From the NCBI GenBank assembly GCA_024998595.1, contig JACOEK010000003.1, positions 434,001 to 498,000 of the forward strand: 64,000 nucleotides of DNA, read 5' to 3'. Within the stretch, counting starts at the first letter, position 1. Every line of letters starts with the position of its first letter. The position numbers and the translations under genes are program-made. Positions 1 through 64,000 of this stretch are shown one piece after another. The notes under the pieces are model-generated. The model was given only the letters and a program-made list of their open reading frames with translations. It was not told the origin of the DNA and made no database searches. The stretch is from Nitrospira sp. (GTDB lineage: Bacteria > Nitrospirota > Nitrospiria > Nitrospirales > Nitrospiraceae).

Positions 1-150
1 GGCGCACTCCGCAATGTCGAGAGCTTCACGGACACTCATATCCGGGTGGGCAACTCTGATCTTCCCGCCGCACGCCGAATCATTTCCTATGAGAACGGCT
101 CCGTGCTGGTACGGACGATGACCTTCAGCAACCACAAATTGTTGGCGTGA
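1..150 (+). CDS. C-terminal end of an unidentified protein (partial)
   Basis: The frame is open from the first base and ends at the TGA at 148-150, giving the last 49 residues of a protein that begins upstream of the window. The visible part has no motif I recognise. It ends in a hydrophilic stretch rich in Thr/Ser/Asn. The stop codon overlaps the start of the next gene (GTGATG at 147-152), so the two are probably translationally coupled. Confidence 0.55.
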   Translation, partial: GALRNVESFTDTHIRVGNSDLPAARRIISYENGSVLVRTMTFSNHKLLA

Positions 151-581
151 TGGATTTACGCACGACGTTCCCGCGTAGCATGAAGACGAGGCTGGCTGGG
201 TATGTCCATCTGGCACGCATGATCGACAAGTGCCGCGCCGTGCTCGCGGGAACCGAAGGCGAGTATATCTATCCCTGCCCCATGGATGACCGGCTCTTGG
301 AATTCACCGGCATCACGGCCGATCAATTCACGGACGCAGTGAAGGCCCATCCGACCGATGATGGGGTGGCGGAGTGGTTACGACGCACCGCCACCCTACA
401 TGACACGGCAGAACTCGAGACATGGAACAGTAGGCTGCTCGACCGGGGCCCGAGTTCGCCGGAAAGTGCTGCGAAATTTAAGAAGTACCGCGACGCGGTG
501 GATCCGTCCCGCACAGACATCAAGACCTGGTCGGATCTGCAAGATCTGGAAGAGGGCAGGCCCGTTCCACGACGAGGATAG
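150..581 (+). CDS. DUF5069 domain protein
   Basis: About 143 residues, a typical length for the DUF5069 family of small soluble bacterial proteins of unknown function. Diagnostic pieces are an N-terminal LAGYVHLARMIDKCRA segment and the central EYIYPCPMDDRLLEF block, followed by a WLRRTA segment that the family shares near its C-terminus. The start is ATG at 150; a GTG at 147 is possible. It overlaps the stop of the preceding gene, which suggests an operon. No signal peptide or membrane segment is seen. The family assignment is from recognised sequence; the molecular role is unknown. Confidence 0.75.
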   Translation: MDLRTTFPRSMKTRLAGYVHLARMIDKCRAVLAGTEGEYIYPCPMDDRLLEFTGITADQFTDAVKAHPTDDGVAEWLRRTATLHDTAELETWNSRLLDRGPSSPESAAKFKKYRDAVDPSRTDIKTWSDLQDLEEGRPVPRRG

Positions 582-911
582 TATTTCTCATTCTGATGAA
601 TCAGCAGGCGCTTCTCAACAAGCCTCCTCCTGGGTGCCGATCTCGTATATACCCCTTCGTACCGTATCCAAAGAGAGTCCCGCTGTATCACTCCCGATAC
701 GTTCCATCATCATGGCCGGTGCTTCCCGATACGAGGCACTGACAGCTCACCGTAGATGCACACACGCACAATCCGTATTGATTGACAGTTCCAGTGATCT
801 CACTCAAGGTGAACATCACACGAATTCGTCCTGGCATGTGAATGGCATACCGGCATGATCAATCGCAGGACTGCAATCACCCATTTTCAACCAGCGGCAG
901 GAGGTACGTAC
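582..911. other. Intergenic region with no assigned gene
   Basis: About 330 bases between the DUF5069 gene and the next coding region. Short ORFs here run into other frames of neighbouring genes and have no ribosome binding site. I see no convincing promoter, hairpin or repeat apart from the ribosome binding site at the right edge (AGGAGGT about 7 bases before the ATG at 912). Confidence 0.4.
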
Positions 912-1508
912 ATGGCCCTCGTTCAACAGAATCTGGTCCCCGGAACCGGCGACCATTTGATTACGCTCGACACCGACACAAACTTGGAATGGCTCAGTCT
1001 GAACGCGACAGCCAATCTATCCTACCTGGACGTCCTGGGGGGAGCCGGAGGGTACACGACCACCTATGGGTTCCGGTACGCCACCGGACAGGAGATCAGT
1101 CTGCTTCACCAACATGCCGGCATCACGAAGTTCGGCATCTCTCAAGTCGTGCCCTTTCCTCAGAGCAATCATCTCGCCATGGAAACACTCATCGAGCTCA
1201 TGGGAGGTGTCGCACTGAATTCATCGACCAGCAGCGGCTCAGTTCTGGTCCAAACTCAAGGCATGATGAAGTTTCGAGGCACCGGAGTTCCCACCCCGGC
1301 TACACCTATGAGCGTCGTGCAGCTCTGGCTATTCAAGAACAATCCCGGCAGTTCCTACGCCGACAGCAACCCGGCAGGGCCGGCCGGTACGAGATTTCCG
1401 GAAATCGCCTCTTATTTAGTGCGCAATCGAGTCCTGCCAACCCGCTCCATCTCTCGCGGAAAGTCGACCAAGGCCGCCAAAACTCGTAGATCGAGCAAGA
1501 AGTCCTGA
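912..1508 (+). CDS. PEP-CTERM-like extracellular-domain protein lacking signal and anchor
   Basis: 198 residues from the ATG at 912, which has a strong AGGAGGT ribosome binding site; upstream in-frame starts lack one. The region DTDTNLEWLSLNATANLSY, then a GYRYATG-like segment (TYGFRYATGQEISLL), matches the style of exported PEP-CTERM-type proteins that describe a spell of Asp/Thr-rich repeats. Here there is no N-terminal signal peptide and no C-terminal PEP-CTERM or membrane anchor. Instead the C-terminus is strongly basic (about 20 residues rich in Lys, Arg and Ser). Function is unknown; it could be a cytoplasmic homologue or a protein exported by an unconventional route. Confidence 0.6.
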   Translation: MALVQQNLVPGTGDHLITLDTDTNLEWLSLNATANLSYLDVLGGAGGYTTTYGFRYATGQEISLLHQHAGITKFGISQVVPFPQSNHLAMETLIELMGGVALNSSTSSGSVLVQTQGMMKFRGTGVPTPATPMSVVQLWLFKNNPGSSYADSNPAGPAGTRFPEIASYLVRNRVLPTRSISRGKSTKAAKTRRSSKKS

Positions 1509-1523
1509 TTCCATCTCCCATTC

Positions 1524-1560
1524 GCATCCCATGAGGCGGGTCATCGGCTTCATGGGATGC
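1524..1560 (+). terminator. Hairpin downstream of the preceding gene
   Basis: A perfect 11-bp stem, GCATCCCATGA (1524-1534) pairing with TCATGGGATGC (1550-1560), with a 15-base loop, begins 16 bases after the stop codon at 1508. No T-run follows, so it could be a terminator without a U-tract or a mRNA 3'-end stabiliser. Confidence 0.45.
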
Positions 1561-1805
1561 CTGCGACCACTCACAACAGGAAATGTGTCCTCCTCTCCTA
1601 GCTCCACACCAAGATTGATTTGTTTTCAGGAGAAGCATAGGCTAAGACCTACCTCGTGCCGCATCAGACGCGGCCGAGGCTCCGCGGGCACTCCGGACCC
1701 TCTCAACTGGGGGCAACATGCACTTCCTCCCTTCACAGAACCACATCTCACTCGAGACGTTCGCCATCACAGGACCTGGACGGCAAACCCAGATAGCGTG
1801 ACATC

Positions 1806-2363
1806 ATGACCACCATTGCGTCGCGTGACCAATCTCTTTTCGCACCGGACCCCATTTCGAATCGCTCAGTCTCCCCGAAGAACCTGCTCATCGCCGTCGA
1901 CGATTCGAACGCCACCACCCGTGCACTTCATTATGTCGGAACACTTCTTCGCGAGACGCCCGCTGTGACCATCACCCTGTTTCATGTGTTGAACCCCATG
2001 CCGCGCGAATTGATGGAACATGGCGGCTCGGAAAATCCCGATATGGAACATCAGCTCGGCGAACAACTTCGCAAGGATCAACAAGAATGGATGCGGGGAG
2101 AAGAAACGCTTGAATATCCTATCCTCGAGAGGGCTCGTGAGCGGCTCAGTGAAACAGGGTTCCCGACCGATCGGGTGGTCCTCAAATTGGGATACGCGGG
2201 CGATCTCGTCGACACCATTCTGGACGAAGTACGAGCCGGCGGCTACGGAACCCTCGTGATCACAAAGCACGGCCACCCTAATGCCGCGCACCTCTTCAGC
2301 AGTAACATTGCAGAACGTCTGTCACGAGAGCTCTCCGGTATCGCACTCTGGATCATGGAGTAG
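1806..2363 (+). CDS. Universal stress protein family (UspA-like)
   Basis: 185 residues with one Usp domain. The N-terminal strand NLLIAVDDSNATTRALHYVG and the C-terminal VVLKLGYAGDLVDTILDEV and GTLVITKHG segments give the Usp fold. The ATP-binding signature of the family (G-x2-G-x9-G-S/T) is degraded after the HGHPNAAHLFSSN segment, so it may belong to the non-ATP-binding group. It is a soluble cytoplasmic protein without membrane segments. It stands alone, and no promoter is obvious in the roughly 300 bases upstream. Exact role is unknown; the family is linked to stress and starvation survival. Confidence 0.85.
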   Translation: MTTIASRDQSLFAPDPISNRSVSPKNLLIAVDDSNATTRALHYVGTLLRETPAVTITLFHVLNPMPRELMEHGGSENPDMEHQLGEQLRKDQQEWMRGEETLEYPILERARERLSETGFPTDRVVLKLGYAGDLVDTILDEVRAGGYGTLVITKHGHPNAAHLFSSNIAERLSRELSGIALWIME

Positions 2364-2559
2364 GCCCGGAGCGTCACCCGCACAACAAGCCCTCCTCCCG
2401 CCGTAGGATACAGGCGGCCTATCGCCGGTCTGTCGTTCCAACGCCTCCCACCAACCGCACTTTCCACAATCAATCCAACAATCAATTTACTTCGTAGTAT
2501 GAACAGCGGTTGGCGACCCGACCGATGTGACCGGCCCCATGAGGCAAAAGAGGAACAGG

Positions 2560-2946
2560 ATGACGGACGAAATGATTCCTGCAGCGGTGCGGCAATACTT
2601 TACGGCCATCGGAAAGATGGATACAGATTCCTGGGCCAGCTGTTTTGCCGAGGAAGGCATAAGTTACGAACCAGGGGCACCGGCTCCGCTCAAGGGACGT
2701 GCGGCGTTGCGACAATTTCTCGTGGGGGTGCTCGGAGCCTTTGAAACGATCACCATGACGGAAGACCATGTCTTCCAATCCGGGAACCGCGTCGCAGTGA
2801 AGTTCACAGGTCGTGGGACCGGCAAAAATGGCCGGCCAGTTCTCTTCGAAGGCATCGATGTGTTCGAGATCAACCAGGCAGGAAAAATCCAAACCATGTG
2901 GGGCTACTGGAATCCAGCCGCAATGTTGGCGCAACTGCAGGGGTGA
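2560..2946 (+). CDS. SnoaL-like / NTF2-fold protein
   Basis: 128 residues from the ATG at 2560, which follows AGGAACAGG; an in-frame start at 2527 lacks a ribosome binding site. The pattern of an N-terminal helix with YFTAIGKMDTDSWASCFAE, then GRAALRQFL, then strands ending in VFEINQAGKIQTMWGYWNP is typical of the NTF2/SnoaL cone-shaped fold used by polyketide cyclases, steroid isomerase-like enzymes and scaffold proteins. Catalytic activity cannot be assigned from sequence alone. It stands alone, followed by a hairpin at 2958-2998. Confidence 0.8.
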   Translation: MTDEMIPAAVRQYFTAIGKMDTDSWASCFAEEGISYEPGAPAPLKGRAALRQFLVGVLGAFETITMTEDHVFQSGNRVAVKFTGRGTGKNGRPVLFEGIDVFEINQAGKIQTMWGYWNPAAMLAQLQG

Positions 2947-2957
2947 GAGGAGCTTTC

Positions 2958-2998
2958 GAGTTGGGTGCCCATTTGATGCCTCAACAGCACCCCAACTC
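2958..2998. terminator. Hairpin between SnoaL-like gene and a small minus-strand ORF
   Basis: GAGTTGGGTGC (2958-2968) pairs with GCACCCCAACTC (2987-2998) with one bulged base, 11 bases after the stop at 2946. There is no T-run on either side. It could end transcription of the plus-strand gene and also of the minus-strand ORF at 3025-3153. Confidence 0.4.
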
Positions 2999-3024
2999 CT
3001 CAAACCAACGTTCGAAATATTGCT

Positions 3025-3153
3025 TCACTGAATCTGGGTCTCTCGCCAGATTCCCAAGCCAGCGTCATACGGCTCACCCTCGCCGGCGACGATCTTGCGC
3101 ATCTCATCCTCCAACCGCGTGAGGACTGAAGTCAATTCATCTCTGGTGCTCAT
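3025..3153 (-). CDS. Small hypothetical ORF (42 residues)
   Basis: A 42-residue frame starting with the CAT at 3151-3153 and reading M-S-T-R-D-E-L-T, with an acidic helical middle (TRLEDEMRKIVAGEGEPYDA) and ending at the TGA at 3025. A weak AGGAG lies about 17 bases upstream, which is farther than usual. The ordered, protein-like composition suggests a genuine small protein or the head of a truncated larger one. Nothing in it allows a functional call. Confidence 0.35.
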   Translation of the reverse strand: MSTRDELTSVLTRLEDEMRKIVAGEGEPYDAGLGIWRETQIQ

Positions 3154-3325
3154 AACTGCAGAGTAACTATTCTCCTAGGTGTCTTCCAATTCATTGACGG
3201 ATCACCGGCACGCTCGAAGCAAAAGGAGGTGTCCACAAGCCCGAAACATTGAACCGTACACGTCGGACGAGGACCTCGTCCACAATACTCCCTCAAAGCT
3301 TGCTCGCTTCGCTTCACCAGACGGA

Positions 3326-3408
3326 GGCCCGCTTGGTCTCCCACTGCGCGCGTCCAACGAGGGGAGTCTTCGACCGCGCGTTGCGCGAGCACAGGAGACC
3401 AACGGGCC
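3326..3408. repeat. Palindromic repeat family B, unit A
   Basis: Arms GGCCCGCTTGGTCTCC (3326-3341) and GGAGACCAACGGGCC (3394-3408) are inverted with one bulged base. They enclose a 52-base core beginning CACTGCGCGCGTCC and ending GCGCGTTGCGCGAGCACA. The core is shared with the second unit at 3476-3564, while the arms are different but again self-complementary. Upstream at 3280-3320 there is a segment rich in CTCGCTTCGCTTC that also recurs before the second unit (3444-3466). Confidence 0.7.
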
Positions 3409-3475
3409 GCTCGCCGCTCTGAGTGCACTTCGACAATACTTCTTCCATGCTCGTTCGCTTCGCCTAACAAAAGAG

Positions 3476-3564
3476 GGTGGGCTGGTGGATCCTCAACTGC
3501 GCGCGTCGGACGAGCACCTTCTGAGCGTGCGCGTTCCGCGAGCAAGAGGACCCATCAGCCCACC
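3476..3564. repeat. Palindromic repeat family B, unit B
   Basis: Arms GGTGGGCTGGTGGATCCTC (3476-3494) and GAGGACCCATCAGCCCACC (3546-3564) pair in 17 of 19 positions and enclose a 51-base core AACTGCGCGCGTCGG...GCGCGTTCCGCGAGCAA that is clearly homologous to the core of unit A. It ends 7 bases before the stop codon of the minus-strand TPM gene, so it could also serve as its 3' hairpin. Confidence 0.7.
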
Positions 3565-3571
3565 CTCTCCC

Positions 3572-4309
3572 CTACTTCCACCCATCCCCGCTCATCCCTC
3601 CCCCGTGGCCGCCGAAATTTCCGCCGAACCCGCCTTGCCCGCTGCCCCAATATTGCCCTCGTCGCAGTCGCGAAAAGGGATGTCGAAGATCCGGACGGCT
3701 CAGCCACCAGAGAAACCACAGGGCTCCGCTGGCCGTGGTGACGGTGATCCAAAACCCCAGTCCGCGAAAATGTGCCTTCTTCGTGGAACTGACACGAATC
3801 TCCTGCGAGACGGACGCCAAGGCCACGACCGTGCGATAGAGTCCTTCGTCGAAATGGCCGTTCTTGATCGCCGGATCGAGATACTCATGGCCGACCCTCC
3901 CGACCACCTCGCCGCCCATCACCGGAATCATGCGCCGCCCCATGGTCACAGCGGCCTGGCGTTCCTGCACGGCCAACAGGATCAAGACCCCATGTTCATC
4001 CTGGGCGGAACCGATGCCCCATTTCTGGTAGAGGCCCATCGCATAGTCGTTGGCTGACGGATAGGGCTTCAGCGCCGGGACGGTCACGACAACCATCTCC
4101 ACTCCGGTCTTCCGTTCGAGATCCTGGCAGACCGACCGGATTCTGGCACGCCACTCAGCATCGATCACTCCCGCGTGGTCGCTGACATAGCCCTGCGGGT
4201 CATAGTTCGGAACCGGCTCGCGCGCATGACCGGCCGGCGTCACCGTAAACACAATTGCGAGCCACAGTCCGGCAATGATCCCGCAGGTATGGATGGATCT
4301 CGGTTTCAT
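3572..4309 (-). CDS. TPM-domain protein, exported and membrane-anchored
   Basis: 245 residues. A signal peptide covers about residues 1-29 (AGLWLAIVFTVTPAGHA). It is followed by a TPM domain (YVSDHAGVIDAE, TGVEMVVVTVP, GVLILLAVQERQAAVTMG, GHFDEGLYRTV), then a transmembrane helix near residues 183-203 and a Gly-rich tail (GGFGGNFGGHGGG). TPM proteins are periplasmic or extracytoplasmic domains linked to photosystem II assembly and acid phosphatase activity in plants; their bacterial role is mostly unknown. The start codon overlaps the stop of the upstream nucleotidyltransferase-like gene by four bases (ATGA), so the two are cotranscribed. Confidence 0.8.
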   Translation of the reverse strand: MKPRSIHTCGIIAGLWLAIVFTVTPAGHAREPVPNYDPQGYVSDHAGVIDAEWRARIRSVCQDLERKTGVEMVVVTVPALKPYPSANDYAMGLYQKWGIGSAQDEHGVLILLAVQERQAAVTMGRRMIPVMGGEVVGRVGHEYLDPAIKNGHFDEGLYRTVVALASVSQEIRVSSTKKAHFRGLGFWITVTTASGALWFLWWLSRPDLRHPFSRLRRGQYWGSGQGGFGGNFGGHGGGMSGDGWK

Positions 4310-5064
4310 CGCGGCGCCACCGTCCCGTCCGGTCGGATCATGGCGATCAGCGCATCGAGATTCCCGGCATACCGTTCGTATAACCGTGGCACCTCAACCG
4401 GACCGGGGGAAATGATCCCGCGCTTCAGTTCGAGCACATCACCAAGCCCTGTGAGGTCCAGCCCGGTCATGCCGCGCATGGCAGTGAGCAACGCATCCGA
4501 TTGAAACAACGCCGGCTGTCCGGCAAGACGCTGCAGCCCTCGCAAGCAGGGGAGGAGAGCGGTTAGGGAGAGCGGCAGCAACATGGTCATGGCTTCCTCC
4601 GTGCCCCCGCCTTCAACAAACCGCTGCCGCAGTCGCACCAGGTTGCCTTGGATGCCCTGCTGAACCTGATAGGGCAAATGTGTTCGGTCGATATGGAGGC
4701 CGATAAACGGATCCCTCCCCCAGAGCACGCGATGTTGTTCTTGAATTTCGAGGTATTCGAGCGGGAAGACCGTGCCAGGCTTGGTCAGTTCAGCCTCCGT
4801 AACGAGGAGTGGCACGACAAATTGCTCACGGCTCCAGCGCTTGTGGGCTTTGGCATATCGTTGCATCCCTTCCCTGTCATAGCCGGAGAGCATCAGCAGG
4901 AGATTGAGATTGGAACGGCCCGGCAAAAACTCGCCGCCCACAGCGCTCCCGTACAGGAGGATGCCTTCCAATTGCGGGCCGAGCAAGGTTGTCGTTTCCT
5001 TGACGTATCGCTGCAGCAGTTGCTGGACGTCGGAGGGAATATCAAGAGCAGTCGGTTGGGTCAC
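4306..5064 (-). CDS. Nucleotidyltransferase-fold protein, likely inactive
   Basis: 252 residues from a GTG at 5064 preceded by AGAGG; an ATG at 5139 would add 25 residues. The N-terminal third has the Pol-beta nucleotidyltransferase core: an LLYGSAVGGEFLPGRSNLN segment resembling the GS-x-G...DxD motif. The positions expected to hold the two metal-binding Asp residues read Asn-Leu-Asn (GRSNLNLLL), which would abolish normal catalysis. The C-terminal part is helical (MTMLLPLSLTALLPCLRGL). The gene overlaps the TPM gene by four bases, which suggests a shared envelope-related function. Enzymatic role is uncertain. Confidence 0.65.
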   Translation of the reverse strand: MTQPTALDIPSDVQQLLQRYVKETTTLLGPQLEGILLYGSAVGGEFLPGRSNLNLLLMLSGYDREGMQRYAKAHKRWSREQFVVPLLVTEAELTKPGTVFPLEYLEIQEQHRVLWGRDPFIGLHIDRTHLPYQVQQGIQGNLVRLRQRFVEGGGTEEAMTMLLPLSLTALLPCLRGLQRLAGQPALFQSDALLTAMRGMTGLDLTGLGDVLELKRGIISPGPVEVPRLYERYAGNLDALIAMIRPDGTVAPR

Positions 5065-5199
5065 AAACACCTCTGTCGTCGTTATGTAAAATTCATCATG
5101 TTCACTGTCGCTTGGCGAATCTTCGGCTACGGGAGACACACGTTTCGGCCTCTATGTAGAGCCAATGGCCTAGACGTTGAGCACGATAGCACCCATCCA

Positions 5200-5325
5200 A
5201 CAGGAGGCTCAACACGTTCGCCCAGCAAGGCCGCAGCCAAGTGAAGACCCGAGGCGTACCCTTGCGCTACGTGGAAGGTTTGAACGAGGCGAGAACGCCG
5301 CTGGTGGACGTTTTCAGCCTCCTGT
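5200..5325. repeat. Palindromic repeat family A, copy 1
   Basis: Terminal inverted repeats ACAGGAGGCTCA at the left and the complementary TTTTCAGCCTCCTGT at the right bound a 126-base element. It contains the family boxes CCCAGCAAGGCCGCAGC, GGCGTACCCTTGCGCTACG (a short internal palindrome) and GAGAACGCCGCTGGTGGAC. The right end supplies the stop codon of the minus-strand monooxygenase (TCA at 5314-5316) and its last codons. Compare copies at 7863, 9168 and 14464. Confidence 0.75.
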
Positions 5326-6582
5326 CACATGCGCGCGCGGGTCGGGTAAGAATCCGGCGGCCATCACGCGATCCAACAATGAAAACGGCGGTCGGCTTCG
5401 CAAGCCCGCCGTCGTCGAGAGCACACGATAGCGGAGCCTGGCATTCCGGTCGAGTGTCCGGAATACTCGATCCCGCAGATAGGCCACCAACGGATTACCG
5501 GTATTCCAGAATCGACATTGCTCATCGGCCAACCGCTGCAACATGTTCACCTGGGGCCGTCGTGCAACTTCAAAGGCACCCAATGCCTCAGCCGACAAGG
5601 TATTGTGTTTGAGCCAGCCAGGAATGAGATCAGCCACCGTCACCGCATCCACCATCGCTTGCATGCGCCCTTGAGACGCATGGGGATTCATGCCATGGGC
5701 GGCATCGCCGATCAGCAGCGCGCCATCCGTCACCCATCGATCCGTTTTCACACGTCCGGTCGGCATGTACCCCGTCTGACTCCAATCCACGAGTCCCGGG
5801 ACGACAGATTCCATCGCAGGATCGATCCGCACCCAGGCCCGTCGTAACGCGTCCAGCCCCTGGGCCTTCACGGCCTCGTAGGAACCGGCCTTGATCATAT
5901 AGAACGCGTAGACCTGTTGCCCGGCAGCAGGAAACAGACCCAGAATCTCACGCTTCCCCACCAGATAGCGCGCTTCATCGAACCCCGGCGGGGCCTTGAG
6001 AATGGCAATGAGATAACTTTCGGGATACCGATGGATGTCCGCGGAAATGCCGAGACACTCACGCACCTTTGAAAACGCGCCGTCCGCTCCGACAACCAGG
6101 CGCGCGGACACCTCTACTGGCTCACCGTGACGGGTCGCCTTTAAGCCGACCACGCGACTGCCGTCGAAGCGAAGGCCGGTGAAGGTGGAGTCGTACCAGA
6201 GCCCACCGGGATTTTGCTTCTCCAACGCATCGAGAATGGCATGGTGCGCCACATTGGGCAGGGTGACCACGGCACGGTTGTATGGAGCGGGAAGATCACT
6301 GTAGTCCACCGTGCAGAGCCGTTCACCACCGGCGCGGCAAAAATTGAACCGATGCACCGAGCGGACAGCCTGAGCCGGTAGCTTGTCGAGCAACCCCAAG
6401 CGATCGAGCACCCGTTGCCCGTTCGGTTGCAAGATTTCCCCGCGCAGACCCTGTGGCGGTCCGGCAGCCCGCTCAAGCACGACGGAACGCACACCTTGCT
6501 GCGCGAGCAACAACGCCAACACGGCACCGCCGCCGCCCGCACCGACAATCGCCACATCCGTCTCTATCAAGGCAGGCCCCAT
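5314..6582 (-). CDS. FAD-dependent monooxygenase (UbiH/PHBH-like)
   Basis: 422 residues, typical of class A flavoprotein monooxygenases or related reductases. The N-terminal Rossmann motif VAIVGAGGGGAVLAL binds ADP of FAD; a VVGADGAFSKVRE (DG motif) and LLIGDAAHGMNPHASQG (GD motif) follow. The substrate is not visible. Candidates include ring hydroxylation of quinone precursors, or a geranylgeranyl-reductase-type activity. Its last codons and stop lie inside a palindromic repeat, so the C-terminus (PRAHVTGG) may have been altered by that insertion. The next gene upstream on the same strand is the nuclease at 6593, whose stop lies 10 bases from this start, so they are likely cotranscribed. Confidence 0.85.
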   Translation of the reverse strand: MGPALIETDVAIVGAGGGGAVLALLLAQQGVRSVVLERAAGPPQGLRGEILQPNGQRVLDRLGLLDKLPAQAVRSVHRFNFCRAGGERLCTVDYSDLPAPYNRAVVTLPNVAHHAILDALEKQNPGGLWYDSTFTGLRFDGSRVVGLKATRHGEPVEVSARLVVGADGAFSKVRECLGISADIHRYPESYLIAILKAPPGFDEARYLVGKREILGLFPAAGQQVYAFYMIKAGSYEAVKAQGLDALRRAWVRIDPAMESVVPGLVDWSQTGYMPTGRVKTDRWVTDGALLIGDAAHGMNPHASQGRMQAMVDAVTVADLIPGWLKHNTLSAEALGAFEVARRPQVNMLQRLADEQCRFWNTGNPLVAYLRDRVFRTLDRNARLRYRVLSTTAGLRSRPPFSLLDRVMAAGFLPDPRAHVTGG

Positions 6583-6592
6583 GCGTGGTCTC

Positions 6593-7138
6593 TCACTCTG
6601 TCCAGACGACGAAGCGTTCGTGGTCGTTCCACATGGCCAGAAATTTCTCGCGGGCCTTGGCCGTCAAGCGCGCATCGGTAATGATGTCGAGCCGCTCATC
6701 ATTGTACCGATTGCCGCTCGTCGTGTGGTTCGCCGAACCAGAGGTATTGATCACATCGTCGATGACGACCTGCTTGAGATGCATCAAGGCATCATGCCGG
6801 TTGATCCTGATCGGCACACCGGCGAGCCGCAGGGTATTCACAGCGCTCTGTTGTTTCGGATCATTGAGTCGTTCACGGTCGGTTATCACCCTGACATCGA
6901 CGCCGCGACGCTTCGCCTCCACCAGCGCCTTCACCACCGAGGGCGCCGTCAATGCGTAGACCGACACGTAGATGTATCTGGTCGCCCGATCATACAAATG
7001 AACCACTCGTTCGATAGGATGATCCTCGGGCGCATAGTAGACCTCGATTGCGGCCGAGGCACAGACAGGTACCTGCGTCAGAGACACACACCCGGCAACA
7101 ATCAAGGCGATCAGGGGAAAAGAGGTCGGACGACTCAT
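6593..7138 (-). CDS. Phospholipase D-superfamily nuclease lipoprotein
   Basis: 181 residues. A lipoprotein signal peptide ends in VAGC with Cys17, so it is predicted to be anchored in an envelope membrane. One HKD motif (H-L-K-x4-D within ALMHLKQVVIDDV, followed by GSANHT) is present. Single-HKD proteins of this size resemble the Nuc-type endonuclease, which works as a dimer, or other phosphodiesterases. Start chosen at the ATG at 7138 because it gives the signal peptide; the frame is open farther upstream without another good start. It lies 10 bases before the monooxygenase, suggesting an operon. A partial repeat copy lies just upstream. Confidence 0.8.
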   Translation of the reverse strand: MSRPTSFPLIALIVAGCVSLTQVPVCASAAIEVYYAPEDHPIERVVHLYDRATRYIYVSVYALTAPSVVKALVEAKRRGVDVRVITDRERLNDPKQQSAVNTLRLAGVPIRINRHDALMHLKQVVIDDVINTSGSANHTTSGNRYNDERLDIITDARLTAKAREKFLAMWNDHERFVVWTE

Positions 7139-7198
7139 GCGTGGTCCAGCTGGCAGAAGAGATTCGATGAACGCAAGTGCAAGTGAACGTTGGTGAGA

Positions 7199-7238
7199 TC
7201 CGAGAGCGTCGCTGGCGGAGGTATTCAGCATCCTGCCA
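7199..7238. repeat. Palindromic repeat family A, partial copy 2
   Basis: Only the right-hand part is well preserved: CGAGAGCGTCGCTGGCGGAG followed by ATTCAGCATCCTGCC, matching the right end of the other copies. The left part (about 7140-7198) is degenerate. It lies upstream of the nuclease lipoprotein gene, between it and the gene at 7246. Confidence 0.5.
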
Positions 7239-7245
7239 GAACCGA

Positions 7246-7623
7246 TCACTCTAGGTCGAAGAGCGTTCGAAAATGGTCGTCGGATTCTTCCCAGGCTTGA
7301 GGTGAGGTCGTGGACAACCAATCGCGCAAAAACCCCTTCTGCTCTGGCGTCAACATCTGCTTGATCTGATGCGTCCGTCCCTGCAAAGGTTGGAGAAAAC
7401 CCGCGCGAGTTTTGAAATCCAGCGTGGCGGTACGCACATACATGTTCGTATACATGGTGGGGCTTTCGTCTTCGCCTTCTCCCTGTACCCACACCGACAA
7501 AAACTTTTCCATCTGCAACCCGGCGCTGTCCAATGCCGGTTCCGAGTCATGAAACAGCTCGTTTTCCGATTCCTTCAGCGGAGCCGCCTCATGCGCGCGA
7601 AATAAGAAATTTTTCTTCCACAT
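7246..7623 (-). CDS. Hypothetical acidic protein
   Basis: 125 residues beginning with MWKKNFLFRAHEAAPLKE, with no signal peptide or membrane segment. It is rich in Glu and aromatic residues, and the C-terminus (AWEESDDHFRTLFDLE) is strongly acidic. I recognise no family. The start ATG at 7623 is the only one that covers the frame fully. It is separated from the nuclease gene by a partial repeat copy and could be the first gene of the same minus-strand unit. Confidence 0.6.
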   Translation of the reverse strand: MWKKNFLFRAHEAAPLKESENELFHDSEPALDSAGLQMEKFLSVWVQGEGEDESPTMYTNMYVRTATLDFKTRAGFLQPLQGRTHQIKQMLTPEQKGFLRDWLSTTSPQAWEESDDHFRTLFDLE

Positions 7624-7745
7624 ACCCTACCCTCCAGACCGGCGCATACTGTAAGCTAGGCATGGTGAAAGTCAAGAAAGCGGTCGTCTCCAGCTCACGG
7701 CTCTCCAGCAGCCTGCAGCTCTCGATCTGTTGGGGGTCCGTTGCC

Positions 7746-7775
7746 TTGACAACACAAGAACGCGTTTGCTAACTT
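7746..7775 (+). promoter_or_regulatory. Possible sigma-70 promoter upstream of the sulfur-carrier cluster
   Basis: TTGACA (7746-7751) is spaced 18 bases from TAACTT (7770-7775), in the 394-base intergenic stretch before the carrier gene at 8018. A palindromic repeat copy sits between this promoter and the gene. The -35 is perfect, the -10 is weak, so this is tentative. Confidence 0.3.
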
Positions 7776-7862
7776 CTTGAAATTATTTAGCAGTTTACTG
7801 CCAATCCCGGCGAGCTTATCGAAACTGAGCACCTACACCTAAGGGACAACAAGAATCCCTTT

Positions 7863-7991
7863 TGACAGGATGCTCAAAATGGCCGTCCAGCAGGGCCGCA
7901 GCGAACGAAGGGACGAAGCGTACCCTTGCGGTACGTTGAGAACCTGAGAGATACGAGAACGCGGCTGGCGGACATGTTCAGCATCCTGTCA
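7863..7991. repeat. Palindromic repeat family A, copy 3 (best preserved)
   Basis: A 129-base element with matching ends TGACAGGATGCTCAAAATG and ATGTTCAGCATCCTGTCA, inverted relative to each other. It contains TCCAGCAGGGCCGCAGCGA, the internal palindrome GCGTACCCTTGCGGTACG and GAGAACGCGGCTGGCGGAC. It lies in the leader between a possible promoter at 7746 and the carrier gene at 8018. Confidence 0.8.
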
Positions 7992-8017
7992 GACTCTTAC
8001 CATCTCCAGGAGCAGAT

Positions 8018-8218
8018 ATGCAGGTGATGATCAATGGCAAGGCGGAAGAGATCGCAGGCGGCACGGTCCTCGACCTGCTGAAAGCGAAGAGCATCGAGCC
8101 GCAAATGGTCGCGGTTGAGGTGAATGACACCATGCTTGAACGGACGCACCTCGAGACCACTCAGCTGAAAGACGGCGATCATGTGGAATTCCTCTTCTAC
8201 ATGGGCGGTGGCCGGTGA
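8018..8218 (+). CDS. thiS: ThiS/MoaD-family sulfur carrier with a C-terminal extension
   Basis: 66 residues with a beta-grasp fold typical of ThiS: MINGKAEEIAGGTVLDLLKAK, MVAVEVND and GDHVEFLFYMGGG. ThiS normally ends in a free Gly-Gly that is adenylated and thiocarboxylated; here one Arg follows (GGGR). Activation would therefore need removal of this residue, as known for carriers processed by a JAMM peptidase; one is encoded 4.6 kb downstream at 12789. An AGGAG ribosome binding site precedes the ATG. The stop overlaps the GTG of the cysteine-synthase gene, so they are coupled. Whether it serves thiamine or amino-acid synthesis cannot be decided from sequence, but no other thiamine genes are in the cluster. 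Confidence 0.85.
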   Translation: MQVMINGKAEEIAGGTVLDLLKAKSIEPQMVAVEVNDTMLERTHLETTQLKDGDHVEFLFYMGGGR

Positions 8219-9144
8219 CCGTCAAGGCCCACGCAGACATTACCGAGTTGATCGGCGGAACCCCGCTGGTGCGCCTCAATCGCCTGAGCAAACCGGGCGG
8301 CGCCACGATTTATGCGAAGGTCGAATCGTTCAACCCAGGCGGCAGCATCAAGGACCGCATCTGCCTGAACATGATCAACGAGGCCGAGCGCCTCGGCAAA
8401 CTGAAGCCGGGTGGCACCATCGTTGAACCGACCAGCGGCAACACAGGCATCGGCCTGGCATTGGTAGCGGCGGTACGAGGCTATAAACTGATTTTAGTCA
8501 TGCCGGAAAGCATGAGCATGGAACGCGCGAGCCTGTTGTCATCCTACGGCGCGCAACTTGTCCTCACGGCAGCCTGGGAAGGAATGAAAGGCTCGATCAA
8601 GGAAGCGGAGAGCATCGTCGCGCAAAATCCGTCGTACTACATGCCCGACCAGTTTTCCAATCCGGCCAACCCGGATATGCACCGGAAAACGACCGGCCCG
8701 GAAATTGTGAATGCATTGGATGGACGTGTCGACGCCTTCGTGGCGGCGGTCGGGACCGGCGGGACCATCACCGGCTGCGGTGAAGTAATCAGGGAGCGTA
8801 ATCCGGCCGCCAAAATCGTCGCGGTGGAACCAGCCGGCTCACCTGTGTTGTCCGGCGGAGATCCGGGGCCGCACAAGATCCAGGGTATCGGCGCTGGATT
8901 CGTCCCCAAGGTCTTGAACCGGACGTTGCTTGATCGCGTGATAACCGTGACGGACGATGAAGCCTATCAAACGGCCAAATTGCTCGCGAAAAAAGAAGGG
9001 CTGCTGGTCGGCATTTCCGCCGGAGCCAACGTCTTTGCCGCTCAGAAGATCGCCGAAGAACTCGGCCCGGGCAAAAACGTCGTCACCATTCTCTGCGATA
9101 CCGGCGAGCGGTATATCAGCATCGAAAAGTATTTCAACATTTGA
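8215..9144 (+). CDS. cysK: Cysteine synthase (CysK/CysM-type)
   Basis: 309 residues of the PLP-dependent beta-replacement family that makes cysteine from an activated serine. The PLP lysine is in PGGSIKDR (about K46), the substrate loop TSGNTG lies at 73-78, and a GTGGTITG loop binds the PLP phosphate. The GTG start overlaps the preceding carrier gene's stop (GTGA), so translation is coupled. This arrangement recalls the CysO-CysM pair of mycobacteria, in which the carrier thiocarboxylate is the sulfur source and O-phosphoserine the acceptor. The acceptor here (O-acetylserine or O-phosphoserine) is not determinable from the sequence. Confidence 0.9.
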   Translation: MTVKAHADITELIGGTPLVRLNRLSKPGGATIYAKVESFNPGGSIKDRICLNMINEAERLGKLKPGGTIVEPTSGNTGIGLALVAAVRGYKLILVMPESMSMERASLLSSYGAQLVLTAAWEGMKGSIKEAESIVAQNPSYYMPDQFSNPANPDMHRKTTGPEIVNALDGRVDAFVAAVGTGGTITGCGEVIRERNPAAKIVAVEPAGSPVLSGGDPGPHKIQGIGAGFVPKVLNRTLLDRVITVTDDEAYQTAKLLAKKEGLLVGISAGANVFAAQKIAEELGPGKNVVTILCDTGERYISIEKYFNI

Positions 9145-9167
9145 CCCTTTGGAACAAACGATTGAGG

Positions 9168-9289
9168 GGGATGCTCAAAATGGTCTCTCAGCAAGGCCGC
9201 AGGTGAGAGGAAACCGGAGGCGTACCCTCTGGGTACGTTGAGGATTTCGTCGAGCCGAGAACGAAGCTGAAGGGCATTTTCAGCATCCC
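9168..9289. repeat. Palindromic repeat family A, copy 4
   Basis: Ends GGGATGCTCAAAATG and CATTTTCAGCATCCC are exact inverted repeats. The 122-base element contains TCAGCAAGGCCGCAGG, the central palindrome GCGTACCCTCTGGGTACG and GAACGAAGCTGAAGGGC. It fills most of the 152-base gap between the cysteine synthase and the first adenylyltransferase and ends 8 bases before the latter's ATG, so no clear ribosome binding site remains. Confidence 0.8.
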
Positions 9290-9296
9290 ATACAAG

Positions 9297-10124
9297 ATGG
9301 AATTTACAGAAACACAAATCAACCGCTACAGCCGCCACATCCTCCTGCCGGAAGTTGGTGGCAAGGGGCAGAAGAAGATCATCCAGGCGAAGGTCCTGAT
9401 CGTCGGTGCCGGAGGGCTCGGCTCGCCTGCTGCGCTCTATCTCGCCGCCGCGGGCATCGGCACGATTGGTCTCATCGACAGCGATGTGGTGGATCTCAGC
9501 AACCTGCAGCGGCAGGTCATTCACCAGACCCCTGACGTTGGCCGTCCCAAGGTCGTTTCCGGCAAGGAGAAAATTCAGGCGCTGAATCCCGACGTGAACG
9601 TGGTGATGTACGAAGAGCGACTCACCGCCGGCAATGCCCTGAAGATCATGGGCGGCTACGATGTGGTCATCGACGGCGTGGATAATTTCCCGACGAAGTT
9701 TCTGATCAACGATGCCTGTTATTTTGCCGGCAAACCGTTGGTGCATGGGGGAATTCTCCGGTTTGACGGGCGCGTGACGACCATCATCCCGAAGCAGTCG
9801 GCTTGTTATCGCTGCGTGTTCAAAAAGCCGCCACCCGAGGGACTCGTCGCCTCCTGCCAGGAAGCCGGCGTGATCGGTGTGTTGGCCGGCATCATCGGGA
9901 CGATTCAGGCCACCGAGGCGCTCAAGCTGATCCTCGGCATCGGTCGCCCGTTGACCGATCGGCTGTTGGATTTTGATGCGCGCCGTACCCAGTTCAGAGA
10001 AATCCGCATTAAGCGGAATCCCGATTGTCCGCTCTGCGGCGAACGGCCCACGATCACGGAGCTGATGGAAGACGGCGACGTCGCCGGGCCGACCTGTGCG
10101 CTCCCGGGTCAACGTAACTTGTAG
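9297..10124 (+). CDS. moeB: MoeB/ThiF-type adenylyltransferase 1 (sulfur-carrier E1)
   Basis: 275 residues, the E1-like enzyme that adenylates the C-terminal glycine of a sulfur carrier. Seen: an N-terminal RYSRHILLPEVGGKGQKKI segment, the nucleotide loop GAGGLGSP, the catalytic-cysteine region SCQEAGVIGVLAG, and two Cys pairs (CYRC, CPLC) that should bind zinc. No rhodanese domain is present, so sulfur must be delivered by another protein. It is one of two such genes; the other at 11984 shares the same organisation. A palindromic repeat occupies the whole leader. Likely partner is one of the carriers at 8018 and 11385. Confidence 0.9.
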   Translation: MEFTETQINRYSRHILLPEVGGKGQKKIIQAKVLIVGAGGLGSPAALYLAAAGIGTIGLIDSDVVDLSNLQRQVIHQTPDVGRPKVVSGKEKIQALNPDVNVVMYEERLTAGNALKIMGGYDVVIDGVDNFPTKFLINDACYFAGKPLVHGGILRFDGRVTTIIPKQSACYRCVFKKPPPEGLVASCQEAGVIGVLAGIIGTIQATEALKLILGIGRPLTDRLLDFDARRTQFREIRIKRNPDCPLCGERPTITELMEDGDVAGPTCALPGQRNL

Positions 10125-10137
10125 CGAAGGTGTCTCC

Positions 10138-11388
10138 ATGTCGAAAATGAAAGCGCTCGTGTGCCGGGAATGTGGGAAGGAATATCCACCCAAAGCCATC
10201 CACGTCTGTGAGATGTGCTTCGGCCCGCTGGAAGTGAAATATAATTACGACGAGATCAAGAGCACGATCTCGCGGAAGAAAATCGAGCAGGGTCCGAACA
10301 GCATGTGGCGCTATATCGACCTGCTGCCGGTCGAAAGCACCGCGATCATCGGCCCCCATGCCGGGCTGACGCCGTTGGTGCGGGCGAAAAATCTTGGCGC
10401 GCACCTCGGCATCGACGAGCTCTATATCAAGAACGATACGGTGAACCATCCGACCCTGTCGTTCAAAGATCGGGTCGTCTCGGTCGCCCTCACACGCGCG
10501 CGGGAACTCGGCTTTGAAACGGTGGCCTGCGCCTCAACCGGCAACCTGGCCAACTCCGTCGCGGCTCACGCGGCAGCGGCGGGCATGAAGTGTTACGTGT
10601 TCATCCCGGCCGATCTTGAAGCAGCGAAGGTGCTCGGCAACCTGATTTACAAGCCGAACGTGGTCGAGGTCGAGGGCAACTACGACGATGTGAATCGGCT
10701 GTGCAGCGAAATCGCGGGTGAACATGGCTGGGCCTTCGTGAATATCAACATTCGCCCCTACTATGCCGAGGGATCCAAGACACTCGCGTTCGAGACCGTC
10801 GAACAACTCGGCTGGCGCACGCCGGACCAGGCCGTCATTCCCATGGCCTCTGGTTCCTTATTGACGAAGATCTGGAAGGGCCTGCACGAAATGCATGCGC
10901 TGGGTCTGGTGGATTCCGTCCGCACCAAGATCAACGGTGCGCAGGCTGAAGGCTGCTCCCCGATCGCCACCGCCTTTAAGGCGGGCCGGGACTTTTTCAA
11001 GCCGGTCAAGCCAAAGACCATCGCCAAGTCCCTCGCCATCGGCAACCCGGCCGACGGCTACTACGCCTTGAAAGCCACCGCGGAGAGCAAGGGCGCGATG
11101 GACGCGGTGACGGACGAGGAGGTCGTCGAAGGCATCAAGCTGCTCGCCCAAACCGAAGGCATTTTCGCGGAGACCGCCGGTGGAGTGACCATCGGGGTGT
11201 TGTGCAAGCTCGTGAAGCAGGGGCTGATCAAGAAGAGCGATGTCACGGTGGCCTATATCACCGGCAACGGGCTCAAGACCCAGGAAGCGGTTGTGGATGC
11301 CGTCGGCCGTCCGTTCCGCATCCAGCCCAGCCTGGTGAACTTCCAAAAAACATTCAAAATGGGAAAGAACAGTGGTGGTGACTCATGA
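10138..11388 (+). CDS. thrC: Threonine-synthase-like PLP enzyme
   Basis: 416 residues with an N-terminal zinc ribbon (CREC, CEMC near residues 9-27) and a fold-type II PLP domain (LSFKDRVV carries the PLP lysine, ASTGNLANSV the phosphate loop). Threonine synthase converts O-phosphohomoserine to threonine. It is wedged in a carrier/adenylyltransferase cluster and overlaps the MoaD-like gene by four bases (ATGA), which makes an alternative role, replacement of phosphate by carrier-bound sulfur to give homocysteine, worth considering. Start is the ATG at 10138 after GCGAAGG. The threonine-synthase name is from family likeness, the alternative is inference. Confidence 0.85.
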   Translation: MSKMKALVCRECGKEYPPKAIHVCEMCFGPLEVKYNYDEIKSTISRKKIEQGPNSMWRYIDLLPVESTAIIGPHAGLTPLVRAKNLGAHLGIDELYIKNDTVNHPTLSFKDRVVSVALTRARELGFETVACASTGNLANSVAAHAAAAGMKCYVFIPADLEAAKVLGNLIYKPNVVEVEGNYDDVNRLCSEIAGEHGWAFVNINIRPYYAEGSKTLAFETVEQLGWRTPDQAVIPMASGSLLTKIWKGLHEMHALGLVDSVRTKINGAQAEGCSPIATAFKAGRDFFKPVKPKTIAKSLAIGNPADGYYALKATAESKGAMDAVTDEEVVEGIKLLAQTEGIFAETAGGVTIGVLCKLVKQGLIKKSDVTVAYITGNGLKTQEAVVDAVGRPFRIQPSLVNFQKTFKMGKNSGGDS

Positions 11389-11657
11389 TTAAGGTTCGTA
11401 TTCCGACGCCCCTGCGTCCCCTCACGAAGGGCCAGGGCGAGGTTGAATCCGCGGCAGCCAACATTGTGGACATGATCGGATCGCTCGACGCGACCTATCC
11501 CGGCCTGAAGAACCGTCTCTGCGATGAGAAGGGTGACTTGCGGCGCTTCGTCAACATCTACGTCAACGAGGAAGACATCCGCTTCCTCAACGGGAAAGAG
11601 ACCTCGCTGAAAGACGGCGACGAAGTGTCGATTGTTCCCGCGATCGCCGGAGGGTAA
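11385..11657 (+). CDS. MoaD/CysO-family sulfur carrier
   Basis: 90 residues, beta-grasp, ending in the free Gly-Gly (VPAIAGG) needed for adenylation and thiocarboxylation. The pattern IRIPTPLRP...GDEVSIVPAIAGG is that of MoaD/CysO proteins in amino-acid biosynthesis. It overlaps the threonine-synthase-like gene by four bases and is two bases from the NIL-domain gene, so it is tightly coupled. It is likely charged by one of the two adenylyltransferases and delivers sulfur to a PLP enzyme of the cluster. Confidence 0.88.
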   Translation: MIKVRIPTPLRPLTKGQGEVESAAANIVDMIGSLDATYPGLKNRLCDEKGDLRRFVNIYVNEEDIRFLNGKETSLKDGDEVSIVPAIAGG

Positions 11658-11659
11658 CC

Positions 11660-11899
11660 ATGACGAGCCTACGATTCCACATTCGCTTTCCCGAAAATAA
11701 GATTAAAGAGCCGATCATTTATCAAATCGGCCATGAATATAAGGTGGTGACCAACGTGCGGCGCGCGGATGTGCGCGAGACCACGGGATGGATGGATCTC
11801 GAACTCACCGGCGAGACGGAAGAGATCGAGCGAGCCATCGACGGCATCCGAACCAAAGGATGTGTCGTTGATCCGATCGAATTGAACGTGGTGGAATAA
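11660..11899 (+). CDS. NIL-domain small protein
   Basis: 79 residues forming one NIL domain (ferredoxin-like alpha/beta fold): IRFPENKIKEPIIYQIGHEY, a middle TNVRRADVRETTGWMDLELTG and a C-terminal VVDPIELNVVE. NIL domains are known in the ABC methionine-importer MetN and in proteins of methionine/homocysteine metabolism, where they bind small ligands. Two bases after the carrier gene. Its position argues for a role in sulfur amino-acid synthesis or sensing of the product. Confidence 0.85.
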   Translation: MTSLRFHIRFPENKIKEPIIYQIGHEYKVVTNVRRADVRETTGWMDLELTGETEEIERAIDGIRTKGCVVDPIELNVVE

Positions 11900-11983
11900 C
11901 AACGCGTGAAGCGTCCTCCGTGACGCGCATCTCGCAGTAACACTCAATCGCTTCACGTTCACGAACGACGAGAGACCAGTCGA

Positions 11984-12787
11984 ATGGAATTCACCGACCA
12001 ACAAATTCAGCGGTACAGCCGACACATCATCCTCAACGAGGTGGGCGGCAAGGGGCAGGTCAAACTGTCAAAAGCCAAGGTTCTGTTGATCGGCGCCGGC
12101 GGGCTCGGCTCACCCGCCGCCCTCTATCTGGCCGCAGCCGGCATCGGTACGATCGGCCTGGTCGACGGCGATGTGGTGGATCTTTCCAACCTGCAACGGC
12201 AGATTCTCCATACCACCGCCACGGTCGGTATGCCCAAGGTGGAATCGGGGCGAAGGATGCTGTCGGCCATCAACCCCGACATCACGATCAAGACCTATCA
12301 ACTGAACGTCGATACGGAGAACATTCTTGGCCTGGTGTCCGACTACGACATCGTGCTGGACGGATCGGATAATTTCACCACACGATTCCTGGTCAACGAT
12401 GCCTGCTTCTTTGCAAAGAAAACGCTGATCTCGGCCAGCATGTTCAGGTTTGAAGGCCAGCTCACGAGCATCAAGCCGCATGCCGGATTCCCCTGCTACC
12501 GTTGCCTCTATCCCGAACCGCCGCCGGCAGGGCTGGTGCCCAACTGCCAAGAAGCCGGCGTGTTGGGTGTGCTCGCGGGAACCATGGGCATCCTGCAGGC
12601 GTCTGAAGCCATCAAGGAAATTCTCGGGATCGGTGAGACGATCGCCGATAAGCTGGTGATCTACGATGCCTTGGAAATGAAATTCCGCAAGGTGTCTCGT
12701 CCCAAAGACCCGCGTTGCCCCCTGTGCAGCGCCACGCCCACGATCAAAGATCTGGGCGGAGATTACAGCGTCGCCTGCACTATTTGA
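11984..12787 (+). CDS. moeB: MoeB/ThiF-type adenylyltransferase 2 (sulfur-carrier E1)
   Basis: 267 residues, closely similar in layout to the enzyme at 9297: RYSRHIILNEVGGKGQ, loop GAGGLGSP, cysteine region NCQEAGVLGVLAG, Cys pairs CYRC and CPLC. Two paralogous E1 enzymes plus two carriers suggest one dedicated pair per carrier; the gene next to each carrier is the likely partner. Located 84 bases after the NIL gene and one base before the JAMM gene, so the operon 10138-13301 is continuous. Confidence 0.9.
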   Translation: MEFTDQQIQRYSRHIILNEVGGKGQVKLSKAKVLLIGAGGLGSPAALYLAAAGIGTIGLVDGDVVDLSNLQRQILHTTATVGMPKVESGRRMLSAINPDITIKTYQLNVDTENILGLVSDYDIVLDGSDNFTTRFLVNDACFFAKKTLISASMFRFEGQLTSIKPHAGFPCYRCLYPEPPPAGLVPNCQEAGVLGVLAGTMGILQASEAIKEILGIGETIADKLVIYDALEMKFRKVSRPKDPRCPLCSATPTIKDLGGDYSVACTI

Positions 12788-12788
12788 T

Positions 12789-13301
12789 ATGGCCGATCTC
12801 TCGATTCCGCAGCACATCCTGGATCAAATCGTCGCCCATGCGCGCGAGTTGGCGCCGTTCGAATGCTGCGGCCTGCTGGCGGGCACAAACAAAACCGTCA
12901 CGCATCTCTACCGCATCACCAATATTGTGGCGGTCGAAGGGGCTGAAAAACTCTCCACCTTCGATGACGACAAGGTCGCCCATCTCGAACGGCTGTCCCC
13001 TGAAGAGCGGGCCGAGATCGCCTTCGTGATGGATATGGGGGATTTTTCGGCGGCCAAGAAAGATATTCGCAAGAACGGCTTAGACCTCCAGGTGGTCTAT
13101 CATTCCCATCCGAAAGATCCGGCGCGGCCATCTCACACCGACATCAAGATCGCCACCGACTACGAAGAAATCTGGCAGCGTATTAATCTGCCGGTTCCGG
13201 CTTACCTGCTCGTGTCGCTCATGCACTCCCCCGCAGCAGACATTCGCACCTACTGGATCACCGGCGGCCAAGTACGCCCTGCCGACATCCATATCATGTA
13301 A
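12789..13301 (+). CDS. JAMM/Mov34 metallopeptidase (Mec-like)
   Basis: 170 residues. The JAMM zinc motif H-S-H-P-x6-S-H-T-D (within VVYHSHPKDPARPSHTDIK) and the upstream Glu in PFECCGLLAG are present, so it should be catalytic. Such enzymes release cysteine from a carrier-cysteine adduct (mycobacterial Mec) or trim a residue from a carrier C-terminus (QbsD/HcyD type). Here both jobs are conceivable: the MoaD-like carrier would need release of product, the ThiS-like carrier removal of Arg. It immediately follows the second adenylyltransferase. Confidence 0.9.
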   Translation: MADLSIPQHILDQIVAHARELAPFECCGLLAGTNKTVTHLYRITNIVAVEGAEKLSTFDDDKVAHLERLSPEERAEIAFVMDMGDFSAAKKDIRKNGLDLQVVYHSHPKDPARPSHTDIKIATDYEEIWQRINLPVPAYLLVSLMHSPAADIRTYWITGGQVRPADIHIM

Positions 13302-13401
13302 CGGCTTCTCCCCGCCTCCAATTCCACCAGGTTCCCTCTACCAATCGCTCGGCAACGATGCCATAATCCGGCTTTGATCTTGTCATCGAAGGGAGTATTC
13401 G

Positions 13402-13731
13402 ATGCGATTTTTGCTCGTGATGATCGCCCTCATTCTTTGCCTTATCGGCCTCACAAACCCAGCTACGGCCTCCGCGGCTGAAAAGAGCTACTACAGCCCC
13501 ATCATCAACGTGGATGCTGAAAACAGCCGCATTCTGATTTCAACCCTGGGATCGGTCTTTTGGGTGGACGTGCCGGAAGAAGCCCGGCCGCATATCGAGA
13601 AACTGCCGCAGTCTGGGTTGGTGGATATCGTCGTGGAAACGCGCGAGGGCCAGCCTCCGCTCCTCAAAACATGGAAAGTAAAATCAGGCGAGTCGACCTG
13701 CCTGCATTTCGACGGAAAAACCTGTAAGTAG
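13402..13731 (+). CDS. Small exported protein of unknown function
   Basis: 109 residues with a Sec signal peptide (LLVMIALILCLIGLTNPATASA) and a mature part of about 85 residues with a beta-rich middle (ILISTLGSVFWVDVPEE) and a C-terminal pair of cysteines (STCLHFDGKTCK), possibly a disulfide. A GGGAGT ribosome binding site precedes the ATG. No family recognised. It follows the sulfur cluster after 100 bases, without an obvious link. Confidence 0.65.
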   Translation: MRFLLVMIALILCLIGLTNPATASAAEKSYYSPIINVDAENSRILISTLGSVFWVDVPEEARPHIEKLPQSGLVDIVVETREGQPPLLKTWKVKSGESTCLHFDGKTCK

Positions 13732-13835
13732 CCTTCACGGACAGGGTGAGAAGGCCAGCCCGCAGGTTGTCCAGCTAGATGAGTCGCGGTTTTCGGGATG
13801 CGATGGCACGACGCGTGACGAAGGGCGCGACGACG

Positions 13836-14045
13836 TTACTCTGAACTGCCCAGCATGTCATCGATGAGCGGGCGATTAATGTCCGTGCAACCCATACAAA
13901 TGGTGTCGAACAATGCCTCATGATCCGCGATAAAGTTCCGCGTATCAGGCAGCTTCTCGGCATAGACCTGATCGTAGCAGGTCTCGCACAACATCATTAG
14001 CCCACGTGACACGGATACTGTCTTCCGGCCTACACTTCCAGCCAT
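13836..14045 (-). CDS. Small Cys-rich protein 1
   Basis: 69 residues with the pairs CETC and CMGC, which would bind zinc or a metal cluster. The protein is acidic towards the C-terminus. No signal peptide. Family unknown; the start ATG at 14045 is preceded by AGGAGTGCGTT. It lies 43 bases after another small Cys-pair gene on the same strand (14089). Confidence 0.55.
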   Translation of the reverse strand: MAGSVGRKTVSVSRGLMMLCETCYDQVYAEKLPDTRNFIADHEALFDTICMGCTDINRPLIDDMLGSSE

Positions 14046-14088
14046 AACGCACTCCTCTATATATCGTCACCCGGTGTGCGCAGCCGCG

Positions 14089-14283
14089 CTACACCGATCC
14101 CTTTTGCCTCGCGATCCAGAAATCTTCAGGCTCCAGATCAACCCCGCACACCGCACACTCATAAATCGACTCACCCTCCGGCAACCGGATTTCCGTCCGG
14201 TCGATCCGGCCACGACAGACATGGTAGAAATGCCCTCGCGCATCCTCATTGTCGAGCGGATCACTCTCGTAAATCAGCACCAT
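14089..14283 (-). CDS. Small Cys-rich protein 2
   Basis: 64 residues with an ECAVCGVDLEPEDFW segment and a single upstream Cys in HVCRG. The pattern suggests one zinc-binding knuckle. Short, soluble, unknown. Together with the gene at 13836 it forms a pair of small metal-binding proteins on the same strand, possibly cotranscribed. The upstream region 14284-14590 consists mainly of two repeat units. Confidence 0.55.
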   Translation of the reverse strand: MVLIYESDPLDNEDARGHFYHVCRGRIDRTEIRLPEGESIYECAVCGVDLEPEDFWIARQKGSV

Positions 14284-14386
14284 AATATTCTCGTTGCTCC
14301 TTCGTCTATAGCCGTGAAATATCGTTCGTCTCTGGCTCCAACGCTATGCTTTACGGAAAAACGCAACCAGCAGACCGCTCACATTG

Positions 14387-14461
14387 GTCGCCGGCAAGGC
14401 CGCAGCGAACCAGAAGGCGAATCCGTACGGTGAGCCGTTACGGTTCGCGAGGCGCCGGCGG
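14387..14461. repeat. Palindromic repeat family A, variant partial copy 5
   Basis: TCGCCGGCAAGGCCGCAGCGAA, then CGTACGGTGAGCCGTTACG, ending GGCGCCGGCGG. The box AAGGCCGCAGC and the CGTACG palindrome are as in the other copies, but the terminal repeats are different (GCCGGC). It abuts the full copy at 14464. Confidence 0.45.
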
Positions 14462-14463
14462 TC

Positions 14464-14591
14464 AGCAGGATGGTCAAAAAATCCGTCCAGCGCGGCCGCA
14501 GCAAGCATGGAGGCGAGGCGTACCCTCGTGGTACGTTGAGCCCACTGTGCGATGCGAGAACAAAGCTGGCGGTTTTTTTCACCATCCTGCT
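14464..14591. repeat. Palindromic repeat family A, copy 6
   Basis: Ends AGCAGGATGGT and ACCATCCTGCT are inverted. The 128-base element contains TCCAGCGCGGCCGCAGCAA, the central palindrome GCGTACCCTCGTGGTACG and GAACAAAGCTGGCGG. Its last base pair reaches into the stop codon (TAG, 14590-14592) of the minus-strand exporter gene, as the first copy does for the monooxygenase. Confidence 0.75.
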
Positions 14592-16314
14592 AAATTTTGA
14601 ACTGCGCCTCATACAGCCCCGCATACACCCCGCCGCGTTTCATGAGCGCCTCATGGTCGCCTTCTTCCACAATCGTCCCTCGTTCGACGACAATGATGCG
14701 GTCCACGTCGTGTAGCGTCGCGAGGCGGTGCGCAATGATAAAGGTGGTGCGGCCCTTCGTCAGATCGTTCAGGGCTTCGCGGATTTTCACCTCGGTCTCG
14801 GTATCGATATTGGACGTCGCCTCATCGAAGATGACGATCGGCGGATCCTTCAGCAACACACGCGCAATGGAGACACGTTGCTTCTGCCCGACCGATAATT
14901 TGACGCCCCGCTCCCCGATCCAGCTATCGTACCCGTCCGGCAACCGGGTGATGAAGTCATGCGCGCGCGCCGCCCGCGCCGCCGCTTCCACCCGCTCATG
15001 GCCAGCCGACAGGTCACTGTAAACGATATTCTGCCGCACGGTCCCGTTGAAGAGAAAGGGCTCCTGCTGCACCAGGCCGATTTGCCCCCTCAAAAACGCC
15101 ACGGGCAGGTCCCGGACATCATAGCCATCTATCAACACCGCACCACTGCGCACATCATAAAATCGCATCAGGAGCTTCAGCAAGGACGTTTTCCCTGCGC
15201 CGCTGGGCCCCACCAGGGCGACCCGCTCACCTGGTCTGACGGTGAGATTCACATCGGATAAGACCGTGCCGTCCTGCCGATATCCAAATACCACCTGTCG
15301 ATATTCCACCGCGCCTTTCAGCCGTTCGATGGGCCGTATCGCGCCGGGCCGGTCTTCGACCTCCGCTTTGGTGTCGAGAATTTCAAACACACGCTCGCTG
15401 GCGGCGAGAGCATGCTGCAGCATATGGTTCAGCGAATGTATTTCGTTGATCGGCGTATAAAACAACCCAAGATATGAGAGGAACATGACCAGCTGACCCA
15501 CGGTCAAATTCCCGGCCATCACTTCCTCGGCTCCATACCAAAGAATGAGGACGGTACCTGTACTTCCCACAAACACCATGCCCGGCCAGTACCACGACCA
15601 CAAAAACATGGCCCGCAAACTGTTCTGGCTGTAGGTCTGGCTTAAGGTCTCAAAGCGCTCCCGCTCGTAATCGTGCTGATTGAAGCCGATGGTTTCTTTG
15701 ATGCCGGACAGAGCGTCCTGCAGGTACGCATTGAGGTCGGCCACGCTCTTGCGGATCTCGGCATAGTACTTGTGCACCCGCTTGGTAAACCAGGCGGCAC
15801 AGACGATCAGGATCGGAATGGGCACCAGAGACAGCAGCGCCAACTTCCAATCCAGGAAAAACATCATGATCGTAATACCGATCAGCGTAAGAGAGGCAGT
15901 TAGCAATCCTTCCAGTCCGTCGACAAAGATCCGCTCGACATGTTCGGTATCACTCGTCACGCGGGTCATGATCTCGCCGGTCGAACGATTTTCGAAGTAG
16001 CTCAGCGACAGACGTTGCAAGGCGCCGAATACCTGCATGCGCAGCGTGTGCACAGCCTTCTGTTCGAGCAAGTTGTTGAACCGCACCCGCATGGAACTCA
16101 TCAGGTTTCGCAAGACATAGGAGCCCAACAGGGCGCCCAACACCCAGATAAGCATCTCGGGACGTTTGGCCTGGATCACATCGTCGATGACAATTTTGAC
16201 GAGATATGGCGGCACCAATTCCAGCGCCGTGGCCAGCCCCGCGCAAACGAAGGTCACGACCGCCAGCATCCGGAACGGCTTGAGGTAAGACAGAACGCGT
16301 AGGAGCGAGTTCAC
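14590..16314 (-). CDS. ABC exporter, fused permease and ATPase (MsbA-like)
   Basis: 574 residues: six predicted transmembrane helices in the first ~300 residues, then an ATPase domain with Walker A GPSGAGKTS, an LSVGQKQR signature (the usual LSGGQ is altered at the third residue), Walker B IVIFDEATSN and the H-loop (IAHRLAT). Such half-size transporters act as homodimers that export lipids, drugs or peptides. It is separated by only 24 bases from the deformylase and could share its transcript. Substrate is not decidable. The C-terminus and stop touch a palindromic repeat. Confidence 0.9.
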   Translation of the reverse strand: MNSLLRVLSYLKPFRMLAVVTFVCAGLATALELVPPYLVKIVIDDVIQAKRPEMLIWVLGALLGSYVLRNLMSSMRVRFNNLLEQKAVHTLRMQVFGALQRLSLSYFENRSTGEIMTRVTSDTEHVERIFVDGLEGLLTASLTLIGITIMMFFLDWKLALLSLVPIPILIVCAAWFTKRVHKYYAEIRKSVADLNAYLQDALSGIKETIGFNQHDYERERFETLSQTYSQNSLRAMFLWSWYWPGMVFVGSTGTVLILWYGAEEVMAGNLTVGQLVMFLSYLGLFYTPINEIHSLNHMLQHALAASERVFEILDTKAEVEDRPGAIRPIERLKGAVEYRQVVFGYRQDGTVLSDVNLTVRPGERVALVGPSGAGKTSLLKLLMRFYDVRSGAVLIDGYDVRDLPVAFLRGQIGLVQQEPFLFNGTVRQNIVYSDLSAGHERVEAAARAARAHDFITRLPDGYDSWIGERGVKLSVGQKQRVSIARVLLKDPPIVIFDEATSNIDTETEVKIREALNDLTKGRTTFIIAHRLATLHDVDRIIVVERGTIVEEGDHEALMKRGGVYAGLYEAQFKI

Positions 16315-16338
16315 AACGACTCGGCGGCGCGGACGGAA

Positions 16339-16869
16339 TCAGATGACACTGGCCGGTTCCTTTTGCCAATACTTCTGAAACTCATCCATCTGCGTGAGCG
16401 TGGAGAAGTCGGTCATGCGGTCGATAAATAACTTGCCGATGAGATGATCCAGCTCATGCTGGATACACACCGCGTACAACCCGCTGGCTTCAAAGTCGAA
16501 CGGTTTGCCGTGGCGGTCCAGTCCCGTGACGCGAACGGTCGACGGTCGTGTCACCTTGCCGCGCAACCCGTCCACACTCAGACATCCTTCCCAGCCCTCA
16601 AGCTGCTCGGGTCCGTAAAAGCGAATCGTCGGGTTGATCAGTACGGTCTTGGGAAAACCGCCTTCGCCAGGACAATCCATAACGACGAGTTGCTGCGACC
16701 GTCCCACCTGCGGGGCCGCCAACCCGATGCCCGGCTCGTCATACATGGTTTCAAACATGTCGTCGATGAGCTGTTGAAAGGCTGCCTTTTTTATCTCGCT
16801 CGGGGATACCGACAGCGCCTGTTGTCGGAGAATCGGATTCCCCAGTTTACTGATTGCCAATATGGCCAT
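16339..16869 (-). CDS. def: Peptide deformylase
   Basis: 176 residues. All three motifs are intact: GIGLAAPQVG, EGCLSV and the metal-binding QHELDHL. Removes the formyl group from the N-terminus of new proteins, using a divalent metal. The start is ATG at 16869. Upstream is a HEAT-repeat protein on the same strand, 116 bases away; downstream a transporter. Confidence 0.95.
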   Translation of the reverse strand: MAILAISKLGNPILRQQALSVSPSEIKKAAFQQLIDDMFETMYDEPGIGLAAPQVGRSQQLVVMDCPGEGGFPKTVLINPTIRFYGPEQLEGWEGCLSVDGLRGKVTRPSTVRVTGLDRHGKPFDFEASGLYAVCIQHELDHLIGKLFIDRMTDFSTLTQMDEFQKYWQKEPASVI

Positions 16870-16984
16870 GATCCACCCTTGTATCGGTGCCTACACGCGA
16901 CCGCTTCGGGCCGCGCACTCATTCCCTGCTTTATGTACCTACCACGGCTTTTTGATGCCGCGCAACCGCCTCTTCCTGTCAACG

Positions 16985-17788
16985 TCAACCGGCTTGTTTG
17001 CGGCTCTTGGGATCAGGAATTTCAAACGTCTCCTTGGACTGATTCCACCATTCGATCCATTCCTGGGCCCAGTTCTGGCGATCCTGCTTATTGGAGGCAT
17101 CCCAATCGTGGAACTCAGTCTCGTGCCGGGTCAGCATCCACAACGATTGGACCGCGGACATGGCCACAAACTTTTCTTCGTCACCCAACAGATCGATAAG
17201 CGATTGGATCACCTCCTTGCGGCGCACATACCGCGCCTCGAACGCCGCCGCCTTTCGGATCACCGAGTTCGGATCCTTAGCCATGGCCTCAATGGTAGGG
17301 GGCGCCTGCTGAGGATCGAGACGCACGGCGACTCGCAGTGCATGCTCACGGATACGCGGAATTTCGGTGGCCAATTTCGCCGCTTCCAATAAAGCGGGCG
17401 TCGCACCGGGTGATTTGATCATCGACATCGTCTCAATGGCATTGTACCGGATGCGGGGACCGGGCATCGCGAGCGCCTTGGTCAACACCGGCAACGCCGA
17501 CTCTCCGAGGTGAACAAATTCTCCCATGGCCCAAAATTCCTGTTTTCCCTCTAACAGCGGCAAGAGTGATTCTGCCCGCTGGAGCTCTTCGGGGGTGAGG
17601 GCCTTGGTATTGGGCGCCACCGACACATCGGGAACCGGTTCCGGCTTGGGCGGCGCCTCATAGGGCATCTGCACCGGCCACACCAGGGCGGCAGACCAGC
17701 CCGCCTGCGGCACCATCCCTATCAAGCCCAAAACAATCAGACCTTGCATCAGCATTTGACGCATCCTTTGCTGCCCCGCTCCGATCAT
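16985..17788 (-). CDS. Exported HEAT-repeat protein
   Basis: 267 residues from the ATG at 17788 preceded by GAGAGGGA. A signal peptide (LIVLGLIGMVPQAGWSAA) is followed by a proline-rich linker and about six helical HEAT-like repeats (SALPVLTKALAMPGPRIRY, TPALLEAAKLATEIPRIRE). Earlier starts give a basic, non-signal N-terminus. Repeat proteins of this type act as protein-binding scaffolds, here in the periplasm. It ends 115 bases upstream of the deformylase gene. Confidence 0.7.
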   Translation of the reverse strand: MIGAGQQRMRQMLMQGLIVLGLIGMVPQAGWSAALVWPVQMPYEAPPKPEPVPDVSVAPNTKALTPEELQRAESLLPLLEGKQEFWAMGEFVHLGESALPVLTKALAMPGPRIRYNAIETMSMIKSPGATPALLEAAKLATEIPRIREHALRVAVRLDPQQAPPTIEAMAKDPNSVIRKAAAFEARYVRRKEVIQSLIDLLGDEEKFVAMSAVQSLWMLTRHETEFHDWDASNKQDRQNWAQEWIEWWNQSKETFEIPDPKSRKQAG

Positions 17789-17816
17789 GATCACATCCCT
17801 CTCACACACCTTGTCG

Positions 17817-20800
17817 TTAATAAGGGGCCGGCGGTTCCTGTTCGGCTTCCGACGGTCCTTCCGGCGTCGTGCGCCGGTGGACAACCTCATACAATACAGG
17901 CAACACCACGAGAATCAGCGCCGCCGCGGTCAACATTCCTCCCACCACCACCCGCGCCAGCGGCTGCTGGGCCTGCGATCCGATTCCCGTCGCCAACGCA
18001 GCCGGAAGCAATCCGATGGCCGCCGCCAGCGTGGCCATCAGAATGGGACGCATCTGAACATCCGCGCCCTTGAGAATCGCTTCGCGCAACTCCAGGCCGC
18101 TGCGCCGAAAATCTTCAATACGAGAGATTAACAGGACTCCCCCGAGAATCGCTACTCCCAGCGTCGAAATCACTCCCACGGCCGCGGAAATGCTGAAGTG
18201 CGTCCCTGTGAACACGAGCGAAAAAATCCCCCCGATCAGCGCAAAGGGCACGGTCACCAAGACGAGCAAGGCGTTCGTGAGCGAGTTGAACGTCGTATAG
18301 AGAAGAAACAGGATGATCACCAGGCTCACCGGCACAATCATCGTCAGGCGCTTTTGCTCCGCCGTGAGTTGATCGTACTGGCCCGCCCATTCGATCCGGT
18401 AACGCTCCGGGAGCGAGACGGCCTGGGCCATCTTCGTCTGCGCCTCTTTCACCGTGCTCTCCAGGTCGCGCTCGCGAACGCTGAACTTGATCGGAATATA
18501 CCGCTCATTATTTTCCCGATAGATGATGAAGGCCCCGGTTTGAGTCTTGATCGTCGCCACCTGTTTCAGAGGAATTCGTGCACCATTCGGCGTATTGACC
18601 AGAATATTGCCGATGGCCTCGGCATCCCGCCGGAACTCCGGTAGAAACCGGACCACCAGATCAAACAACCGCTCGCCTTCGAACACCTGCGTCACCGCCT
18701 GTCCGCCCACAGCCGCCTGCACGACTGCGTTGACATCGGAGACGCGCAGACCGTAACGCGCGCTGGCTTCGCGATCGACTTGGATCAACAGGTTGGGCTG
18801 ACCCACCAAGCGGAAGATCCCCAAGTCTTTCACTCCGTGCACACCCTTCATGACCGACTCGATTTCTCCCGCCTTCGCTTCCATCGTCTTCAGGTCGGTG
18901 CCGAACAGCTTGATCGAATTCTCCCCTTTCACGCCCGACATCGCCTCTTCCACATTGTCTTGAATCACCTGGGAAAAATTGAAAATGATGCCGGGAATGA
19001 CCTTGAGGCGCTCTTCAATTTCCTCCACTAGTTGATCTTTGGTAAGCCCGGGCCTCCAGTCCTTATGCGGCTTGAGGTTGGCGAGGAACTCCGCGTTGAA
19101 AAAACTGGTGGGGTCGGTTCCATCGTCGGGCCTGCCGAGTTGAGACACGATCGTGACGACTTCCGGCGATTTTCTGAACATCTGCCGGATCTCCCCGGTT
19201 AATCGGGCCGCCTCGTCAAAAGAAATATCTACCGGCATCGTGGCGCGTACCCAGAGGTTGCCTTCCTCCAACGCCGGCATGAACTCCCCGCCAATGAACT
19301 GCAGCGCCCCGAACGCCGCCACCAACAAGAGCAAGGAGGCTCCGATGACTTTCATATTGTGGACCAGGGCCCATCGCAAGACGGCAAGGTAGGTCCGCCG
19401 AATCGCGCTGACGAACCGCGTGTCTTGTTCCGTGACCACGCCGGTCAGGAGCAGCGAGCACAGGACGGGGGCCAGCGTAAATGCCATGAGCAGCGCCCCG
19501 AAGAGGGCGAATCCGTATGTGATCGACATCGGCGCAAAGATTTTTCCCGGCACACCCGTCATCGTGAACAGCGGAATGAACGCCACCACAATGATGGCGG
19601 TGGAAAAGAAAATCGGCTGCCCCACCTGGCGGGCGGCGCGCACGATCTGCTGCGGCACGGTGAGGCCGAGCCGGCGATCATGTCCCAGATGGAAGAAGAT
19701 GCTTTCCACCATGACCAGGGTGGCATCCACGATGATGCCGAAATCGATGGCGCCCAGAGAAATCAGGTTGGCGGACTGCCCGATCATCACCATCATCGTA
19801 AAGGTGAACAGGAGGGACATCGGAATGGTCAGCGCCACAATGAGGGAGGCGCGCAAATGACCGAGAAACACAAACAAGATGACGAACACCAGCACCATGC
19901 CGCTGATCAAAATATCGGTGACGGTTTCGACCGTCGTATGAATCAAGGCCGTGCGATCGTAGAACGTCTTGATCTTGACGCCTTCCGGCAACTTCCACTT
20001 ATTCAATTCCTCGACTTTTTCCCGCACACGCTCCAGTACGGAGAGCGCCTTGTACCCGCGTTGGAGCAAAATGACCCCTTCGACCACGTCGTCGTTGTCG
20101 TCGATACCGACCTTGCCCAGGCGCACCCGGTGGCCGACAGATACGGTCCCCAGCGTCTTGACGAAAATGGGCGTACCTTCTTTTTCGGCGACCATCACAT
20201 TCTCGATATCGGGCAAGCCATTGATCAGCCCGAGGCCGCGAATGTTGTAATTCTGCGCGCCGACGGTCAGGTAGTTGCCGCCGACGTTGGCATTGCTGTT
20301 GGTCAAGGCTTCCATGACCTGTGCGAGACTGACCTGGTAGCTGATGAGTTTTCCGGGGTCGATGTCGACGTGATATTCCTGCGTCGTGCCGCCAAAAGCC
20401 GTCACATCGATGATACCGGGTACCCGCCGGAATTCCCGCCGCAATTGCCAGTCCTGAATGGTTTTGAGATCGGTCAGGCTCGCCTTCCCGTCTCCCTGCA
20501 ATTGATAGCGGTAAATTTCGGCAATGGCCCACCAGGGCGACAAGGCCGGTTGAACATTTTGCGGCAGGCTGAGAGTCGAGAGGCGGTTGACGACTTCCTG
20601 GCGGTCGAAGAAGTACTGGGTATTGAAGTCGAAATAGATTTTGATATCGCTCAATCCGAAAATCGAGAGCGAGCGGATATCGGTGAGACCCGGCATCCCG
20701 TTGAGCGCCACTTCGATGGGGATCGTGATTTGCCGCTCGATTTCTTCCGCCGACCAGCCCGGAAATTGGGTGATCACCTCCACCATGGGAGGTGAGGGAT

Positions 20801-20921
20801 CGGGATAGGCCACGATGTCGAGCTGTTGAAAGGCGTACAACCCGCCGAAAAGGAGAGTGAATCCGAGCGCACAGACTAGAAACCGCTGCACCAGGGACAG
20901 TTCGACGATTCGAACCATCAT
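17817..20921 (-). CDS. czcA: Heavy-metal efflux RND pump, CzcA-like
   Basis: 1034 residues, the size of HME-type RND pumps, with 12 predicted membrane helices and two large periplasmic loops. The DFGIIVDATLVMVES segment matches the characteristic charged helix of metal-efflux RNDs (DFG...VD...E). The pump drives metal ions or other cations from the periplasm or cytoplasm out through CzcC. It forms an operon with the adaptor at 20971 and the outer-membrane channel at 22116. Metal specificity is not visible. Confidence 0.9.
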   Translation of the reverse strand: MMVRIVELSLVQRFLVCALGFTLLFGGLYAFQQLDIVAYPDPSPPMVEVITQFPGWSAEEIERQITIPIEVALNGMPGLTDIRSLSIFGLSDIKIYFDFNTQYFFDRQEVVNRLSTLSLPQNVQPALSPWWAIAEIYRYQLQGDGKASLTDLKTIQDWQLRREFRRVPGIIDVTAFGGTTQEYHVDIDPGKLISYQVSLAQVMEALTNSNANVGGNYLTVGAQNYNIRGLGLINGLPDIENVMVAEKEGTPIFVKTLGTVSVGHRVRLGKVGIDDNDDVVEGVILLQRGYKALSVLERVREKVEELNKWKLPEGVKIKTFYDRTALIHTTVETVTDILISGMVLVFVILFVFLGHLRASLIVALTIPMSLLFTFTMMVMIGQSANLISLGAIDFGIIVDATLVMVESIFFHLGHDRRLGLTVPQQIVRAARQVGQPIFFSTAIIVVAFIPLFTMTGVPGKIFAPMSITYGFALFGALLMAFTLAPVLCSLLLTGVVTEQDTRFVSAIRRTYLAVLRWALVHNMKVIGASLLLLVAAFGALQFIGGEFMPALEEGNLWVRATMPVDISFDEAARLTGEIRQMFRKSPEVVTIVSQLGRPDDGTDPTSFFNAEFLANLKPHKDWRPGLTKDQLVEEIEERLKVIPGIIFNFSQVIQDNVEEAMSGVKGENSIKLFGTDLKTMEAKAGEIESVMKGVHGVKDLGIFRLVGQPNLLIQVDREASARYGLRVSDVNAVVQAAVGGQAVTQVFEGERLFDLVVRFLPEFRRDAEAIGNILVNTPNGARIPLKQVATIKTQTGAFIIYRENNERYIPIKFSVRERDLESTVKEAQTKMAQAVSLPERYRIEWAGQYDQLTAEQKRLTMIVPVSLVIILFLLYTTFNSLTNALLVLVTVPFALIGGIFSLVFTGTHFSISAAVGVISTLGVAILGGVLLISRIEDFRRSGLELREAILKGADVQMRPILMATLAAAIGLLPAALATGIGSQAQQPLARVVVGGMLTAAALILVVLPVLYEVVHRRTTPEGPSEAEQEPPAPY

Positions 20922-20970
20922 GCTGCTTCGAGACGCCCTTGCCGATAGCGGCCCATGATCACCGGCCTGA

Positions 20971-22119
20971 TCATCCCTTCACCTCCTGTCCCTTCACCAG
21001 GACCGCGCCTTTGGTGACGATGCGCTGGCCCGACGTCAGGCCTTCCAGAATGCGGACTTGCCCGCTGGACACATTCGACACGGTCACTTCGTGCTTCAGG
21101 TAGCGATTGGTCCCTTCCACGACATACACGAAATGTTTCCCGTCGATCTCGACCACCGCTTCCTTAGGAATAGTCAGAAACGCCGTGGCGTCTCCGATAT
21201 CCAATCGGAGCCGCGCGAACATCTCCGGCTTCAGTCGCTGATCCCGGTTATCGACCCAGGCGCGCACCTTGATCGTGCGGGTATTCGGATCGACCACGTC
21301 GCCGATGGACGCGACCACGGACGCAAAATCGGTCCCCGGGTAGGCCTCCACATTGATCCGCCCCACCTGGCTGACCTTCACCAACGCCAGGTCCCGTTCG
21401 TAGACATCCGCCACGACCTGCAAGCGGTCCAAATCAGCGACCGTAAACAACACCTGGCCGACGTCACCTCCGACGGATTGGCCCGGAGTCACGGCCCGTT
21501 CGACCACGGTTCCCGTCAGGGGACTCTTCATCTCGAAGCGTGAGGTGATCCGTTGCTGCGCGAGCGGTTTTTCCAGCTCGGCTGCGGGAATGCGCAAGGA
21601 CAACAATCGTTCTTTGGCCCGCCTGAATTCGGCCCGCGCCTTGATTAGATCGTTTTCGGCCTGCTTCAGGTCTTTCAGGGCCAAGGCCTTCGTGGCATAC
21701 AGTTCCTTCGCCAGTTCCTGGGCTCGCGTCGAGTACTCCAGCTCCGACGCCTCTTTCACGAACTCCGAATAGGCAGCGGTAATGTCCGAGCTGTCGATGA
21801 CCAACAGCGTCGCCCCTGCCTCGACCCGGTCGCCCAATTTGGCGCGCACTTCCACCACCCGCCCCTGCAAGGGGGAAGAAATTTTCGAGTAGCGATCTTC
21901 GCCATAGGCCACCTTCCCCACAAGCACCAGTTCCGGTTGGACCGGCTTGAAATCCACGACGGCCGTTTCGATTTGTCCGGCGGACGGCGCGGTGATTGGA
22001 GCAGCAGCTGGTTCGGATGAGGCGGAAGGCGGGGAAGGAGCGGGGTCTTGTTTCTGACTGCACGCGCAGAAGAACAGCACAACGGTCAAGCCGATGACCG
22101 GGATTGCGCCGGACGTCAT
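20971..22119 (-). CDS. Periplasmic adaptor (membrane fusion) lipoprotein, CzcB-like
   Basis: 382 residues. A lipoprotein signal peptide (VLFFCAC) precedes a low-complexity Pro/Ala-rich region, then the hairpin-lipoyl-beta-barrel layout of membrane-fusion proteins (VVEVRAKLGDRVEAGATL, a coiled-coil around residues 110-170, then GTVVERAVTPGQSVGGD). Links the pump at 17817 and the channel at 22116. Overlaps the channel gene by four bases (ATGA). Confidence 0.88.
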   Translation of the reverse strand: MTSGAIPVIGLTVVLFFCACSQKQDPAPSPPSASSEPAAAPITAPSAGQIETAVVDFKPVQPELVLVGKVAYGEDRYSKISSPLQGRVVEVRAKLGDRVEAGATLLVIDSSDITAAYSEFVKEASELEYSTRAQELAKELYATKALALKDLKQAENDLIKARAEFRRAKERLLSLRIPAAELEKPLAQQRITSRFEMKSPLTGTVVERAVTPGQSVGGDVGQVLFTVADLDRLQVVADVYERDLALVKVSQVGRINVEAYPGTDFASVVASIGDVVDPNTRTIKVRAWVDNRDQRLKPEMFARLRLDIGDATAFLTIPKEAVVEIDGKHFVYVVEGTNRYLKHEVTVSNVSSGQVRILEGLTSGQRIVTKGAVLVKGQEVKG

Positions 22120-23483
22120 GACGTAATCTCCTGCCCTACAGAACTTTCCAATTGGAACAGATTCCGTTGATAGGAAAAGAGGGCTTCAATAAAATTCTGT
22201 TGGATCGTGCGGGACGTGCGCGCAGCATCGAGGAGATCCAGAATCGTGGCGCCTCCCCGTTCATAGGCGCGCTCCACGATCGTAAACGTCGAACGGGCAT
22301 CCTCCAGCACACCCGCCAGATAGGCTTCCACCAACCGTCGGCTCTGCAGGAGGTTGTGATAGGCGACATCCACCTGGTTTTCTACCTGGTTGACCGTGCG
22401 GTCGAGTTCGGCCTGGGCCGACTGCACCCCGACTTCCGCCTGAACAATACCGCCTTGATTGCGATTGAAGAGCGGCAAGGGCACGCCGAGATTCAAAATG
22501 CCCATCTGCTGATTGTCCGGTCCGCGCGAGCCTTGCACCGAATACCCCGCGCCGATGGTTACGTCCGGGACCCGGAAAGCCTTGGCCAGTTTCAAATCCG
22601 CCTCACGCTGCGCCACGAGTGCTCGTCTGCTCTTAATATCGGGGCGCACATCGAGAGCCACTAAGCGGAGTTTACCCATGTCCGGATCGACTCGACGGTA
22701 GTCCATCTCCGTGGTCAACTCCAGCTTCGAAGCCGGTGAAAGACGGAGCAACTGGCGCAGATCCGCCCGTGCCGACTCGCCTTCCTGAATCGACTCGATC
22801 ACCTGAGATTGGAAGTCCACCACCTGCAGCCGGATGCGGATCAGATCGACCTCGGCAATGTAGCCCTTCTTAAAGCGGATCGTATTGACGTCCAGGATAC
22901 GGGCGAAGCGATCACGGTTTTCCTCCGCCAAGGCCAGCCGGCGCTGGGCCACGAGCACCCGATAGTAGGCGTCCTTGATGGTGAACCCCAGCTGCCTGAC
23001 GGCATCTTCAAAGTCCGCTTCCGCCGATTGCACCCCGAACCCGGCGCTTTCGATGCGATAGCCGCGTTTGCCGGCCAGTTCGAACAATTGCTGCACCTGC
23101 ACCGTGAGGGCGCCGGTTTTTGCCAGCGTATTGCCTTGAGTAAAGGATGCCACGTTCCCGATCTGCCCTACCGGATTGGGAAAGAGCCGCGCCGTAATCT
23201 GTTGCCCCTTGCTGGAGTCGATGCCGTACTTGGCAATGAGCAGGTCCAAATTCTGTTTGAGAAAAAGGGCCATCGCCTCCGACAGATTCAGGCGCACCAC
23301 CGGAGGCACCAATGAACCCGCCGCGATCGAAGCGGGCGCCGGGGGCGGTTCCGCTGCCTGCGCCCATCCGGTTCCGAACAGAAGCAGGCCCAGCATTGCC
23401 ACCACACACCGGGTCAAACCCTGAGCCTGTGCGCGAACACAACCCGTGAAAGCGTCTCTGTGATGGAACATGTCGTCACACAT
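22116..23483 (-). CDS. Outer-membrane efflux channel, TolC/CzcC-like
   Basis: 455 residues from the ATG at 23483. The longer frame upstream (from 23567) contains the -10 element of a promoter, so starts there are unlikely; an ATG at 23471 is an alternative. A signal peptide (VVAMLGLLLFGTGWAQA) is followed by two repeats of the TolC helical-barrel domain (e.g. LFPNPVGQIGNVASFTQG). First gene of the metal-efflux operon (channel-adaptor-pump). Confidence 0.85.
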   Translation of the reverse strand: MCDDMFHHRDAFTGCVRAQAQGLTRCVVAMLGLLLFGTGWAQAAEPPPAPASIAAGSLVPPVVRLNLSEAMALFLKQNLDLLIAKYGIDSSKGQQITARLFPNPVGQIGNVASFTQGNTLAKTGALTVQVQQLFELAGKRGYRIESAGFGVQSAEADFEDAVRQLGFTIKDAYYRVLVAQRRLALAEENRDRFARILDVNTIRFKKGYIAEVDLIRIRLQVVDFQSQVIESIQEGESARADLRQLLRLSPASKLELTTEMDYRRVDPDMGKLRLVALDVRPDIKSRRALVAQREADLKLAKAFRVPDVTIGAGYSVQGSRGPDNQQMGILNLGVPLPLFNRNQGGIVQAEVGVQSAQAELDRTVNQVENQVDVAYHNLLQSRRLVEAYLAGVLEDARSTFTIVERAYERGGATILDLLDAARTSRTIQQNFIEALFSYQRNLFQLESSVGQEITS

Positions 23484-23520
23484 GGTGCGGGAATATCGAT
23501 GAACCGAGGACAGGGCACGC

Positions 23521-23548
23521 ATTATACTGATTCTTTGCGGCATTTCAA
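23521..23548 (-). promoter_or_regulatory. Near-consensus sigma-70 promoter of the efflux operon
   Basis: On the minus strand TTGAAA (23548-23543) and TATAAT (23526-23521) are separated by 16 bases. The -10 is perfect. Transcription should start near 23514, leaving a short leader before the channel gene. The promoter sits 20 bases past the stop of the polyamine-binding protein gene, so the efflux operon can be transcribed separately from potABCD. Confidence 0.55.
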
Positions 23549-23567
23549 ACATTGACGATCGACCCAT

Positions 23568-24638
23568 TCATTGCATCTTCAGCTCCGTCCACGCCCGATC
23601 GTAGAGTCGGATTCCCTTGCCCACGTCACGCATCCACTCCAACCGTCCCAGTTGATCGAGAGGCGGATACACCGCTGGATTCTCTCTCGTCGAAGCCTCC
23701 ACCAATTCCCTGGCCAGCCGGGAGGTGGACGCAAAGCGTAATCGTTCCGACGTGCGTGCCGCCACCGTCGGCTCCATCAAATAGTTGATGAACCGCATGG
23801 CCAGGTGCTTCTGCGGGGCGGTCCGGAGCACCACAAGGCAATCGGCCCAGATGGTGGCTCCTTCCTTCGGCACGACATACCGAATGGTTGGCCGGTCGGC
23901 CATGGCACGGGCCACCGGGCCTCCCCAACCATGCGCGAGAACCACTTCTCCGGAGGCGAGCAGCTGATCGTAGTGGTCGCTCGTATACGTCTTCACCAGC
24001 GGCTTTTGCCCTAACAACCGCTCCTTCGCCGTTTCAATCACCTGCGGATCGGTACTGTTCATCGACTGTCCCATCGACCGCAATACCGCCCCGAACACTT
24101 CCCGCTGGTCGTTCAACATGCTGATGCGGCCTTTGTACCGCGTATCCCAGAGGATCGACCAACTATCCGGGGGCGTCGCAATGACGGCGGAGTCATAGCC
24201 GATTCCCACCGTTCCCCAGAGATACGGAACGGAATAGCGGCGCTCGGGGTCAAACGGCAAGTTTTGCAAATGCGGCTCCAACTGCGAGGCGTTGGACAAT
24301 TCTGCCTGATCCAGTTCGCTGAGCAGACCCTGCTGGATCATAATCGCTACCATGAAATCCGAGGGAACCGCCACATCGTATCCGGTGGCTCCGCTTTGCA
24401 ATTTCGCCAGCAATTCCTCATTGCTGCTGAAGGTATCGATCACCACCTTCACCTGCTCGCGCCGTTCGAATTCCTGGATGATCTCCGGGCCCACATAGTC
24501 GGACCAGGTGAAGTAGTGCAACACGGGCCGCGTTTCGGTCCGGCCTTCGCCGGAGCCTTGCCCGCACGCCATGAGCCAGCACGGGAGCCAGAGCAGGCCG
24601 AGACACCAGAGGGCCATTTTTCGGGCAGCAGGCGTCAC
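23568..24638 (-). CDS. potD: Spermidine/putrescine-binding lipoprotein
   Basis: 356 residues. The lipobox LMAC ends a signal peptide (LGLLWLPCWLMAC); the mature protein has the PotD/PotF periplasmic-binding fold (LHYFTWSDYVGPEIIQEFE, YDVAVPSDFMV, GYLWGTVGIGYD-like PYLWGTVGIGYDSAV). Binds polyamines for the importer at 24639-27465. The stop of this gene is the end of the unit; the start codon abuts the stop of potC by one base. Confidence 0.92.
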   Translation of the reverse strand: MTPAARKMALWCLGLLWLPCWLMACGQGSGEGRTETRPVLHYFTWSDYVGPEIIQEFERREQVKVVIDTFSSNEELLAKLQSGATGYDVAVPSDFMVAIMIQQGLLSELDQAELSNASQLEPHLQNLPFDPERRYSVPYLWGTVGIGYDSAVIATPPDSWSILWDTRYKGRISMLNDQREVFGAVLRSMGQSMNSTDPQVIETAKERLLGQKPLVKTYTSDHYDQLLASGEVVLAHGWGGPVARAMADRPTIRYVVPKEGATIWADCLVVLRTAPQKHLAMRFINYLMEPTVAARTSERLRFASTSRLARELVEASTRENPAVYPPLDQLGRLEWMRDVGKGIRLYDRAWTELKMQ

Positions 24639-25412
24639 TCAGACCTCGCGACGTTGCAGGTACAGTGAACCGGCGACACACATCATGGAGACCACCAGCA
24701 GCAAGGCGGACAGCGCATTGATTTCAGGAGTCACGCCGGATTTGATCATCGAATAGACTTTCAGCGGTAAGGTCGTGGCACCGGGACCTGCGGTGAAGAA
24801 GGTCACGAGAAAATCATCGAGCGAGACCGTGAAGGCGACCAGGACCGCTCCCCAGATGGCCGGCCGCAATAACGGCAGGGACACATACCGGAACACCTGC
24901 CAGGAATCCGCGCCGAGATCGGCCGCCGCTTCGCGCAACAACGGGTCGAGTTTGCGCAGGCGCGTGCGGATCATGATCGTCACCAACGGGATATTGAAGA
25001 CAATGTGCCCGAGGATGACCGTGGTGAGGCCGAGCGGCATTTTGAACATCACAAACAACAACATCAGCGCCACACCCATCATCACTTCGGGAATGACGAG
25101 CGGCAGCACGAGACTGCCTTCGAGGAGCTGTTGCCGCCGGTGCGACATCTGCTCCATGCCGAGAGCAATCAGACCGCCGAGGCCGGTGGCGCCTATCGTC
25201 GAGACGAGGGCGATGAACAGACTATTCGCGGTCGCGGCGAGCAAGGCCTCGTCATGGACGAGCGCCGCATACCATTTCAGAGTCGCCCCTCGCCAGGCCA
25301 TTGAGAGATGAGCGGCGTTAAAGGAATACAGCACCAGCACGACAATCGGCCCGTACAGAAACAACATCGACAGGAGACTGACGGCCTTGAGGCCGACCGA
25401 TCGCTGCTTCAC
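24639..25412 (-). CDS. potC: Polyamine ABC transporter permease
   Basis: 257 residues, six membrane helices and the permease signature (EAAADLGADSWQVF). Forms the second membrane subunit with the product of 25409. Overlaps the upstream permease gene by four bases (ATGA), and the binding-protein gene begins right after its stop. Confidence 0.92.
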   Translation of the reverse strand: MKQRSVGLKAVSLLSMLFLYGPIVVLVLYSFNAAHLSMAWRGATLKWYAALVHDEALLAATANSLFIALVSTIGATGLGGLIALGMEQMSHRRQQLLEGSLVLPLVIPEVMMGVALMLLFVMFKMPLGLTTVILGHIVFNIPLVTIMIRTRLRKLDPLLREAAADLGADSWQVFRYVSLPLLRPAIWGAVLVAFTVSLDDFLVTFFTAGPGATTLPLKVYSMIKSGVTPEINALSALLLVVSMMCVAGSLYLQRREV

Positions 25413-26305
25413 CGCCCCTCCAATGGACCGTCAGCGGAACTTGCCTGACGGTAATAGACAAACACCGCCGCCATCACGATCGCCATCAACACAAAGGAGA
25501 CGGCTGAGCCCAACGGCCAATCGCGAACCACCAGATATTCGTGTTGGATCAAATTGCCGATCATCATGCTGCGCGCACCGCCCAAGAGATCGGGCGTAAT
25601 GAAGGAGCCGATGGACGGAATGAACACCAGGATGCAGCCGCCCACGATGCCCGGCATGGTGAGAGGGACCACCACGCGCGTGAACACCGCCCAGCGGGAC
25701 GCGTAGAGATCCCAGGCCGCTTCGACCAGGACCGGGTCCAGCCGTTCCACCGCCACATACAGCGGCAGCACCATGAACGGAAGGTACCCATACACCAAGC
25801 CGATCACCACCGCCGTCGGGGTGTAGAGCAATTCCAGCGGCTCCGCGATCAACCCGAGGGCGAGCAGCAGATTGTTGGCCAGACCGTCATGCCGCAGCAT
25901 GATCATCCAGGCGTAAGTCCGCACGAGAAAATTGGTCCAGAACGGCAGCATGACCAGGAGGAGCAACACCGGTTGCCAGCGCGCCGGACTGCGCGCAATC
26001 ACATAGGCGAGCGGGAAACCCAGCACAAAACAGATGGCGGTAGTGAGGGTCGCGTACCACAACGACTGGCCGAGGATTTTGCCGTAGAGCGGGTGCAGCA
26101 GATCGAGATAGTTCGCCCAGGTGAATTCCCACACGATGCCGCCATAGGTTCCGCGTGAGGCAAAGCTGATGGCAAACACCAGGAGGAGCGGAACGAGAAA
26201 GAACAGGGCCATCCAGAGCAAGCCGGGGGCGGCCAACCAGCAGGAACGGCAGGAGGCTCTCACAGAGGGAGATGAGCGGGAGACATCGTCAGACGGCATG
26301 GTCAC
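25409..26305 (-). CDS. potB: Polyamine ABC transporter permease
   Basis: 298 residues, six membrane helices with the EAA signature (EAAWDLYASRWAVF). Overlaps the ATPase gene by four bases (ATGA at 26302-26305). Operon order potA-potB-potC-potD on the minus strand. N-terminal serine/arginine-rich tail precedes the first helix. Confidence 0.92.
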   Translation of the reverse strand: MTMPSDDVSRSSPSVRASCRSCWLAAPGLLWMALFFLVPLLLVFAISFASRGTYGGIVWEFTWANYLDLLHPLYGKILGQSLWYATLTTAICFVLGFPLAYVIARSPARWQPVLLLLVMLPFWTNFLVRTYAWMIMLRHDGLANNLLLALGLIAEPLELLYTPTAVVIGLVYGYLPFMVLPLYVAVERLDPVLVEAAWDLYASRWAVFTRVVVPLTMPGIVGGCILVFIPSIGSFITPDLLGGARSMMIGNLIQHEYLVVRDWPLGSAVSFVLMAIVMAAVFVYYRQASSADGPLEGR

Positions 26306-27465
26306 TCGAAAAACACCCGTCCGTCAGCTAAGGCCCACTGAAGAAACACCGGATCACCCGATGCAAAGGAGGGTTGCATGGCGCCGGTGGCCCTGGCTTC
26401 CCAGAGATGTTCCCGGCCCACTCGAATGAGATACTTCGTCTCGCTGCCGGCAAAGAGCACCTTCTCGATCACACCGGGCAGCACCGGATCCTGGACGGAG
26501 GGTCGTTCGCTTGACATCCGGAGTTGTTCCGGCCGGAGCGACCACGTAGCGGGACGGCCGGGTACCTCTCCGGGACCGGTTCGCACCGGAAAGCCAGGCA
26601 ACCGATCATCGGCCGGATGAAACAGCTGAGCTTCCCTTACCACCTCACCCAATCGCCCCGGCAATTCATTCGACACGCCGAGGAATCGCGACACAAACAG
26701 GGTACGCGGGTTCTCATACACCTCGCGAGGAGTGCCCACCTGCCACATCCGACCCTGGTGCATCACGGCGATACGGTCGGACATCATCATCGCCTCCTCC
26801 TGATGATGCGTGACACAGACACAGGTCAGCCCTGCCTGTTCCTGAATCGATTTCAACTCGACCTGCATCGCTTGCCGCAGTTGTTGGTCGAGGGCTGCCA
26901 GCGGCTCATCGAGCAGGACCACGGCGGGTTTGTTGACCAATGCCCGGGCCAGGGCCACACGCTGCTGCTCGCCGCCGGACAATTGCGCAGGTTTCCGCGC
27001 TTCCTTGCCGATCAGCTTGACCATCGACAAGGCTTGTTGAACCTGTTGATCGATGAGCGCGCCAGGAACCCGCCGCATGCGCAGGCCGAAGGCTACATTT
27101 TCAGACACTGTCAGATGGGGAAAGAGCGCGTAGGATTGAAACACCAGGTTGACGGGACGGCGATTGGGCGGCACGCCGAGCATCGACCGGCCGTCGATCA
27201 GCACATCCCCTTCATCCGGATCTTCGAAGCCGGCCACCATCCGCAAGACCGACGTTTTTCCGGCGCCGCTCGGCCCGAGAATGGAGAAAAACTCGCCCCG
27301 TTGCACCTGAAAACTGACATGATCGACGGCCGCGACCGACCCATGGCGCCGCACGATGGCGCGAATGTCGATCGTCGGGGAGGTCGACGGAAGGGATTGA
27401 CCGGAGGCGATGACAGGAGAGGTGGAAAAGGTGGCCATCGAGGGGCTGGGGTCAGACCGCCGCAT
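26302..27465 (-). CDS. potA: Polyamine ABC transporter ATPase
   Basis: 387 residues. Walker A GPSGAGKTS, signature LSGGEQQR, Walker B LLDEPLAALD, His-loop VTHHQEEA. A C-terminal TOBE-like regulatory domain follows (LRPEQLRMS). Energises potBC. First gene of the operon. Start ATG is uncertain, because ATGs at 27465 and 27438 are both without a clear ribosome binding site. Confidence 0.92.
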   Translation of the reverse strand: MRRSDPSPSMATFSTSPVIASGQSLPSTSPTIDIRAIVRRHGSVAAVDHVSFQVQRGEFFSILGPSGAGKTSVLRMVAGFEDPDEGDVLIDGRSMLGVPPNRRPVNLVFQSYALFPHLTVSENVAFGLRMRRVPGALIDQQVQQALSMVKLIGKEARKPAQLSGGEQQRVALARALVNKPAVVLLDEPLAALDQQLRQAMQVELKSIQEQAGLTCVCVTHHQEEAMMMSDRIAVMHQGRMWQVGTPREVYENPRTLFVSRFLGVSNELPGRLGEVVREAQLFHPADDRLPGFPVRTGPGEVPGRPATWSLRPEQLRMSSERPSVQDPVLPGVIEKVLFAGSETKYLIRVGREHLWEARATGAMQPSFASGDPVFLQWALADGRVFFE

Positions 27466-27478
27466 CGACGGTCACGGC

Positions 27479-27757
27479 TCAATGCTCTAAATCGACTTTG
27501 GAACTGACGTCGCGGAGATGCTTCCGCACGCGCACGCGATGTTCATGTTTCCGCAACAGTTCACGGCGGATCACATCGCGATCTTCCGCCACGATTCGCA
27601 CCAGCCGGTCGTTATCCTCGGCGTGATTCCGCACCAGCTCGGACAAGCGCTGCACTTGTCGCTCCAATCGTTCCAGCCGCCAGACCATTTCCATCATCGG
27701 ATTGGCAGGCTCGATGGCTGGCTTCACGACTGCCGGACGGCCATTCTGCTTCTTCAT
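27479..27757 (-). CDS. Small coiled-coil protein
   Basis: 92 residues. A strong amphipathic heptad region (MVWRLERLERQVQRLSELV, then a basic part RRELLRKHEHRVRVRKHL) suggests a coiled-coil dimer with a basic C-terminal half. No known family. It ends 13 bases before the start codon of potA and may be the first gene of that unit. Confidence 0.5.
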   Translation of the reverse strand: MKKQNGRPAVVKPAIEPANPMMEMVWRLERLERQVQRLSELVRNHAEDNDRLVRIVAEDRDVIRRELLRKHEHRVRVRKHLRDVSSKVDLEH

Positions 27758-27891
27758 GTCCGCTCCTTCTCTTCGGCCCGACGCGGCGTCGGGAACGCAC
27801 GTTGAATCGTAGTATCATCCGAGTCGGAAGTTAAGTCAATCATTCTGCATCCTTTCTATTCATCCCTCGTCCTGCTACAATCGGCCCGTCT

Positions 27892-29130
27892 ATGGCTAAG
27901 ATCTTCACGATGGTGCTGGCCGGCGGAAAAGGCGAACGCCTGCATCCCCTCACCGACCAGCGCGCAAAACCCGCGGTCCCCTTCGGCGGAAAATACCGCA
28001 TCATCGATTTCACGCTCAGCAACTGCCTGAACTCCGGTCTCCGGCAGATGGCCGTGCTGATCCAGTACAAATCCCATTCTCTCGACCGTCATATCCGGAC
28101 GGGATGGAACATTCTCAACCCCGAGCTCGGCGAATACATCGTGTCGGTCCCGCCCCAGCAGCGCATCAGCGAAGAATGGTATCGCGGCACCGCCGATGCG
28201 GTCTTTCAGAACCTCTTCCTGCTGGATAACGATCAGCCCGAGTTCCTGCTCGTGCTGGCCGGCGATCACATCTACAAGATGAACTACGCCGACATGTACA
28301 ACCTGATGATCGAGAAACAGGCGGATGCGATCGTCGGCGCGATTGAAACTCCGCTGGCGGAGGCCAACCGCTTCGGCGTGATCGCGGTGGATGAAGACCG
28401 GCGCATTTTGAGCTTCGACGAAAAACCTGAAAAGCCGATGCATATTCCGGGCGATCCGACCCAGGCCTTCGTCTCCATGGGCATCTATCTGTTCCGCACG
28501 GATGTCGTCCGCGAGCAGCTGATTCGCGATGCCAAGGAAGGCACCAAACACGATTTCGGCAAGAACATCATCCCGCGCATGATCAAGGAATGCCGGGTGT
28601 ACGCCTTCAAGTTTCAGGACGAGAACAAGAAAGCCGTGAACTATTGGCGGGACATCGGCACGCTCGACGCCTATTGGGAAGCCAATATGGATCTGGTGTC
28701 GGTCGATCCGCAGTTCAACCTCTACGACCAACATTGGCCCATCCGCACCTACCAGGGGCAATTTCCGCCGGCCAAGTTTGTCTTCGCGCAGGATTTCCAG
28801 GGTGGACGTATGGGGGTTGCCTTGGATTCGATCGTTTGCGGCGGCTGCATCATTTCCGGCGGGCGCGTGCAGAACTCGGTGCTGTCTCCGCACGTGCGCG
28901 TCCATGATCATGCCGACGTGCGTGAATCGGTCGTCATGGAAAACGTGGTCATCGGCGAACATGCCCGCATCCGGCGCGCGATCATCGACAAAGATGTCGT
29001 CATCCCGCCGAAAACCGTGATCGGCTTCGACCCGGTTGCGGATCGTCAACGATTCAAAGTCACCGATTCCGGATTGGTGGTCATCTCAAAGGGAATGAAA
29101 TTGCATGCCGCCGTCGATCCATCCGGTTGA
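27892..29130 (+). CDS. glgC: Glucose-1-phosphate adenylyltransferase
   Basis: 412 residues. Nucleotidyltransferase motif LAGGKGERLHPLT, substrate loop KPAVPFGGKYRIIDF, catalytic Lys/Asp region around DMYNLMIEKQ, and a C-terminal left-handed beta-helix (hexapeptide-like VVMENVVIGEHARI). It makes ADP-glucose for glycogen. The last bases overlap the start of the helicase-C half gene by 26 bases, so this gene and the two helicase genes are likely cotranscribed. Confidence 0.95.
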   Translation: MAKIFTMVLAGGKGERLHPLTDQRAKPAVPFGGKYRIIDFTLSNCLNSGLRQMAVLIQYKSHSLDRHIRTGWNILNPELGEYIVSVPPQQRISEEWYRGTADAVFQNLFLLDNDQPEFLLVLAGDHIYKMNYADMYNLMIEKQADAIVGAIETPLAEANRFGVIAVDEDRRILSFDEKPEKPMHIPGDPTQAFVSMGIYLFRTDVVREQLIRDAKEGTKHDFGKNIIPRMIKECRVYAFKFQDENKKAVNYWRDIGTLDAYWEANMDLVSVDPQFNLYDQHWPIRTYQGQFPPAKFVFAQDFQGGRMGVALDSIVCGGCIISGGRVQNSVLSPHVRVHDHADVRESVVMENVVIGEHARIRRAIIDKDVVIPPKTVIGFDPVADRQRFKVTDSGLVVISKGMKLHAAVDPSG

Positions 29131-30967
29131 TCTCGTCGCGACCCTCCGCCAACGAAACCTCACCCCTGCGATCATTTTTCTCACCTCGAGACGGGCCTGC
29201 GACGAAGCGATGCAATCCTTCGAACGCAGTCAGGTCACGCTGCCGAAAGCGCAGCAAGAACAGATCGCCCGTGTGCTCTCGCAGGTCACGGAACAATTTC
29301 CCAGCATCGCAGAACACCCGCTGATTGAGACGGTCCAACGCATCGGCGTGGCGGCGCATCATGCCGGACATCTGCCGTCGTGGAAAATCGCCGTGGAAGA
29401 ATTGATGCGCACGGGGTCGCTGGACGCCGTCTTCGCGACGACGACGCTGGCAGCCGGGGTAGACTTTCCCGCCCGCACGGTGGTGGTCACACAATCCAGC
29501 ATCCGCAAGGCGCGCGATTTTACCGATCTCACCGCGAGCGAAATTCAACAATTGGCCGGCCGCGCCGGCCGCCGCGGGAAGGATCTCGTCGGGTTCGCCG
29601 TCATCACCCCGTCGCCGTATATTGATCTCACGGTCTTGACCAAGGGGCTCACGGGGCAGCCGGAGGCCATCCACAGCCAATTCGTGATCAGTTATCCGAT
29701 GGTGTTAAACCTACTCAAGGCGCACCCGCGCGAGCAGATTCAATCCATCCTGGCCAAAAGCTTCGCCCAGTTTCAGTTGAACCAGCGCACGGCAGTGCTC
29801 GAAACCAAACTCGACGGCTTGCGCGCCGAGATGGAGCCCTTCGGCCCCCGCGTCTGCTCCGATTGGATTACCCAGTGGCAAGTGTTCGAACAGGCGCGCA
29901 AACGAAAAAAACCCCGCAGCCCCTTTGCCCGGCAGGAATCCCCGGATGTCGCAGCTCGCCTGCACTTCCTCACGCCGGGACGCGTCGTCGGTCTGACCCG
30001 CGGACGCGGGATCATCCTGCGCCAATATCGCAGCAAAGGCCAACATGCCCCTATGGTCACCCTGCTGCGGGAAGGCGGCTCGCTGAACGAGTGCCCGGCG
30101 TCCATCGTGACGCAGGTCTTCGACCGCACGTTCGATTGCGAGGAAACTTCGGCCTATCCCTGGTGCACGCCGCAGACGCTGGACCAACTGACGCATCAGC
30201 TGACAGACCTCCCGCCGAGGCTTCCGGTCCTTCCGATTCTGACGCATCAGCACGAAGAAGTCCCGATCGACAGTTCCATCATTCAAACGCTGGGTGACTT
30301 CGCCTGCCCGACCTGCCCTTCGCGTCAGGCTTGTCAGCGCGATTTTCCGCGCGCCTCGCGGGTGCGCCAGGAAATCCAGCGCCATATCAAATCGATTCAA
30401 GCGCTCCAAACGAGCTTGTGGCACCGATTCCAGGAACGGATCGACGTCCTGGAACGATTCGGCTATCTCAACGCCAACGCGCAACTCACCGCAGACGGCG
30501 AATGGGCGCGGCTGATTCGCATCGATCATTCCCTCCTCATCACCGAATTGATCAGGGCTGAAGCCTTCGGCGCCATCGATCCTCCGCTCCTCGCGGCCAT
30601 CATGGCGAGCATCGCCCATGACGACGATCGCCCCGGCTCCTTTCCGCGTGGAAGCACCGGCCTCGTCACACTGCTGTTTCAGGTACGCAAACTGGCGGAG
30701 AGCCTGGCGCCCCACGAAGCGCCGCCGATGTTGCGGGCCGACGTGGCCGCGCTCACCGAACGCTGGGTTGCGGACCAGACGCTCACCTGGATCGGACTGG
30801 CCCGGCTGACCACGATGGCGGAAGGCGACATGTTCCGTCTGTTTGCGCGCACCATCGAGTTTTTGTCTCAATTGAAGACCCTGAAATCCACCCACCCTTC
30901 GCTGGCGGAATCAGCCGATCACGCCATCGCGGCGATGCGCCGGGGGGTATTGGAGGAATTGCCGTGA
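29105..30967 (+). CDS. Ski2-like helicase, RecA2 + DSHCT half
   Basis: 620 residues. Carries helicase motifs that belong to the second RecA domain: AHHAGHLPSWK (motif Ia-like/IV region), TTTLAAGVDFPARTVV (V) and QLAGRAGRRG (VI), then a long helical C-terminal part typical of DSHCT/Ski2 proteins (a Cys-rich segment CPTCPSRQAC lies near residue 400). No Walker A or DExH motif, so it cannot bind ATP by itself. The complementary RecA1 half is in the next gene, which overlaps by four bases (GTGA at 30964-30967). Total length of the two, 975 residues, fits an intact Ski2-like helicase, but the halves are in reversed order. Start ATG at 29105 overlaps glgC. Confidence 0.85.
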   Translation: MPPSIHPVDLVATLRQRNLTPAIIFLTSRRACDEAMQSFERSQVTLPKAQQEQIARVLSQVTEQFPSIAEHPLIETVQRIGVAAHHAGHLPSWKIAVEELMRTGSLDAVFATTTLAAGVDFPARTVVVTQSSIRKARDFTDLTASEIQQLAGRAGRRGKDLVGFAVITPSPYIDLTVLTKGLTGQPEAIHSQFVISYPMVLNLLKAHPREQIQSILAKSFAQFQLNQRTAVLETKLDGLRAEMEPFGPRVCSDWITQWQVFEQARKRKKPRSPFARQESPDVAARLHFLTPGRVVGLTRGRGIILRQYRSKGQHAPMVTLLREGGSLNECPASIVTQVFDRTFDCEETSAYPWCTPQTLDQLTHQLTDLPPRLPVLPILTHQHEEVPIDSSIIQTLGDFACPTCPSRQACQRDFPRASRVRQEIQRHIKSIQALQTSLWHRFQERIDVLERFGYLNANAQLTADGEWARLIRIDHSLLITELIRAEAFGAIDPPLLAAIMASIAHDDDRPGSFPRGSTGLVTLLFQVRKLAESLAPHEAPPMLRADVAALTERWVADQTLTWIGLARLTTMAEGDMFRLFARTIEFLSQLKTLKSTHPSLAESADHAIAAMRRGVLEELP

Positions 30968-32031
30968 CCACTCACGAACTCGAAGAGCTGTTGATGCGCC
31001 AACCGGTTTCCCTGCTCCACCGGTTGGCGCGTGGACGCATCAGCCGGCATTTTCGCTCCGGGAAACGCAAGCTGGTCGATCTCCTCCTGCAGGCTTCCGC
31101 CGAAAATCGTCCGGGATTGGAATCGGACCTGCAGACTTTGATTGATCAACACATTCAACCGCCGAAACCGGCGCCGGTGGAAAAGACACGGCCCGTCCCG
31201 TCGCCCCCTCGAGAAGCCGTGCGCGCCACGTCGCGCCCGCACCGGACTGAAGAGCACGGACATCACGAGCCGCCGGTCTCGCTCCATGAATGGCTATCAG
31301 GGATCGGCGTGCCGCCGCCGCAACCGTTCGTTCCGGATGCCTGGCAGGTGGATGCGCTGGCGAAACTCGCGGAGACCGATGTAGTCGTCAGCGTGCCGAC
31401 GGGGAGTGGCAAGACCTATGTCGCGATCGAGGCGACCGCTCGCGCGATGCGCGAAAATCGGACCGTCATCTACACCTCACCGCTGAAGGCGCTCTCCAAC
31501 ACGAAATTTACCGAGTTCTCGCGCGTGTTCGGCCCCGGCCAGGTAGGGATCCTCACCGGCGACCGCCGCGAACATGCCCAGGCGCCACTCTTGATCATGA
31601 CCACGGAGATCTTGCGGAATCTGCTCTATGACGCGGCCGGAGGTGAGATCGATGTGCGGTTAGACACGCTGGGGTTGGTGATTATGGATGAATCCCAGTA
31701 CCTGGCCGACCCGGAGCGTGGAGTCGTATGGGAGGAGACCTTGATTTTCTGTCCGTCGCAGGCCCGTCTTTTACTCCTGTCCGCCTCCATCGGTAATCCT
31801 CAGGATATTGCGGACTGGCTGACCGCCATTCGTCCGACCCCTTGTTCCCTCATCCGCCATACCAAGCGGTCGGTTCCATTGCGAGCCGGCTACCTGCACC
31901 CGAATGAAAAGCTGACGCCGTTATTCCGGACTGCCGGTATCCCCTACGGTCAGCCCCATCTTCTCCACCCGGAAGCTAAGCGACTCTTCATGGAATACGA
32001 AGAAGAGACCGGTCCCTCCCGATCACGCTGA
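30964..32031 (+). CDS. Ski2-like helicase, RecA1 half (Walker A/DExH)
   Basis: 355 residues. Contains the N-terminal helicase motifs: VPTGSGKT (Walker A), TSPLKALSNTK (Ia), MDESQYL (motif II, DESQ) and LLSASIG (III). The sequence ends (EEETGPSRSR) just where a normal Ski2-like protein would continue into motif IV and beyond. GTG start coupled to the preceding helicase-C gene. N-terminal ~110 residues are helical and basic. The two proteins are expected to assemble into one ATPase-helicase. Alternative: two genes from an ancestral rearrangement that are no longer functional. Confidence 0.85.
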   Translation: MTTHELEELLMRQPVSLLHRLARGRISRHFRSGKRKLVDLLLQASAENRPGLESDLQTLIDQHIQPPKPAPVEKTRPVPSPPREAVRATSRPHRTEEHGHHEPPVSLHEWLSGIGVPPPQPFVPDAWQVDALAKLAETDVVVSVPTGSGKTYVAIEATARAMRENRTVIYTSPLKALSNTKFTEFSRVFGPGQVGILTGDRREHAQAPLLIMTTEILRNLLYDAAGGEIDVRLDTLGLVIMDESQYLADPERGVVWEETLIFCPSQARLLLLSASIGNPQDIADWLTAIRPTPCSLIRHTKRSVPLRAGYLHPNEKLTPLFRTAGIPYGQPHLLHPEAKRLFMEYEEETGPSRSR

Positions 32032-32173
32032 CAGGCCAAGCCGTGAACCCCTGGTCCCTGCTTGAGCGTGCAATCAGCTGATCGACGCGTACTGATGAAT
32101 GGTGGATCTTGTAGTGAGGCCTGAGCGGTGGACGCTCTCGAGATGCACGCCTCCAAGAAGCCCGCAGCGTTTA

Positions 32174-33205
32174 CTAGAACGTATACGTCAGGCCAACCGT
32201 GGGACCATGTCTCAGCGTTTGGAACTGCGTCAACGGCGCGGTGGCGGTCGACCCGTCTGAGCCGTACAGTTTCCACTGATCATTGACGAGCACGCGATTC
32301 CACCAGATGCGATACCCGCCCGTGAGGTAGAGCCGCTCCCAGATTTTCACCCGCAGGTTAAAATCCGAGTTGGTGCCGATCCCGAGACCGGTCATTCTAA
32401 AACTTGGATCTTGCGCAAGGTCGGTACGGAGGTGATGCACGTCCTCATTGTTTAAATAGGACAGCAGCATCGCCACCTTTGCTTCGACGCTGACGCGGGG
32501 ATCGATTTTATATTCCAGCTCTCCGCCGACGCGTCCCGAAAACCAGGTGGTGGTATTCGTAATGACTGCCTGATTGCGAAATCCGACTGTGCCGGCAGGA
32601 GAACAGCGGAATTCCGAACTGGGCGATGAGGCGGTCGTACATTCCGCTTGGGTCACCCCTGTGGCCACATGGCGCTCCCGCCAGTACTGTAAACCGGCAA
32701 ACACCCCCAGACTCCCCTTATTATCCTGGAAGGTGTGCGCCGTCACGCCCACATCACCATTGAGGTACCAGAGATTGTCCCCGCCGATGTCGCTGTAGGT
32801 TCGCGAAAAGCGGTGTTCTCCGCTCACGGTGGCTCCTTGAGACGCAGCTCCCTGCGCGCTGAGAAAATCGTCATCTGTGAGACGGCCTCCGCCGATGGCC
32901 CCGTACCCGAAGGCGCCTCGGAAAAATATCTTGTTCTTCAACTGCACCTTGCCCGTTATCTCGGTCACGTTCGTCCCGGTGTCTTTGTATTTCAGCTTGG
33001 AACTGGGATTCCCCAAGTTGGCGTCCAGGCCGGACGCATTGTGGCTCCAGATTGTTTCACCTTGGCTGAACCATTCGGAAATTTTGAGATCGACCTGCGC
33101 AATCGAGGAAGACGGCGCTCCGGGAACTTCGGCCCCGGCCGAATCCGGGCTGTACCACGCCAGGCATGCGCATATCGCGCAGAGCAGACATCGCAACGGC
33201 ATCAT
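32174..33205 (-). CDS. Outer-membrane beta-barrel protein
   Basis: 343 residues. A signal peptide (CLLCAICACLAWYSPDSAGA) is followed by amphipathic beta strands alternating with glycine/asparagine loops, and the C-terminus ends in GPTVGLTYTF with a terminal Phe, as in barrels folded by BamA. A family with porin-like or omptin-like size; I cannot assign function. It is transcribed alone, opposite to the helicase genes. Confidence 0.7.
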   Translation of the reverse strand: MMPLRCLLCAICACLAWYSPDSAGAEVPGAPSSSIAQVDLKISEWFSQGETIWSHNASGLDANLGNPSSKLKYKDTGTNVTEITGKVQLKNKIFFRGAFGYGAIGGGRLTDDDFLSAQGAASQGATVSGEHRFSRTYSDIGGDNLWYLNGDVGVTAHTFQDNKGSLGVFAGLQYWRERHVATGVTQAECTTASSPSSEFRCSPAGTVGFRNQAVITNTTTWFSGRVGGELEYKIDPRVSVEAKVAMLLSYLNNEDVHHLRTDLAQDPSFRMTGLGIGTNSDFNLRVKIWERLYLTGGYRIWWNRVLVNDQWKLYGSDGSTATAPLTQFQTLRHGPTVGLTYTF

Positions 33206-33644
33206 AGGTGAGCCACTCCCTTACCATCCGGGCCAAAGACGTGTCCGCATGACCGCGAGACTACGTATCCCGGCCGGAACAGCGCGCCCACTGATACCCT
33301 ACCTGTCGGGCATGGTCAACAACTTTCTCGGCCCCGGCCGGATCTATCACCTGCCGTTGCGAGGAGTTCGTTCGAGGACAACCGAAAGGATTCGTCTTAC
33401 GCAGACAGGCCTTCCGATTTTGTACGCAGAAGTGCCTCGACCCTACAGGCGGAAAAAATTTCCTAGAGCATTTCTACGAGAGACAGTTCCACGCAAGGTA
33501 CGTGCAGAGAGTGAAATTTTTGCTTGCCTATTCGCGTTTGATCCGTTAGGTTCGGCTCTGAAAGATATCCTGACGGGATTCTCACCGAACTCCGCTGAGC
33601 GATTCCCGACAATCAATTAAGAAGAACGCCGAAGCAATCTGTTG
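33206..33644. other. Long upstream region of the sigma-54 gene
   Basis: About 440 bases between the divergent barrel gene and the promoter at 33645. No protein gene is evident; a long ORF from 32877 is antisense to the barrel gene. The region is AT-richer in part (33450-33530) and is where an enhancer-binding protein of the sigma-54 promoter would be expected; I cannot define its site. Confidence 0.4.
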
Positions 33645-33660
33645 TGGCACGCCTGTTGCT
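33645..33660 (+). promoter_or_regulatory. Sigma-54 promoter of the proline-rich secreted protein
   Basis: TGGCACG (33645-33651), four bases, TTGCT (33656-33660): this is the full -24/-12 consensus. Transcription should begin near 33671, giving a leader of about 47 bases that contains an AAGGGAGT ribosome binding site 12 bases before the ATG at 33718. It is the only exact consensus of this type that I found in the window. Confidence 0.8.
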
Positions 33661-33717
33661 CACCGACAATTGTTTCCATTTTTCAATTCAGGAAGATCAC
33701 CTAAGGGAGTACAGACT

Positions 33718-35400
33718 ATGACAGCACAGCATTTCAGACCGATTCAGCATCCACCACGCATCATGCGGCGACATGCGGCGGGACATCTTGTGGTCTTGAT
33801 GCTGATGTTGTGGCTGTGTGACCTTGTTGCCGGAGGAACCGGCGCTCTGGCCCAGAATATCGTCAGCACGCCTAGCGCCCTTTCATTCACGGTGGCGCAG
33901 GGAGGCACAGTCTCAGGAACCGTCAGCCTGAAGAAGTCGAGCACCGACCAACATAGTTACCTCCTCAGCACGAACCAGGGCTGGATTTGGCTGAACCCGG
34001 CTTACGGCAGCACACAGACCATTACCACGGAAACAGACTCCCTAACTGTCACGGTGAATACCTCGGCGATGGGGCTCGGAGTGGGGACCTATTCCGGAGT
34101 CGTGTACATCGGAGAATCGGGCCCTGGCGTGTCAACCCTCTTACGCATTCCCGTGACCACCACGGTGACCGCAGCGGGCAGCACGCCACCACCCCCACCA
34201 CCTCCATCAACTACTCCCCCACCGCCCTCGACGACACCGCCCCCGCCGTCCACGACTCCTCCACCTCCGCCGCCCGCCGCAGCGACGCCGCCTCCCCCGC
34301 CGCCGACCGGTTCACTGACGCCCATGCTGCAGGCCTTCCCGTCCGCACTTGCGCTGACCGCCGCGAAGGGCAATACGGCCACCGGTGTGTTCAATTTGCA
34401 AAAGTCCAGCACGCAACAAAGCACTTACAGCATTAGCGCCAACCAGGCGTGGACGGCGTTAAACCCGCCCTACGGCAGCACGCAGACCATTACCACGGAA
34501 ATCGATCCCATCACGGTCACCGTCAACACGTCCGCCATGAACGTGGGAAGCTACACGGGGGTCGTCTATATCGTAGAAAGCGGGCCTAATGGATCGCAGA
34601 CCTTGCGCATCCCCGTCTCGCTGTCCGTCCTCGCCAGTGGCAGCGCGACGCCGCCACCGCCGCCATCAACCACGCCGCCGCCACCCTCGACGACGCCGTC
34701 CACGACTCCTCCACCTCCGCCGCCCGCCGCAGCGACGCCGCCTCCCCCGCCGCCGACCGGTTCACTGACGCCCATGCTGCAGGCCTTCCCGTCCGCACTT
34801 GCGCTGACCGCCGCGAAGGGCAATACGGCCACCGGTGTGTTCAATTTGCAAAAGTCCAGCACGCAACAAAGCACTTACAGCATTAGCGCCAACCAGGCGT
34901 GGACGGCGTTAAACCCGCCCTACGGCAGCACGCAGACCATTACCACGGAAATCGATCCCATCACGGTCACCGTCAACACGTCCGCCATGAACGTGGGAAG
35001 CTACACGGGGGTCGTCTATATCGTAGAAAGCGGGCCTAATGGATCGCAGACCTTGCGCATCCCCGTCTCGCTGTCCGTCCTCGCCAGTGGCAGCGCGACG
35101 CCGCCACCGCCGCCATCACCGACTGGAGGCGCCACCTCGCCGCCACCACCTCCTTCGGGAACCACAACCGGCACGGTCACAGTGATGTGGAATGCGAACA
35201 CCGAAGCGGACCTGCAGGGCTATCGAGTGTACGTCGGCACCAGGTCCGGCGCGCGCACGCAGGCCTTCGATGTCGGCAATGTCACCTCAACCCGTTTGAC
35301 GCTGCCGATAGGCTCCACCTATTTCTTTGTGGTAACGGCCTACGATAAAAGCGGCAATGAAAGTTCTCCATCGGGAGAGTTAAGTCGAAGCCTGTTCTAG
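33718..35400 (+). CDS. Secreted proline-rich protein with BACON-like and FnIII-like domains
   Basis: 560 residues from the ATG at 33718, which has an AAGGGAGT site. N-terminal export signal (LVVLMLMLWLCDLVAGGTGALAQ). Three related beta domains of about 110 residues follow (each with W-x-LNP-x-YGSTQTITTE and TVTVNTSAM), of the type seen in BACON-like adhesion or carbohydrate-binding modules, separated by PPPP/TTPP linkers. Domains 2 and 3 are identical at the DNA level over 425 bases. The C-terminus is a fibronectin type III-like module (TVMWNANTEADLQGYRVYVGT). Cell-surface or extracellular role is likely; binding target unknown. The gene is controlled by a sigma-54 promoter. Confidence 0.8.
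   Translation: MTAQHFRPIQHPPRIMRRHAAGHLVVLMLMLWLCDLVAGGTGALAQNIVSTPSALSFTVAQGGTVSGTVSLKKSSTDQHSYLLSTNQGWIWLNPAYGSTQTITTETDSLTVTVNTSAMGLGVGTYSGVVYIGESGPGVSTLLRIPVTTTVTAAGSTPPPPPPPSTTPPPPSTTPPPPSTTPPPPPPAAATPPPPPPTGSLTPMLQAFPSALALTAAKGNTATGVFNLQKSSTQQSTYSISANQAWTALNPPYGSTQTITTEIDPITVTVNTSAMNVGSYTGVVYIVESGPNGSQTLRIPVSLSVLASGSATPPPPPSTTPPPPSTTPSTTPPPPPPAAATPPPPPPTGSLTPMLQAFPSALALTAAKGNTATGVFNLQKSSTQQSTYSISANQAWTALNPPYGSTQTITTEIDPITVTVNTSAMNVGSYTGVVYIVESGPNGSQTLRIPVSLSVLASGSATPPPPPSPTGGATSPPPPPSGTTTGTVTVMWNANTEADLQGYRVYVGTRSGARTQAFDVGNVTSTRLTLPIGSTYFFVVTAYDKSGNESSPSGELSRSLF
34244..35118 (+). repeat. Exact 425-bp direct duplication inside the secreted protein gene
   Basis: 34244-34668 and 34694-35118 are identical at every base I compared, with a 450-base offset (150 codons). 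The unit carries a whole beta domain plus part of a proline-rich linker. The lack of silent differences indicates a very recent duplication or ongoing gene conversion. Confidence 0.9.
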
Positions 35401-35463
35401 AAATATGTCTATTGAACAGACTTGACCGCTCTTCCCTCAAGCCTGTATAACGGGCGCTGTACC

Positions 35464-35506
35464 TTTGAGCCCGCTCCGAAGGAACGTGTCTTCGAGCGGG
35501 CTCAAA
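35464..35506 (+). terminator. Long hairpin between the secreted-protein gene and the tRNA
   Basis: TTTGAGCCCGCTCCGAAG (35464-35481) pairs with CTTCGAGCGGGCTCAAA (35490-35506), a 17-bp stem with one bulge and an 8-base loop. AAAAG follows instead of a T-run. It starts 63 bases after the stop codon at 35400 and ends 10 bases before the tRNA, so it may terminate the gene transcript or bound the tRNA transcript. Confidence 0.6.
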
Positions 35507-35516
35507 AGTGTGAGAA

Positions 35517-35592
35517 GCGCCCGTAGCTCAATGGATAGAGCATCTGACTACGGATCAGAAGGTTACAGGTTCAAGTCCTGTCGGGCGCACCA
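35517..35592 (+). tRNA. tRNA-Arg (ACG)
   Basis: 76 bases including the encoded CCA. Acceptor GCGCCCG pairs with CGGGCGC; D-arm GCTCAATGGATAGAGC; anticodon stem TCTGA/TCAGA holds the loop CTACGGA with anticodon ACG; T-arm ACAGG TTCAAGT CCTGT. An A discriminator precedes CCA. Good structure and all invariant positions present. Confidence 0.95.
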
Positions 35593-35799
35593 CGAAATCC
35601 CGCTTTTTCGCTACCCCTGCATCCAGCATTCGCCTAATCCTCACCACCTTCCCACTGATCCCCGTTCACAGCATACTGCGGACCTGGACAGACATTCGGA
35701 AAAATCTTTGTGCGATACATACGAGAGCCTGAAGCCCATCTTTTGACTCTCGCCGGATCGCTTTCCATTTGGTCCCAATGGCATGTGTTCGGCTGGCGA

Positions 35800-36429
35800 T
35801 CACCAGTAGTGCCGCCGGAAATACCTTGAAATTCGGGGATAGGGAGCGACCTCATACAGGCGGCTCTGCATCTCCGCCGGCTGGGGAAGTACTGTCACCA
35901 GCTGATCCGGGACCAATGCCGGATATTTGTCACGAATCTCATTTTCCACCTCTTGACGCCCCTGATTGTCAAGCACCATAGAGACAAAGACCATCCGACC
36001 GTACCGAGGCGATTCCACGCCGAATCTCCAGGTTCCAACAAATATCGCCGGCCCCTCTTCTATCGAAAATGAACATCCAAGATCTGCAATCGATAAAAAC
36101 GGGCCTTCGTGAATTTTCACCCGAGTCATTTCATAACGTCCCGGCGGGATAAACACGGCGAACGGCGTATTGCTCCCATCCACGGCGATGCGATACCGAG
36201 CGCCTCCAGTCTGCTCAATCAATTCAACCTCTTTCACAGCTGGTGCAAACTTTCGTGCTCGATCTCCGGTCAGCACCGTGACGACTTGTCCGATAAGGAG
36301 CACCTTCCGGCTTTCATCAGACGGTGACAGGAGAGAAGAAGCCTCGGTCACACAGCCGTTCATGCTCAAGAGGAAGCACATCGATGCGAGGCACACAGCC
36401 CAAGAGAACTTTGCGGAGCATGGCTTCAT
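35800..36429 (-). CDS. Hypothetical lipoprotein
   Basis: 209 residues. A signal peptide of the lipoprotein type ends with MNGC. The mature part has a beta-rich fold (FVGTWRFGVESPRYGRMVFVSMV) with a possible carboxypeptidase-regulatory-like/transthyretin fold (PFAVFIPPGRYEMTRVKI). The C-terminus is basic and aromatic (RYFRRHYW). No family recognised with certainty; probably envelope-associated. Confidence 0.6.
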   Translation of the reverse strand: MKPCSAKFSWAVCLASMCFLLSMNGCVTEASSLLSPSDESRKVLLIGQVVTVLTGDRARKFAPAVKEVELIEQTGGARYRIAVDGSNTPFAVFIPPGRYEMTRVKIHEGPFLSIADLGCSFSIEEGPAIFVGTWRFGVESPRYGRMVFVSMVLDNQGRQEVENEIRDKYPALVPDQLVTVLPQPAEMQSRLYEVAPYPRISRYFRRHYW

Positions 36430-36975
36430 GCGAGAATTATACAGAACCTTATACGCGGCATGCCGAACCTGACAGTTTCACTGGCATCCTTCTACGGTTA
36501 GAGGCAGAACGTCGTCAGTCATCACAGTATTGAATCTTCCAGCCTCCTCAAAGGGCGGGTTATGGCCAGACTGTTCAAACCAGATCAGCGGTGTGCACAC
36601 AGCCCGCAGCTCGCAAAGGCCATGGAAAGGCCCAGGAGCGCCAAACGAAGTCGCCTTGGATGTGTGATGGCAACACGTACATGCAGCGACAAGTGCCCCC
36701 GATTGTATTCTCACCGGAGGGCGGTCGCAGGGCACAACCGTAAAGTGTGATCAGCTAGACGACAATATTGGCTGGGCAAACGGGATCAGCCTCCGTTCAC
36801 AACGGATGCAATCTGTATTCTTGAACTTCGGGTCACGCATGGAAACTTCTTCGCTATGGACAGATTATCGACTGGCTTGCCTTCAGCGGACCTTACATAA
36901 CTCCTTTCAAACCAACAGTCCGTAGGCGCGAAGCTGCCTCGTATTTTCTGCCTCAGTCATTGTCACATGCCTGAA
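36430..36975. other. Intergenic region without assigned gene
   Basis: About 550 bases. Short ORFs in this stretch (e.g. 36478-36735 on the minus strand) have no ribosome binding site or recognisable product. No repeat or tRNA seen. Near the right end lies the dyad motif described at 36976. Confidence 0.4.
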
Positions 36976-37017
36976 CTAGGGCCATGCCTAGTTTGAGGAT
37001 CACCACATCCTGCTAGT
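36976..37017 (+). promoter_or_regulatory. CTAGG-N6-CCTAG dyad and -10-like element (site 1)
   Basis: CTAGG (36976-36980), GCCATG, CCTAG (36987-36991), then GCTAGT at 37012-37017, 20 bases after the dyad. The dyad centre is about 28.5 bases before the -10-like hexamer, near position -41 of the likely start site. It is upstream of the YtxH gene (ATG at 37112). Confidence 0.55.
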
Positions 37018-37111
37018 CTCAACTCACGCGCCGGACACGTGATTGACGTCACGGGAACTACGCAGAATATTCACCATCACAATCAACGGACACCGTCGAA
37101 GGAGGTCGAAC

Positions 37112-37444
37112 ATGTATACGGACGATTCTTCCAATTCCAACTGGTCGGCATTCATGGCAGGCGCATTGATCGGCGCTGGAGTCGCGCTCCTCTTAGCGCC
37201 ACAGTCAGGCAACGAACTTCGCTCGACCTTGCGTGACTATGCATCCAAAGCGAAGGACGAACTGGACGAGGCGACAGAACAGGGCCGCGCGGCCTGGGAT
37301 TCCGCCGTGGAGCGAGGCCAGGAATATGTCGAGGGTGGCAAACAAACCTTACGCAAGGCCGGCCGTGCCGCTCGTGATTTTGTGGATGAGACCATGCAGA
37401 CCGCCGAACAGACGGCAGAAGAAGTCACGTCACGGCGCGGGTAA
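37112..37444 (+). CDS. YtxH-like membrane-anchored protein
   Basis: 110 residues from the ATG at 37112, with a strong GGAGG ribosome binding site. A single N-terminal membrane helix (FMAGALIGAGVALLLAP) followed by the S-G-x-E-L-R pattern of YtxH-type proteins and a long, charged amphipathic helical tail (KDELDEATEQGRAAWDS). Typically stress-induced small proteins. The gene is preceded by dyad site 1. Confidence 0.8.
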   Translation: MYTDDSSNSNWSAFMAGALIGAGVALLLAPQSGNELRSTLRDYASKAKDELDEATEQGRAAWDSAVERGQEYVEGGKQTLRKAGRAARDFVDETMQTAEQTAEEVTSRRG

Positions 37445-37509
37445 CTATGACCATATGCGATAGGTAGAGAGTCCATGTCATCCAACAATGTCAAAAAGGA
37501 ACCGTCATC

Positions 37510-37818
37510 ATGATGAGACAGCTCACACATTTTATCTTCGCGGTCGCCATGATTACCCTGGTGGGCTGCCAGTCCACCACCGGGAAGACAGCCGGACAAA
37601 GCATCGACGACGCGTCGATCACCACAGCCGTGCAGGCCAAGCTGTCCTCGGACCGCCTCTCGAACTTCTCACGCATCGATGTCGATACGGAGCGAGGAAT
37701 TGTGACTCTTAATGGAGTCGTCAAATCTGCAGAACAAAAAATGCGGGTTGTCGAACTGGCTCGCGGGGTAGCCGGTGTCCGCACAGTGAACAACAATTTG
37801 CAGATTCAAGCCCAATAA
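37510..37818 (+). CDS. BON-domain lipoprotein
   Basis: 102 residues. Lipoprotein signal with LVGC; mature part has one BON domain (DASITTAVQAKLSSDRL...IDVDTERGIVTLNGVVKS...VVELARGVAGVRTVNNNL), like the OsmY/Kbp types that bind phospholipid or peptidoglycan surfaces. Envelope-located. 65 bases after the YtxH gene; may share its transcript. Confidence 0.88.
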   Translation: MMRQLTHFIFAVAMITLVGCQSTTGKTAGQSIDDASITTAVQAKLSSDRLSNFSRIDVDTERGIVTLNGVVKSAEQKMRVVELARGVAGVRTVNNNLQIQAQ

Positions 37819-37894
37819 GTATTCAGGGTGATCACAATCGGGAGGAGGCGGTGGCGACAAAGTCCATAGCCGCCTTAGGGGTAGGAGGTTTATT

Positions 37895-39364
37895 ATGACG
37901 CGCCATTCATCACATCTGCTGCCTGTCTTGTTCTCAGCCCTGCTGGTGGGAGGGTGCAGTCATTCAATACCAACATCAACATCCAAGCCCGTGCCGCCTC
38001 CTCTCACGAGCGCCGTGCCCACTTTTCCCGCTCAGACCAAAGAGGACTCCCGGGCGCCTATGTCCCAGGTGCCCGTTCAAATCAAAACAGACCTCACCCC
38101 TATTCAGACCGCCATCCGAAACGCCATTCCCGAGAGAATCACCGAGGCGGGACATCCTCTGGGACAGGAGTTTCGATGGACGTTTGTGAGAAACGGGCAG
38201 CCGAGCGTTTTTATCCAGGACGGTCTGGTCGCCATCCATGCCGAATACAAGGGTGATATCGAATCGCGAGGCAGTTCACGCGCCTGCCGCCTGGACCCGG
38301 TGTATGCGTCTATCGATGCCACGGGGAAATTGACGATGGTTCAGAACGGCGATGCCCTCTCGTTCGGATTCGAACCGACACAGACGGCAGTGGGGACGAA
38401 GCCTGAGAGTGATGCGCGCTGTAATATGTTCAATGTCCCGGTGACGGAACAAATTCCCGAACTGTTCGCACTGCCGGAGATCAAGACGGCGCTGGCTGAA
38501 TCCGTACATCCTCAAGAATTTGGCATTCCACTTCAGCGGATCTGGGACGACCTGGGAGGACCGCTGTCCATGCCGATCGCCTCACTGAATACTCGCGCCT
38601 GTATGTATGGGAATCCGCGAGAAATGGTCCTCGGCGGACAAAAGGGCACCACCCAGGAGACGGTGATCTCGGGAACGGCGATAGAGATGCCGTTCGTCAC
38701 ATATGAAACGACCTGTACGGAGGCTGCCCCCACGGTCGCCCTGGTCAACTCAGGTTCGCTTCCCACCGATAATAAGCCCTATACCCTGGTGGCACGGATT
38801 CCGCTGTCATACCAGCAGGTCTCCCATCAATTGCAGAGCAAACTGTTCCACCAATCACTGTTCCTGGGTACCGCCTCGGACACGGCGGTCATCGAACGGG
38901 TCTCGGCCTCGGACGCCAATGGACGAGCCCTGGTGGCAATCGAGACGACCGGCGATCTCAAGGGCACGATCTATTATTGGGGAACGCCTCGTCTGGAAGA
39001 GGGTGGACGCAGCATTTCTATTCCAGATCTGCAAATGGCCAATGAGTCTAAAGCGGCTATTGACTCCATACGCATCGGGTACTGGCAGCTTGTGGATCGG
39101 GAGTTGAATAACAAACTGAGACAGGCCATGACTGTAGACATCTCTCCACAAGTCGATCGATTGAAACAGACCATTACCGGAACCCATCGAACGGGCGGCA
39201 CCACGATGGATATTTTGATAACCCGCCAGCAGCCGGATCATGTCCGTTCCACGCCGCAGGGGCTGACCGCAACCATTATGCTGGAGGGGACCGCCAACGC
39301 AACGGGTCAGGTCACCCTTGAACAACAGAGTCCGCGCGCCTTGCTCCGTCAGGAAGTCCGATAA
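37895..39364 (+). CDS. DUF4403-family lipoprotein
   Basis: 489 residues with a lipoprotein signal ending in LVGGC. Long beta-sheet-rich protein with the style of DUF4403 (IPLSYQQVSHQLQSKLF, RELNNKLRQAM, and C-terminal ATIMLEGTANATGQVTL). Predicted periplasmic, anchored in the outer or inner membrane, function unknown. Preceded by AGGAGG within a purine-rich region. Neighbours are BON and hemerythrin genes. Confidence 0.8.
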   Translation: MTRHSSHLLPVLFSALLVGGCSHSIPTSTSKPVPPPLTSAVPTFPAQTKEDSRAPMSQVPVQIKTDLTPIQTAIRNAIPERITEAGHPLGQEFRWTFVRNGQPSVFIQDGLVAIHAEYKGDIESRGSSRACRLDPVYASIDATGKLTMVQNGDALSFGFEPTQTAVGTKPESDARCNMFNVPVTEQIPELFALPEIKTALAESVHPQEFGIPLQRIWDDLGGPLSMPIASLNTRACMYGNPREMVLGGQKGTTQETVISGTAIEMPFVTYETTCTEAAPTVALVNSGSLPTDNKPYTLVARIPLSYQQVSHQLQSKLFHQSLFLGTASDTAVIERVSASDANGRALVAIETTGDLKGTIYYWGTPRLEEGGRSISIPDLQMANESKAAIDSIRIGYWQLVDRELNNKLRQAMTVDISPQVDRLKQTITGTHRTGGTTMDILITRQQPDHVRSTPQGLTATIMLEGTANATGQVTLEQQSPRALLRQEVR

Positions 39365-39402
39365 CAGCCGGCGCTCACGCTATGCCACGCGGAGGCGGAT
39401 CT

Positions 39403-39819
39403 ATGGAACGAAGACCCACGCTGCAGGAGACCGCCGACATCATCAAGATCATGAAGAATGAGCATCGTCAGATCTTGGCGCTGTTTCAGGTCTATCTGGG
39501 AACGGAATCGGACTCCAGACATTCGCTCGTCGATCAAATTCTCCAGCGGCTCGACGACCACTTCGAATGGGAGGAAGCACTCTTCACGGAGGATATTCGC
39601 ATCCAGGAGCAGGGCACCTCAGTCCTCCGGCGCATCCTGCTCGACCACGAAGAAGTGAAGGCGATGATGAACGAATTACGGCAGGCCGAAACAGACGACG
39701 ACGAGTCGATGGACCAGTTCTTTGAAGATACGATGCAGACCGTCCGGGTCCATTTTCATGCAGAAGAGCGTGACTTGATTCCTCTATTTGAAGCGATAAC
39801 CACGTCGCCCGGAAGTTGA
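39403..39819 (+). CDS. Hemerythrin HHE-domain protein
   Basis: 138 residues from the ATG at 39403 (GGAGG seven bases before). A four-helix hemerythrin-like fold: IMKNEHRQIL, DDHFEWEEALF, LLDHEEVKAM, and VRVHFHAEERDLIPLFE give the His/Glu/Asp ligands of a di-iron site. Oxygen or redox sensing, or iron handling, is likely; precise role unknown. It is on the same strand as the envelope genes before it. Confidence 0.9.
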   Translation: MERRPTLQETADIIKIMKNEHRQILALFQVYLGTESDSRHSLVDQILQRLDDHFEWEEALFTEDIRIQEQGTSVLRRILLDHEEVKAMMNELRQAETDDDESMDQFFEDTMQTVRVHFHAEERDLIPLFEAITTSPGS

Positions 39820-39908
39820 CCGGCGACGCGCGCATACGCCGACGTGTTCGACAAGGACCGTCACCTGCGCCATCCTTTCATGCCTCATTCAGAACGGAGT
39901 GTGATTAC

Positions 39909-41012
39909 GTGAGCCGGTCTCCATTGCGTTTTGCTGTCGTCGGCTTGGGCCATATTTCGCAGATGGCTGTCCTGCCTGCTTTTTCTCATGCGACTTCCGC
40001 GGCCAGGCTCACGGCACTCGTTTCTGACGATCCATTAAAACGCCGCCTTCTCGCCACGCGCTACGGCATCACACATACCTATGCCTATAAAGACTTCGAC
40101 GCCTGTCTGCGAAGCGGCCAAATCGATGCCGTTTATATCGCACTCCCCAATAGCCTCCATCGCGAATACGCCATTCGCGCCGCCAAAGCAGGGATTCATA
40201 TCCTCTGCGAAAAACCCATGGCTGTGACCAGTTCCGACTGCCGCCGGATGCTACGCGCCGCCGAACAGCATCGAGTAAAACTGATGATCGCGTATCGTTT
40301 GCATTTTGAACCGTGCAATCTCTTCACCATCAACCTCATTCAATCGGGACGACTGGGAGAACCGCGGCTGTTCAATTCGGTCTTTACCCAACAGGTCCGT
40401 GCCGGGGACATCCGTTTGCGGGAACCGCTCGGCGGGGGGCCGCTGTACGACATCGGCGTCTATTGCATCAATGCGGCTCGCTACCTATTTCGAGATGAGC
40501 CGACAGAAGTCACCGCACTGACTGGTCATGGTCCAGATCGCCGATTTCAATCCGTAGAGGAATCTGCCGGAGCCGTCATGCGATTTTCCCGCGATCGTCT
40601 GGCAACCTTTACCTGCAGTTTCGGCGCGGCCGATGCGGCCACTTACGAAATCGTGGGCACCAAAGGAAAAGTGCGGGTGGAACCGGCCTATGAATATGTG
40701 GGAGGTCTGAAAGCTTCCGTCACGATCGGGGGGAAGACCAGCGTGCGGGAGTTTAAACCGGGCGATCAGTTCGCACCACAACTCATCTATTTCGCCCGTT
40801 GTGTGAAGGAAGATCGCCAGCCGGAACCAAACGGAACGGAGGGCCTGCTCGATGTGCAGATCATCGAAGCGCTGCGGCGTTCCGCTCAGCGCAAACGGTC
40901 GATCGCCATTCATCTCCAGGCGAAACGCGTCCGCCCGGATCTTACGCTCCGGATGCACCGCCCCCCGGTCTCCAAGCCTCACGGCGTGCATACGGAATCG
41001 CCCACACTTTAA
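39909..41012 (+). CDS. Gfo/Idh/MocA-family oxidoreductase
   Basis: 367 residues from a GTG at 39909 preceded by ACGGAGTG; a 398-residue frame begins earlier without a site. N-terminal Rossmann AVVGLGHISQMAVLPAF binds NAD(P), EKP motif in LCEKPMAVTS, and the C-terminal domain has GGGPLYDIGVYCINAARY. Family members dehydrogenate sugars, inositols or related polyols; the substrate is not seen. The C-terminus is basic. Next to the envelope stress genes. Confidence 0.9.
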   Translation: MSRSPLRFAVVGLGHISQMAVLPAFSHATSAARLTALVSDDPLKRRLLATRYGITHTYAYKDFDACLRSGQIDAVYIALPNSLHREYAIRAAKAGIHILCEKPMAVTSSDCRRMLRAAEQHRVKLMIAYRLHFEPCNLFTINLIQSGRLGEPRLFNSVFTQQVRAGDIRLREPLGGGPLYDIGVYCINAARYLFRDEPTEVTALTGHGPDRRFQSVEESAGAVMRFSRDRLATFTCSFGAADAATYEIVGTKGKVRVEPAYEYVGGLKASVTIGGKTSVREFKPGDQFAPQLIYFARCVKEDRQPEPNGTEGLLDVQIIEALRRSAQRKRSIAIHLQAKRVRPDLTLRMHRPPVSKPHGVHTESPTL

Positions 41013-41048
41013 CGATCCGGCAGGGCCAGGGTTGTGCGTCTTGTCGGA

Positions 41049-41091
41049 CTAGGGCTCTGCCCAGTTCAAAGGCGATTGTCGCGCCGATACG
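41049..41091 (+). promoter_or_regulatory. CTAGG-N6-CCTAG dyad (site 2)
   Basis: CTAGG (41049-41053), GCTCTG, CCCAG (41060-41064; one mismatch), and GATACG at 41086-41091, 21 bases after the dyad. Upstream of the DUF883-like gene (ATG 41158). Spacing puts the centre near -41.5. Confidence 0.5.
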
Positions 41092-41157
41092 CTGGGGCAG
41101 GTGGCGTCGTTGAAGCGGGACATAATTTAAGCATCTAAGCATCATGGAGGAGAGCCG

Positions 41158-41508
41158 ATGGAACAGGACTTGAAGAGTATGGAAGACCGAGCGAAACAAG
41201 CTGCGTCCTCAATAAAAGACACGGTCAATACAACAGCATCCTCCGCAGAACATCTCGCCAAGCGTGCTGGTGAGGCAGTGGAATCGGCCGCCGACCAGGT
41301 CCACTCCCATTTACCCAAAGACAGCACCGCCGGCGAGGCGGCGGAGACTGTCGCACGCAAAGTCAAAGAGACCTCAGCGTATCTACAAGAACAGGGCTTT
41401 GGAGGGGTCGTCGAGGATCTCGAGTTGCTCATTCGACGGTATCCGCTTCAGGCGCTCTTATTCGGGTTGGGATGCGGATACCTGTTATCCCGCGCAAGGA
41501 CCGATTAA
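41158..41508 (+). CDS. DUF883-like (ElaB/YqjD type) membrane-anchored protein
   Basis: 116 residues. Mostly a long amphipathic helix with Lys/Glu and Ala repeats, ending in a C-terminal membrane anchor (RRYPLQALLFGLGCGYLLS) with the RRYP preceding, as in ElaB/YqjD-type inner-membrane proteins that bind ribosomes in stationary phase. A GGAGAG ribosome binding site precedes the ATG. First of a tight block that continues to 44793. Confidence 0.8.
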   Translation: MEQDLKSMEDRAKQAASSIKDTVNTTASSAEHLAKRAGEAVESAADQVHSHLPKDSTAGEAAETVARKVKETSAYLQEQGFGGVVEDLELLIRRYPLQALLFGLGCGYLLSRARTD

Positions 41509-41526
41509 CCGAAAGAGGACGAATGT

Positions 41527-41934
41527 ATGGAAAATCCCCATCCGATTTCGATCGCCTCGTTGGTGACCGGTCTGGTTGAGGATCTCCGGCGGCTCTTTGC
41601 GCAGGAGATTCAGCTCGCCCGGCATGAAATGCAGCATGAGCTGGGGAAAGTCGTTAAAGGGGCCATGCACGCGGGCATTGCCATTATGTTGGCGATGCTG
41701 GCTACTCTGTTCCTCTTGATGACACTCGTCCATGTGCTTCACTCCTACAGCGGTCTCCCCCTGTGGGGCTGTTATGGAATCGTGGGATTACTCTCCGCTG
41801 CAGGAGGTGCCGCCTTTTTTGTTCGCCTGCTCACCATCGGAGCCACGCTTCGGCTCTGGCCGTTTCGCACCTTTTACTCATTGAAGGAAGATGCCAAATG
41901 GATCAAAGAACAGCTGCTATCGATCAAGACATAA
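41527..41934 (+). CDS. Holin-X-like membrane protein (phage holin superfamily)
   Basis: 135 residues with two membrane helices (AGIAIMLAMLATLFLLMTLVH, and CYGIVGLLSAAGGAAFFVRLL). An N-terminal amphipathic helix (LVEDLRRLFAQEIQLARHEM) precedes them, as in bacterial holin-X/DUF-type proteins seen beside DUF883 genes. Chromosomal, non-phage context; role in membrane stress is inference. The next gene overlaps by 37 bases. Confidence 0.75.
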   Translation: MENPHPISIASLVTGLVEDLRRLFAQEIQLARHEMQHELGKVVKGAMHAGIAIMLAMLATLFLLMTLVHVLHSYSGLPLWGCYGIVGLLSAAGGAAFFVRLLTIGATLRLWPFRTFYSLKEDAKWIKEQLLSIKT

Positions 41935-42614
41935 AAGATATCGTGCAGACGAGATTGGATATCGCCGAGAAACTCGAATTGTTGGAACAACGCATTATGG
42001 ACACGGCGGAAGGAGCCACGATGAAATTTTCGCGTTTGCTCGATGAAGGATCTCAAAGCGTCACCCAGATGGTGGACAAAACGAAAGCAGCCTTGGATCC
42101 CGTGCACAAGGTCGATGACTATCCTTGGCTCATGGTAGGAGGCGCCATTTGCGCCGGATATGTCATCGGTCTATTGGAAGCCCGTACACGGGCACAACGC
42201 AGCGGAGTCTATGCCTACTATCCCCCCGGCGCTCACGCATCCAGAGTCATGCCGGAGTCTGACAATCAGGCAAAAAAAACTTCGCGCCGTACCGAAGGCG
42301 TCTACGACTACTACCCCGATCCATCGGAGACGGTACGCAGGACTGAAACACGCCCCCGCACAAGTATCTGGGAAACAATTGGCCGCGAATTGGGACCGGA
42401 TACGGAGCAAGCCAAAGCAGCCTTGATGCAAGCGGGTCGCGCCCTCATGGGCGAATTCGCGAGCAAGTTGATCCCTGAGATCGCACGGTCTTTCGGGGTC
42501 ACCCTTCCCTCGCAGGGAAAACGCCCTCAGGATTTATATGAGAAAGCCTCGCACCCGGGAACCACAGCAGGCAGCGGCGCCCGGGCTTCAGCCGAAGCGA
42601 GCGCCCGCTTCTGA
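41898..42614 (+). CDS. Membrane-anchored protein with a single TM, unknown
   Basis: 238 residues from the ATG at 41898 (AAGGAAG site); a longer frame from 41763 is covered by the previous gene. N-terminal coiled-coil (DIVQTRLDIAEKLELLEQ), then one membrane helix (YPWLMVGGAICAGYVIGLLEA), then a tail with Tyr-Tyr-Pro motifs (YAYYPPG, YDYYPDP). The tail is low-complexity; no known family. It overlaps the holin-like gene and lies 22 bases before the YihY gene start. Confidence 0.6.
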   Translation: MDQRTAAIDQDIKDIVQTRLDIAEKLELLEQRIMDTAEGATMKFSRLLDEGSQSVTQMVDKTKAALDPVHKVDDYPWLMVGGAICAGYVIGLLEARTRAQRSGVYAYYPPGAHASRVMPESDNQAKKTSRRTEGVYDYYPDPSETVRRTETRPRTSIWETIGRELGPDTEQAKAALMQAGRALMGEFASKLIPEIARSFGVTLPSQGKRPQDLYEKASHPGTTAGSGARASAEASARF

Positions 42615-42636
42615 TGAGCCAACCAGAGGAGCCAGA

Positions 42637-43572
42637 GTGTCGGCGTCGCTGACCAGCGCATCCCCGCGATGGAATCCCTGGAAGCTCGGCGGATTGGGAT
42701 GGAAAGAACTTGGGCAACGTCTGTGGACGGACAGCCAGAAGGATGAAATATTCGGCCGTGCAGCTCAACTGGCGTACTACTTCCTTCTGGCCCTCTTTCC
42801 TGCTCTGCTCTTCATGACCGCATTGCTGGGCCTCTTTCCGCTTGAACAGGTGCTGCCGGAATTAATGACCTACCTCCGGACGGTGCTGCCGGCGGATGCT
42901 TTGTCGTTGCTCCAAAAGTATTTGGACAGTGTGGTGACCGGAACCGGGAGCGACATCCTCTCGCTCGGCCTCCTCGGAGCGCTCTGGGCGTCCTCGAGCG
43001 GAGTGACGGCCATCATGGAATCGCTCAACGTCGTGTATGGCGCGGAGGAGACCCGCCCGTTTTGGAAGGTTCGTCTTGTCGCCGCGCTGCTGACCATTGG
43101 TCTCGCGGCGTTCATCATCGTCTCCATTACGCTGATCCTCTATGGCGAGCGGATCGGCGAATGGATTGCCGACATCGTAGGACTGGGATGGCTGTTCCTG
43201 CTGACGTGGAATGTCCTGCAGTGGCCGGTCGCGATCGTCTTGATGTTGTCGGCACTCGCGATCATTTACGCCGCCTGTCCCGATGTCGAACATGATTGGC
43301 GATGGGTCACACCGGGATCCGTCGTCGCAGTTCTACTCTGGATGGGGGTGTCGTTAGGCTTTAAAGCCTACGTCGATCATTTCGGCAACTACAATGCGGC
43401 CTATGGATCGATTGCCGGGGTGATCGTCCTCATGCTGTGGCTTTATTTGACGGGAGTGGTGATCTTGCTGGGCGGCGAAATCAATGCGCAGATCGAGCGT
43501 GCGGCCGCAGCGCTCCGCTCCTCTCCTCGATCCACGCAGGGGCCCGCCCTGGTCGCTTCTCGTGCGGAATGA
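42637..43572 (+). CDS. YihY/BrkB-family membrane protein
   Basis: 311 residues from the GTG at 42637 (AGAGGAG site). Six membrane helices, GRAAQLAYYFLLALFPALL and FGNYNAAYGSIAGVIVLMLWLY being diagnostic. Family members are inner-membrane proteins of unknown transport role. An ATG at 42538 lies inside the previous gene and is less likely. Confidence 0.88.
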   Translation: MSASLTSASPRWNPWKLGGLGWKELGQRLWTDSQKDEIFGRAAQLAYYFLLALFPALLFMTALLGLFPLEQVLPELMTYLRTVLPADALSLLQKYLDSVVTGTGSDILSLGLLGALWASSSGVTAIMESLNVVYGAEETRPFWKVRLVAALLTIGLAAFIIVSITLILYGERIGEWIADIVGLGWLFLLTWNVLQWPVAIVLMLSALAIIYAACPDVEHDWRWVTPGSVVAVLLWMGVSLGFKAYVDHFGNYNAAYGSIAGVIVLMLWLYLTGVVILLGGEINAQIERAAAALRSSPRSTQGPALVASRAE

Positions 43573-43605
43573 GAGAGACCTAAGAGCGAAGGAGAAGACA
43601 GTTTC

Positions 43606-44793
43606 ATGAAACCTGGATATGTCGATACGTTGGGCGAGGACACAGCGCGATTACCCGGCCCAGACGATCCCGCCGTTTCGGCAGCGAATCGGCATTTGTG
43701 GGAAATCACACCGATACGGGATCTGCTCTGGTTGGGCGGAATTCTGTTTCTGCTCTGGTTCGGCTATTACCTGCGCGGAGTGTTTACGCCCGTCCTTGTC
43801 GCGCTGCTTCTGGCCTACCTGGTGAACCCGGTGGTCAGGCGAGCGGAGTCGGCCTGGCATGCCCCCCGAACGGTGACGATTTCCATCATCTTGTTCCTCT
43901 CTGCCCTTCTGCTGGGAGGACTCGTGACCTGGCTAGGCCCGCTACTCGCGGAACAGGTGCAATCTTTCGCTGAACGGGTGCCTGGATATCTTCAAAGCAT
44001 CGCCAAACAGTACCATGTCACGCTGGGTGATTTTTCGGAACCGCTTTCAACGATCGCCACCAATCTCCGGGATGATCCCCTCTCGATTCTGAAACCGATT
44101 TTTTCCGGTACCGGCCAGGCATTCGGAGTGCTTGGGGCCGTGATCGGGACCACCGCGGACGTCACCCTGGCTCTGGTATTGATTCCGATCTATTTCTTCT
44201 TTTTCGCCTGGCACTTCGATAGTGCCCTCACGCATCTCAGACGGTATATCCCGGCCAATTATCGCCCTCGAGCGCGCCATATCGTGCGCAGAATGGATGA
44301 GGCGGTCAGCGGGTTCTTCCGAGGGCGTCTGACGATCGCTCTTGCCTCTGCCGTTCTGTATTCAGCCGGGTGGGCTCTGACCGGTGTACGCTATTGGTTC
44401 ATCCTCGGGCTTATCACCGGCATTCTCACGATCATTCCTTATGCCTCCTTGATCGGGTGGCCATTGGCCATTGTATTGAAATACCTAGACGGATTTTCCT
44501 CCGGTGACGGCGCGTTCGACCTCATGACCGTCGTCGTCTGGCCTTCCGTCGCGTACCTCATCGTGCAGTTCATCGAGAGTTGGCTGCTGACGCCCTGGGT
44601 GCAAAGCCAATCCATGGAAATGAACGCCGTCACCGTCCTGATCGTGGTGTTCATTGGCGGGGCGCTGGGAGGTTTTTACGGCCTCTTACTGGCCATTCCC
44701 GTTGCCGCTTGTATCAAGATTCTGTTGCAGGAGCTGGTACTCCCGCGCTTAGAACGAAAAGCCGCGGCGCTGTCTCCCTCCTTTAATCAGTGA
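43606..44793 (+). CDS. AI-2E family transporter (PerM-like)
   Basis: 395 residues, eight predicted helices (PVLVALLLAYLVNPVV, the hydrophobic ILTIIPYASLIGWPLAI loop and GFYGLLLAIPVAACIKI). AI-2 exporters and permeases of unknown substrate belong to this family. GAAGGAGAAG ribosome binding site before the ATG. Ends with a stop overlapping the upstream GTG of the next gene. Confidence 0.88.
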   Translation: MKPGYVDTLGEDTARLPGPDDPAVSAANRHLWEITPIRDLLWLGGILFLLWFGYYLRGVFTPVLVALLLAYLVNPVVRRAESAWHAPRTVTISIILFLSALLLGGLVTWLGPLLAEQVQSFAERVPGYLQSIAKQYHVTLGDFSEPLSTIATNLRDDPLSILKPIFSGTGQAFGVLGAVIGTTADVTLALVLIPIYFFFFAWHFDSALTHLRRYIPANYRPRARHIVRRMDEAVSGFFRGRLTIALASAVLYSAGWALTGVRYWFILGLITGILTIIPYASLIGWPLAIVLKYLDGFSSGDGAFDLMTVVVWPSVAYLIVQFIESWLLTPWVQSQSMEMNAVTVLIVVFIGGALGGFYGLLLAIPVAACIKILLQELVLPRLERKAAALSPSFNQ

Positions 44794-44804
44794 AAGGACA
44801 GACG

Positions 44805-46556
44805 ATGACGAGCACTGTAGCGGACATTTTGGTTGAGCGGCTGATCCAGTGGGGAGTAGATACCATCTTCAGTCTGCCGGGCGACGGCATCAACGGCATT
44901 TATGAGGCCTTGCGAATACACCAGGACAAAATCAAGTTGGTCCTGGTCAGGCACGAAGAATCGGCCGCCTTAGCTGCCTGCGGGTATGCAAAATTCACGA
45001 GGCGGCTGGGCGTGTGCCTCGCGACCTCTGGACCGGGGGGGATCCATCTCCTCAACGGGTTGTACGACGCGAAATGTGACGGACAGCCGGTGCTCGCCAT
45101 CACGGGGCATACGTACCACGACTTGATCGGAACCCACTATCAGCAGGATGTGGACCTAGACCGGCTCTGCGCGGATGTCGCCGCTTACAGCCAGAGAGTC
45201 ATGAGCCCGAGCCACGTCGGCAACGTCCTCGATGAAGCGATCAAAACGGCTATCTCACGACGGACAGTGGCCCATATCACCATTCCAAAAGATATTCAGG
45301 ATTGGACCGTCGAAGATCACGGATCCAAGGCAAACATTCCCGGCCATAGCGGCGATCTGTACAGTGACCCCTTACCTCTCCCCTCCCGATCGCTGATCGA
45401 GAAAGCCGCCGCCGTCATCAACGCGGGATCCAAAATTGCCATCCTGGCAGGGCGCGGCTGTCTAGGTGCCCGAGCAGAAGTGCTTCAACTGGCCGAGTTG
45501 CTCGGCGCACCGATCGTCAAACCGCTCCTCGGCAAGGCGGTGGTGCCTGATGACCATCCTCTGACCACCGGCGGGATCGGGCTGCTCGGGACGGCCCCTT
45601 CGCAGGAGGTGCTCGAAGCCTGCGATACCCTCATCATTGCGGGCACAAGCTTTCCTTATCTGGAATTTTATCCGAAACCAGGCCAGGCGCGGGCTGTCCA
45701 GATCGATCTAGATGCCGCTCGCATCGGCTTGCGATATCCAGTGGAGGTCGGACTCGTCGGACATTGCTGGGACGTCCTTCGCGCATTATTGCCTCTCCTG
45801 GAGAAGAAATCGGATCGCGGGTTCCTCACCGTCGCGCAAGCCAGCATGCAGCAATGGAATGCACTCATGGAAGAGCGTGGCACGAGAATGGATGCACCGC
45901 TCAAACCTCAGGTGGTCGTACGCGCCGTCAATGAATTCCTGGCCGACGACGCCATCATCTGCTGCGATACCGGAACCGTCACCACGTGGGCGGCCCGGCA
46001 CATCACCATCAAAGGGAGCATGGAATTTTCGGCCTCCGGTACCCTCGCTTCGATGGGAAACGGTCTCCCCTATAGTCTGGGAGCCGGTATCGCCTATCCG
46101 GGGCGACAGATCGTCTGTATCGCGGGAGACGGAGGATTCACGATGTTGATGGGTGAATTGGCCACGCTCGTGAGGTATGCCCTGCCGGTGAAAATCATCG
46201 TCCTCAAAAACAATTTGCTCGGGATGATCAAATGGGAACAGTTGGCATTTGAAGGTAATCCACAATATGGCGTGGACCTTCAGCCCATCGATTTTGCGAT
46301 GTTCGCGAAAGCCTGCGGGGCGGCGGCATTTACGGTGGAAGATCCGCGCCACGTTCGGGACGTGCTGCGTGAAGCCTTTGCTGTCCCAGGCCCGGCCGTG
46401 GTGCAGGCAGTAATCGATCCGTTAGAACCGCCGCTGCCCGGGAAAATTACCACGGCGCAAGCGTGGCAGTTCGCAAAGGCCTTAGCCAGGGGACAAGGTG
46501 ACCGTTGGAGCATTCTCAAAACATTGGTTGAAAGCAAAATTCGAGAAGTGGTCTAA
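44805..46556 (+). CDS. Thiamine-diphosphate enzyme (pyruvate oxidase/PoxB-like)
   Basis: 583 residues from the ATG at 44805. Three-domain ThDP fold: N-terminal PP domain (FSLPGDGINGIYEAL, catalytic Glu in RHEESAALAACGYA), central domain, C-terminal Pyr domain with GDGGFTMLMGELATL and the distal Asn-Asn of the ThDP motif (LKNNLLGM). Most like pyruvate oxidase/PoxB or acetolactate-synthase-type decarboxylases; a ubiquinone dehydrogenase would act at the membrane. Substrate not proven. It follows the AI-2E gene closely. Confidence 0.85.
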   Translation: MTSTVADILVERLIQWGVDTIFSLPGDGINGIYEALRIHQDKIKLVLVRHEESAALAACGYAKFTRRLGVCLATSGPGGIHLLNGLYDAKCDGQPVLAITGHTYHDLIGTHYQQDVDLDRLCADVAAYSQRVMSPSHVGNVLDEAIKTAISRRTVAHITIPKDIQDWTVEDHGSKANIPGHSGDLYSDPLPLPSRSLIEKAAAVINAGSKIAILAGRGCLGARAEVLQLAELLGAPIVKPLLGKAVVPDDHPLTTGGIGLLGTAPSQEVLEACDTLIIAGTSFPYLEFYPKPGQARAVQIDLDAARIGLRYPVEVGLVGHCWDVLRALLPLLEKKSDRGFLTVAQASMQQWNALMEERGTRMDAPLKPQVVVRAVNEFLADDAIICCDTGTVTTWAARHITIKGSMEFSASGTLASMGNGLPYSLGAGIAYPGRQIVCIAGDGGFTMLMGELATLVRYALPVKIIVLKNNLLGMIKWEQLAFEGNPQYGVDLQPIDFAMFAKACGAAAFTVEDPRHVRDVLREAFAVPGPAVVQAVIDPLEPPLPGKITTAQAWQFAKALARGQGDRWSILKTLVESKIREVV

Positions 46557-46596
46557 GGAAAGAACGTGTAGACGGTCTACTAAACGAGGATAACCT

Positions 46597-46968
46597 ATGG
46601 AGCCGATCGGCCGCCGAAGATGGGTGATTGCGGAGGGGTATATACCGTCCCAAAGCCATGGGCCGGAGCCCCAGATGACGAGTCATGAAACAATGTGCAT
46701 CCTCAATTCATCGGATCAGGATGCGACGGTGCAGGTCACAATCTTCTATGCCGACCGCGAACCGGTCGGACCCTACATCATCCATGTTCCAGCCCGCCGA
46801 ACAAAGCATGTCCGCTTCAATGATCTGAAAGATCCCGCCCCCATTCCACGGGATACAGACTATGCCAGCCTCATCGACTCAAACGTGCGAATTGTCGTCC
46901 AACATACGAGGCTGGATTCACGACAGTCTGAAAATGCCCTCTTCAGCACGATGGCATTTCCCGTCTGA
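46597..46968 (+). CDS. Anabaena sensory rhodopsin transducer (ASRT) homologue
   Basis: 123 residues. The conserved core RWVIAEGYIPSQSHGPEPQM, TSHETMCILNSSD, EPVGPYIIHVPARRTKHVRF and IPRDTDYASLI is that of ASRT, a beta-sandwich tetramer first known as the soluble partner of a sensory rhodopsin and later proposed to bind carbohydrate. No rhodopsin gene is in the window, so here it is probably an orphan with a metabolic role. GAGG site before the ATG. Confidence 0.88.
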   Translation: MEPIGRRRWVIAEGYIPSQSHGPEPQMTSHETMCILNSSDQDATVQVTIFYADREPVGPYIIHVPARRTKHVRFNDLKDPAPIPRDTDYASLIDSNVRIVVQHTRLDSRQSENALFSTMAFPV

Positions 46969-47056
46969 ATTCGGTCCGCATCTAGAGCGGACCCGTCTGC
47001 CCCGATCATTCCTGAAGATCTCTGTAGACAAAGAGATCTCCGCACCAAACGTTAGA

Positions 47057-47323
47057 TCACGCCGCCCGCACGGTTTCGGCCTGAGTCGTCGTCGCCACCT
47101 GCGCATAACGATTCCGTAGAATGACTTCATCGGTGATGTCGCCGCACTGTACGCAACGCATGGCCATGAACCAATATCCGCCGAGGCTTTCCCCGATATC
47201 CATGCAACGTTCATCGACCAGAAAACCGCCGCAGCGCAAACAACGGCAGGTGTCCGCTTGAACAGGAGCAGGGGTCTGTCTGGTTCTCCCGGCCAGGGGG
47301 ATTGTTCTCATCGTGGCGTCCAT
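47057..47323 (-). CDS. Zinc-ribbon small protein
   Basis: 88 residues from the ATG at 47323, with an AAGGAG site. Two Cys pairs (CLRCGG, CVQCGD) and a further Cys form a zinc ribbon; there is no DNA-binding helix I can identify. A longer frame begins upstream but lacks a site. Its leader contains one half (CCTAG on the plus strand, 47438-47442) of the dyad motif; the other half is CCCCC, so I do not count it as a site. Confidence 0.65.
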   Translation of the reverse strand: MDATMRTIPLAGRTRQTPAPVQADTCRCLRCGGFLVDERCMDIGESLGGYWFMAMRCVQCGDITDEVILRNRYAQVATTTQAETVRAA

Positions 47324-47469
47324 ACGGGTCTCCTTTCGTCGTGATCCTGATTGGCTTCGGCGGATGCTTCCACCGATTGTCATGATCACTGATAACAGTC
47401 CCGTACGTTTGACTCTACTAGCACTCCCCCCAGGTCCCCTAGTAAAGCACCCTGGCGAAATATCGCAGG

Positions 47470-50085
47470 CTATGGACTCAGCCGGCGCACCATATTCTTC
47501 GTGATGCGTTGTTTCGTGGTGAAATAGGCTTTCCATGGATCCTGTCGCAACCGGCCTAGTCGCTCGGTAATATTTTCGAGCGTGAAATGATCTGAACGCA
47601 TGTCGATCGATAATTCCTTCCACGCGAGAGGGACCGATATCGGCGCGTTGGGCCTGGCGCGCGTGGAATAGGCCGCCACGGCCGTGGCGCCTCGGGAGTT
47701 ACGCAGGTAGTCGATAAAAATCTTGCCCTTGCGCTTGTGTTTGGACATGTTCGCGAGAAATCGTTCCGGAATTGCCCGCGCGAGATGATCCGCAATGGCC
47801 CTGGAGAACCCCTTGACCTCATCCCACGTATGCGCACGTTGCAACGGGACCACGACATGAAGCCCCTTGCCTCCGGTCGTCTTCACGAACGAGACCAAAT
47901 CCAATTCTTCGAGCAACGTGCGCAGCAATTGAGCCCCTTCGATCACCAATGGCCAGCCGACCGCCGGATCCGGGTCGAGATCCAGGATCATTCGGTCCGG
48001 CCTTTCAAGTTGGTCTCGCTTGGCGCCCCAGGTATGCAGCTCCAAGACGCCCATTTGTACCAATCCGACAAGCGCCGGAAGGGACTCGGCCATCATGTAC
48101 CAGGATGAGCCTGTATCGTCTGGAATCTCTACCCGGCCAACTGTGTCGGGCATATGATCCCCGGCATGCTTCTGATAAAAGCATTCTTTCTGATAGCCTT
48201 CCGGACAACGGACCAGCGTCAAGGGCCGATCTTCCAGGTGAGGCAGAATCCACTCGCTGATGGACTCGTAGTACTGCGCCAGCGTCAATTTGGTCACACC
48301 CTGCTCAGGAAACAACAGCCGGTCGGAATGACTCAACGTAACGCCACTGACCACCGACGGGCCATCAGACGATCGAGCGTGCACCGTTGAGGAATCCTGA
48401 GTTTGAGGTTTTCGGCGCGCGCGAGCTTTTCGGCCCTTCGTGGAGGTTTTTGGGGCAGAGGGGCTCGAAACAGGCCGTTCATGAGTGATCGACCGCGCGT
48501 CCTTGTCTTCCCGCAAGCCGTGAAACGACGCTTGCCGCAGCTGCCCCTCATTTGTCCATTCGGCAAAGGCCACTTCGGCAACTAGAGTCGGTTTGACCCA
48601 GTGCACCCCGCGAGCTTCGCTGCCGACCGGCGGATTCACGAATGAGGGCTGCTTCTTCTCAAGCTTCTTCAACCGTGCGTGCAGTTCCTTCAGAGAGCGG
48701 TCCGAAAATCCCGTTCCCGTGCGGCCGGAAAATTGAAGCCTGCCCTGGGCGTCGTAAACACCGAGGAGTAAGGCCCCGAAGGCGCTCCGCGAGCCGGAAG
48801 GGTCGGTAAATCCTCCAATCACGAATTCCTGCCGGTGTCCGCACTTGACCTTGACCCAGTTGCGGTTTCGGCCGGAGAGATATGGGGCATCGGCTCGTTT
48901 GGCGATCAAGCCCTCCATTCCGCTCCGGCAGGCCTCGGCAAAGGCAGCGTCCCCCTTGCCGGAGATATGATCGCTGTACTGAATCAAGGAGGAAGACGGT
49001 CGATCGTTGAGAAGAGCGGAAAGAAGACGCTTGCGTTCCACGAGGGGGACATCCCGCAGATCGTATCCGTTCAAATACAGAAGATCGAAAACGTAATAGA
49101 GCAGATTGTTGTCCGAGCGCGCATCAAACGCATTCTGTAATCCCTGGAAGCTGATGCGGCCGTCCGGCAGCAACGCCACCACCTCACCGTCGAGCCAGGC
49201 AGAGCGGCCGGAGAGTTCCTCTATCGCCGCAGCGATATGGGGCAACTTCGCAGTCCAGTCATGGCCGTTTCTGGTGAGCAACGTGGCCTCGCCGTCTTTC
49301 AGGCGGCACAAGATTCGGTACCCGTCATATTTCAGTTCGTGCACCCAGTCCTCCCCTTCCGGAGAAGCCGTGACCAACGTCGCCAGTTGCGGAACGATCC
49401 GCTCTTCCTGGGGCGCTTTGCGCGCGCCGGCGACCGGAGCTTTTGTCGCAATCCGTGGCGAGGCACGCTTTTTTGTGGATCGCGCTGAAGATCTGTTCGA
49501 GTGCCAGACCGCATGGGCTCCCGATGCGATCTCCTCAATAGCTTTGCCGCTTGCGACGCTGTCTGTCAGGCGGTCGGTCACTTGGCTTTGCCTTCCTCTT
49601 CGGGCTTCCGCATCCTGTTCTTTGATCAGCAGCCAATTTTCTTTGCCCGCCTCTTGACGGCCTCCCATCCGCACCAGATTCCAGATCCCCTGCAATTTTT
49701 TTCCGTGCAGAGTGAATTTGAGCCGCCCACGGCGGTAACTCGCTTTCGCATCGCCGATCGGTTCCCAATAGCCTTGATCCCAAACCAATACCGTGCCGCC
49801 TCCATACTCCCCGGCCGGAATAATGCCTTCGAACGAAGCATATTCGAGTGGATGGTCTTCGACATGGACAGCGAGTCGCTTCTGGGCCGGATCCAGACTG
49901 GGGCCTTTGGGGACCGCCCAACTTTTCAACGTGCCGTCCAATTCCAGCCGAAAATCGTAATGGAGCCGGCTCGCGGCATGTTTTTGAATGACAAAGCGAA
50001 GGCGGTCGCCCGCGGGAATTTCTTCCCCCTTCGGTTCGGGCGTATTGCGGAAGTTTCGTTTTTTCCAATATTGGCGAAGGCTCAT
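47470..50085 (-). CDS. ligD: LigD: phosphoesterase, ATP-dependent ligase and polymerase
   Basis: 871 residues from the ATG at 50085 (GAGAGGAGC site). N-terminal 3'-phosphoesterase domain (HAASRLHYDFRLELDG), ATP-dependent DNA ligase core with the adenylated Lys (VHELKYDGYRILCRL), and C-terminal primase-polymerase domain with LDLDPDPA. Acts with Ku in non-homologous end joining. Domain order PE-Lig-Pol as in Pseudomonas LigD. Last gene of the minus-strand operon from 55958. Confidence 0.95.
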   Translation of the reverse strand: MSLRQYWKKRNFRNTPEPKGEEIPAGDRLRFVIQKHAASRLHYDFRLELDGTLKSWAVPKGPSLDPAQKRLAVHVEDHPLEYASFEGIIPAGEYGGGTVLVWDQGYWEPIGDAKASYRRGRLKFTLHGKKLQGIWNLVRMGGRQEAGKENWLLIKEQDAEARRGRQSQVTDRLTDSVASGKAIEEIASGAHAVWHSNRSSARSTKKRASPRIATKAPVAGARKAPQEERIVPQLATLVTASPEGEDWVHELKYDGYRILCRLKDGEATLLTRNGHDWTAKLPHIAAAIEELSGRSAWLDGEVVALLPDGRISFQGLQNAFDARSDNNLLYYVFDLLYLNGYDLRDVPLVERKRLLSALLNDRPSSSLIQYSDHISGKGDAAFAEACRSGMEGLIAKRADAPYLSGRNRNWVKVKCGHRQEFVIGGFTDPSGSRSAFGALLLGVYDAQGRLQFSGRTGTGFSDRSLKELHARLKKLEKKQPSFVNPPVGSEARGVHWVKPTLVAEVAFAEWTNEGQLRQASFHGLREDKDARSITHERPVSSPSAPKTSTKGRKARARRKPQTQDSSTVHARSSDGPSVVSGVTLSHSDRLLFPEQGVTKLTLAQYYESISEWILPHLEDRPLTLVRCPEGYQKECFYQKHAGDHMPDTVGRVEIPDDTGSSWYMMAESLPALVGLVQMGVLELHTWGAKRDQLERPDRMILDLDPDPAVGWPLVIEGAQLLRTLLEELDLVSFVKTTGGKGLHVVVPLQRAHTWDEVKGFSRAIADHLARAIPERFLANMSKHKRKGKIFIDYLRNSRGATAVAAYSTRARPNAPISVPLAWKELSIDMRSDHFTLENITERLGRLRQDPWKAYFTTKQRITKNMVRRLSP

Positions 50086-50148
50086 CTTGCTCCTCTCAGC
50101 TATGCAGAGGGCGGACATCCCGAGCATGAAGAGTCATGGAGGTCTCGA

Positions 50149-50877
50149 TTACAGGTCAGCCATCATCCCCCGCAGCATCCTCGCATTTTTAACCGCGTAA
50201 CCGGCCTCATCGTTATCGAAATACACGTAGACATCTTTGTCGCAGCCGGTCCATCGGCGGATACGCCGGCACCAATTCTTCAGCGTCGCCAATGAATAGT
50301 CGCCCTGGTACTTGTTACCGGGACCGTGGAGGCGCACGTAGACAAAATCGGCTGTCACTTCCATGGGCGTCACGCTTCCGCCCAACTCGAAGAGGCAGAA
50401 GGCCACGTTATGTGTCTGCAGAAGGCGGTAGACCTCAGGATTGTGCCAGGTCACATTCCGGCATTCGATGCTGTATCGGTGCGAAGCCGGCAGTGCCCTC
50501 AGAAAACGGCTCAAACGTTCGGGATTGCAGCGCCAATGGGGCGGCAGTTGAAATACAATCGGCCCGAGCTTCGGGCCGAGATGACCTGCGGCGCTCATCA
50601 ACCTTTTCAGCGGAGGGGCAGGATCGAGCAGTTTCTTCTGATGGGTGAGGTAGCGGCTGCCCTTGACCGCGAAGCAAAAGTCCTGGGGCGTAGCATCCTT
50701 CCACCTCTCGAACGTACTCGGTGAAGGCAGGCGATAAAAGCTGTTGTTGATTTCGACGCTGTTCAGATCACGCGAATAATAATCCAGCATCGCTCGCGGT
50801 GGAATGCTGGCCGGATAATAGCGTCCTCGCCAGTGTGCATAATGCCATCCAGACGTCCCGATGCGCGCCACACCCAC
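50149..50877 (-). CDS. DUF72-domain protein
   Basis: 242 residues, typical TIM-barrel-like DUF72 protein (RIGTSGWHYAHWRGRYYP, NSFYRLPSPSTFERW, FAVKGSRYLTH, YVYFDNDEAG). Enzymatic role of the family is unknown. Seven bases after the debranching gene start side; 64 bases before LigD. DUF72 proteins occur often near DNA repair or stress genes. Confidence 0.9.
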   Translation of the reverse strand: MGVARIGTSGWHYAHWRGRYYPASIPPRAMLDYYSRDLNSVEINNSFYRLPSPSTFERWKDATPQDFCFAVKGSRYLTHQKKLLDPAPPLKRLMSAAGHLGPKLGPIVFQLPPHWRCNPERLSRFLRALPASHRYSIECRNVTWHNPEVYRLLQTHNVAFCLFELGGSVTPMEVTADFVYVRLHGPGNKYQGDYSLATLKNWCRRIRRWTGCDKDVYVYFDNDEAGYAVKNARMLRGMMADL

Positions 50878-50883
50878 AATCGA

Positions 50884-52929
50884 TCACGTCCTTTCCTTGC
50901 CGGTTCGCGTATTCCGATAGGCCCGTAACACTTCGGCCACGCTCCAGGCTTGGGCAATGCAGCCGCGGGGATGATAGGGAGATTCCGCGTCAAAAATTTC
51001 GCTCACCGTGCCGATGCCGTCATCCAATAGATGAGAGCGGAACCCTTCCAACATACTCCGCGCCTTGGACCTGTCATTGTGGACCTTGAGCCAGGCGTCG
51101 ATGAACGGGCCGATCAACCAGGCCCACACGGTGCCTTGATGGTAAGCCGCATCCCTCGCACGGAGGTCTCCGAAATACATGGGCTTGTAATCGGGATGGT
51201 CGCGGGACAGGCTTCGCAATCCTACCGGGGTCAGCAGTCGTTCTGCCGTCAGTTCGACCACTCTGCTCCACCGGTCCTCCCGAAGCGCCGGGTGAGGTAA
51301 AGAGATGGAAAATATCTGGTTGGGTCGAAAAGCCGGATCATCGCCCCGTTCCCCGTCGATGACGTCGTAGAGATATCCCTCTGCCTCGATCCAAAAACGC
51401 TCATTGAACGACCGCTGCACCTGCTCCGCCAAATCTCCCCACTGAGACTGCGCCCGACCGGCAAGCATTTCCCACTCCTCCATACAACGGAGTGCGTTGT
51501 ACCAAAGAGCCTGAATCTCAACTGGTTTGCCTCGTCGGGGCGTCACCACCCAGCCATCCACCAGGGCGTCCATCCAGGTCAATTGGTAGCCTTCCGCCGC
51601 CGCTCGCAACAGTCCATCGTCCCGATCGACGCCGATACCGAAGTGTGTGCCTTGGACATGGTGCTCGAGGATGGACTTGAGGACCGGAAGTAAGGTCAAC
51701 AGCGTTTCGCGGTCATTCGTCACTTGGTAATAGCGATTGATCGCGTGAAAATACCAGAGCGTCGCGTCCGCCGTATGGTAGAGTCCCATCCGCTCTCCTT
51801 CCGGAAAGAGGTTCGGGATCAATCCATCCTTTACGTACTTGGCAAAGGTCAGAAGAATGGACCGAGCTTCCTGGTAGCGTCCGGTGCACAGTGTGAGACC
51901 GTCCAAGCTGATCATCGTGTCACGTCCCCAGTCCGTGAACCAGTGGTACCCCGCGATGATAGTACGTGCCTCATTTCCGGAGGCTCGTGCCAACGCCTGT
52001 TCTTCCAATCGAGATCCCGGGGCGATGACAAACTGATCGGCCGCTAACGTCAGGCACCGTTCAACGTCCTCGTTTCGTTCGCCTGCCACTAGAGAGAGCA
52101 ACGTATCGAGCCGCTTCGCCTCGGCCTCAAAGATGGCTTCCGGCTCGAATTCGAGCAATTCCCAGGATTCGGTACTGGCCACGAAGGCCACGGGCTGCGC
52201 CTGCGTCAGTTCCACGGAAAAATATCCGGGGCTCGCGAGGCTCTCGATATGCTCCGAGCCGCGATCCCGATCCACACGATAGGACATGCCGGTGCTCAGG
52301 GCGTAATCCGCGACGAACAACCCGCCGTGCGGCCGCAGGCACAGTTTTAAGGACGGAGCGCCTTCACAAAGATGCATATCGTACCGGCCGTTGACGACCG
52401 TGAGAGGAAAAGGAGGGCGCCTGGCATCGTGCAATCTCGCATCCAACATCCGGAAGGTGACGAATGGACGAAGACGAAGGCTGACTGGTTCCCCCTCCAC
52501 GAGCCGATATTCCACATACACCGAGTTGTGGCCGTAGGGCATGATCACGCGCTTTTCCATTCGGCGGCCCTTTAGTCTGAAGCGCCAGACCGGGGTTTGC
52601 CGCTCCCGGCTGAATCCCTCGAATACCGAGAGAAGATCGGTCTCAAGCCGCCCATCGGAAAATTCAACGCCGTTCAACAACCGCGCTTCTCCATCGACCA
52701 GCACTTCATCGTCGAAACGAGGGATCATGACCGTGCGTCCCCAGGGAGCAGGTAAATCCGGGACGAACAATCCGTGATATCTCCTGGTCGGTGCGCACAG
52801 CAGGCTCTGCGAGGCATAGCCGCCGAGACCGTTCGTCACCAGCCATTCCCTGGCGAGAAACGCGTTATGATCTCGCAGCCTCTCAGGAGGAACCGTGAGC
52901 ACCATGGCATCAGCCTGCATCGTACTCAT
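50884..52929 (-). CDS. Amylo-alpha-1,6-glucosidase (glycogen debranching)
   Basis: 681 residues. An N-terminal beta-sandwich (FLAREWLVTNGLGGYASQS) and an alpha/alpha-barrel C-terminal domain (YHWFTDWGRDTMISLDGLTL, YHQGTVWAWLIGPFIDAWL) with the acidic catalytic residues of GH133-type debranching enzymes. Hydrolyses alpha-1,6 branches of glycogen. Overlaps the TreZ gene by four bases (ATGA). Confidence 0.9.
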   Translation of the reverse strand: MSTMQADAMVLTVPPERLRDHNAFLAREWLVTNGLGGYASQSLLCAPTRRYHGLFVPDLPAPWGRTVMIPRFDDEVLVDGEARLLNGVEFSDGRLETDLLSVFEGFSRERQTPVWRFRLKGRRMEKRVIMPYGHNSVYVEYRLVEGEPVSLRLRPFVTFRMLDARLHDARRPPFPLTVVNGRYDMHLCEGAPSLKLCLRPHGGLFVADYALSTGMSYRVDRDRGSEHIESLASPGYFSVELTQAQPVAFVASTESWELLEFEPEAIFEAEAKRLDTLLSLVAGERNEDVERCLTLAADQFVIAPGSRLEEQALARASGNEARTIIAGYHWFTDWGRDTMISLDGLTLCTGRYQEARSILLTFAKYVKDGLIPNLFPEGERMGLYHTADATLWYFHAINRYYQVTNDRETLLTLLPVLKSILEHHVQGTHFGIGVDRDDGLLRAAAEGYQLTWMDALVDGWVVTPRRGKPVEIQALWYNALRCMEEWEMLAGRAQSQWGDLAEQVQRSFNERFWIEAEGYLYDVIDGERGDDPAFRPNQIFSISLPHPALREDRWSRVVELTAERLLTPVGLRSLSRDHPDYKPMYFGDLRARDAAYHQGTVWAWLIGPFIDAWLKVHNDRSKARSMLEGFRSHLLDDGIGTVSEIFDAESPYHPRGCIAQAWSVAEVLRAYRNTRTGKERT

Positions 52930-54902
52930 GGCCGTTCCTTTTCCTGCAGACTCGGCATCGCCGTTCTAGACGCGTAGAGAACGGCGGCACCGCCCGGTAT
53001 CCTCCAACCGGTTTCGGTCAACGGCTCGATGACTCCCGGACCTCCATAGATCGGCGCATCGCTCGACCAGCGAAACGACCAGGCATGCTCGATCGGCGGG
53101 GCGAGCAAGGGCTCAGGTGCCGGCCGAAAATCCAGATCCGGGCCGAGATTCACGAGCAACAATCGATCATTTCCAATTTCACCGGCATAACGGAGGACAA
53201 ATGCCGAGGGCCCGATGACGGCGCCATCCACTCGATCGCGCCTCTGTTGCGCGATCACCTCATCCTCGCGTCGCAGGCGCAGCAAATCTCGATGCAAGGC
53301 CAGGGTGCCGGCCTGGCGATCCCGTTCCGCCCAATCGAGTTTAGATCGTTCGAAGGTGGAAGCCGCGCAGGGATCGCCCATCGCATCCTGAGCATCACTC
53401 GAGGCATAACTCGGGAATTGAGCCAGAAATTCTTTTCGACCTCGCTGAATGTCCTCGGCCAATCGGCCCGGCGGAAAATCGGTAAAAAATAAAAACGGCG
53501 AGGAGGCCGCGAACTCCTGCCCCATGAACAACAGAGGAGTTTCGGGAGCCAACAGAAGCAGGGCCGTCAGGGCACGATAGACAGAGGGACCGACCTTGTG
53601 ATGCAAGCGATCGCCCCACAATTGATTCGCAATTTGATCATGGTTCTGAAGGAAAAACACGAACCCTTCGGCCGGCTCGTCCGACACCACCGTACCTCGT
53701 GGTTTCTCCTGCCACTGGTATCGCTGGCCTTGATAGAGAAACGCCCGTTTGACGCACGAAATGAACTCCTGCGGCGTGCCTCGGTAATCCGTGTAGTAAC
53801 CTTCACTGCGTCCGGTCGCGGCCACCCGGGCCGTATGGTGAAAATCTTCGCTCCACACTCCGTCAAGACCCCATCCCCCCATGGCCACCGGCTGAATGGT
53901 GTGAACCCACTGCGCTTCACATTCGGCAACCAAGATAATGGGTCGAGTTCCGGCCGTTCGCCTGGCCGCTTGAGACAACTCCGCGACGATGTGAATAGGA
54001 CTCGCATCATGAAAGGCATGGACTGCATCCAATCGAAGTCCATCGACGTGATATTCATCGATCCAGTAACAGGCGTTCTGAATGAAGAACTCCCGTACCG
54101 GCCGGGATCCCGGTCCGTCGAAATTGATCGCCTTCCCCCACTCGTTGGGATACCGGTCGGTGAAATACTCATCACTGAATAACGGCAGAAAGTTCCCGTC
54201 GGGCCCCAGATGGTTGTAGACCACATCCAAAATCACGCCGAGACCCCGACGGTGCGCTTCATCCACGAAACGTTTGAAGCTGTCCACGTCTCCGTACACA
54301 TGAGCCGCCGCATAGAGCCCGACGCCGTCATAGCCCCAGTTCCAGCGGCCAGGAAATTCAGCCACCGGCATGACTTCGATGACGGTGATGCCGAGCTCTT
54401 TCAGATCATCGAATCTGGCGATAGCCGCCTCGAAGGTGCCTTCCTGGGTGAATGTGCCGATATGAAGCTCATAGATCACCTGCCCGTGCATGACGACGCC
54501 TGGCCAATGCTCGTCATGCCATTGGTAGGAGGCCGGATCGACGACGAGTGACGGCCCGTTAGGTCCCTCCGGCTGGAAACGCGAACAGGGGTCCGGATAG
54601 ACCTCTCCGCCGTCGAGCCGATAGCGGTACCGCATGCCCGCCGACGCCTCCGGGATGAGCCCGGTCCAATACCCATCCGCCTGTCTGGATAACGCATGAA
54701 TGGCGCCGTGAGGTTCGACGGCGACCTCGAGACGCGCCGCCCGCGGCGCCCAGCAACGAAATCGCACCCCCTCGTTCGTCACTTGCGCCCCGAGTGTCAA
54801 CCTCTGCCCCACGCTGGTTTGACTCTCAGCACCTTCCGACTCCACTTTGCTGCTCCCAACCATCTTCGCCCTCCACTTACTCTGCACTGTGGATGTCATC
54901 AT
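52926..54902 (-). CDS. treZ: Malto-oligosyltrehalose trehalohydrolase
   Basis: 658 residues, GH13. N-terminal CBM48-type domain (RFRCWAPRAARLEVAV), then the catalytic barrel with DVVYNHLGPDGN, GLRLDAVHAF (nucleophile Asp), ILVAECEA (acid Glu) and FLQNHDQIAN. Releases trehalose from maltooligosyltrehalose; the partner synthase TreY is not in the window. Overlaps Ku by four bases. Confidence 0.92.
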   Translation of the reverse strand: MMTSTVQSKWRAKMVGSSKVESEGAESQTSVGQRLTLGAQVTNEGVRFRCWAPRAARLEVAVEPHGAIHALSRQADGYWTGLIPEASAGMRYRYRLDGGEVYPDPCSRFQPEGPNGPSLVVDPASYQWHDEHWPGVVMHGQVIYELHIGTFTQEGTFEAAIARFDDLKELGITVIEVMPVAEFPGRWNWGYDGVGLYAAAHVYGDVDSFKRFVDEAHRRGLGVILDVVYNHLGPDGNFLPLFSDEYFTDRYPNEWGKAINFDGPGSRPVREFFIQNACYWIDEYHVDGLRLDAVHAFHDASPIHIVAELSQAARRTAGTRPIILVAECEAQWVHTIQPVAMGGWGLDGVWSEDFHHTARVAATGRSEGYYTDYRGTPQEFISCVKRAFLYQGQRYQWQEKPRGTVVSDEPAEGFVFFLQNHDQIANQLWGDRLHHKVGPSVYRALTALLLLAPETPLLFMGQEFAASSPFLFFTDFPPGRLAEDIQRGRKEFLAQFPSYASSDAQDAMGDPCAASTFERSKLDWAERDRQAGTLALHRDLLRLRREDEVIAQQRRDRVDGAVIGPSAFVLRYAGEIGNDRLLLVNLGPDLDFRPAPEPLLAPPIEHAWSFRWSSDAPIYGGPGVIEPLTETGWRIPGGAAVLYASRTAMPSLQEKERP

Positions 54903-55759
54903 GCACTCTTACGGCGAGGCGATCGTTCCTTTTCACGAGCAGAAGGCTTGGAGTGACCTGACTGCTGGACGCTGCGCTTGAGGAGGGCCATCAAATCCAC
55001 CACCTTGGCCCGGCCTGGTTTCTCCTCCGGCTCCTCTTTGCCCGGGGCTGTGATCACCTCCGTCTGACCGGCCTTGATCCGTTTCTGGATCAGCCGCATC
55101 AAATCATCATGGTAAGTATCCTTGTAGCGTTCGGGTTTCCACGGCTCGGACATTTCCTCGACCAGCTTCATCGCCATGTCCACCTCGCGAGGCGTCACCT
55201 GCGCGGACTTCGCATGTTTGGCAGGCAGGTCGAGTTCTTTGCTGGAACGAAGCTCATTCGCATAACGAAGCGTATTCAGCACGATCATCTCACCCCATGG
55301 AATCAGCGCGGCAATGTACTGCCTGGTACGAATCACGACAGTGGCAATCGCCGCTTTGCCGGTCTTCTTCAGGGTCTCACGCAAGAGCGCATATCCCTTT
55401 TCCCCGTGCTTATCCGGAGCCAGATAGTAGGGCGTCTCAAAGGAAGTCGGGGCGATATCCTCCGCTTCAACGAAATTGACGATGTCGATGGTTTGGGTCG
55501 CTTCCACATTGGCGCGCTTGAAATCCTCGTCCGTCAGGACGACGTATCGGCTTTTGTCGTATTCATATCCTTTGACGATATGGTCCCAGGTGACTTCCTT
55601 GCCGCTCTCCTTGTTGTAGCGTTTGAAGCCGACCGGCTTCATGTCTCGACGGTCTAACAACGTCAGGTCGAAACTGTTCCGGTTTTCAGCCGAGTAGAGC
55701 ACCACCGGAATATTCACCAAGCCGAAACTGATCGATCCTTTCCAAAGAGAGCGCGGCAT
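54899..55759 (-). CDS. ku: Ku homologue (non-homologous end joining)
   Basis: 286 residues from the ATG at 55759 (GAAGGTGA site). Ku core: SLWKGSISFGLVNIPVVLYSA and YYLAPDKHGEKGYALLRETL are diagnostic; the C-terminal tail is basic (Lys/Arg/Ser rich), as in bacterial Ku with DNA-binding extensions. Homodimer that binds DNA ends and recruits LigD. Overlaps TreZ by four bases; a small Cys-rich gene ends four bases upstream. Confidence 0.95.
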   Translation of the reverse strand: MPRSLWKGSISFGLVNIPVVLYSAENRNSFDLTLLDRRDMKPVGFKRYNKESGKEVTWDHIVKGYEYDKSRYVVLTDEDFKRANVEATQTIDIVNFVEAEDIAPTSFETPYYLAPDKHGEKGYALLRETLKKTGKAAIATVVIRTRQYIAALIPWGEMIVLNTLRYANELRSSKELDLPAKHAKSAQVTPREVDMAMKLVEEMSEPWKPERYKDTYHDDLMRLIQKRIKAGQTEVITAPGKEEPEEKPGRAKVVDLMALLKRSVQQSGHSKPSAREKERSPRRKSA

Positions 55760-55763
55760 GTGG

Positions 55764-55958
55764 TCACCTTCGTGATTTGGGGAGAGGATTGTGGTCAGTC
55801 GCCCGGACGCATGCGGGGCATAGACGTACACAATTGAGACATAAGACCGCCTCTCCGCATTGGTCGCACACCAGCAAGATCGTCGCGTCTATCTGCTTAC
55901 ACCCATCCGTCCGACAGGCTGGATCGGCACAAGGGCTACAGTCGTAAGGGCATATCAT
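55764..55958 (-). CDS. Small Cys-rich protein, upstream of Ku
   Basis: 64 residues with a dense cysteine pattern (CPYDCSPCADPACRTDGC, CDQCGEAVLCLNCVRLCPAC), capable of binding two or three zinc ions. Ends four bases before the Ku start codon, so it is the first gene of the Ku-TreZ-debranching-DUF72-LigD operon. No ribosome binding site is clear. It is either a real regulatory/zinc protein or a chance ORF; the close packing favours a real gene. Confidence 0.5.
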   Translation of the reverse strand: MICPYDCSPCADPACRTDGCKQIDATILLVCDQCGEAVLCLNCVRLCPACVRATDHNPLPKSRR

Positions 55959-56036
55959 GGAGGATTTCAGTTCTCAGGTGCGCGGCACCGGACACGTCCA
56001 AGGTGGAATCATCTCCTCCCTCTTATCAGCCGACAA

Positions 56037-56079
56037 CTAGGCCCCTCCCTAGCTGTCATGATCAGGGCCTCCCGATAGG
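56037..56079 (+). promoter_or_regulatory. CTAGG-N6-CCTAG dyad (site 3)
   Basis: CTAGG (56037-56041), CCCCTC, CCTAG (56048-56052), then GATAGG at 56074-56079, 21 bases later. Lies in the divergent gap between the Ku operon (minus, from 55958) and the FAD-Rieske gene (plus, from 56142). Orientation of the -10-like box favours the plus gene; because the dyad is symmetric, the other operon may be affected too. Confidence 0.55.
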
Positions 56080-56141
56080 CTTGGCGTCATACCTCTGTGA
56101 AATGAACCTTCGCTACCTCAGCACGCCATCGTAAGGAGTTC

Positions 56142-57698
56142 ATGATGAATGACGAACCAGGACGAACAGTTTCCACATGGATGTCGGAAGACGTCCCGCA
56201 ACTGCCGGCCATGTCCACGGGCGCTCATGCCGATGTGTGCGTAATCGGCGCCGGGATTGCCGGTATCACGACGGCCTATTGCTTGATGAAGGAGGGCCGG
56301 TCCGTGATCCTCTTGGATGACAGTCAGCCTGGTGGAGGCATGACGGAACGAACCACGGCCCACCTCTCGAATGCGATCGACGCCGGATATGTGGAGATCG
56401 AACGATTACACGGTCGATCCGGCGCGCGCCTGGCTGCGCAAAGCCATACGGCGGCCATCGACTGGATCGAAAAGACCGCAAAAGAAGCCGAGATCGCCTG
56501 TGATTTCCTCCGCCTGGACGGATATCTCTGTGCCGCTACGCCGGACGATTCGCAGCGGATCAAAGACGAATGGATGGCCGTCCTGCGCGCAGGCCTTACC
56601 GATGTCGAGCATGTCGCTCAACTTCCCGGCCCATTCTCCCAGAATGGAGTCTGCCTGCGGTTTCCCCGTCAGGCGCAATTTCACCCATTGAAATACCTGG
56701 GCGGCCTTGTAGAAGCCCTGCGAAAGGGAGGATGCCGCGCGTTCAGCGACGCACATGTGACAACAGTGGAAAGCGGCAAGCAAGTCCGTGTGGAAACGAG
56801 TCAAGGATGCGTCGTCACAGCGGATGCCGTCGTTGTTGCGACGAATACGCCCATCAATAACATGGTCACCATTCATACCAAACAGGCCGCCTATATCACC
56901 TACGTGATCGGAGTGAGGATACCGGCCGAGGCTGTTGAACCGGCTTTGTGGTGGGACACCCTTGACCCGTACCACTATGTGCGCACCCAGCGGCGGTCTG
57001 TACCGGGAGGAGGCGAAGAGGTGCTCCTCATCGTCGGCGGCGAGGACCATAAGGCCGGGCAGGCCGATGATGCCGAAATCCGCTACGGCCGTTTGGAAGC
57101 CTGGGCCCGGAAGCATTTCCCTGCAATGGGTACGGTGGCTTATCGATGGTCGGGGCAAGTCATGGAATCGGTCGATGGCCTGGCGTTCATCGGGAGAAAT
57201 CCTGGGGATGCCGAAAACATCTACATTGCGACAGGCGACTGCGGCATGGGTATGACGCATGGCACCATTGCGGGCCTACTCCTCACCGACCTCATCATGG
57301 GTCGGGACTGCGCCTGGGCGTCTCTGTATAATCCGTCCCGCCAACCGGTGAGGGCCATGGGGCAATTTGTGCGCGAGTCATTGAATGTGGTGGCTCAATA
57401 CGCCGATTGGGTGACCAAGGGGGATGTTGAAAGCGAGGAAGAGATCGCGAACGAGCAGGGCGCGGTCTTGAGAGACGGCCTCACAAAGATCGCGGCGTAT
57501 CGCGATGCCGACGGAGCCCTGCACACCTGTTCGGCGGTCTGTCCTCATCTCAACTGCATTGTGTCCTGGAACCATTCGGAACACACGTGGGATTGCCCTT
57601 GTCATGGTTCCCGTTTTGATTGCTTCGGCAAGGTGTTGAACGGGCCTGCCATCAGCGATCTCGCCCCCGTCAAGCGAAAGGAAGGCACGACACCATGA
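56142..57698 (+). CDS. FAD-dependent oxidoreductase with C-terminal Rieske domain
   Basis: 518 residues. N-terminal DAO-type domain with VCVIGAGIAGITTAY (FAD) and GDCGMGMTHGTIAG, about 400 residues, followed by a Rieske [2Fe-2S] domain with CPHLNC and CPCHGS motifs, each giving one Cys and one His ligand. The combination is known in putative oxidoreductases of stress-related clusters; substrate is unknown. Preceded by dyad site 3. Start ATG at 56142 is followed by a second Met. Confidence 0.88.
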   Translation: MMNDEPGRTVSTWMSEDVPQLPAMSTGAHADVCVIGAGIAGITTAYCLMKEGRSVILLDDSQPGGGMTERTTAHLSNAIDAGYVEIERLHGRSGARLAAQSHTAAIDWIEKTAKEAEIACDFLRLDGYLCAATPDDSQRIKDEWMAVLRAGLTDVEHVAQLPGPFSQNGVCLRFPRQAQFHPLKYLGGLVEALRKGGCRAFSDAHVTTVESGKQVRVETSQGCVVTADAVVVATNTPINNMVTIHTKQAAYITYVIGVRIPAEAVEPALWWDTLDPYHYVRTQRRSVPGGGEEVLLIVGGEDHKAGQADDAEIRYGRLEAWARKHFPAMGTVAYRWSGQVMESVDGLAFIGRNPGDAENIYIATGDCGMGMTHGTIAGLLLTDLIMGRDCAWASLYNPSRQPVRAMGQFVRESLNVVAQYADWVTKGDVESEEEIANEQGAVLRDGLTKIAAYRDADGALHTCSAVCPHLNCIVSWNHSEHTWDCPCHGSRFDCFGKVLNGPAISDLAPVKRKEGTTP

Positions 57699-57704
57699 CC
57701 GGGC

Positions 57705-58145
57705 TTACCCCCTGTTGAGTTCCGGCGTATCCGTATCTTCCCATCCACCCTTCTTTTCCTGGCGAGCCTGGTCGGCCAACTTCTGATACAGGGCTCGAAG
57801 GGCTTCGAGGTCCTTCGTGCTGAGTTTCTCCAAATCTAGCAAGGCATTGTGGGCGCCGCGGGTTGAGCGAATCAGTTCATCCAGTTTCAACTGCGTGGCG
57901 GCGCTATCGCGATTCTGCGTATTCTGAATGAGGAACACCATCAGGAAGGTGACGATAGTCGTCCCCGTATTGATGACCAGCTGCCAGGTATCACTATAAT
58001 TGAACAGCGGTCCGGACAGGCTCCACACCACCACCACCCCGATCGCCGCGCCGAAAGCGGCGCCGCTTCCCACCGCCCGCGAGGCCTCATTCGCGAAACG
58101 GGCGAAAAGGCCTGAATCCCGAGTCTTTGTGTGCTTGGACATCAT
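57705..58145 (-). CDS. Low-affinity iron permease family protein
   Basis: 146 residues. Two membrane helices (GAAFGAAIGVVVVWSLSGPL and WQLVINTGTTIVTFLMVFLIQ) followed by QNTQNRDSAATQLKLDEL, which is the hallmark of this family, and a coiled-coil tail. AGGAG site before the ATG. Converges tail-to-tail with the Rieske-containing gene. The iron-transport function is by family name only. Confidence 0.85.
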   Translation of the reverse strand: MMSKHTKTRDSGLFARFANEASRAVGSGAAFGAAIGVVVVWSLSGPLFNYSDTWQLVINTGTTIVTFLMVFLIQNTQNRDSAATQLKLDELIRSTRGAHNALLDLEKLSTKDLEALRALYQKLADQARQEKKGGWEDTDTPELNRG

Positions 58146-58166
58146 GGGCGCGCTCCTCCGCTCTCG

Positions 58167-59159
58167 TCAGGATACGTCGGCTGTCTGTTCGGCAATTTCA
58201 CGCATCAGCACTTCCAACTGTTCATAGAGCACCCGGACCGAGGCTTCCAATGTTTCCAGCATCGAGGCGCGCGCATGTAATTCCGCTGCGCCATACCGGC
58301 CGCCCGTCCCGAAAAACAACCGGCGCCGGTCCTGCTCGTCGGATGACCCGTTCTCTCCCAATCTGCCCGCCTGGTGCCATGACTCGAGTACCTGCTCGCG
58401 AGGAACCTTTCCCCCTTCATCTCGCACTCGATGCAAATACCGCCAGATGGTGGGAGAGAAGAGATGCGGTTCCGCCGGATCATCCCAGATTTCCTGAAGG
58501 ACATTGCGCTCATGACGAAATTCCACCTCCGAATGGGTGAACAAGGCCGAAACCCCGAACCAGGAAGCCAGGACGCCCCCGGCTACATCAGCGGCCTCTC
58601 CGCCGATGCTTGCGCCGGCAGCCAGACCGATCCCCCCGGAAACGATGCCGGCAATGCCTCCAAACAAAATCGACGCGATCGTCAAACGCTTCACGCGCGC
58701 GCCATCGATTTCATCGATGCGGTCCGCAACTTGATCGGCACGATCTCGCTCGCAAGTGAGCTCAGCCGTCGCAGACGTGATTTCGAATAAAGTCAGCAGG
58801 AGAAGTTCCGTCAGTCGCTGGCGCGAGAGCAGCAATGTGAGAGGATCCTGTCCAGACGATTCGCCGTGGCTCGCCATCTGGTTCAGCAGGGGGACGACTC
58901 CCGCTACCTCGGCCACTTGCAAGGCATCAGGACTGAATCTCGACCGGGCCTCGGTCGTGGGTTTGCGGGGGATCTGATCCGCTGCAGCAGGCGCTGTTCG
59001 TGCGCGCTTGGTCATCGCCGGCACGCAGCGCTGGCTCGACTCGTTCGCTGATCCCTGATGGGCGGGGGCAATAACCGTAGAGCAGCCACCGACCGATGCG
59101 AAGATCAACACGAGCGAACACCACCCGGCGATGAGGCCTGTCCTCCCGTTGTGACTCAT
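58167..59159 (-). CDS. Lipoprotein with two predicted TM helices
   Basis: 330 residues. The lipobox SVGGC ends a signal peptide; the mid region has a glycine-rich hydrophobic segment (FGGIAGIVSGGIGLAAGASIG) that may be a hairpin in the membrane, and the C-terminus is helical with leucine heptads (ETLEASVRVLYEQLEVLM). No family recognised. 22 bases before the iron-permease gene on the same strand. Confidence 0.6.
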   Translation of the reverse strand: MSHNGRTGLIAGWCSLVLIFASVGGCSTVIAPAHQGSANESSQRCVPAMTKRARTAPAAADQIPRKPTTEARSRFSPDALQVAEVAGVVPLLNQMASHGESSGQDPLTLLLSRQRLTELLLLTLFEITSATAELTCERDRADQVADRIDEIDGARVKRLTIASILFGGIAGIVSGGIGLAAGASIGGEAADVAGGVLASWFGVSALFTHSEVEFRHERNVLQEIWDDPAEPHLFSPTIWRYLHRVRDEGGKVPREQVLESWHQAGRLGENGSSDEQDRRRLFFGTGGRYGAAELHARASMLETLEASVRVLYEQLEVLMREIAEQTADVS

Positions 59160-59218
59160 GGGATCATGACTCTTCTTTTTGTGTCATGAAACCGCCTGTC
59201 CGCCGACTCGGTATCTCC

Positions 59219-59263
59219 CTAGGCTCCTTCCTAGCTCCCGCTGGGCAGAGAAGCTTGTATAAA
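59219..59263 (+). promoter_or_regulatory. CTAGG-N6-CCTAG dyad (site 4)
   Basis: CTAGG (59219-59223), CTCCTT, CCTAG (59230-59234), then TATAAA at 59258-59263, 23 bases later. Upstream of the HAD-HerA fusion (ATG 59302) and divergent from the lipoprotein (minus, 59159). Confidence 0.55.
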
Positions 59264-59301
59264 TCCGGGTGTGGAACGGGCACTTCAGAAAAGGACACCT
59301 G

Positions 59302-61032
59302 ATGCGCTACTTAGCCTTGGCAGCAGATTATGACGGGACCCTGGCGTCAGACGGGGCCGTCTATCCAGAAACGGTCGCCGCGATCGAGCGGCTGGTAGCG
59401 TCCGGCCGAAAACTTCTTTTGGTCACGGGCCGGATTCTGCCGGAGTTGCTGGAGATTTTCCCGCAGATCTCCCTGTGCGAATTAGTCGTAGCAGAAAACG
59501 GGGGGGTGCTCTACCGGCCGGCAACGAAGGAAATCACGCTCCTGGCCGCCGCTCCCCGGCCGGCTTTTTTGGAAGAGATCCAACGCCGGGGCGTGCAGCA
59601 TCTCAGCCTGGGGCACATCATTGTCGCCACCCGCGTTCCCTATGAAACAGTTATTCTCGACATTATCCGCGATCTTGGACTTGAACTACGCATCATTTTC
59701 AACAAGGGTGCGGTCATGGTGCTTCCGCATGGCGTCAACAAAGCCACCGGACTGACGGCCGCCCTTGCCCGTTTGGAACTTTCGCCTCACAACACCGTGG
59801 CCATTGGCGATGGGGAGAACGACCATGCCATGCTGGCCCTGTCGGAATATGGCGTGGCCGTTGCCAATGCCGTCCCCATGCTGAAGGAAACCGCGGACCG
59901 TACGACCGCCGGCGACCACGGTCGCGGAGTCATCGAAATCATCGACGACTTACTGTCGGACGATCTGGCGACATCGGAACTGACGGTGTCCAGGCACGGA
60001 CTGCTGTTGGGACGGCGAATTAATGGAGAGGAAGTCACCCTCCCCTTCGGCCGACGGAACCTTCTCGTGGCCGGGACCTCCGGAAGCGGGAAGTCTACAC
60101 TCGCCACCGGACTCCTGGAGCGGCTCGGCGAACAGGGGTACCAACTGTGCATCATCGATCCTGAAGGGGATTATGACAATGTACCGCAGGCGGTCATCCT
60201 CGGTACCGCGCAGAATGGTCCGAGCCTCACCGAAATTCTTACGGCTTTAGCCAACCCGCAGACCCACGTCGTGGTGAATCTGGTCGGCCTGCCGCTGCAT
60301 GATCGCCCGGCATTTTTTCTGGGTCTGCTTCATAAGATTTTGGAACTTCGAGCCACAAGCGGTCGTCCTCATTGGATCCTGATCGACGAAACGCACCATC
60401 TGCTGCCGCGTGACGGCAATCCCACGGCACCGGGCCTCGCGCAGGATTCGTCGTGCCTGATGTATGTGACCGTGCATCCCGATCAAATCGACCCGTCAAT
60501 CCTGAAGACCGTGGATCTCGTGTTTGCACTGGGTCAATCGCCCAAACACACCATCGAAACCTTTTGCCGAGCATTGGGCCTAGACACCCCTCCCATGCCT
60601 GCAACTGAACTTGAACGTGGTCAGACCCTCATGTGGGATCTCCCTTCAACGGTGGCTCCGGAGGTATTGGAGATTGCACCGAGCACCAGTGAACGGCGGC
60701 GACACAAGCGAAAGTATGCGGAAGGCGAACTGCCTCCGGATCGCAGCTTTTATTTCAAAGGCCCCGCGGGACAGTTGAACCTGCGGGCTCAAAATCTACT
60801 GCTCTTTATGCAACTAGGCGAGGGAGTCGACGAGAACACCTGGCAGTATCACCTCGAAGCCAATGACTACTCGACCTGGATCAACGAAATGATCAAAGAC
60901 GAGTCGCTCGCGAAGGTGGTGCGGGAGATTGAATTGCGCCCGGGTCTGTCGGCCGCTGAAAGCCGCAAGCTGATTCGCGCGGCCATTGAAGAACAATACA
61001 CCGTTCCCGCTGCGGGGATTGAGCCTTCGTAA
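59302..61032 (+). CDS. Fusion of HAD hydrolase and HerA-like ATPase
   Basis: 576 residues from the ATG at 59302 (AAAAGG site; a frame from 59269 has none). N-terminal HAD domain: DYDGTLA nucleophile motif, GDGENDHAML (motif IV), Cof-type family, about residues 1-215. C-terminal P-loop ATPase: GTSGSGKST (Walker A) near residue 260, LIDETHHLL (Walker B). This resembles the HerA/DUF87 family of DNA-translocating ATPases. The combination suggests a sugar-phosphate-type phosphatase controlled by, or working with, an ATPase; function unknown. Confidence 0.85.
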   Translation: MRYLALAADYDGTLASDGAVYPETVAAIERLVASGRKLLLVTGRILPELLEIFPQISLCELVVAENGGVLYRPATKEITLLAAAPRPAFLEEIQRRGVQHLSLGHIIVATRVPYETVILDIIRDLGLELRIIFNKGAVMVLPHGVNKATGLTAALARLELSPHNTVAIGDGENDHAMLALSEYGVAVANAVPMLKETADRTTAGDHGRGVIEIIDDLLSDDLATSELTVSRHGLLLGRRINGEEVTLPFGRRNLLVAGTSGSGKSTLATGLLERLGEQGYQLCIIDPEGDYDNVPQAVILGTAQNGPSLTEILTALANPQTHVVVNLVGLPLHDRPAFFLGLLHKILELRATSGRPHWILIDETHHLLPRDGNPTAPGLAQDSSCLMYVTVHPDQIDPSILKTVDLVFALGQSPKHTIETFCRALGLDTPPMPATELERGQTLMWDLPSTVAPEVLEIAPSTSERRRHKRKYAEGELPPDRSFYFKGPAGQLNLRAQNLLLFMQLGEGVDENTWQYHLEANDYSTWINEMIKDESLAKVVREIELRPGLSAAESRKLIRAAIEEQYTVPAAGIEPS

Positions 61033-61092
61033 GTACTTCACACCGACACCAGAAGATTTTCTCCTGCTACATCTCCGCACAGACATTTCGCT

Positions 61093-61136
61093 CAAGGGCT
61101 TCTCCTAGTGGCGCGTACCCGCATTCCACTGCATCG
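61093..61136 (+). promoter_or_regulatory. CTAGG-N6-CCTAG-like dyad (site 5)
   Basis: CAAGG (61093-61097; one mismatch), GCTTCT, CCTAG (61104-61108), then GCATCG at 61131-61136, 22 bases later. Upstream of the tiny membrane peptide gene. The weakest of the five sites. Confidence 0.4.
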
Positions 61137-61279
61137 TGAGGCTAGAAGCGCACATTTCCTTCCGTCCGGGAATGTCCGCTCTATCGGAAGGCGAGAGGTA
61201 TCGAACACACATTCGGTATCTCTCCCTTCCGATCAATTCAGTGCGGTCTGTACACGTTTTTACACGAAGGAGAGAGACT

Positions 61280-61360
61280 ATGCCGATTCTATTATGGCTG
61301 CTTGGCGTGCCGATGAGTCTGGTTCTGATCCTGTGGCTTTTCGGTGTGGTCCATTTCTGA
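61280..61360 (+). CDS. 26-residue hydrophobic membrane peptide
   Basis: ATG at 61280 with an AAGGAGAGAG ribosome binding site, stop at 61358-61360. Nearly entirely hydrophobic (PILLWLLGVPMSLVLILWLF), one transmembrane helix. Very similar to short stress-type membrane peptides of DUF3309 or lmo0937-like sort; the exact family is uncertain. It ends directly against the minus-strand lipoprotein stop. Too short for most gene finders. Confidence 0.6.
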   Translation: MPILLWLLGVPMSLVLILWLFGVVHF

Positions 61361-62227
61361 TCAAGAGTTCCGCGTGAGTGCATGCAGCTCGTCGATCACT
61401 TTCTGAATCGAGAGTAATGCATGGCGCCGCTGAATCGGTGTCAGCATACGATCGACTTCCAGAGCCAGGTGGGTGAGGGCCGCGCGCATCTCCGACATCA
61501 TCTTGAGATACGCGGCTGGGGCGGTCTGGTCAGAGTGCACAAACATCTTTCGTAATGTGCCCATGATCTGATCAGGCGACGTCGAGGTGCGGAGCAGTGC
61601 CACGAGTTCTTCATGGCGCTGCCGTCGATACTGCCACCAGACCGGCTGACTGTCCGGCAAGGCTCGGATGAGCTCGCGAAGCCGACCGGACTGTTCTCGG
61701 CTGAGCGGCCCCAGCCACTCTTCAGCCATCGCCACTCCCCTTGTGGTCCGTTCGTCGAGTCGAACGGCGGCTGGTCTCTGTGTCAGGTCTTCCGCTTGGG
61801 CCTCCTCCTTGCGAAACACTCGCTCGAGATATTGGATTTGCTTGTCCTTCAGCAGCGTGACCAACTGCCCCCCTTCAGGAATCGCCCGCTCGAATAGATC
61901 CTCCCGAAATCGGTCGTATGACGCAAAAGTCCAATCCATATCGGCAGCGGTCAGCCCGCGGCTGACACGCGCCTGCACATCTTGCAGAAACTGTTCGTAT
62001 CGAGGTAACGCCTCTGCCCGATGCCGCAGCAAGAGGGGCTGCAAGCGGGCTTTGAGGACCCCCCGTTGATTGGACGTCAGGTCCAGGTAGTGGTCCAGCT
62101 GCCTGCTGATAAGCCAATCGGCATGCCGATATCCGAAAGAGAGCGCACAACCGCTCACCAACAGAAGAAGTGTCAACAGCGTCAGTCCCCTGAACAGGCG
62201 GGAAGCCGGTATGAAGAACGTTCTCAT
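61361..62227 (-). CDS. DUF6279-family lipoprotein
   Basis: 288 residues with lipobox LVSGC. The mature protein is helical, starting with SFGYRHADWLISRQLDHYLDLTS and containing ARLQPLLLRHRAEALPRYEQ, as in the DUF6279 family. Likely envelope-anchored, function unknown. Its stop touches the stop of the tiny peptide gene (convergent). Alternatives: an uncharacterised periplasmic chaperone-like helical protein. Confidence 0.8.
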   Translation of the reverse strand: MRTFFIPASRLFRGLTLLTLLLLVSGCALSFGYRHADWLISRQLDHYLDLTSNQRGVLKARLQPLLLRHRAEALPRYEQFLQDVQARVSRGLTAADMDWTFASYDRFREDLFERAIPEGGQLVTLLKDKQIQYLERVFRKEEAQAEDLTQRPAAVRLDERTTRGVAMAEEWLGPLSREQSGRLRELIRALPDSQPVWWQYRRQRHEELVALLRTSTSPDQIMGTLRKMFVHSDQTAPAAYLKMMSEMRAALTHLALEVDRMLTPIQRRHALLSIQKVIDELHALTRNS

Positions 62228-62461
62228 CGTATGAGTACCTCAACACGTGGTCACTGCAGTCCCTGATGGCTCTGTATCGATCAATAACCAGACGATCCCT
62301 CTACGCATACTGGGGGTTTCCCGAGTACGTAGACGCCACGGCCCTCAGTACTGTTGGCATGACAGGCAGGATCTTCCACGCAGGAAGATCCGCGTCACCG
62401 ATCAGCTCGACGACACGATGGCATTCACTCTCACATTTCATCATACCAAGGAGGACACCCC

Positions 62462-62899
62462 ATGAAGACATTCATCCACTCACTACTGGCCCTTGCGCTG
62501 GTTTCACTGGCCGCCTGCTCCAATTCGCCGACCGCGACGAAGACGCGATCAGAAATGGATGTGGGAACGAAGACGGGCATGGTCAAGAATATCGTCATCA
62601 AGGACACGATTACCCCCGATGCGTTGACGGTCCATGCGGGCGACGAGGTGCGCTGGATCAATCAGCGGCAGGATTCCGTCACCGTCACGATTGACGGACC
62701 GCTGGAACACAACGTGTCCTGTCGAAATGGATTCTCTAAAGCGATGGGAATGGGCGTGGACAATTCCACCAATCTGGCCAGCAATGAAACCGCAGGCCTG
62801 TGCTTTAGCCGTGTCGGCACCGTGAAGTATTCTGTCAGACCATCCAGCGATACGAGGACCACGATGGCAGACACGCATGGCTCCATCACGGTTCAGTAA
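62462..62899 (+). CDS. Cupredoxin-like lipoprotein without a complete copper site
   Basis: 145 residues. Lipobox LAAC; the mature part resembles plastocyanin-like folds (NIVIKDTITPDALTVHAGDEV, RWINQRQDSVTVTIDGP and a final GLCFSRVGTVKYSVRP). A Cys is near the place of the copper ligand (LCF), but no His follows, so it may not bind copper as classical cupredoxins do. AAGGAGG site before the ATG. The dyad candidate upstream (62310-62325) is listed only as a weak match. Confidence 0.7.
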   Translation: MKTFIHSLLALALVSLAACSNSPTATKTRSEMDVGTKTGMVKNIVIKDTITPDALTVHAGDEVRWINQRQDSVTVTIDGPLEHNVSCRNGFSKAMGMGVDNSTNLASNETAGLCFSRVGTVKYSVRPSSDTRTTMADTHGSITVQ

Positions 62900-62931
62900 C
62901 CTCTGAGTACACTCGGAATCTGACTCTTCGA

Positions 62932-62978
62932 GTGGTGTGCGATCGTCCAACGAGTTTAGGTCGGAGATCGCACGCCAC
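62932..62978. terminator. Hairpin downstream of the cupredoxin-like gene
   Basis: GTGGTGTGCGATC (62932-62944) pairs with GATCGCACGCCAC (62966-62978), 12 of 13 positions, with a 21-base loop. It starts 33 bases after the stop at 62899. No T-run. Confidence 0.4.
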
Positions 62979-63083
62979 AGAGAGCATGCCGACCTTGCGC
63001 CTGACAGCCATCAGGATCTTCAAACACAGAGTTTTCCTTCAGATCGAATAGAGCCTCGGCCCGCACTGAGGGAAGGGCTAGGC

Positions 63084-63114
63084 GCGCTCCCGTCATGCTT
63101 GATGACGGGAGCGC
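63084..63114 (-). terminator. Strong hairpin at the 3' end of the catalase gene
   Basis: GCGCTCCCGTCAT (63084-63096) and ATGACGGGAGCGC (63102-63114) form a perfect 13-bp stem with a 5-base loop, 13 bases beyond the minus-strand catalase stop at 63127-63129. No long T-run follows on the minus strand, but stem and position suit a terminator. It may also protect the transcript from the opposite direction. Confidence 0.55.
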
Positions 63115-63126
63115 TGATGAAGCCCA

Positions 63127-64000
63127 TTACGCCAAGGTGCGCACCGAGGGTTCGCGGGCAAAAAACCGTTTGGCTGCCGCATCCAGAAACGCCGCAGTCA
63201 AACCGGTCACGCCTTCGTCCGGCACCACTCCTGCCTTGTCCAGCAACGGCCGCGCCGCTTCGGAGTGGCCGATCGCCTTCAGATGGCCGAAGGCATCCAT
63301 GACGAACTGCACCGCCGCCCCTTCTTTCAGCAACAATTGCGTGCCCTTGGCTGACAGGATAATCGCCACCGCATCGAATAACTGGGACGGGGAAGCAGCG
63401 AGCTGGCCGTCGGCCTTCAATTCTTTGCCGTTATCCAGCTTCGTACCGTGGAGCTTGGGCGCCACCAGGAATACGGTGCCGCCGGCTTTCTCGACCTGCT
63501 TGGCCATCCGATCGATCTCACCACCGTTCGATCCTTCGGCAAAGAGCAAACCGACCTTCCGTCCTTTCAACGTGGCCAGCATGTTTTTCTGAATCGACAG
63601 GGCGGGACTCGGCTTCATCTCGATCGGTTCCTTCGCCGCGCGAAGCTTAGCCGGAAGCGCGATGCCGAGGCCGTCGGCGACCCGTTTTGCCAAACCTTCG
63701 TCGACATTCCGTAATCTGCCGACCATGCGAGCCTGAACATTGTCCAGATTTACCTTGGCCAATTCGAACACAAACGCCGAGGCGAGATGAGCCCGCTCAT
63801 TGTCCGTGAGGGATTTCCAGAACATACGAGCCTGACTGAAGTGGTCGGCGAAGAGTTCGGGGCGAACACGAAGCTTGTCCCCCTGTTCGTCACGATCGCT
63901 TCTCCCGGGTGCGGTTGCAAATCCAACCGGACTTTCCCGAGGGCCCCCCTCCTCGCCTTGGGACGCGAGGCTGTTCGGCTCATAATTGGCGCGGCCGGTC
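63127..64000 (-). CDS. katE: Large-subunit catalase, C-terminal part (partial)
   Basis: Open from the window edge. The visible 291 residues begin with GRANYEPNSL and a GPRESPVGF block, then RPELFADHFSQARMFWKSL (catalase-related helical region), and the C-terminal flavodoxin-like/GATase1-like domain (KVGLLFAEGSNGGEIDRM, VFLVAPKLHG, LLDKAGVVPDEGVTGLT) that marks HPII/KatE-type large catalases. The haem domain lies beyond the window. Decomposes hydrogen peroxide. The true frame begins before 63825 and reads through to 64000. Confidence 0.92.
   Translation of the reverse strand, partial: TGRANYEPNSLASQGEEGGPRESPVGFATAPGRSDRDEQGDKLRVRPELFADHFSQARMFWKSLTDNERAHLASAFVFELAKVNLDNVQARMVGRLRNVDEGLAKRVADGLGIALPAKLRAAKEPIEMKPSPALSIQKNMLATLKGRKVGLLFAEGSNGGEIDRMAKQVEKAGGTVFLVAPKLHGTKLDNGKELKADGQLAASPSQLFDAVAIILSAKGTQLLLKEGAAVQFVMDAFGHLKAIGHSEAARPLLDKAGVVPDEGVTGLTAAFLDAAAKRFFAREPSVRTLA

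Follow-up and report, generated by a model that had tools for sequence, protein, structure and literature searches.

Organization of the locus and the encoded protein

The window, a 64-kb stretch of a Nitrospira genome, contains a plus-strand gene at 33718-35400 for a predicted secreted protein of 560 amino acids. The assignment of the gene was based on its conserved start and on the ribosome-binding site AAGGGAG (33703-33709, plus strand), which was conserved among the orthologues. An alternative TTG start at 33670 was rejected as it lies upstream of this conserved ribosome site. The divergent neighbour (32174-33205, minus strand), which weakly matched a family of outer-membrane proteins, shares with this gene an intergenic region of approximately 500 bp.

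The signal peptide (33775-33855, plus strand) was recognized from a hydrophobic helix at residues 20-37, seen both in the sequence and in the structure model, and from the cleavage-like site ALAQ at residues 43-46; sites of the ALAQ type were found in most orthologues. Four domains follow on the plus strand. The first is an Ig-like, BACON_2-type domain (33859-34170), assigned from the strands in the structure model and from Pfam, and the second is a BACON_2 domain (34327-34632) matching PF19190 with an E-value of 1.7e-9, the best stretch being residues 205-285. The third, also BACON_2 (34777-35082), is identical to the second at the DNA level, and the C-terminal one (35167-35397) is fibronectin type III-like. 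The protein scored 37.9 bits against PF19190 (gathering score, 25), and BACON_2 was matched at E <= 0.001 in 18 of 19 orthologues. The C-terminal domain matched fn3 with an E-value of 3.9e-5, its score of 24.2 bits being just below the Pfam cut-off of 25, and also matched the chitinase A1 domain in PDB (1k85, E 5e-4). The structure model, used for fold class only as its mean pLDDT was 62.7, contained three beta-sandwich domains and the fourth C-terminal domain, separated by low-confidence proline-rich linkers. Ig-like chains of various types were retrieved by the structure search with this model.

Domains 2 and 3 are covered by an exact direct repeat of 425 nt (34244-34668 and 34694-35118, shift of 450). 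Judging from a motif count, the copy number of the domain differs from one to four among the orthologues, and it appears to change through expansion and contraction of such repeats. Two orthologues, L068 (G016) and L078 (G028), had frame breaks within or just past the proline-rich repeats, one of them ending in ...TPPPRRRPAR; these could be assembly errors or slippage-type frame changes in C-rich tracts.

The family was present in only one of the 29 genera sampled within the order, and a peptide-pattern scan detected it only in Nitrospira-type records. Searches of the literature on Nitrospira for proteins with BACON or FN3 domains turned up no paper on this gene. BACON-domain tandem-repeat proteins with variable copy numbers have been described in crAssphage and gut phage lineages (PMC6949934). 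The Nitrospira protein resembles them in its tandem BACON domains of variable number, whereas it is chromosomally encoded, bears a signal peptide and poly-proline linkers, and ends with an FN3-like domain. The first-pass annotation had called the product a proline-rich surface protein. Its proline runs and signal peptide were indeed present, although the description was incomplete, as the proline runs link Ig-like BACON_2-type domains; the surface location is a prediction. Carbohydrate binding has been proposed for BACON domains generally. An adhesive or structural role at the outer surface or in the matrix is most likely for the product.

The sigma-54 promoter and its conservation

The sequence TGGCACGCCTGTTGCT at 33645-33660 on the plus strand corresponds to TGGCACG-N4-TTGCT, an exact match to the sigma-54 consensus. 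The -24 GG (33646-33647) and the -12 GC (33658-33659) are separated by 10 bases in the context TGGCAC-N5-TTGCW, and their positions predict a transcription start at approximately 33671. The resulting leader to the ATG at 33718 is 47 bases long, with AAGGGAG lying inside it. Both the full consensus and the 47-base leader reported in the first-pass annotation were thus borne out.

The match to the consensus by itself was weak evidence and no proof. TGGCACG-N4-TTGCW occurred once in the window, at 33645-33660, and twice in the 4.23-Mb genome, compared with one occurrence of the reversed control pattern; base composition alone predicts about one exact match per genome by arithmetic. Sites with one mismatch numbered 66 genome-wide versus 55 for the reversed control, which was near background. 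The second exact match, TGGCACGGCTGTTGCT (L001, G000:C6:340651-340666), is located upstream of a very short ORF resembling a membrane peptide.

The orthologues and their upstream DNA from 24 Nitrospira genomes were then aligned. All ten specified positions of the sigma-54 site were invariant in the 24 orthologues, while only 11 of the 73 flanking positions between the upstream dyad block described below and the ribosome site were so. The hypergeometric probability of this difference was approximately 1.5e-7, a value that ignores shared ancestry. The distance from the GG to the ATG was 70-74 bases in 23 of the 24 orthologues, which were those with a recognized ribosome motif.

An independent case was provided by a paralogue with the same repeat architecture on contig C6, where the first base of TGGCATGGCGGTTGCT lies 49 bases upstream of the ATG. 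This site, TGGCA[CT]...TTGCT, was kept in all 20 genomes examined. The genome encodes one RpoN (Sigma54_DBD score of 190.9 bits; cut-off, 22.8), and a site of the same type, TGGCATGTCGATTGCT, is found 45 bases ahead of flgF in the flgFG operon, a classical kind of sigma-54 target. The one exact match expected per genome and the near-control number of one-mismatch sites would be compatible with a chance origin of the consensus at 33645. We nevertheless regard such an origin as extremely improbable, given the full conservation in 24 orthologues and the independently conserved site at the paralogue. It was the conservation, rather than the consensus match, that was decisive in taking the sigma-54 promoter as real. 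The genus-wide conservation, the paralogue and the presence of RpoN strongly supported the earlier proposal that this secreted protein is under the control of sigma-54.

A conserved dyad block upstream of the promoter

A search for an enhancer dyad in the upstream region (33206-33644), as the first-pass annotation had recommended, detected a conserved dyad-like block of 45 bp at 33568-33612. The block, not assigned to a strand, contains the imperfect dyad CGGGA..CTCA-N11-TGAG..TCCCG with its core CTCA-N11-TGAG at 33581-33599, and 24 of its 45 columns were invariant in the alignment of the 24 orthologues. It spans approximately -103 to -59 relative to the predicted sigma-54 start; enhancer-binding proteins usually bind about 60-100 bases before the start. 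The block is a candidate activator site, where an enhancer-binding protein would most likely bind.

The dyad core was unique in the genome, all other matches having at least three mismatches. A regulon sharing this core was rejected, as matches with three mismatches numbered six, close to the three found for the control. The dyad and the upstream region of the paralogue had no 12-mer in common above the control level, and an activator site shared by the two genes was rejected on this ground. Since the dyad is not repeated in the genome and has no 12-mer in common with the paralogue, neither a regulon nor a shared activator was visible. Upstream of the sigma-54 site of the paralogue (L135-L154), other blocks are conserved, CTGCTCCAACTTGCAC and GGCTCGTGACGCGGCTTTCTGGCG, which differ from those of the 33718-35400 gene, and this difference suggests that a different activator may act there. 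Approximately 30 proteins in the genome gave long matches to the NtrC-type activator model. As the matches listed for this model included none within the 64-kb window, a local activator gene was rejected.

The block could instead work as a hairpin in the leader RNA of a transcript from the probable second promoter P1 (33524-33552, see below). It lies just 3' of the start expected for P1, and CGGGA/TCCCG together with CTCA/TGAG can form a hairpin. The predicted fold, however, was only modestly more stable than that of shuffled sequences (z -1.97), no base pair showed compensatory changes, the covariation term was slightly unfavourable, and no Rfam match was detected. The lack of an Rfam match and of compensatory changes led us to reject a leader RNA or riboswitch, a reading that we consider unlikely. 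The dyad block behaves like conserved DNA and not like RNA.

A probable second promoter and the shared intergenic region

The dyad block is one of two conserved blocks of the intergenic region besides the sigma-54 site. The other is a putative sigma-70-like promoter, P1 (TTGCCT-N17-TAGGTT, 33524-33552, plus strand), identified by its conservation approximately 110 bp upstream of the sigma-54 promoter and absent from the first-pass annotation. P1 was present in all 24 orthologues, with an invariant -35 element and a spacer of exactly 17 bases. Positions 1, 2 and 6 of the -10 element (T, A and T) were invariant and positions 3-5 varied, the pattern to be expected of a selected -10 element of the sigma-70 type. 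The sequence ATTTTT, likewise conserved, lies just ahead of P1 at 33516-33521. The T-rich block was found in the genome at this site only. A scan for consensus promoters did not report P1, its hexamers being too weak. The conservation pattern suggests that P1 is a second promoter, so that sigma-54 may not be the sole source of transcripts.

P1 might even be the main promoter, with the sigma-54 site minor or rarely used. Its conservation is at least equal to that of the sigma-54 site, as seen in the invariant TA...T and the fixed 17-base spacer. Its hexamers are nevertheless poor in comparison with TTGACA/TATAAT and were not called by the scan, and the retention of the sigma-54 consensus in all 24 orthologues would be unexpected if that site were unimportant. 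We accordingly judge a dominant P1 to be somewhat unlikely and retain the sigma-54 site as the principal promoter, with P1 as a probable addition.

On the opposite side of the intergenic region, a promoter-like element of the divergent gene, TTGACC-N17-TATCAG, is located at 33291-33319 on the minus strand, and 27 of the 50 columns of 33280-33329 were invariant.

Comparison with PEP-CTERM genes and other sigma-54-dependent systems

The locus is similar in layout to two known sigma-54-dependent systems. pepA of Aquincola tertiaricarbonis is an RpoN-dependent PEP-CTERM gene with a TGGCAC / CTGCTT -24/-12 promoter, a mapped start and a predicted upstream enhancer (PMC9850573). Like pepA, the Nitrospira gene is predicted to encode a secreted surface or matrix protein, and it has a -24/-12 promoter with an upstream candidate enhancer. 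The PEP-CTERM cis-regulatory region of Proteobacteria is also similar, as an upstream conserved block is followed by a sigma-54 site and a single gene for an exported protein (PMC1569441).

Membership of the gene in the PEP-CTERM/PrsK-PrsR regulon would be in line with this layout of a single gene, a long upstream region and a conserved block 30-90 bases before the sigma-54 site (PMC1569441), and with the three exosortases in the genome. The sorting signal, on the other hand, was absent from the protein, which had no NCBIfam PEP-CTERM match, and from all 19 orthologues; most of the complete orthologues had C-terminal ends like GNESSPSGELSRSLF. The best PrsR candidate reached 483.8 (cut-off, 502.6) and had no neighbouring kinase that scored as PrsK, and the best PrsK candidate scored 144.8 against 300. 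PEP-CTERM motif 1, which ends in TTTACA, is confined to Proteobacteria (PMC1569441), and it was not seen at the required place upstream of the 33718 gene. In the absence of the sorting signal, and with PrsR and PrsK below the curated cut-offs, membership was rejected as very improbable. The Nitrospira gene thus differs from pepA, whose product bears the PEP-CTERM signal and is linked to PrsK/PrsR, and from the cis-regulatory region of Proteobacteria in the nature of its upstream block, in its phylum and in having no sorting signal.

Sigma-54 has been presented as a controller of the bacterial exterior, tied to exported and envelope functions (PMC3162934). The present gene shares this link, although the published association is a general one that concerns genes other than this family. 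Sigma-54 control of exported functions is already an established theme, and the promoter described here is a well-supported further case with no new mechanism.

Proposed regulation and its significance

These results make it probable, in our judgement, that 33645-33660 is a genuine sigma-54 promoter transcribing 33718-35400, with an enhancer-binding protein likely acting on the dyad block, a probable second, sigma-70-like promoter, and a surface product. RpoN-RNA polymerase would be held at 33645-33660 as a closed complex, which an enhancer-binding protein, most likely on the dyad block, would open. P1 would probably yield a second transcript, basal or differently timed, running through the dyad; as this transcript crosses the dyad, an activator bound there might modulate it as well. 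Exported via its signal peptide, the protein would take the form of an elongated chain of Ig-like BACON_2-type domains with proline-rich spacers and a terminal FN3-like domain.

Nitrospira are widespread nitrite oxidisers whose growth in treatment plants takes place in flocs and biofilms, and to our knowledge little is known about their regulated surface proteins. Together, the genus-wide promoter, the putative site of its activator and a paralogue likewise under sigma-54 offer a handle on what turns such proteins on. Control of the gene in biofilm or exopolysaccharide conditions, as formerly suggested, is conceivable. A more speculative model, which we hold to be improbable, is that the two BACON-repeat surface proteins of Nitrospira, a family restricted to the genus, constitute a dedicated output of sigma-54. 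A single conserved activator site would then both open the sigma-54 promoter and gate read-through from the sigma-70-like promoter, as a two-sigma switch for cell aggregation.

Further sites were noted elsewhere in the genome and in the window. TGGCATGTGAGTTGCT (L011, G000:C6:360523-360538), approximately 146 bases upstream of a di-haem cytochrome c peroxidase-family gene, is possibly a further sigma-54 target. Downstream of the 33718-35400 gene, a long inverted repeat (35467-35504; GAGCCCGCTC...GAGCGGGCTC) lies between a promoter-like element, TTGACC..TATAAC, and the tRNA-Arg gene at 35517-35592.
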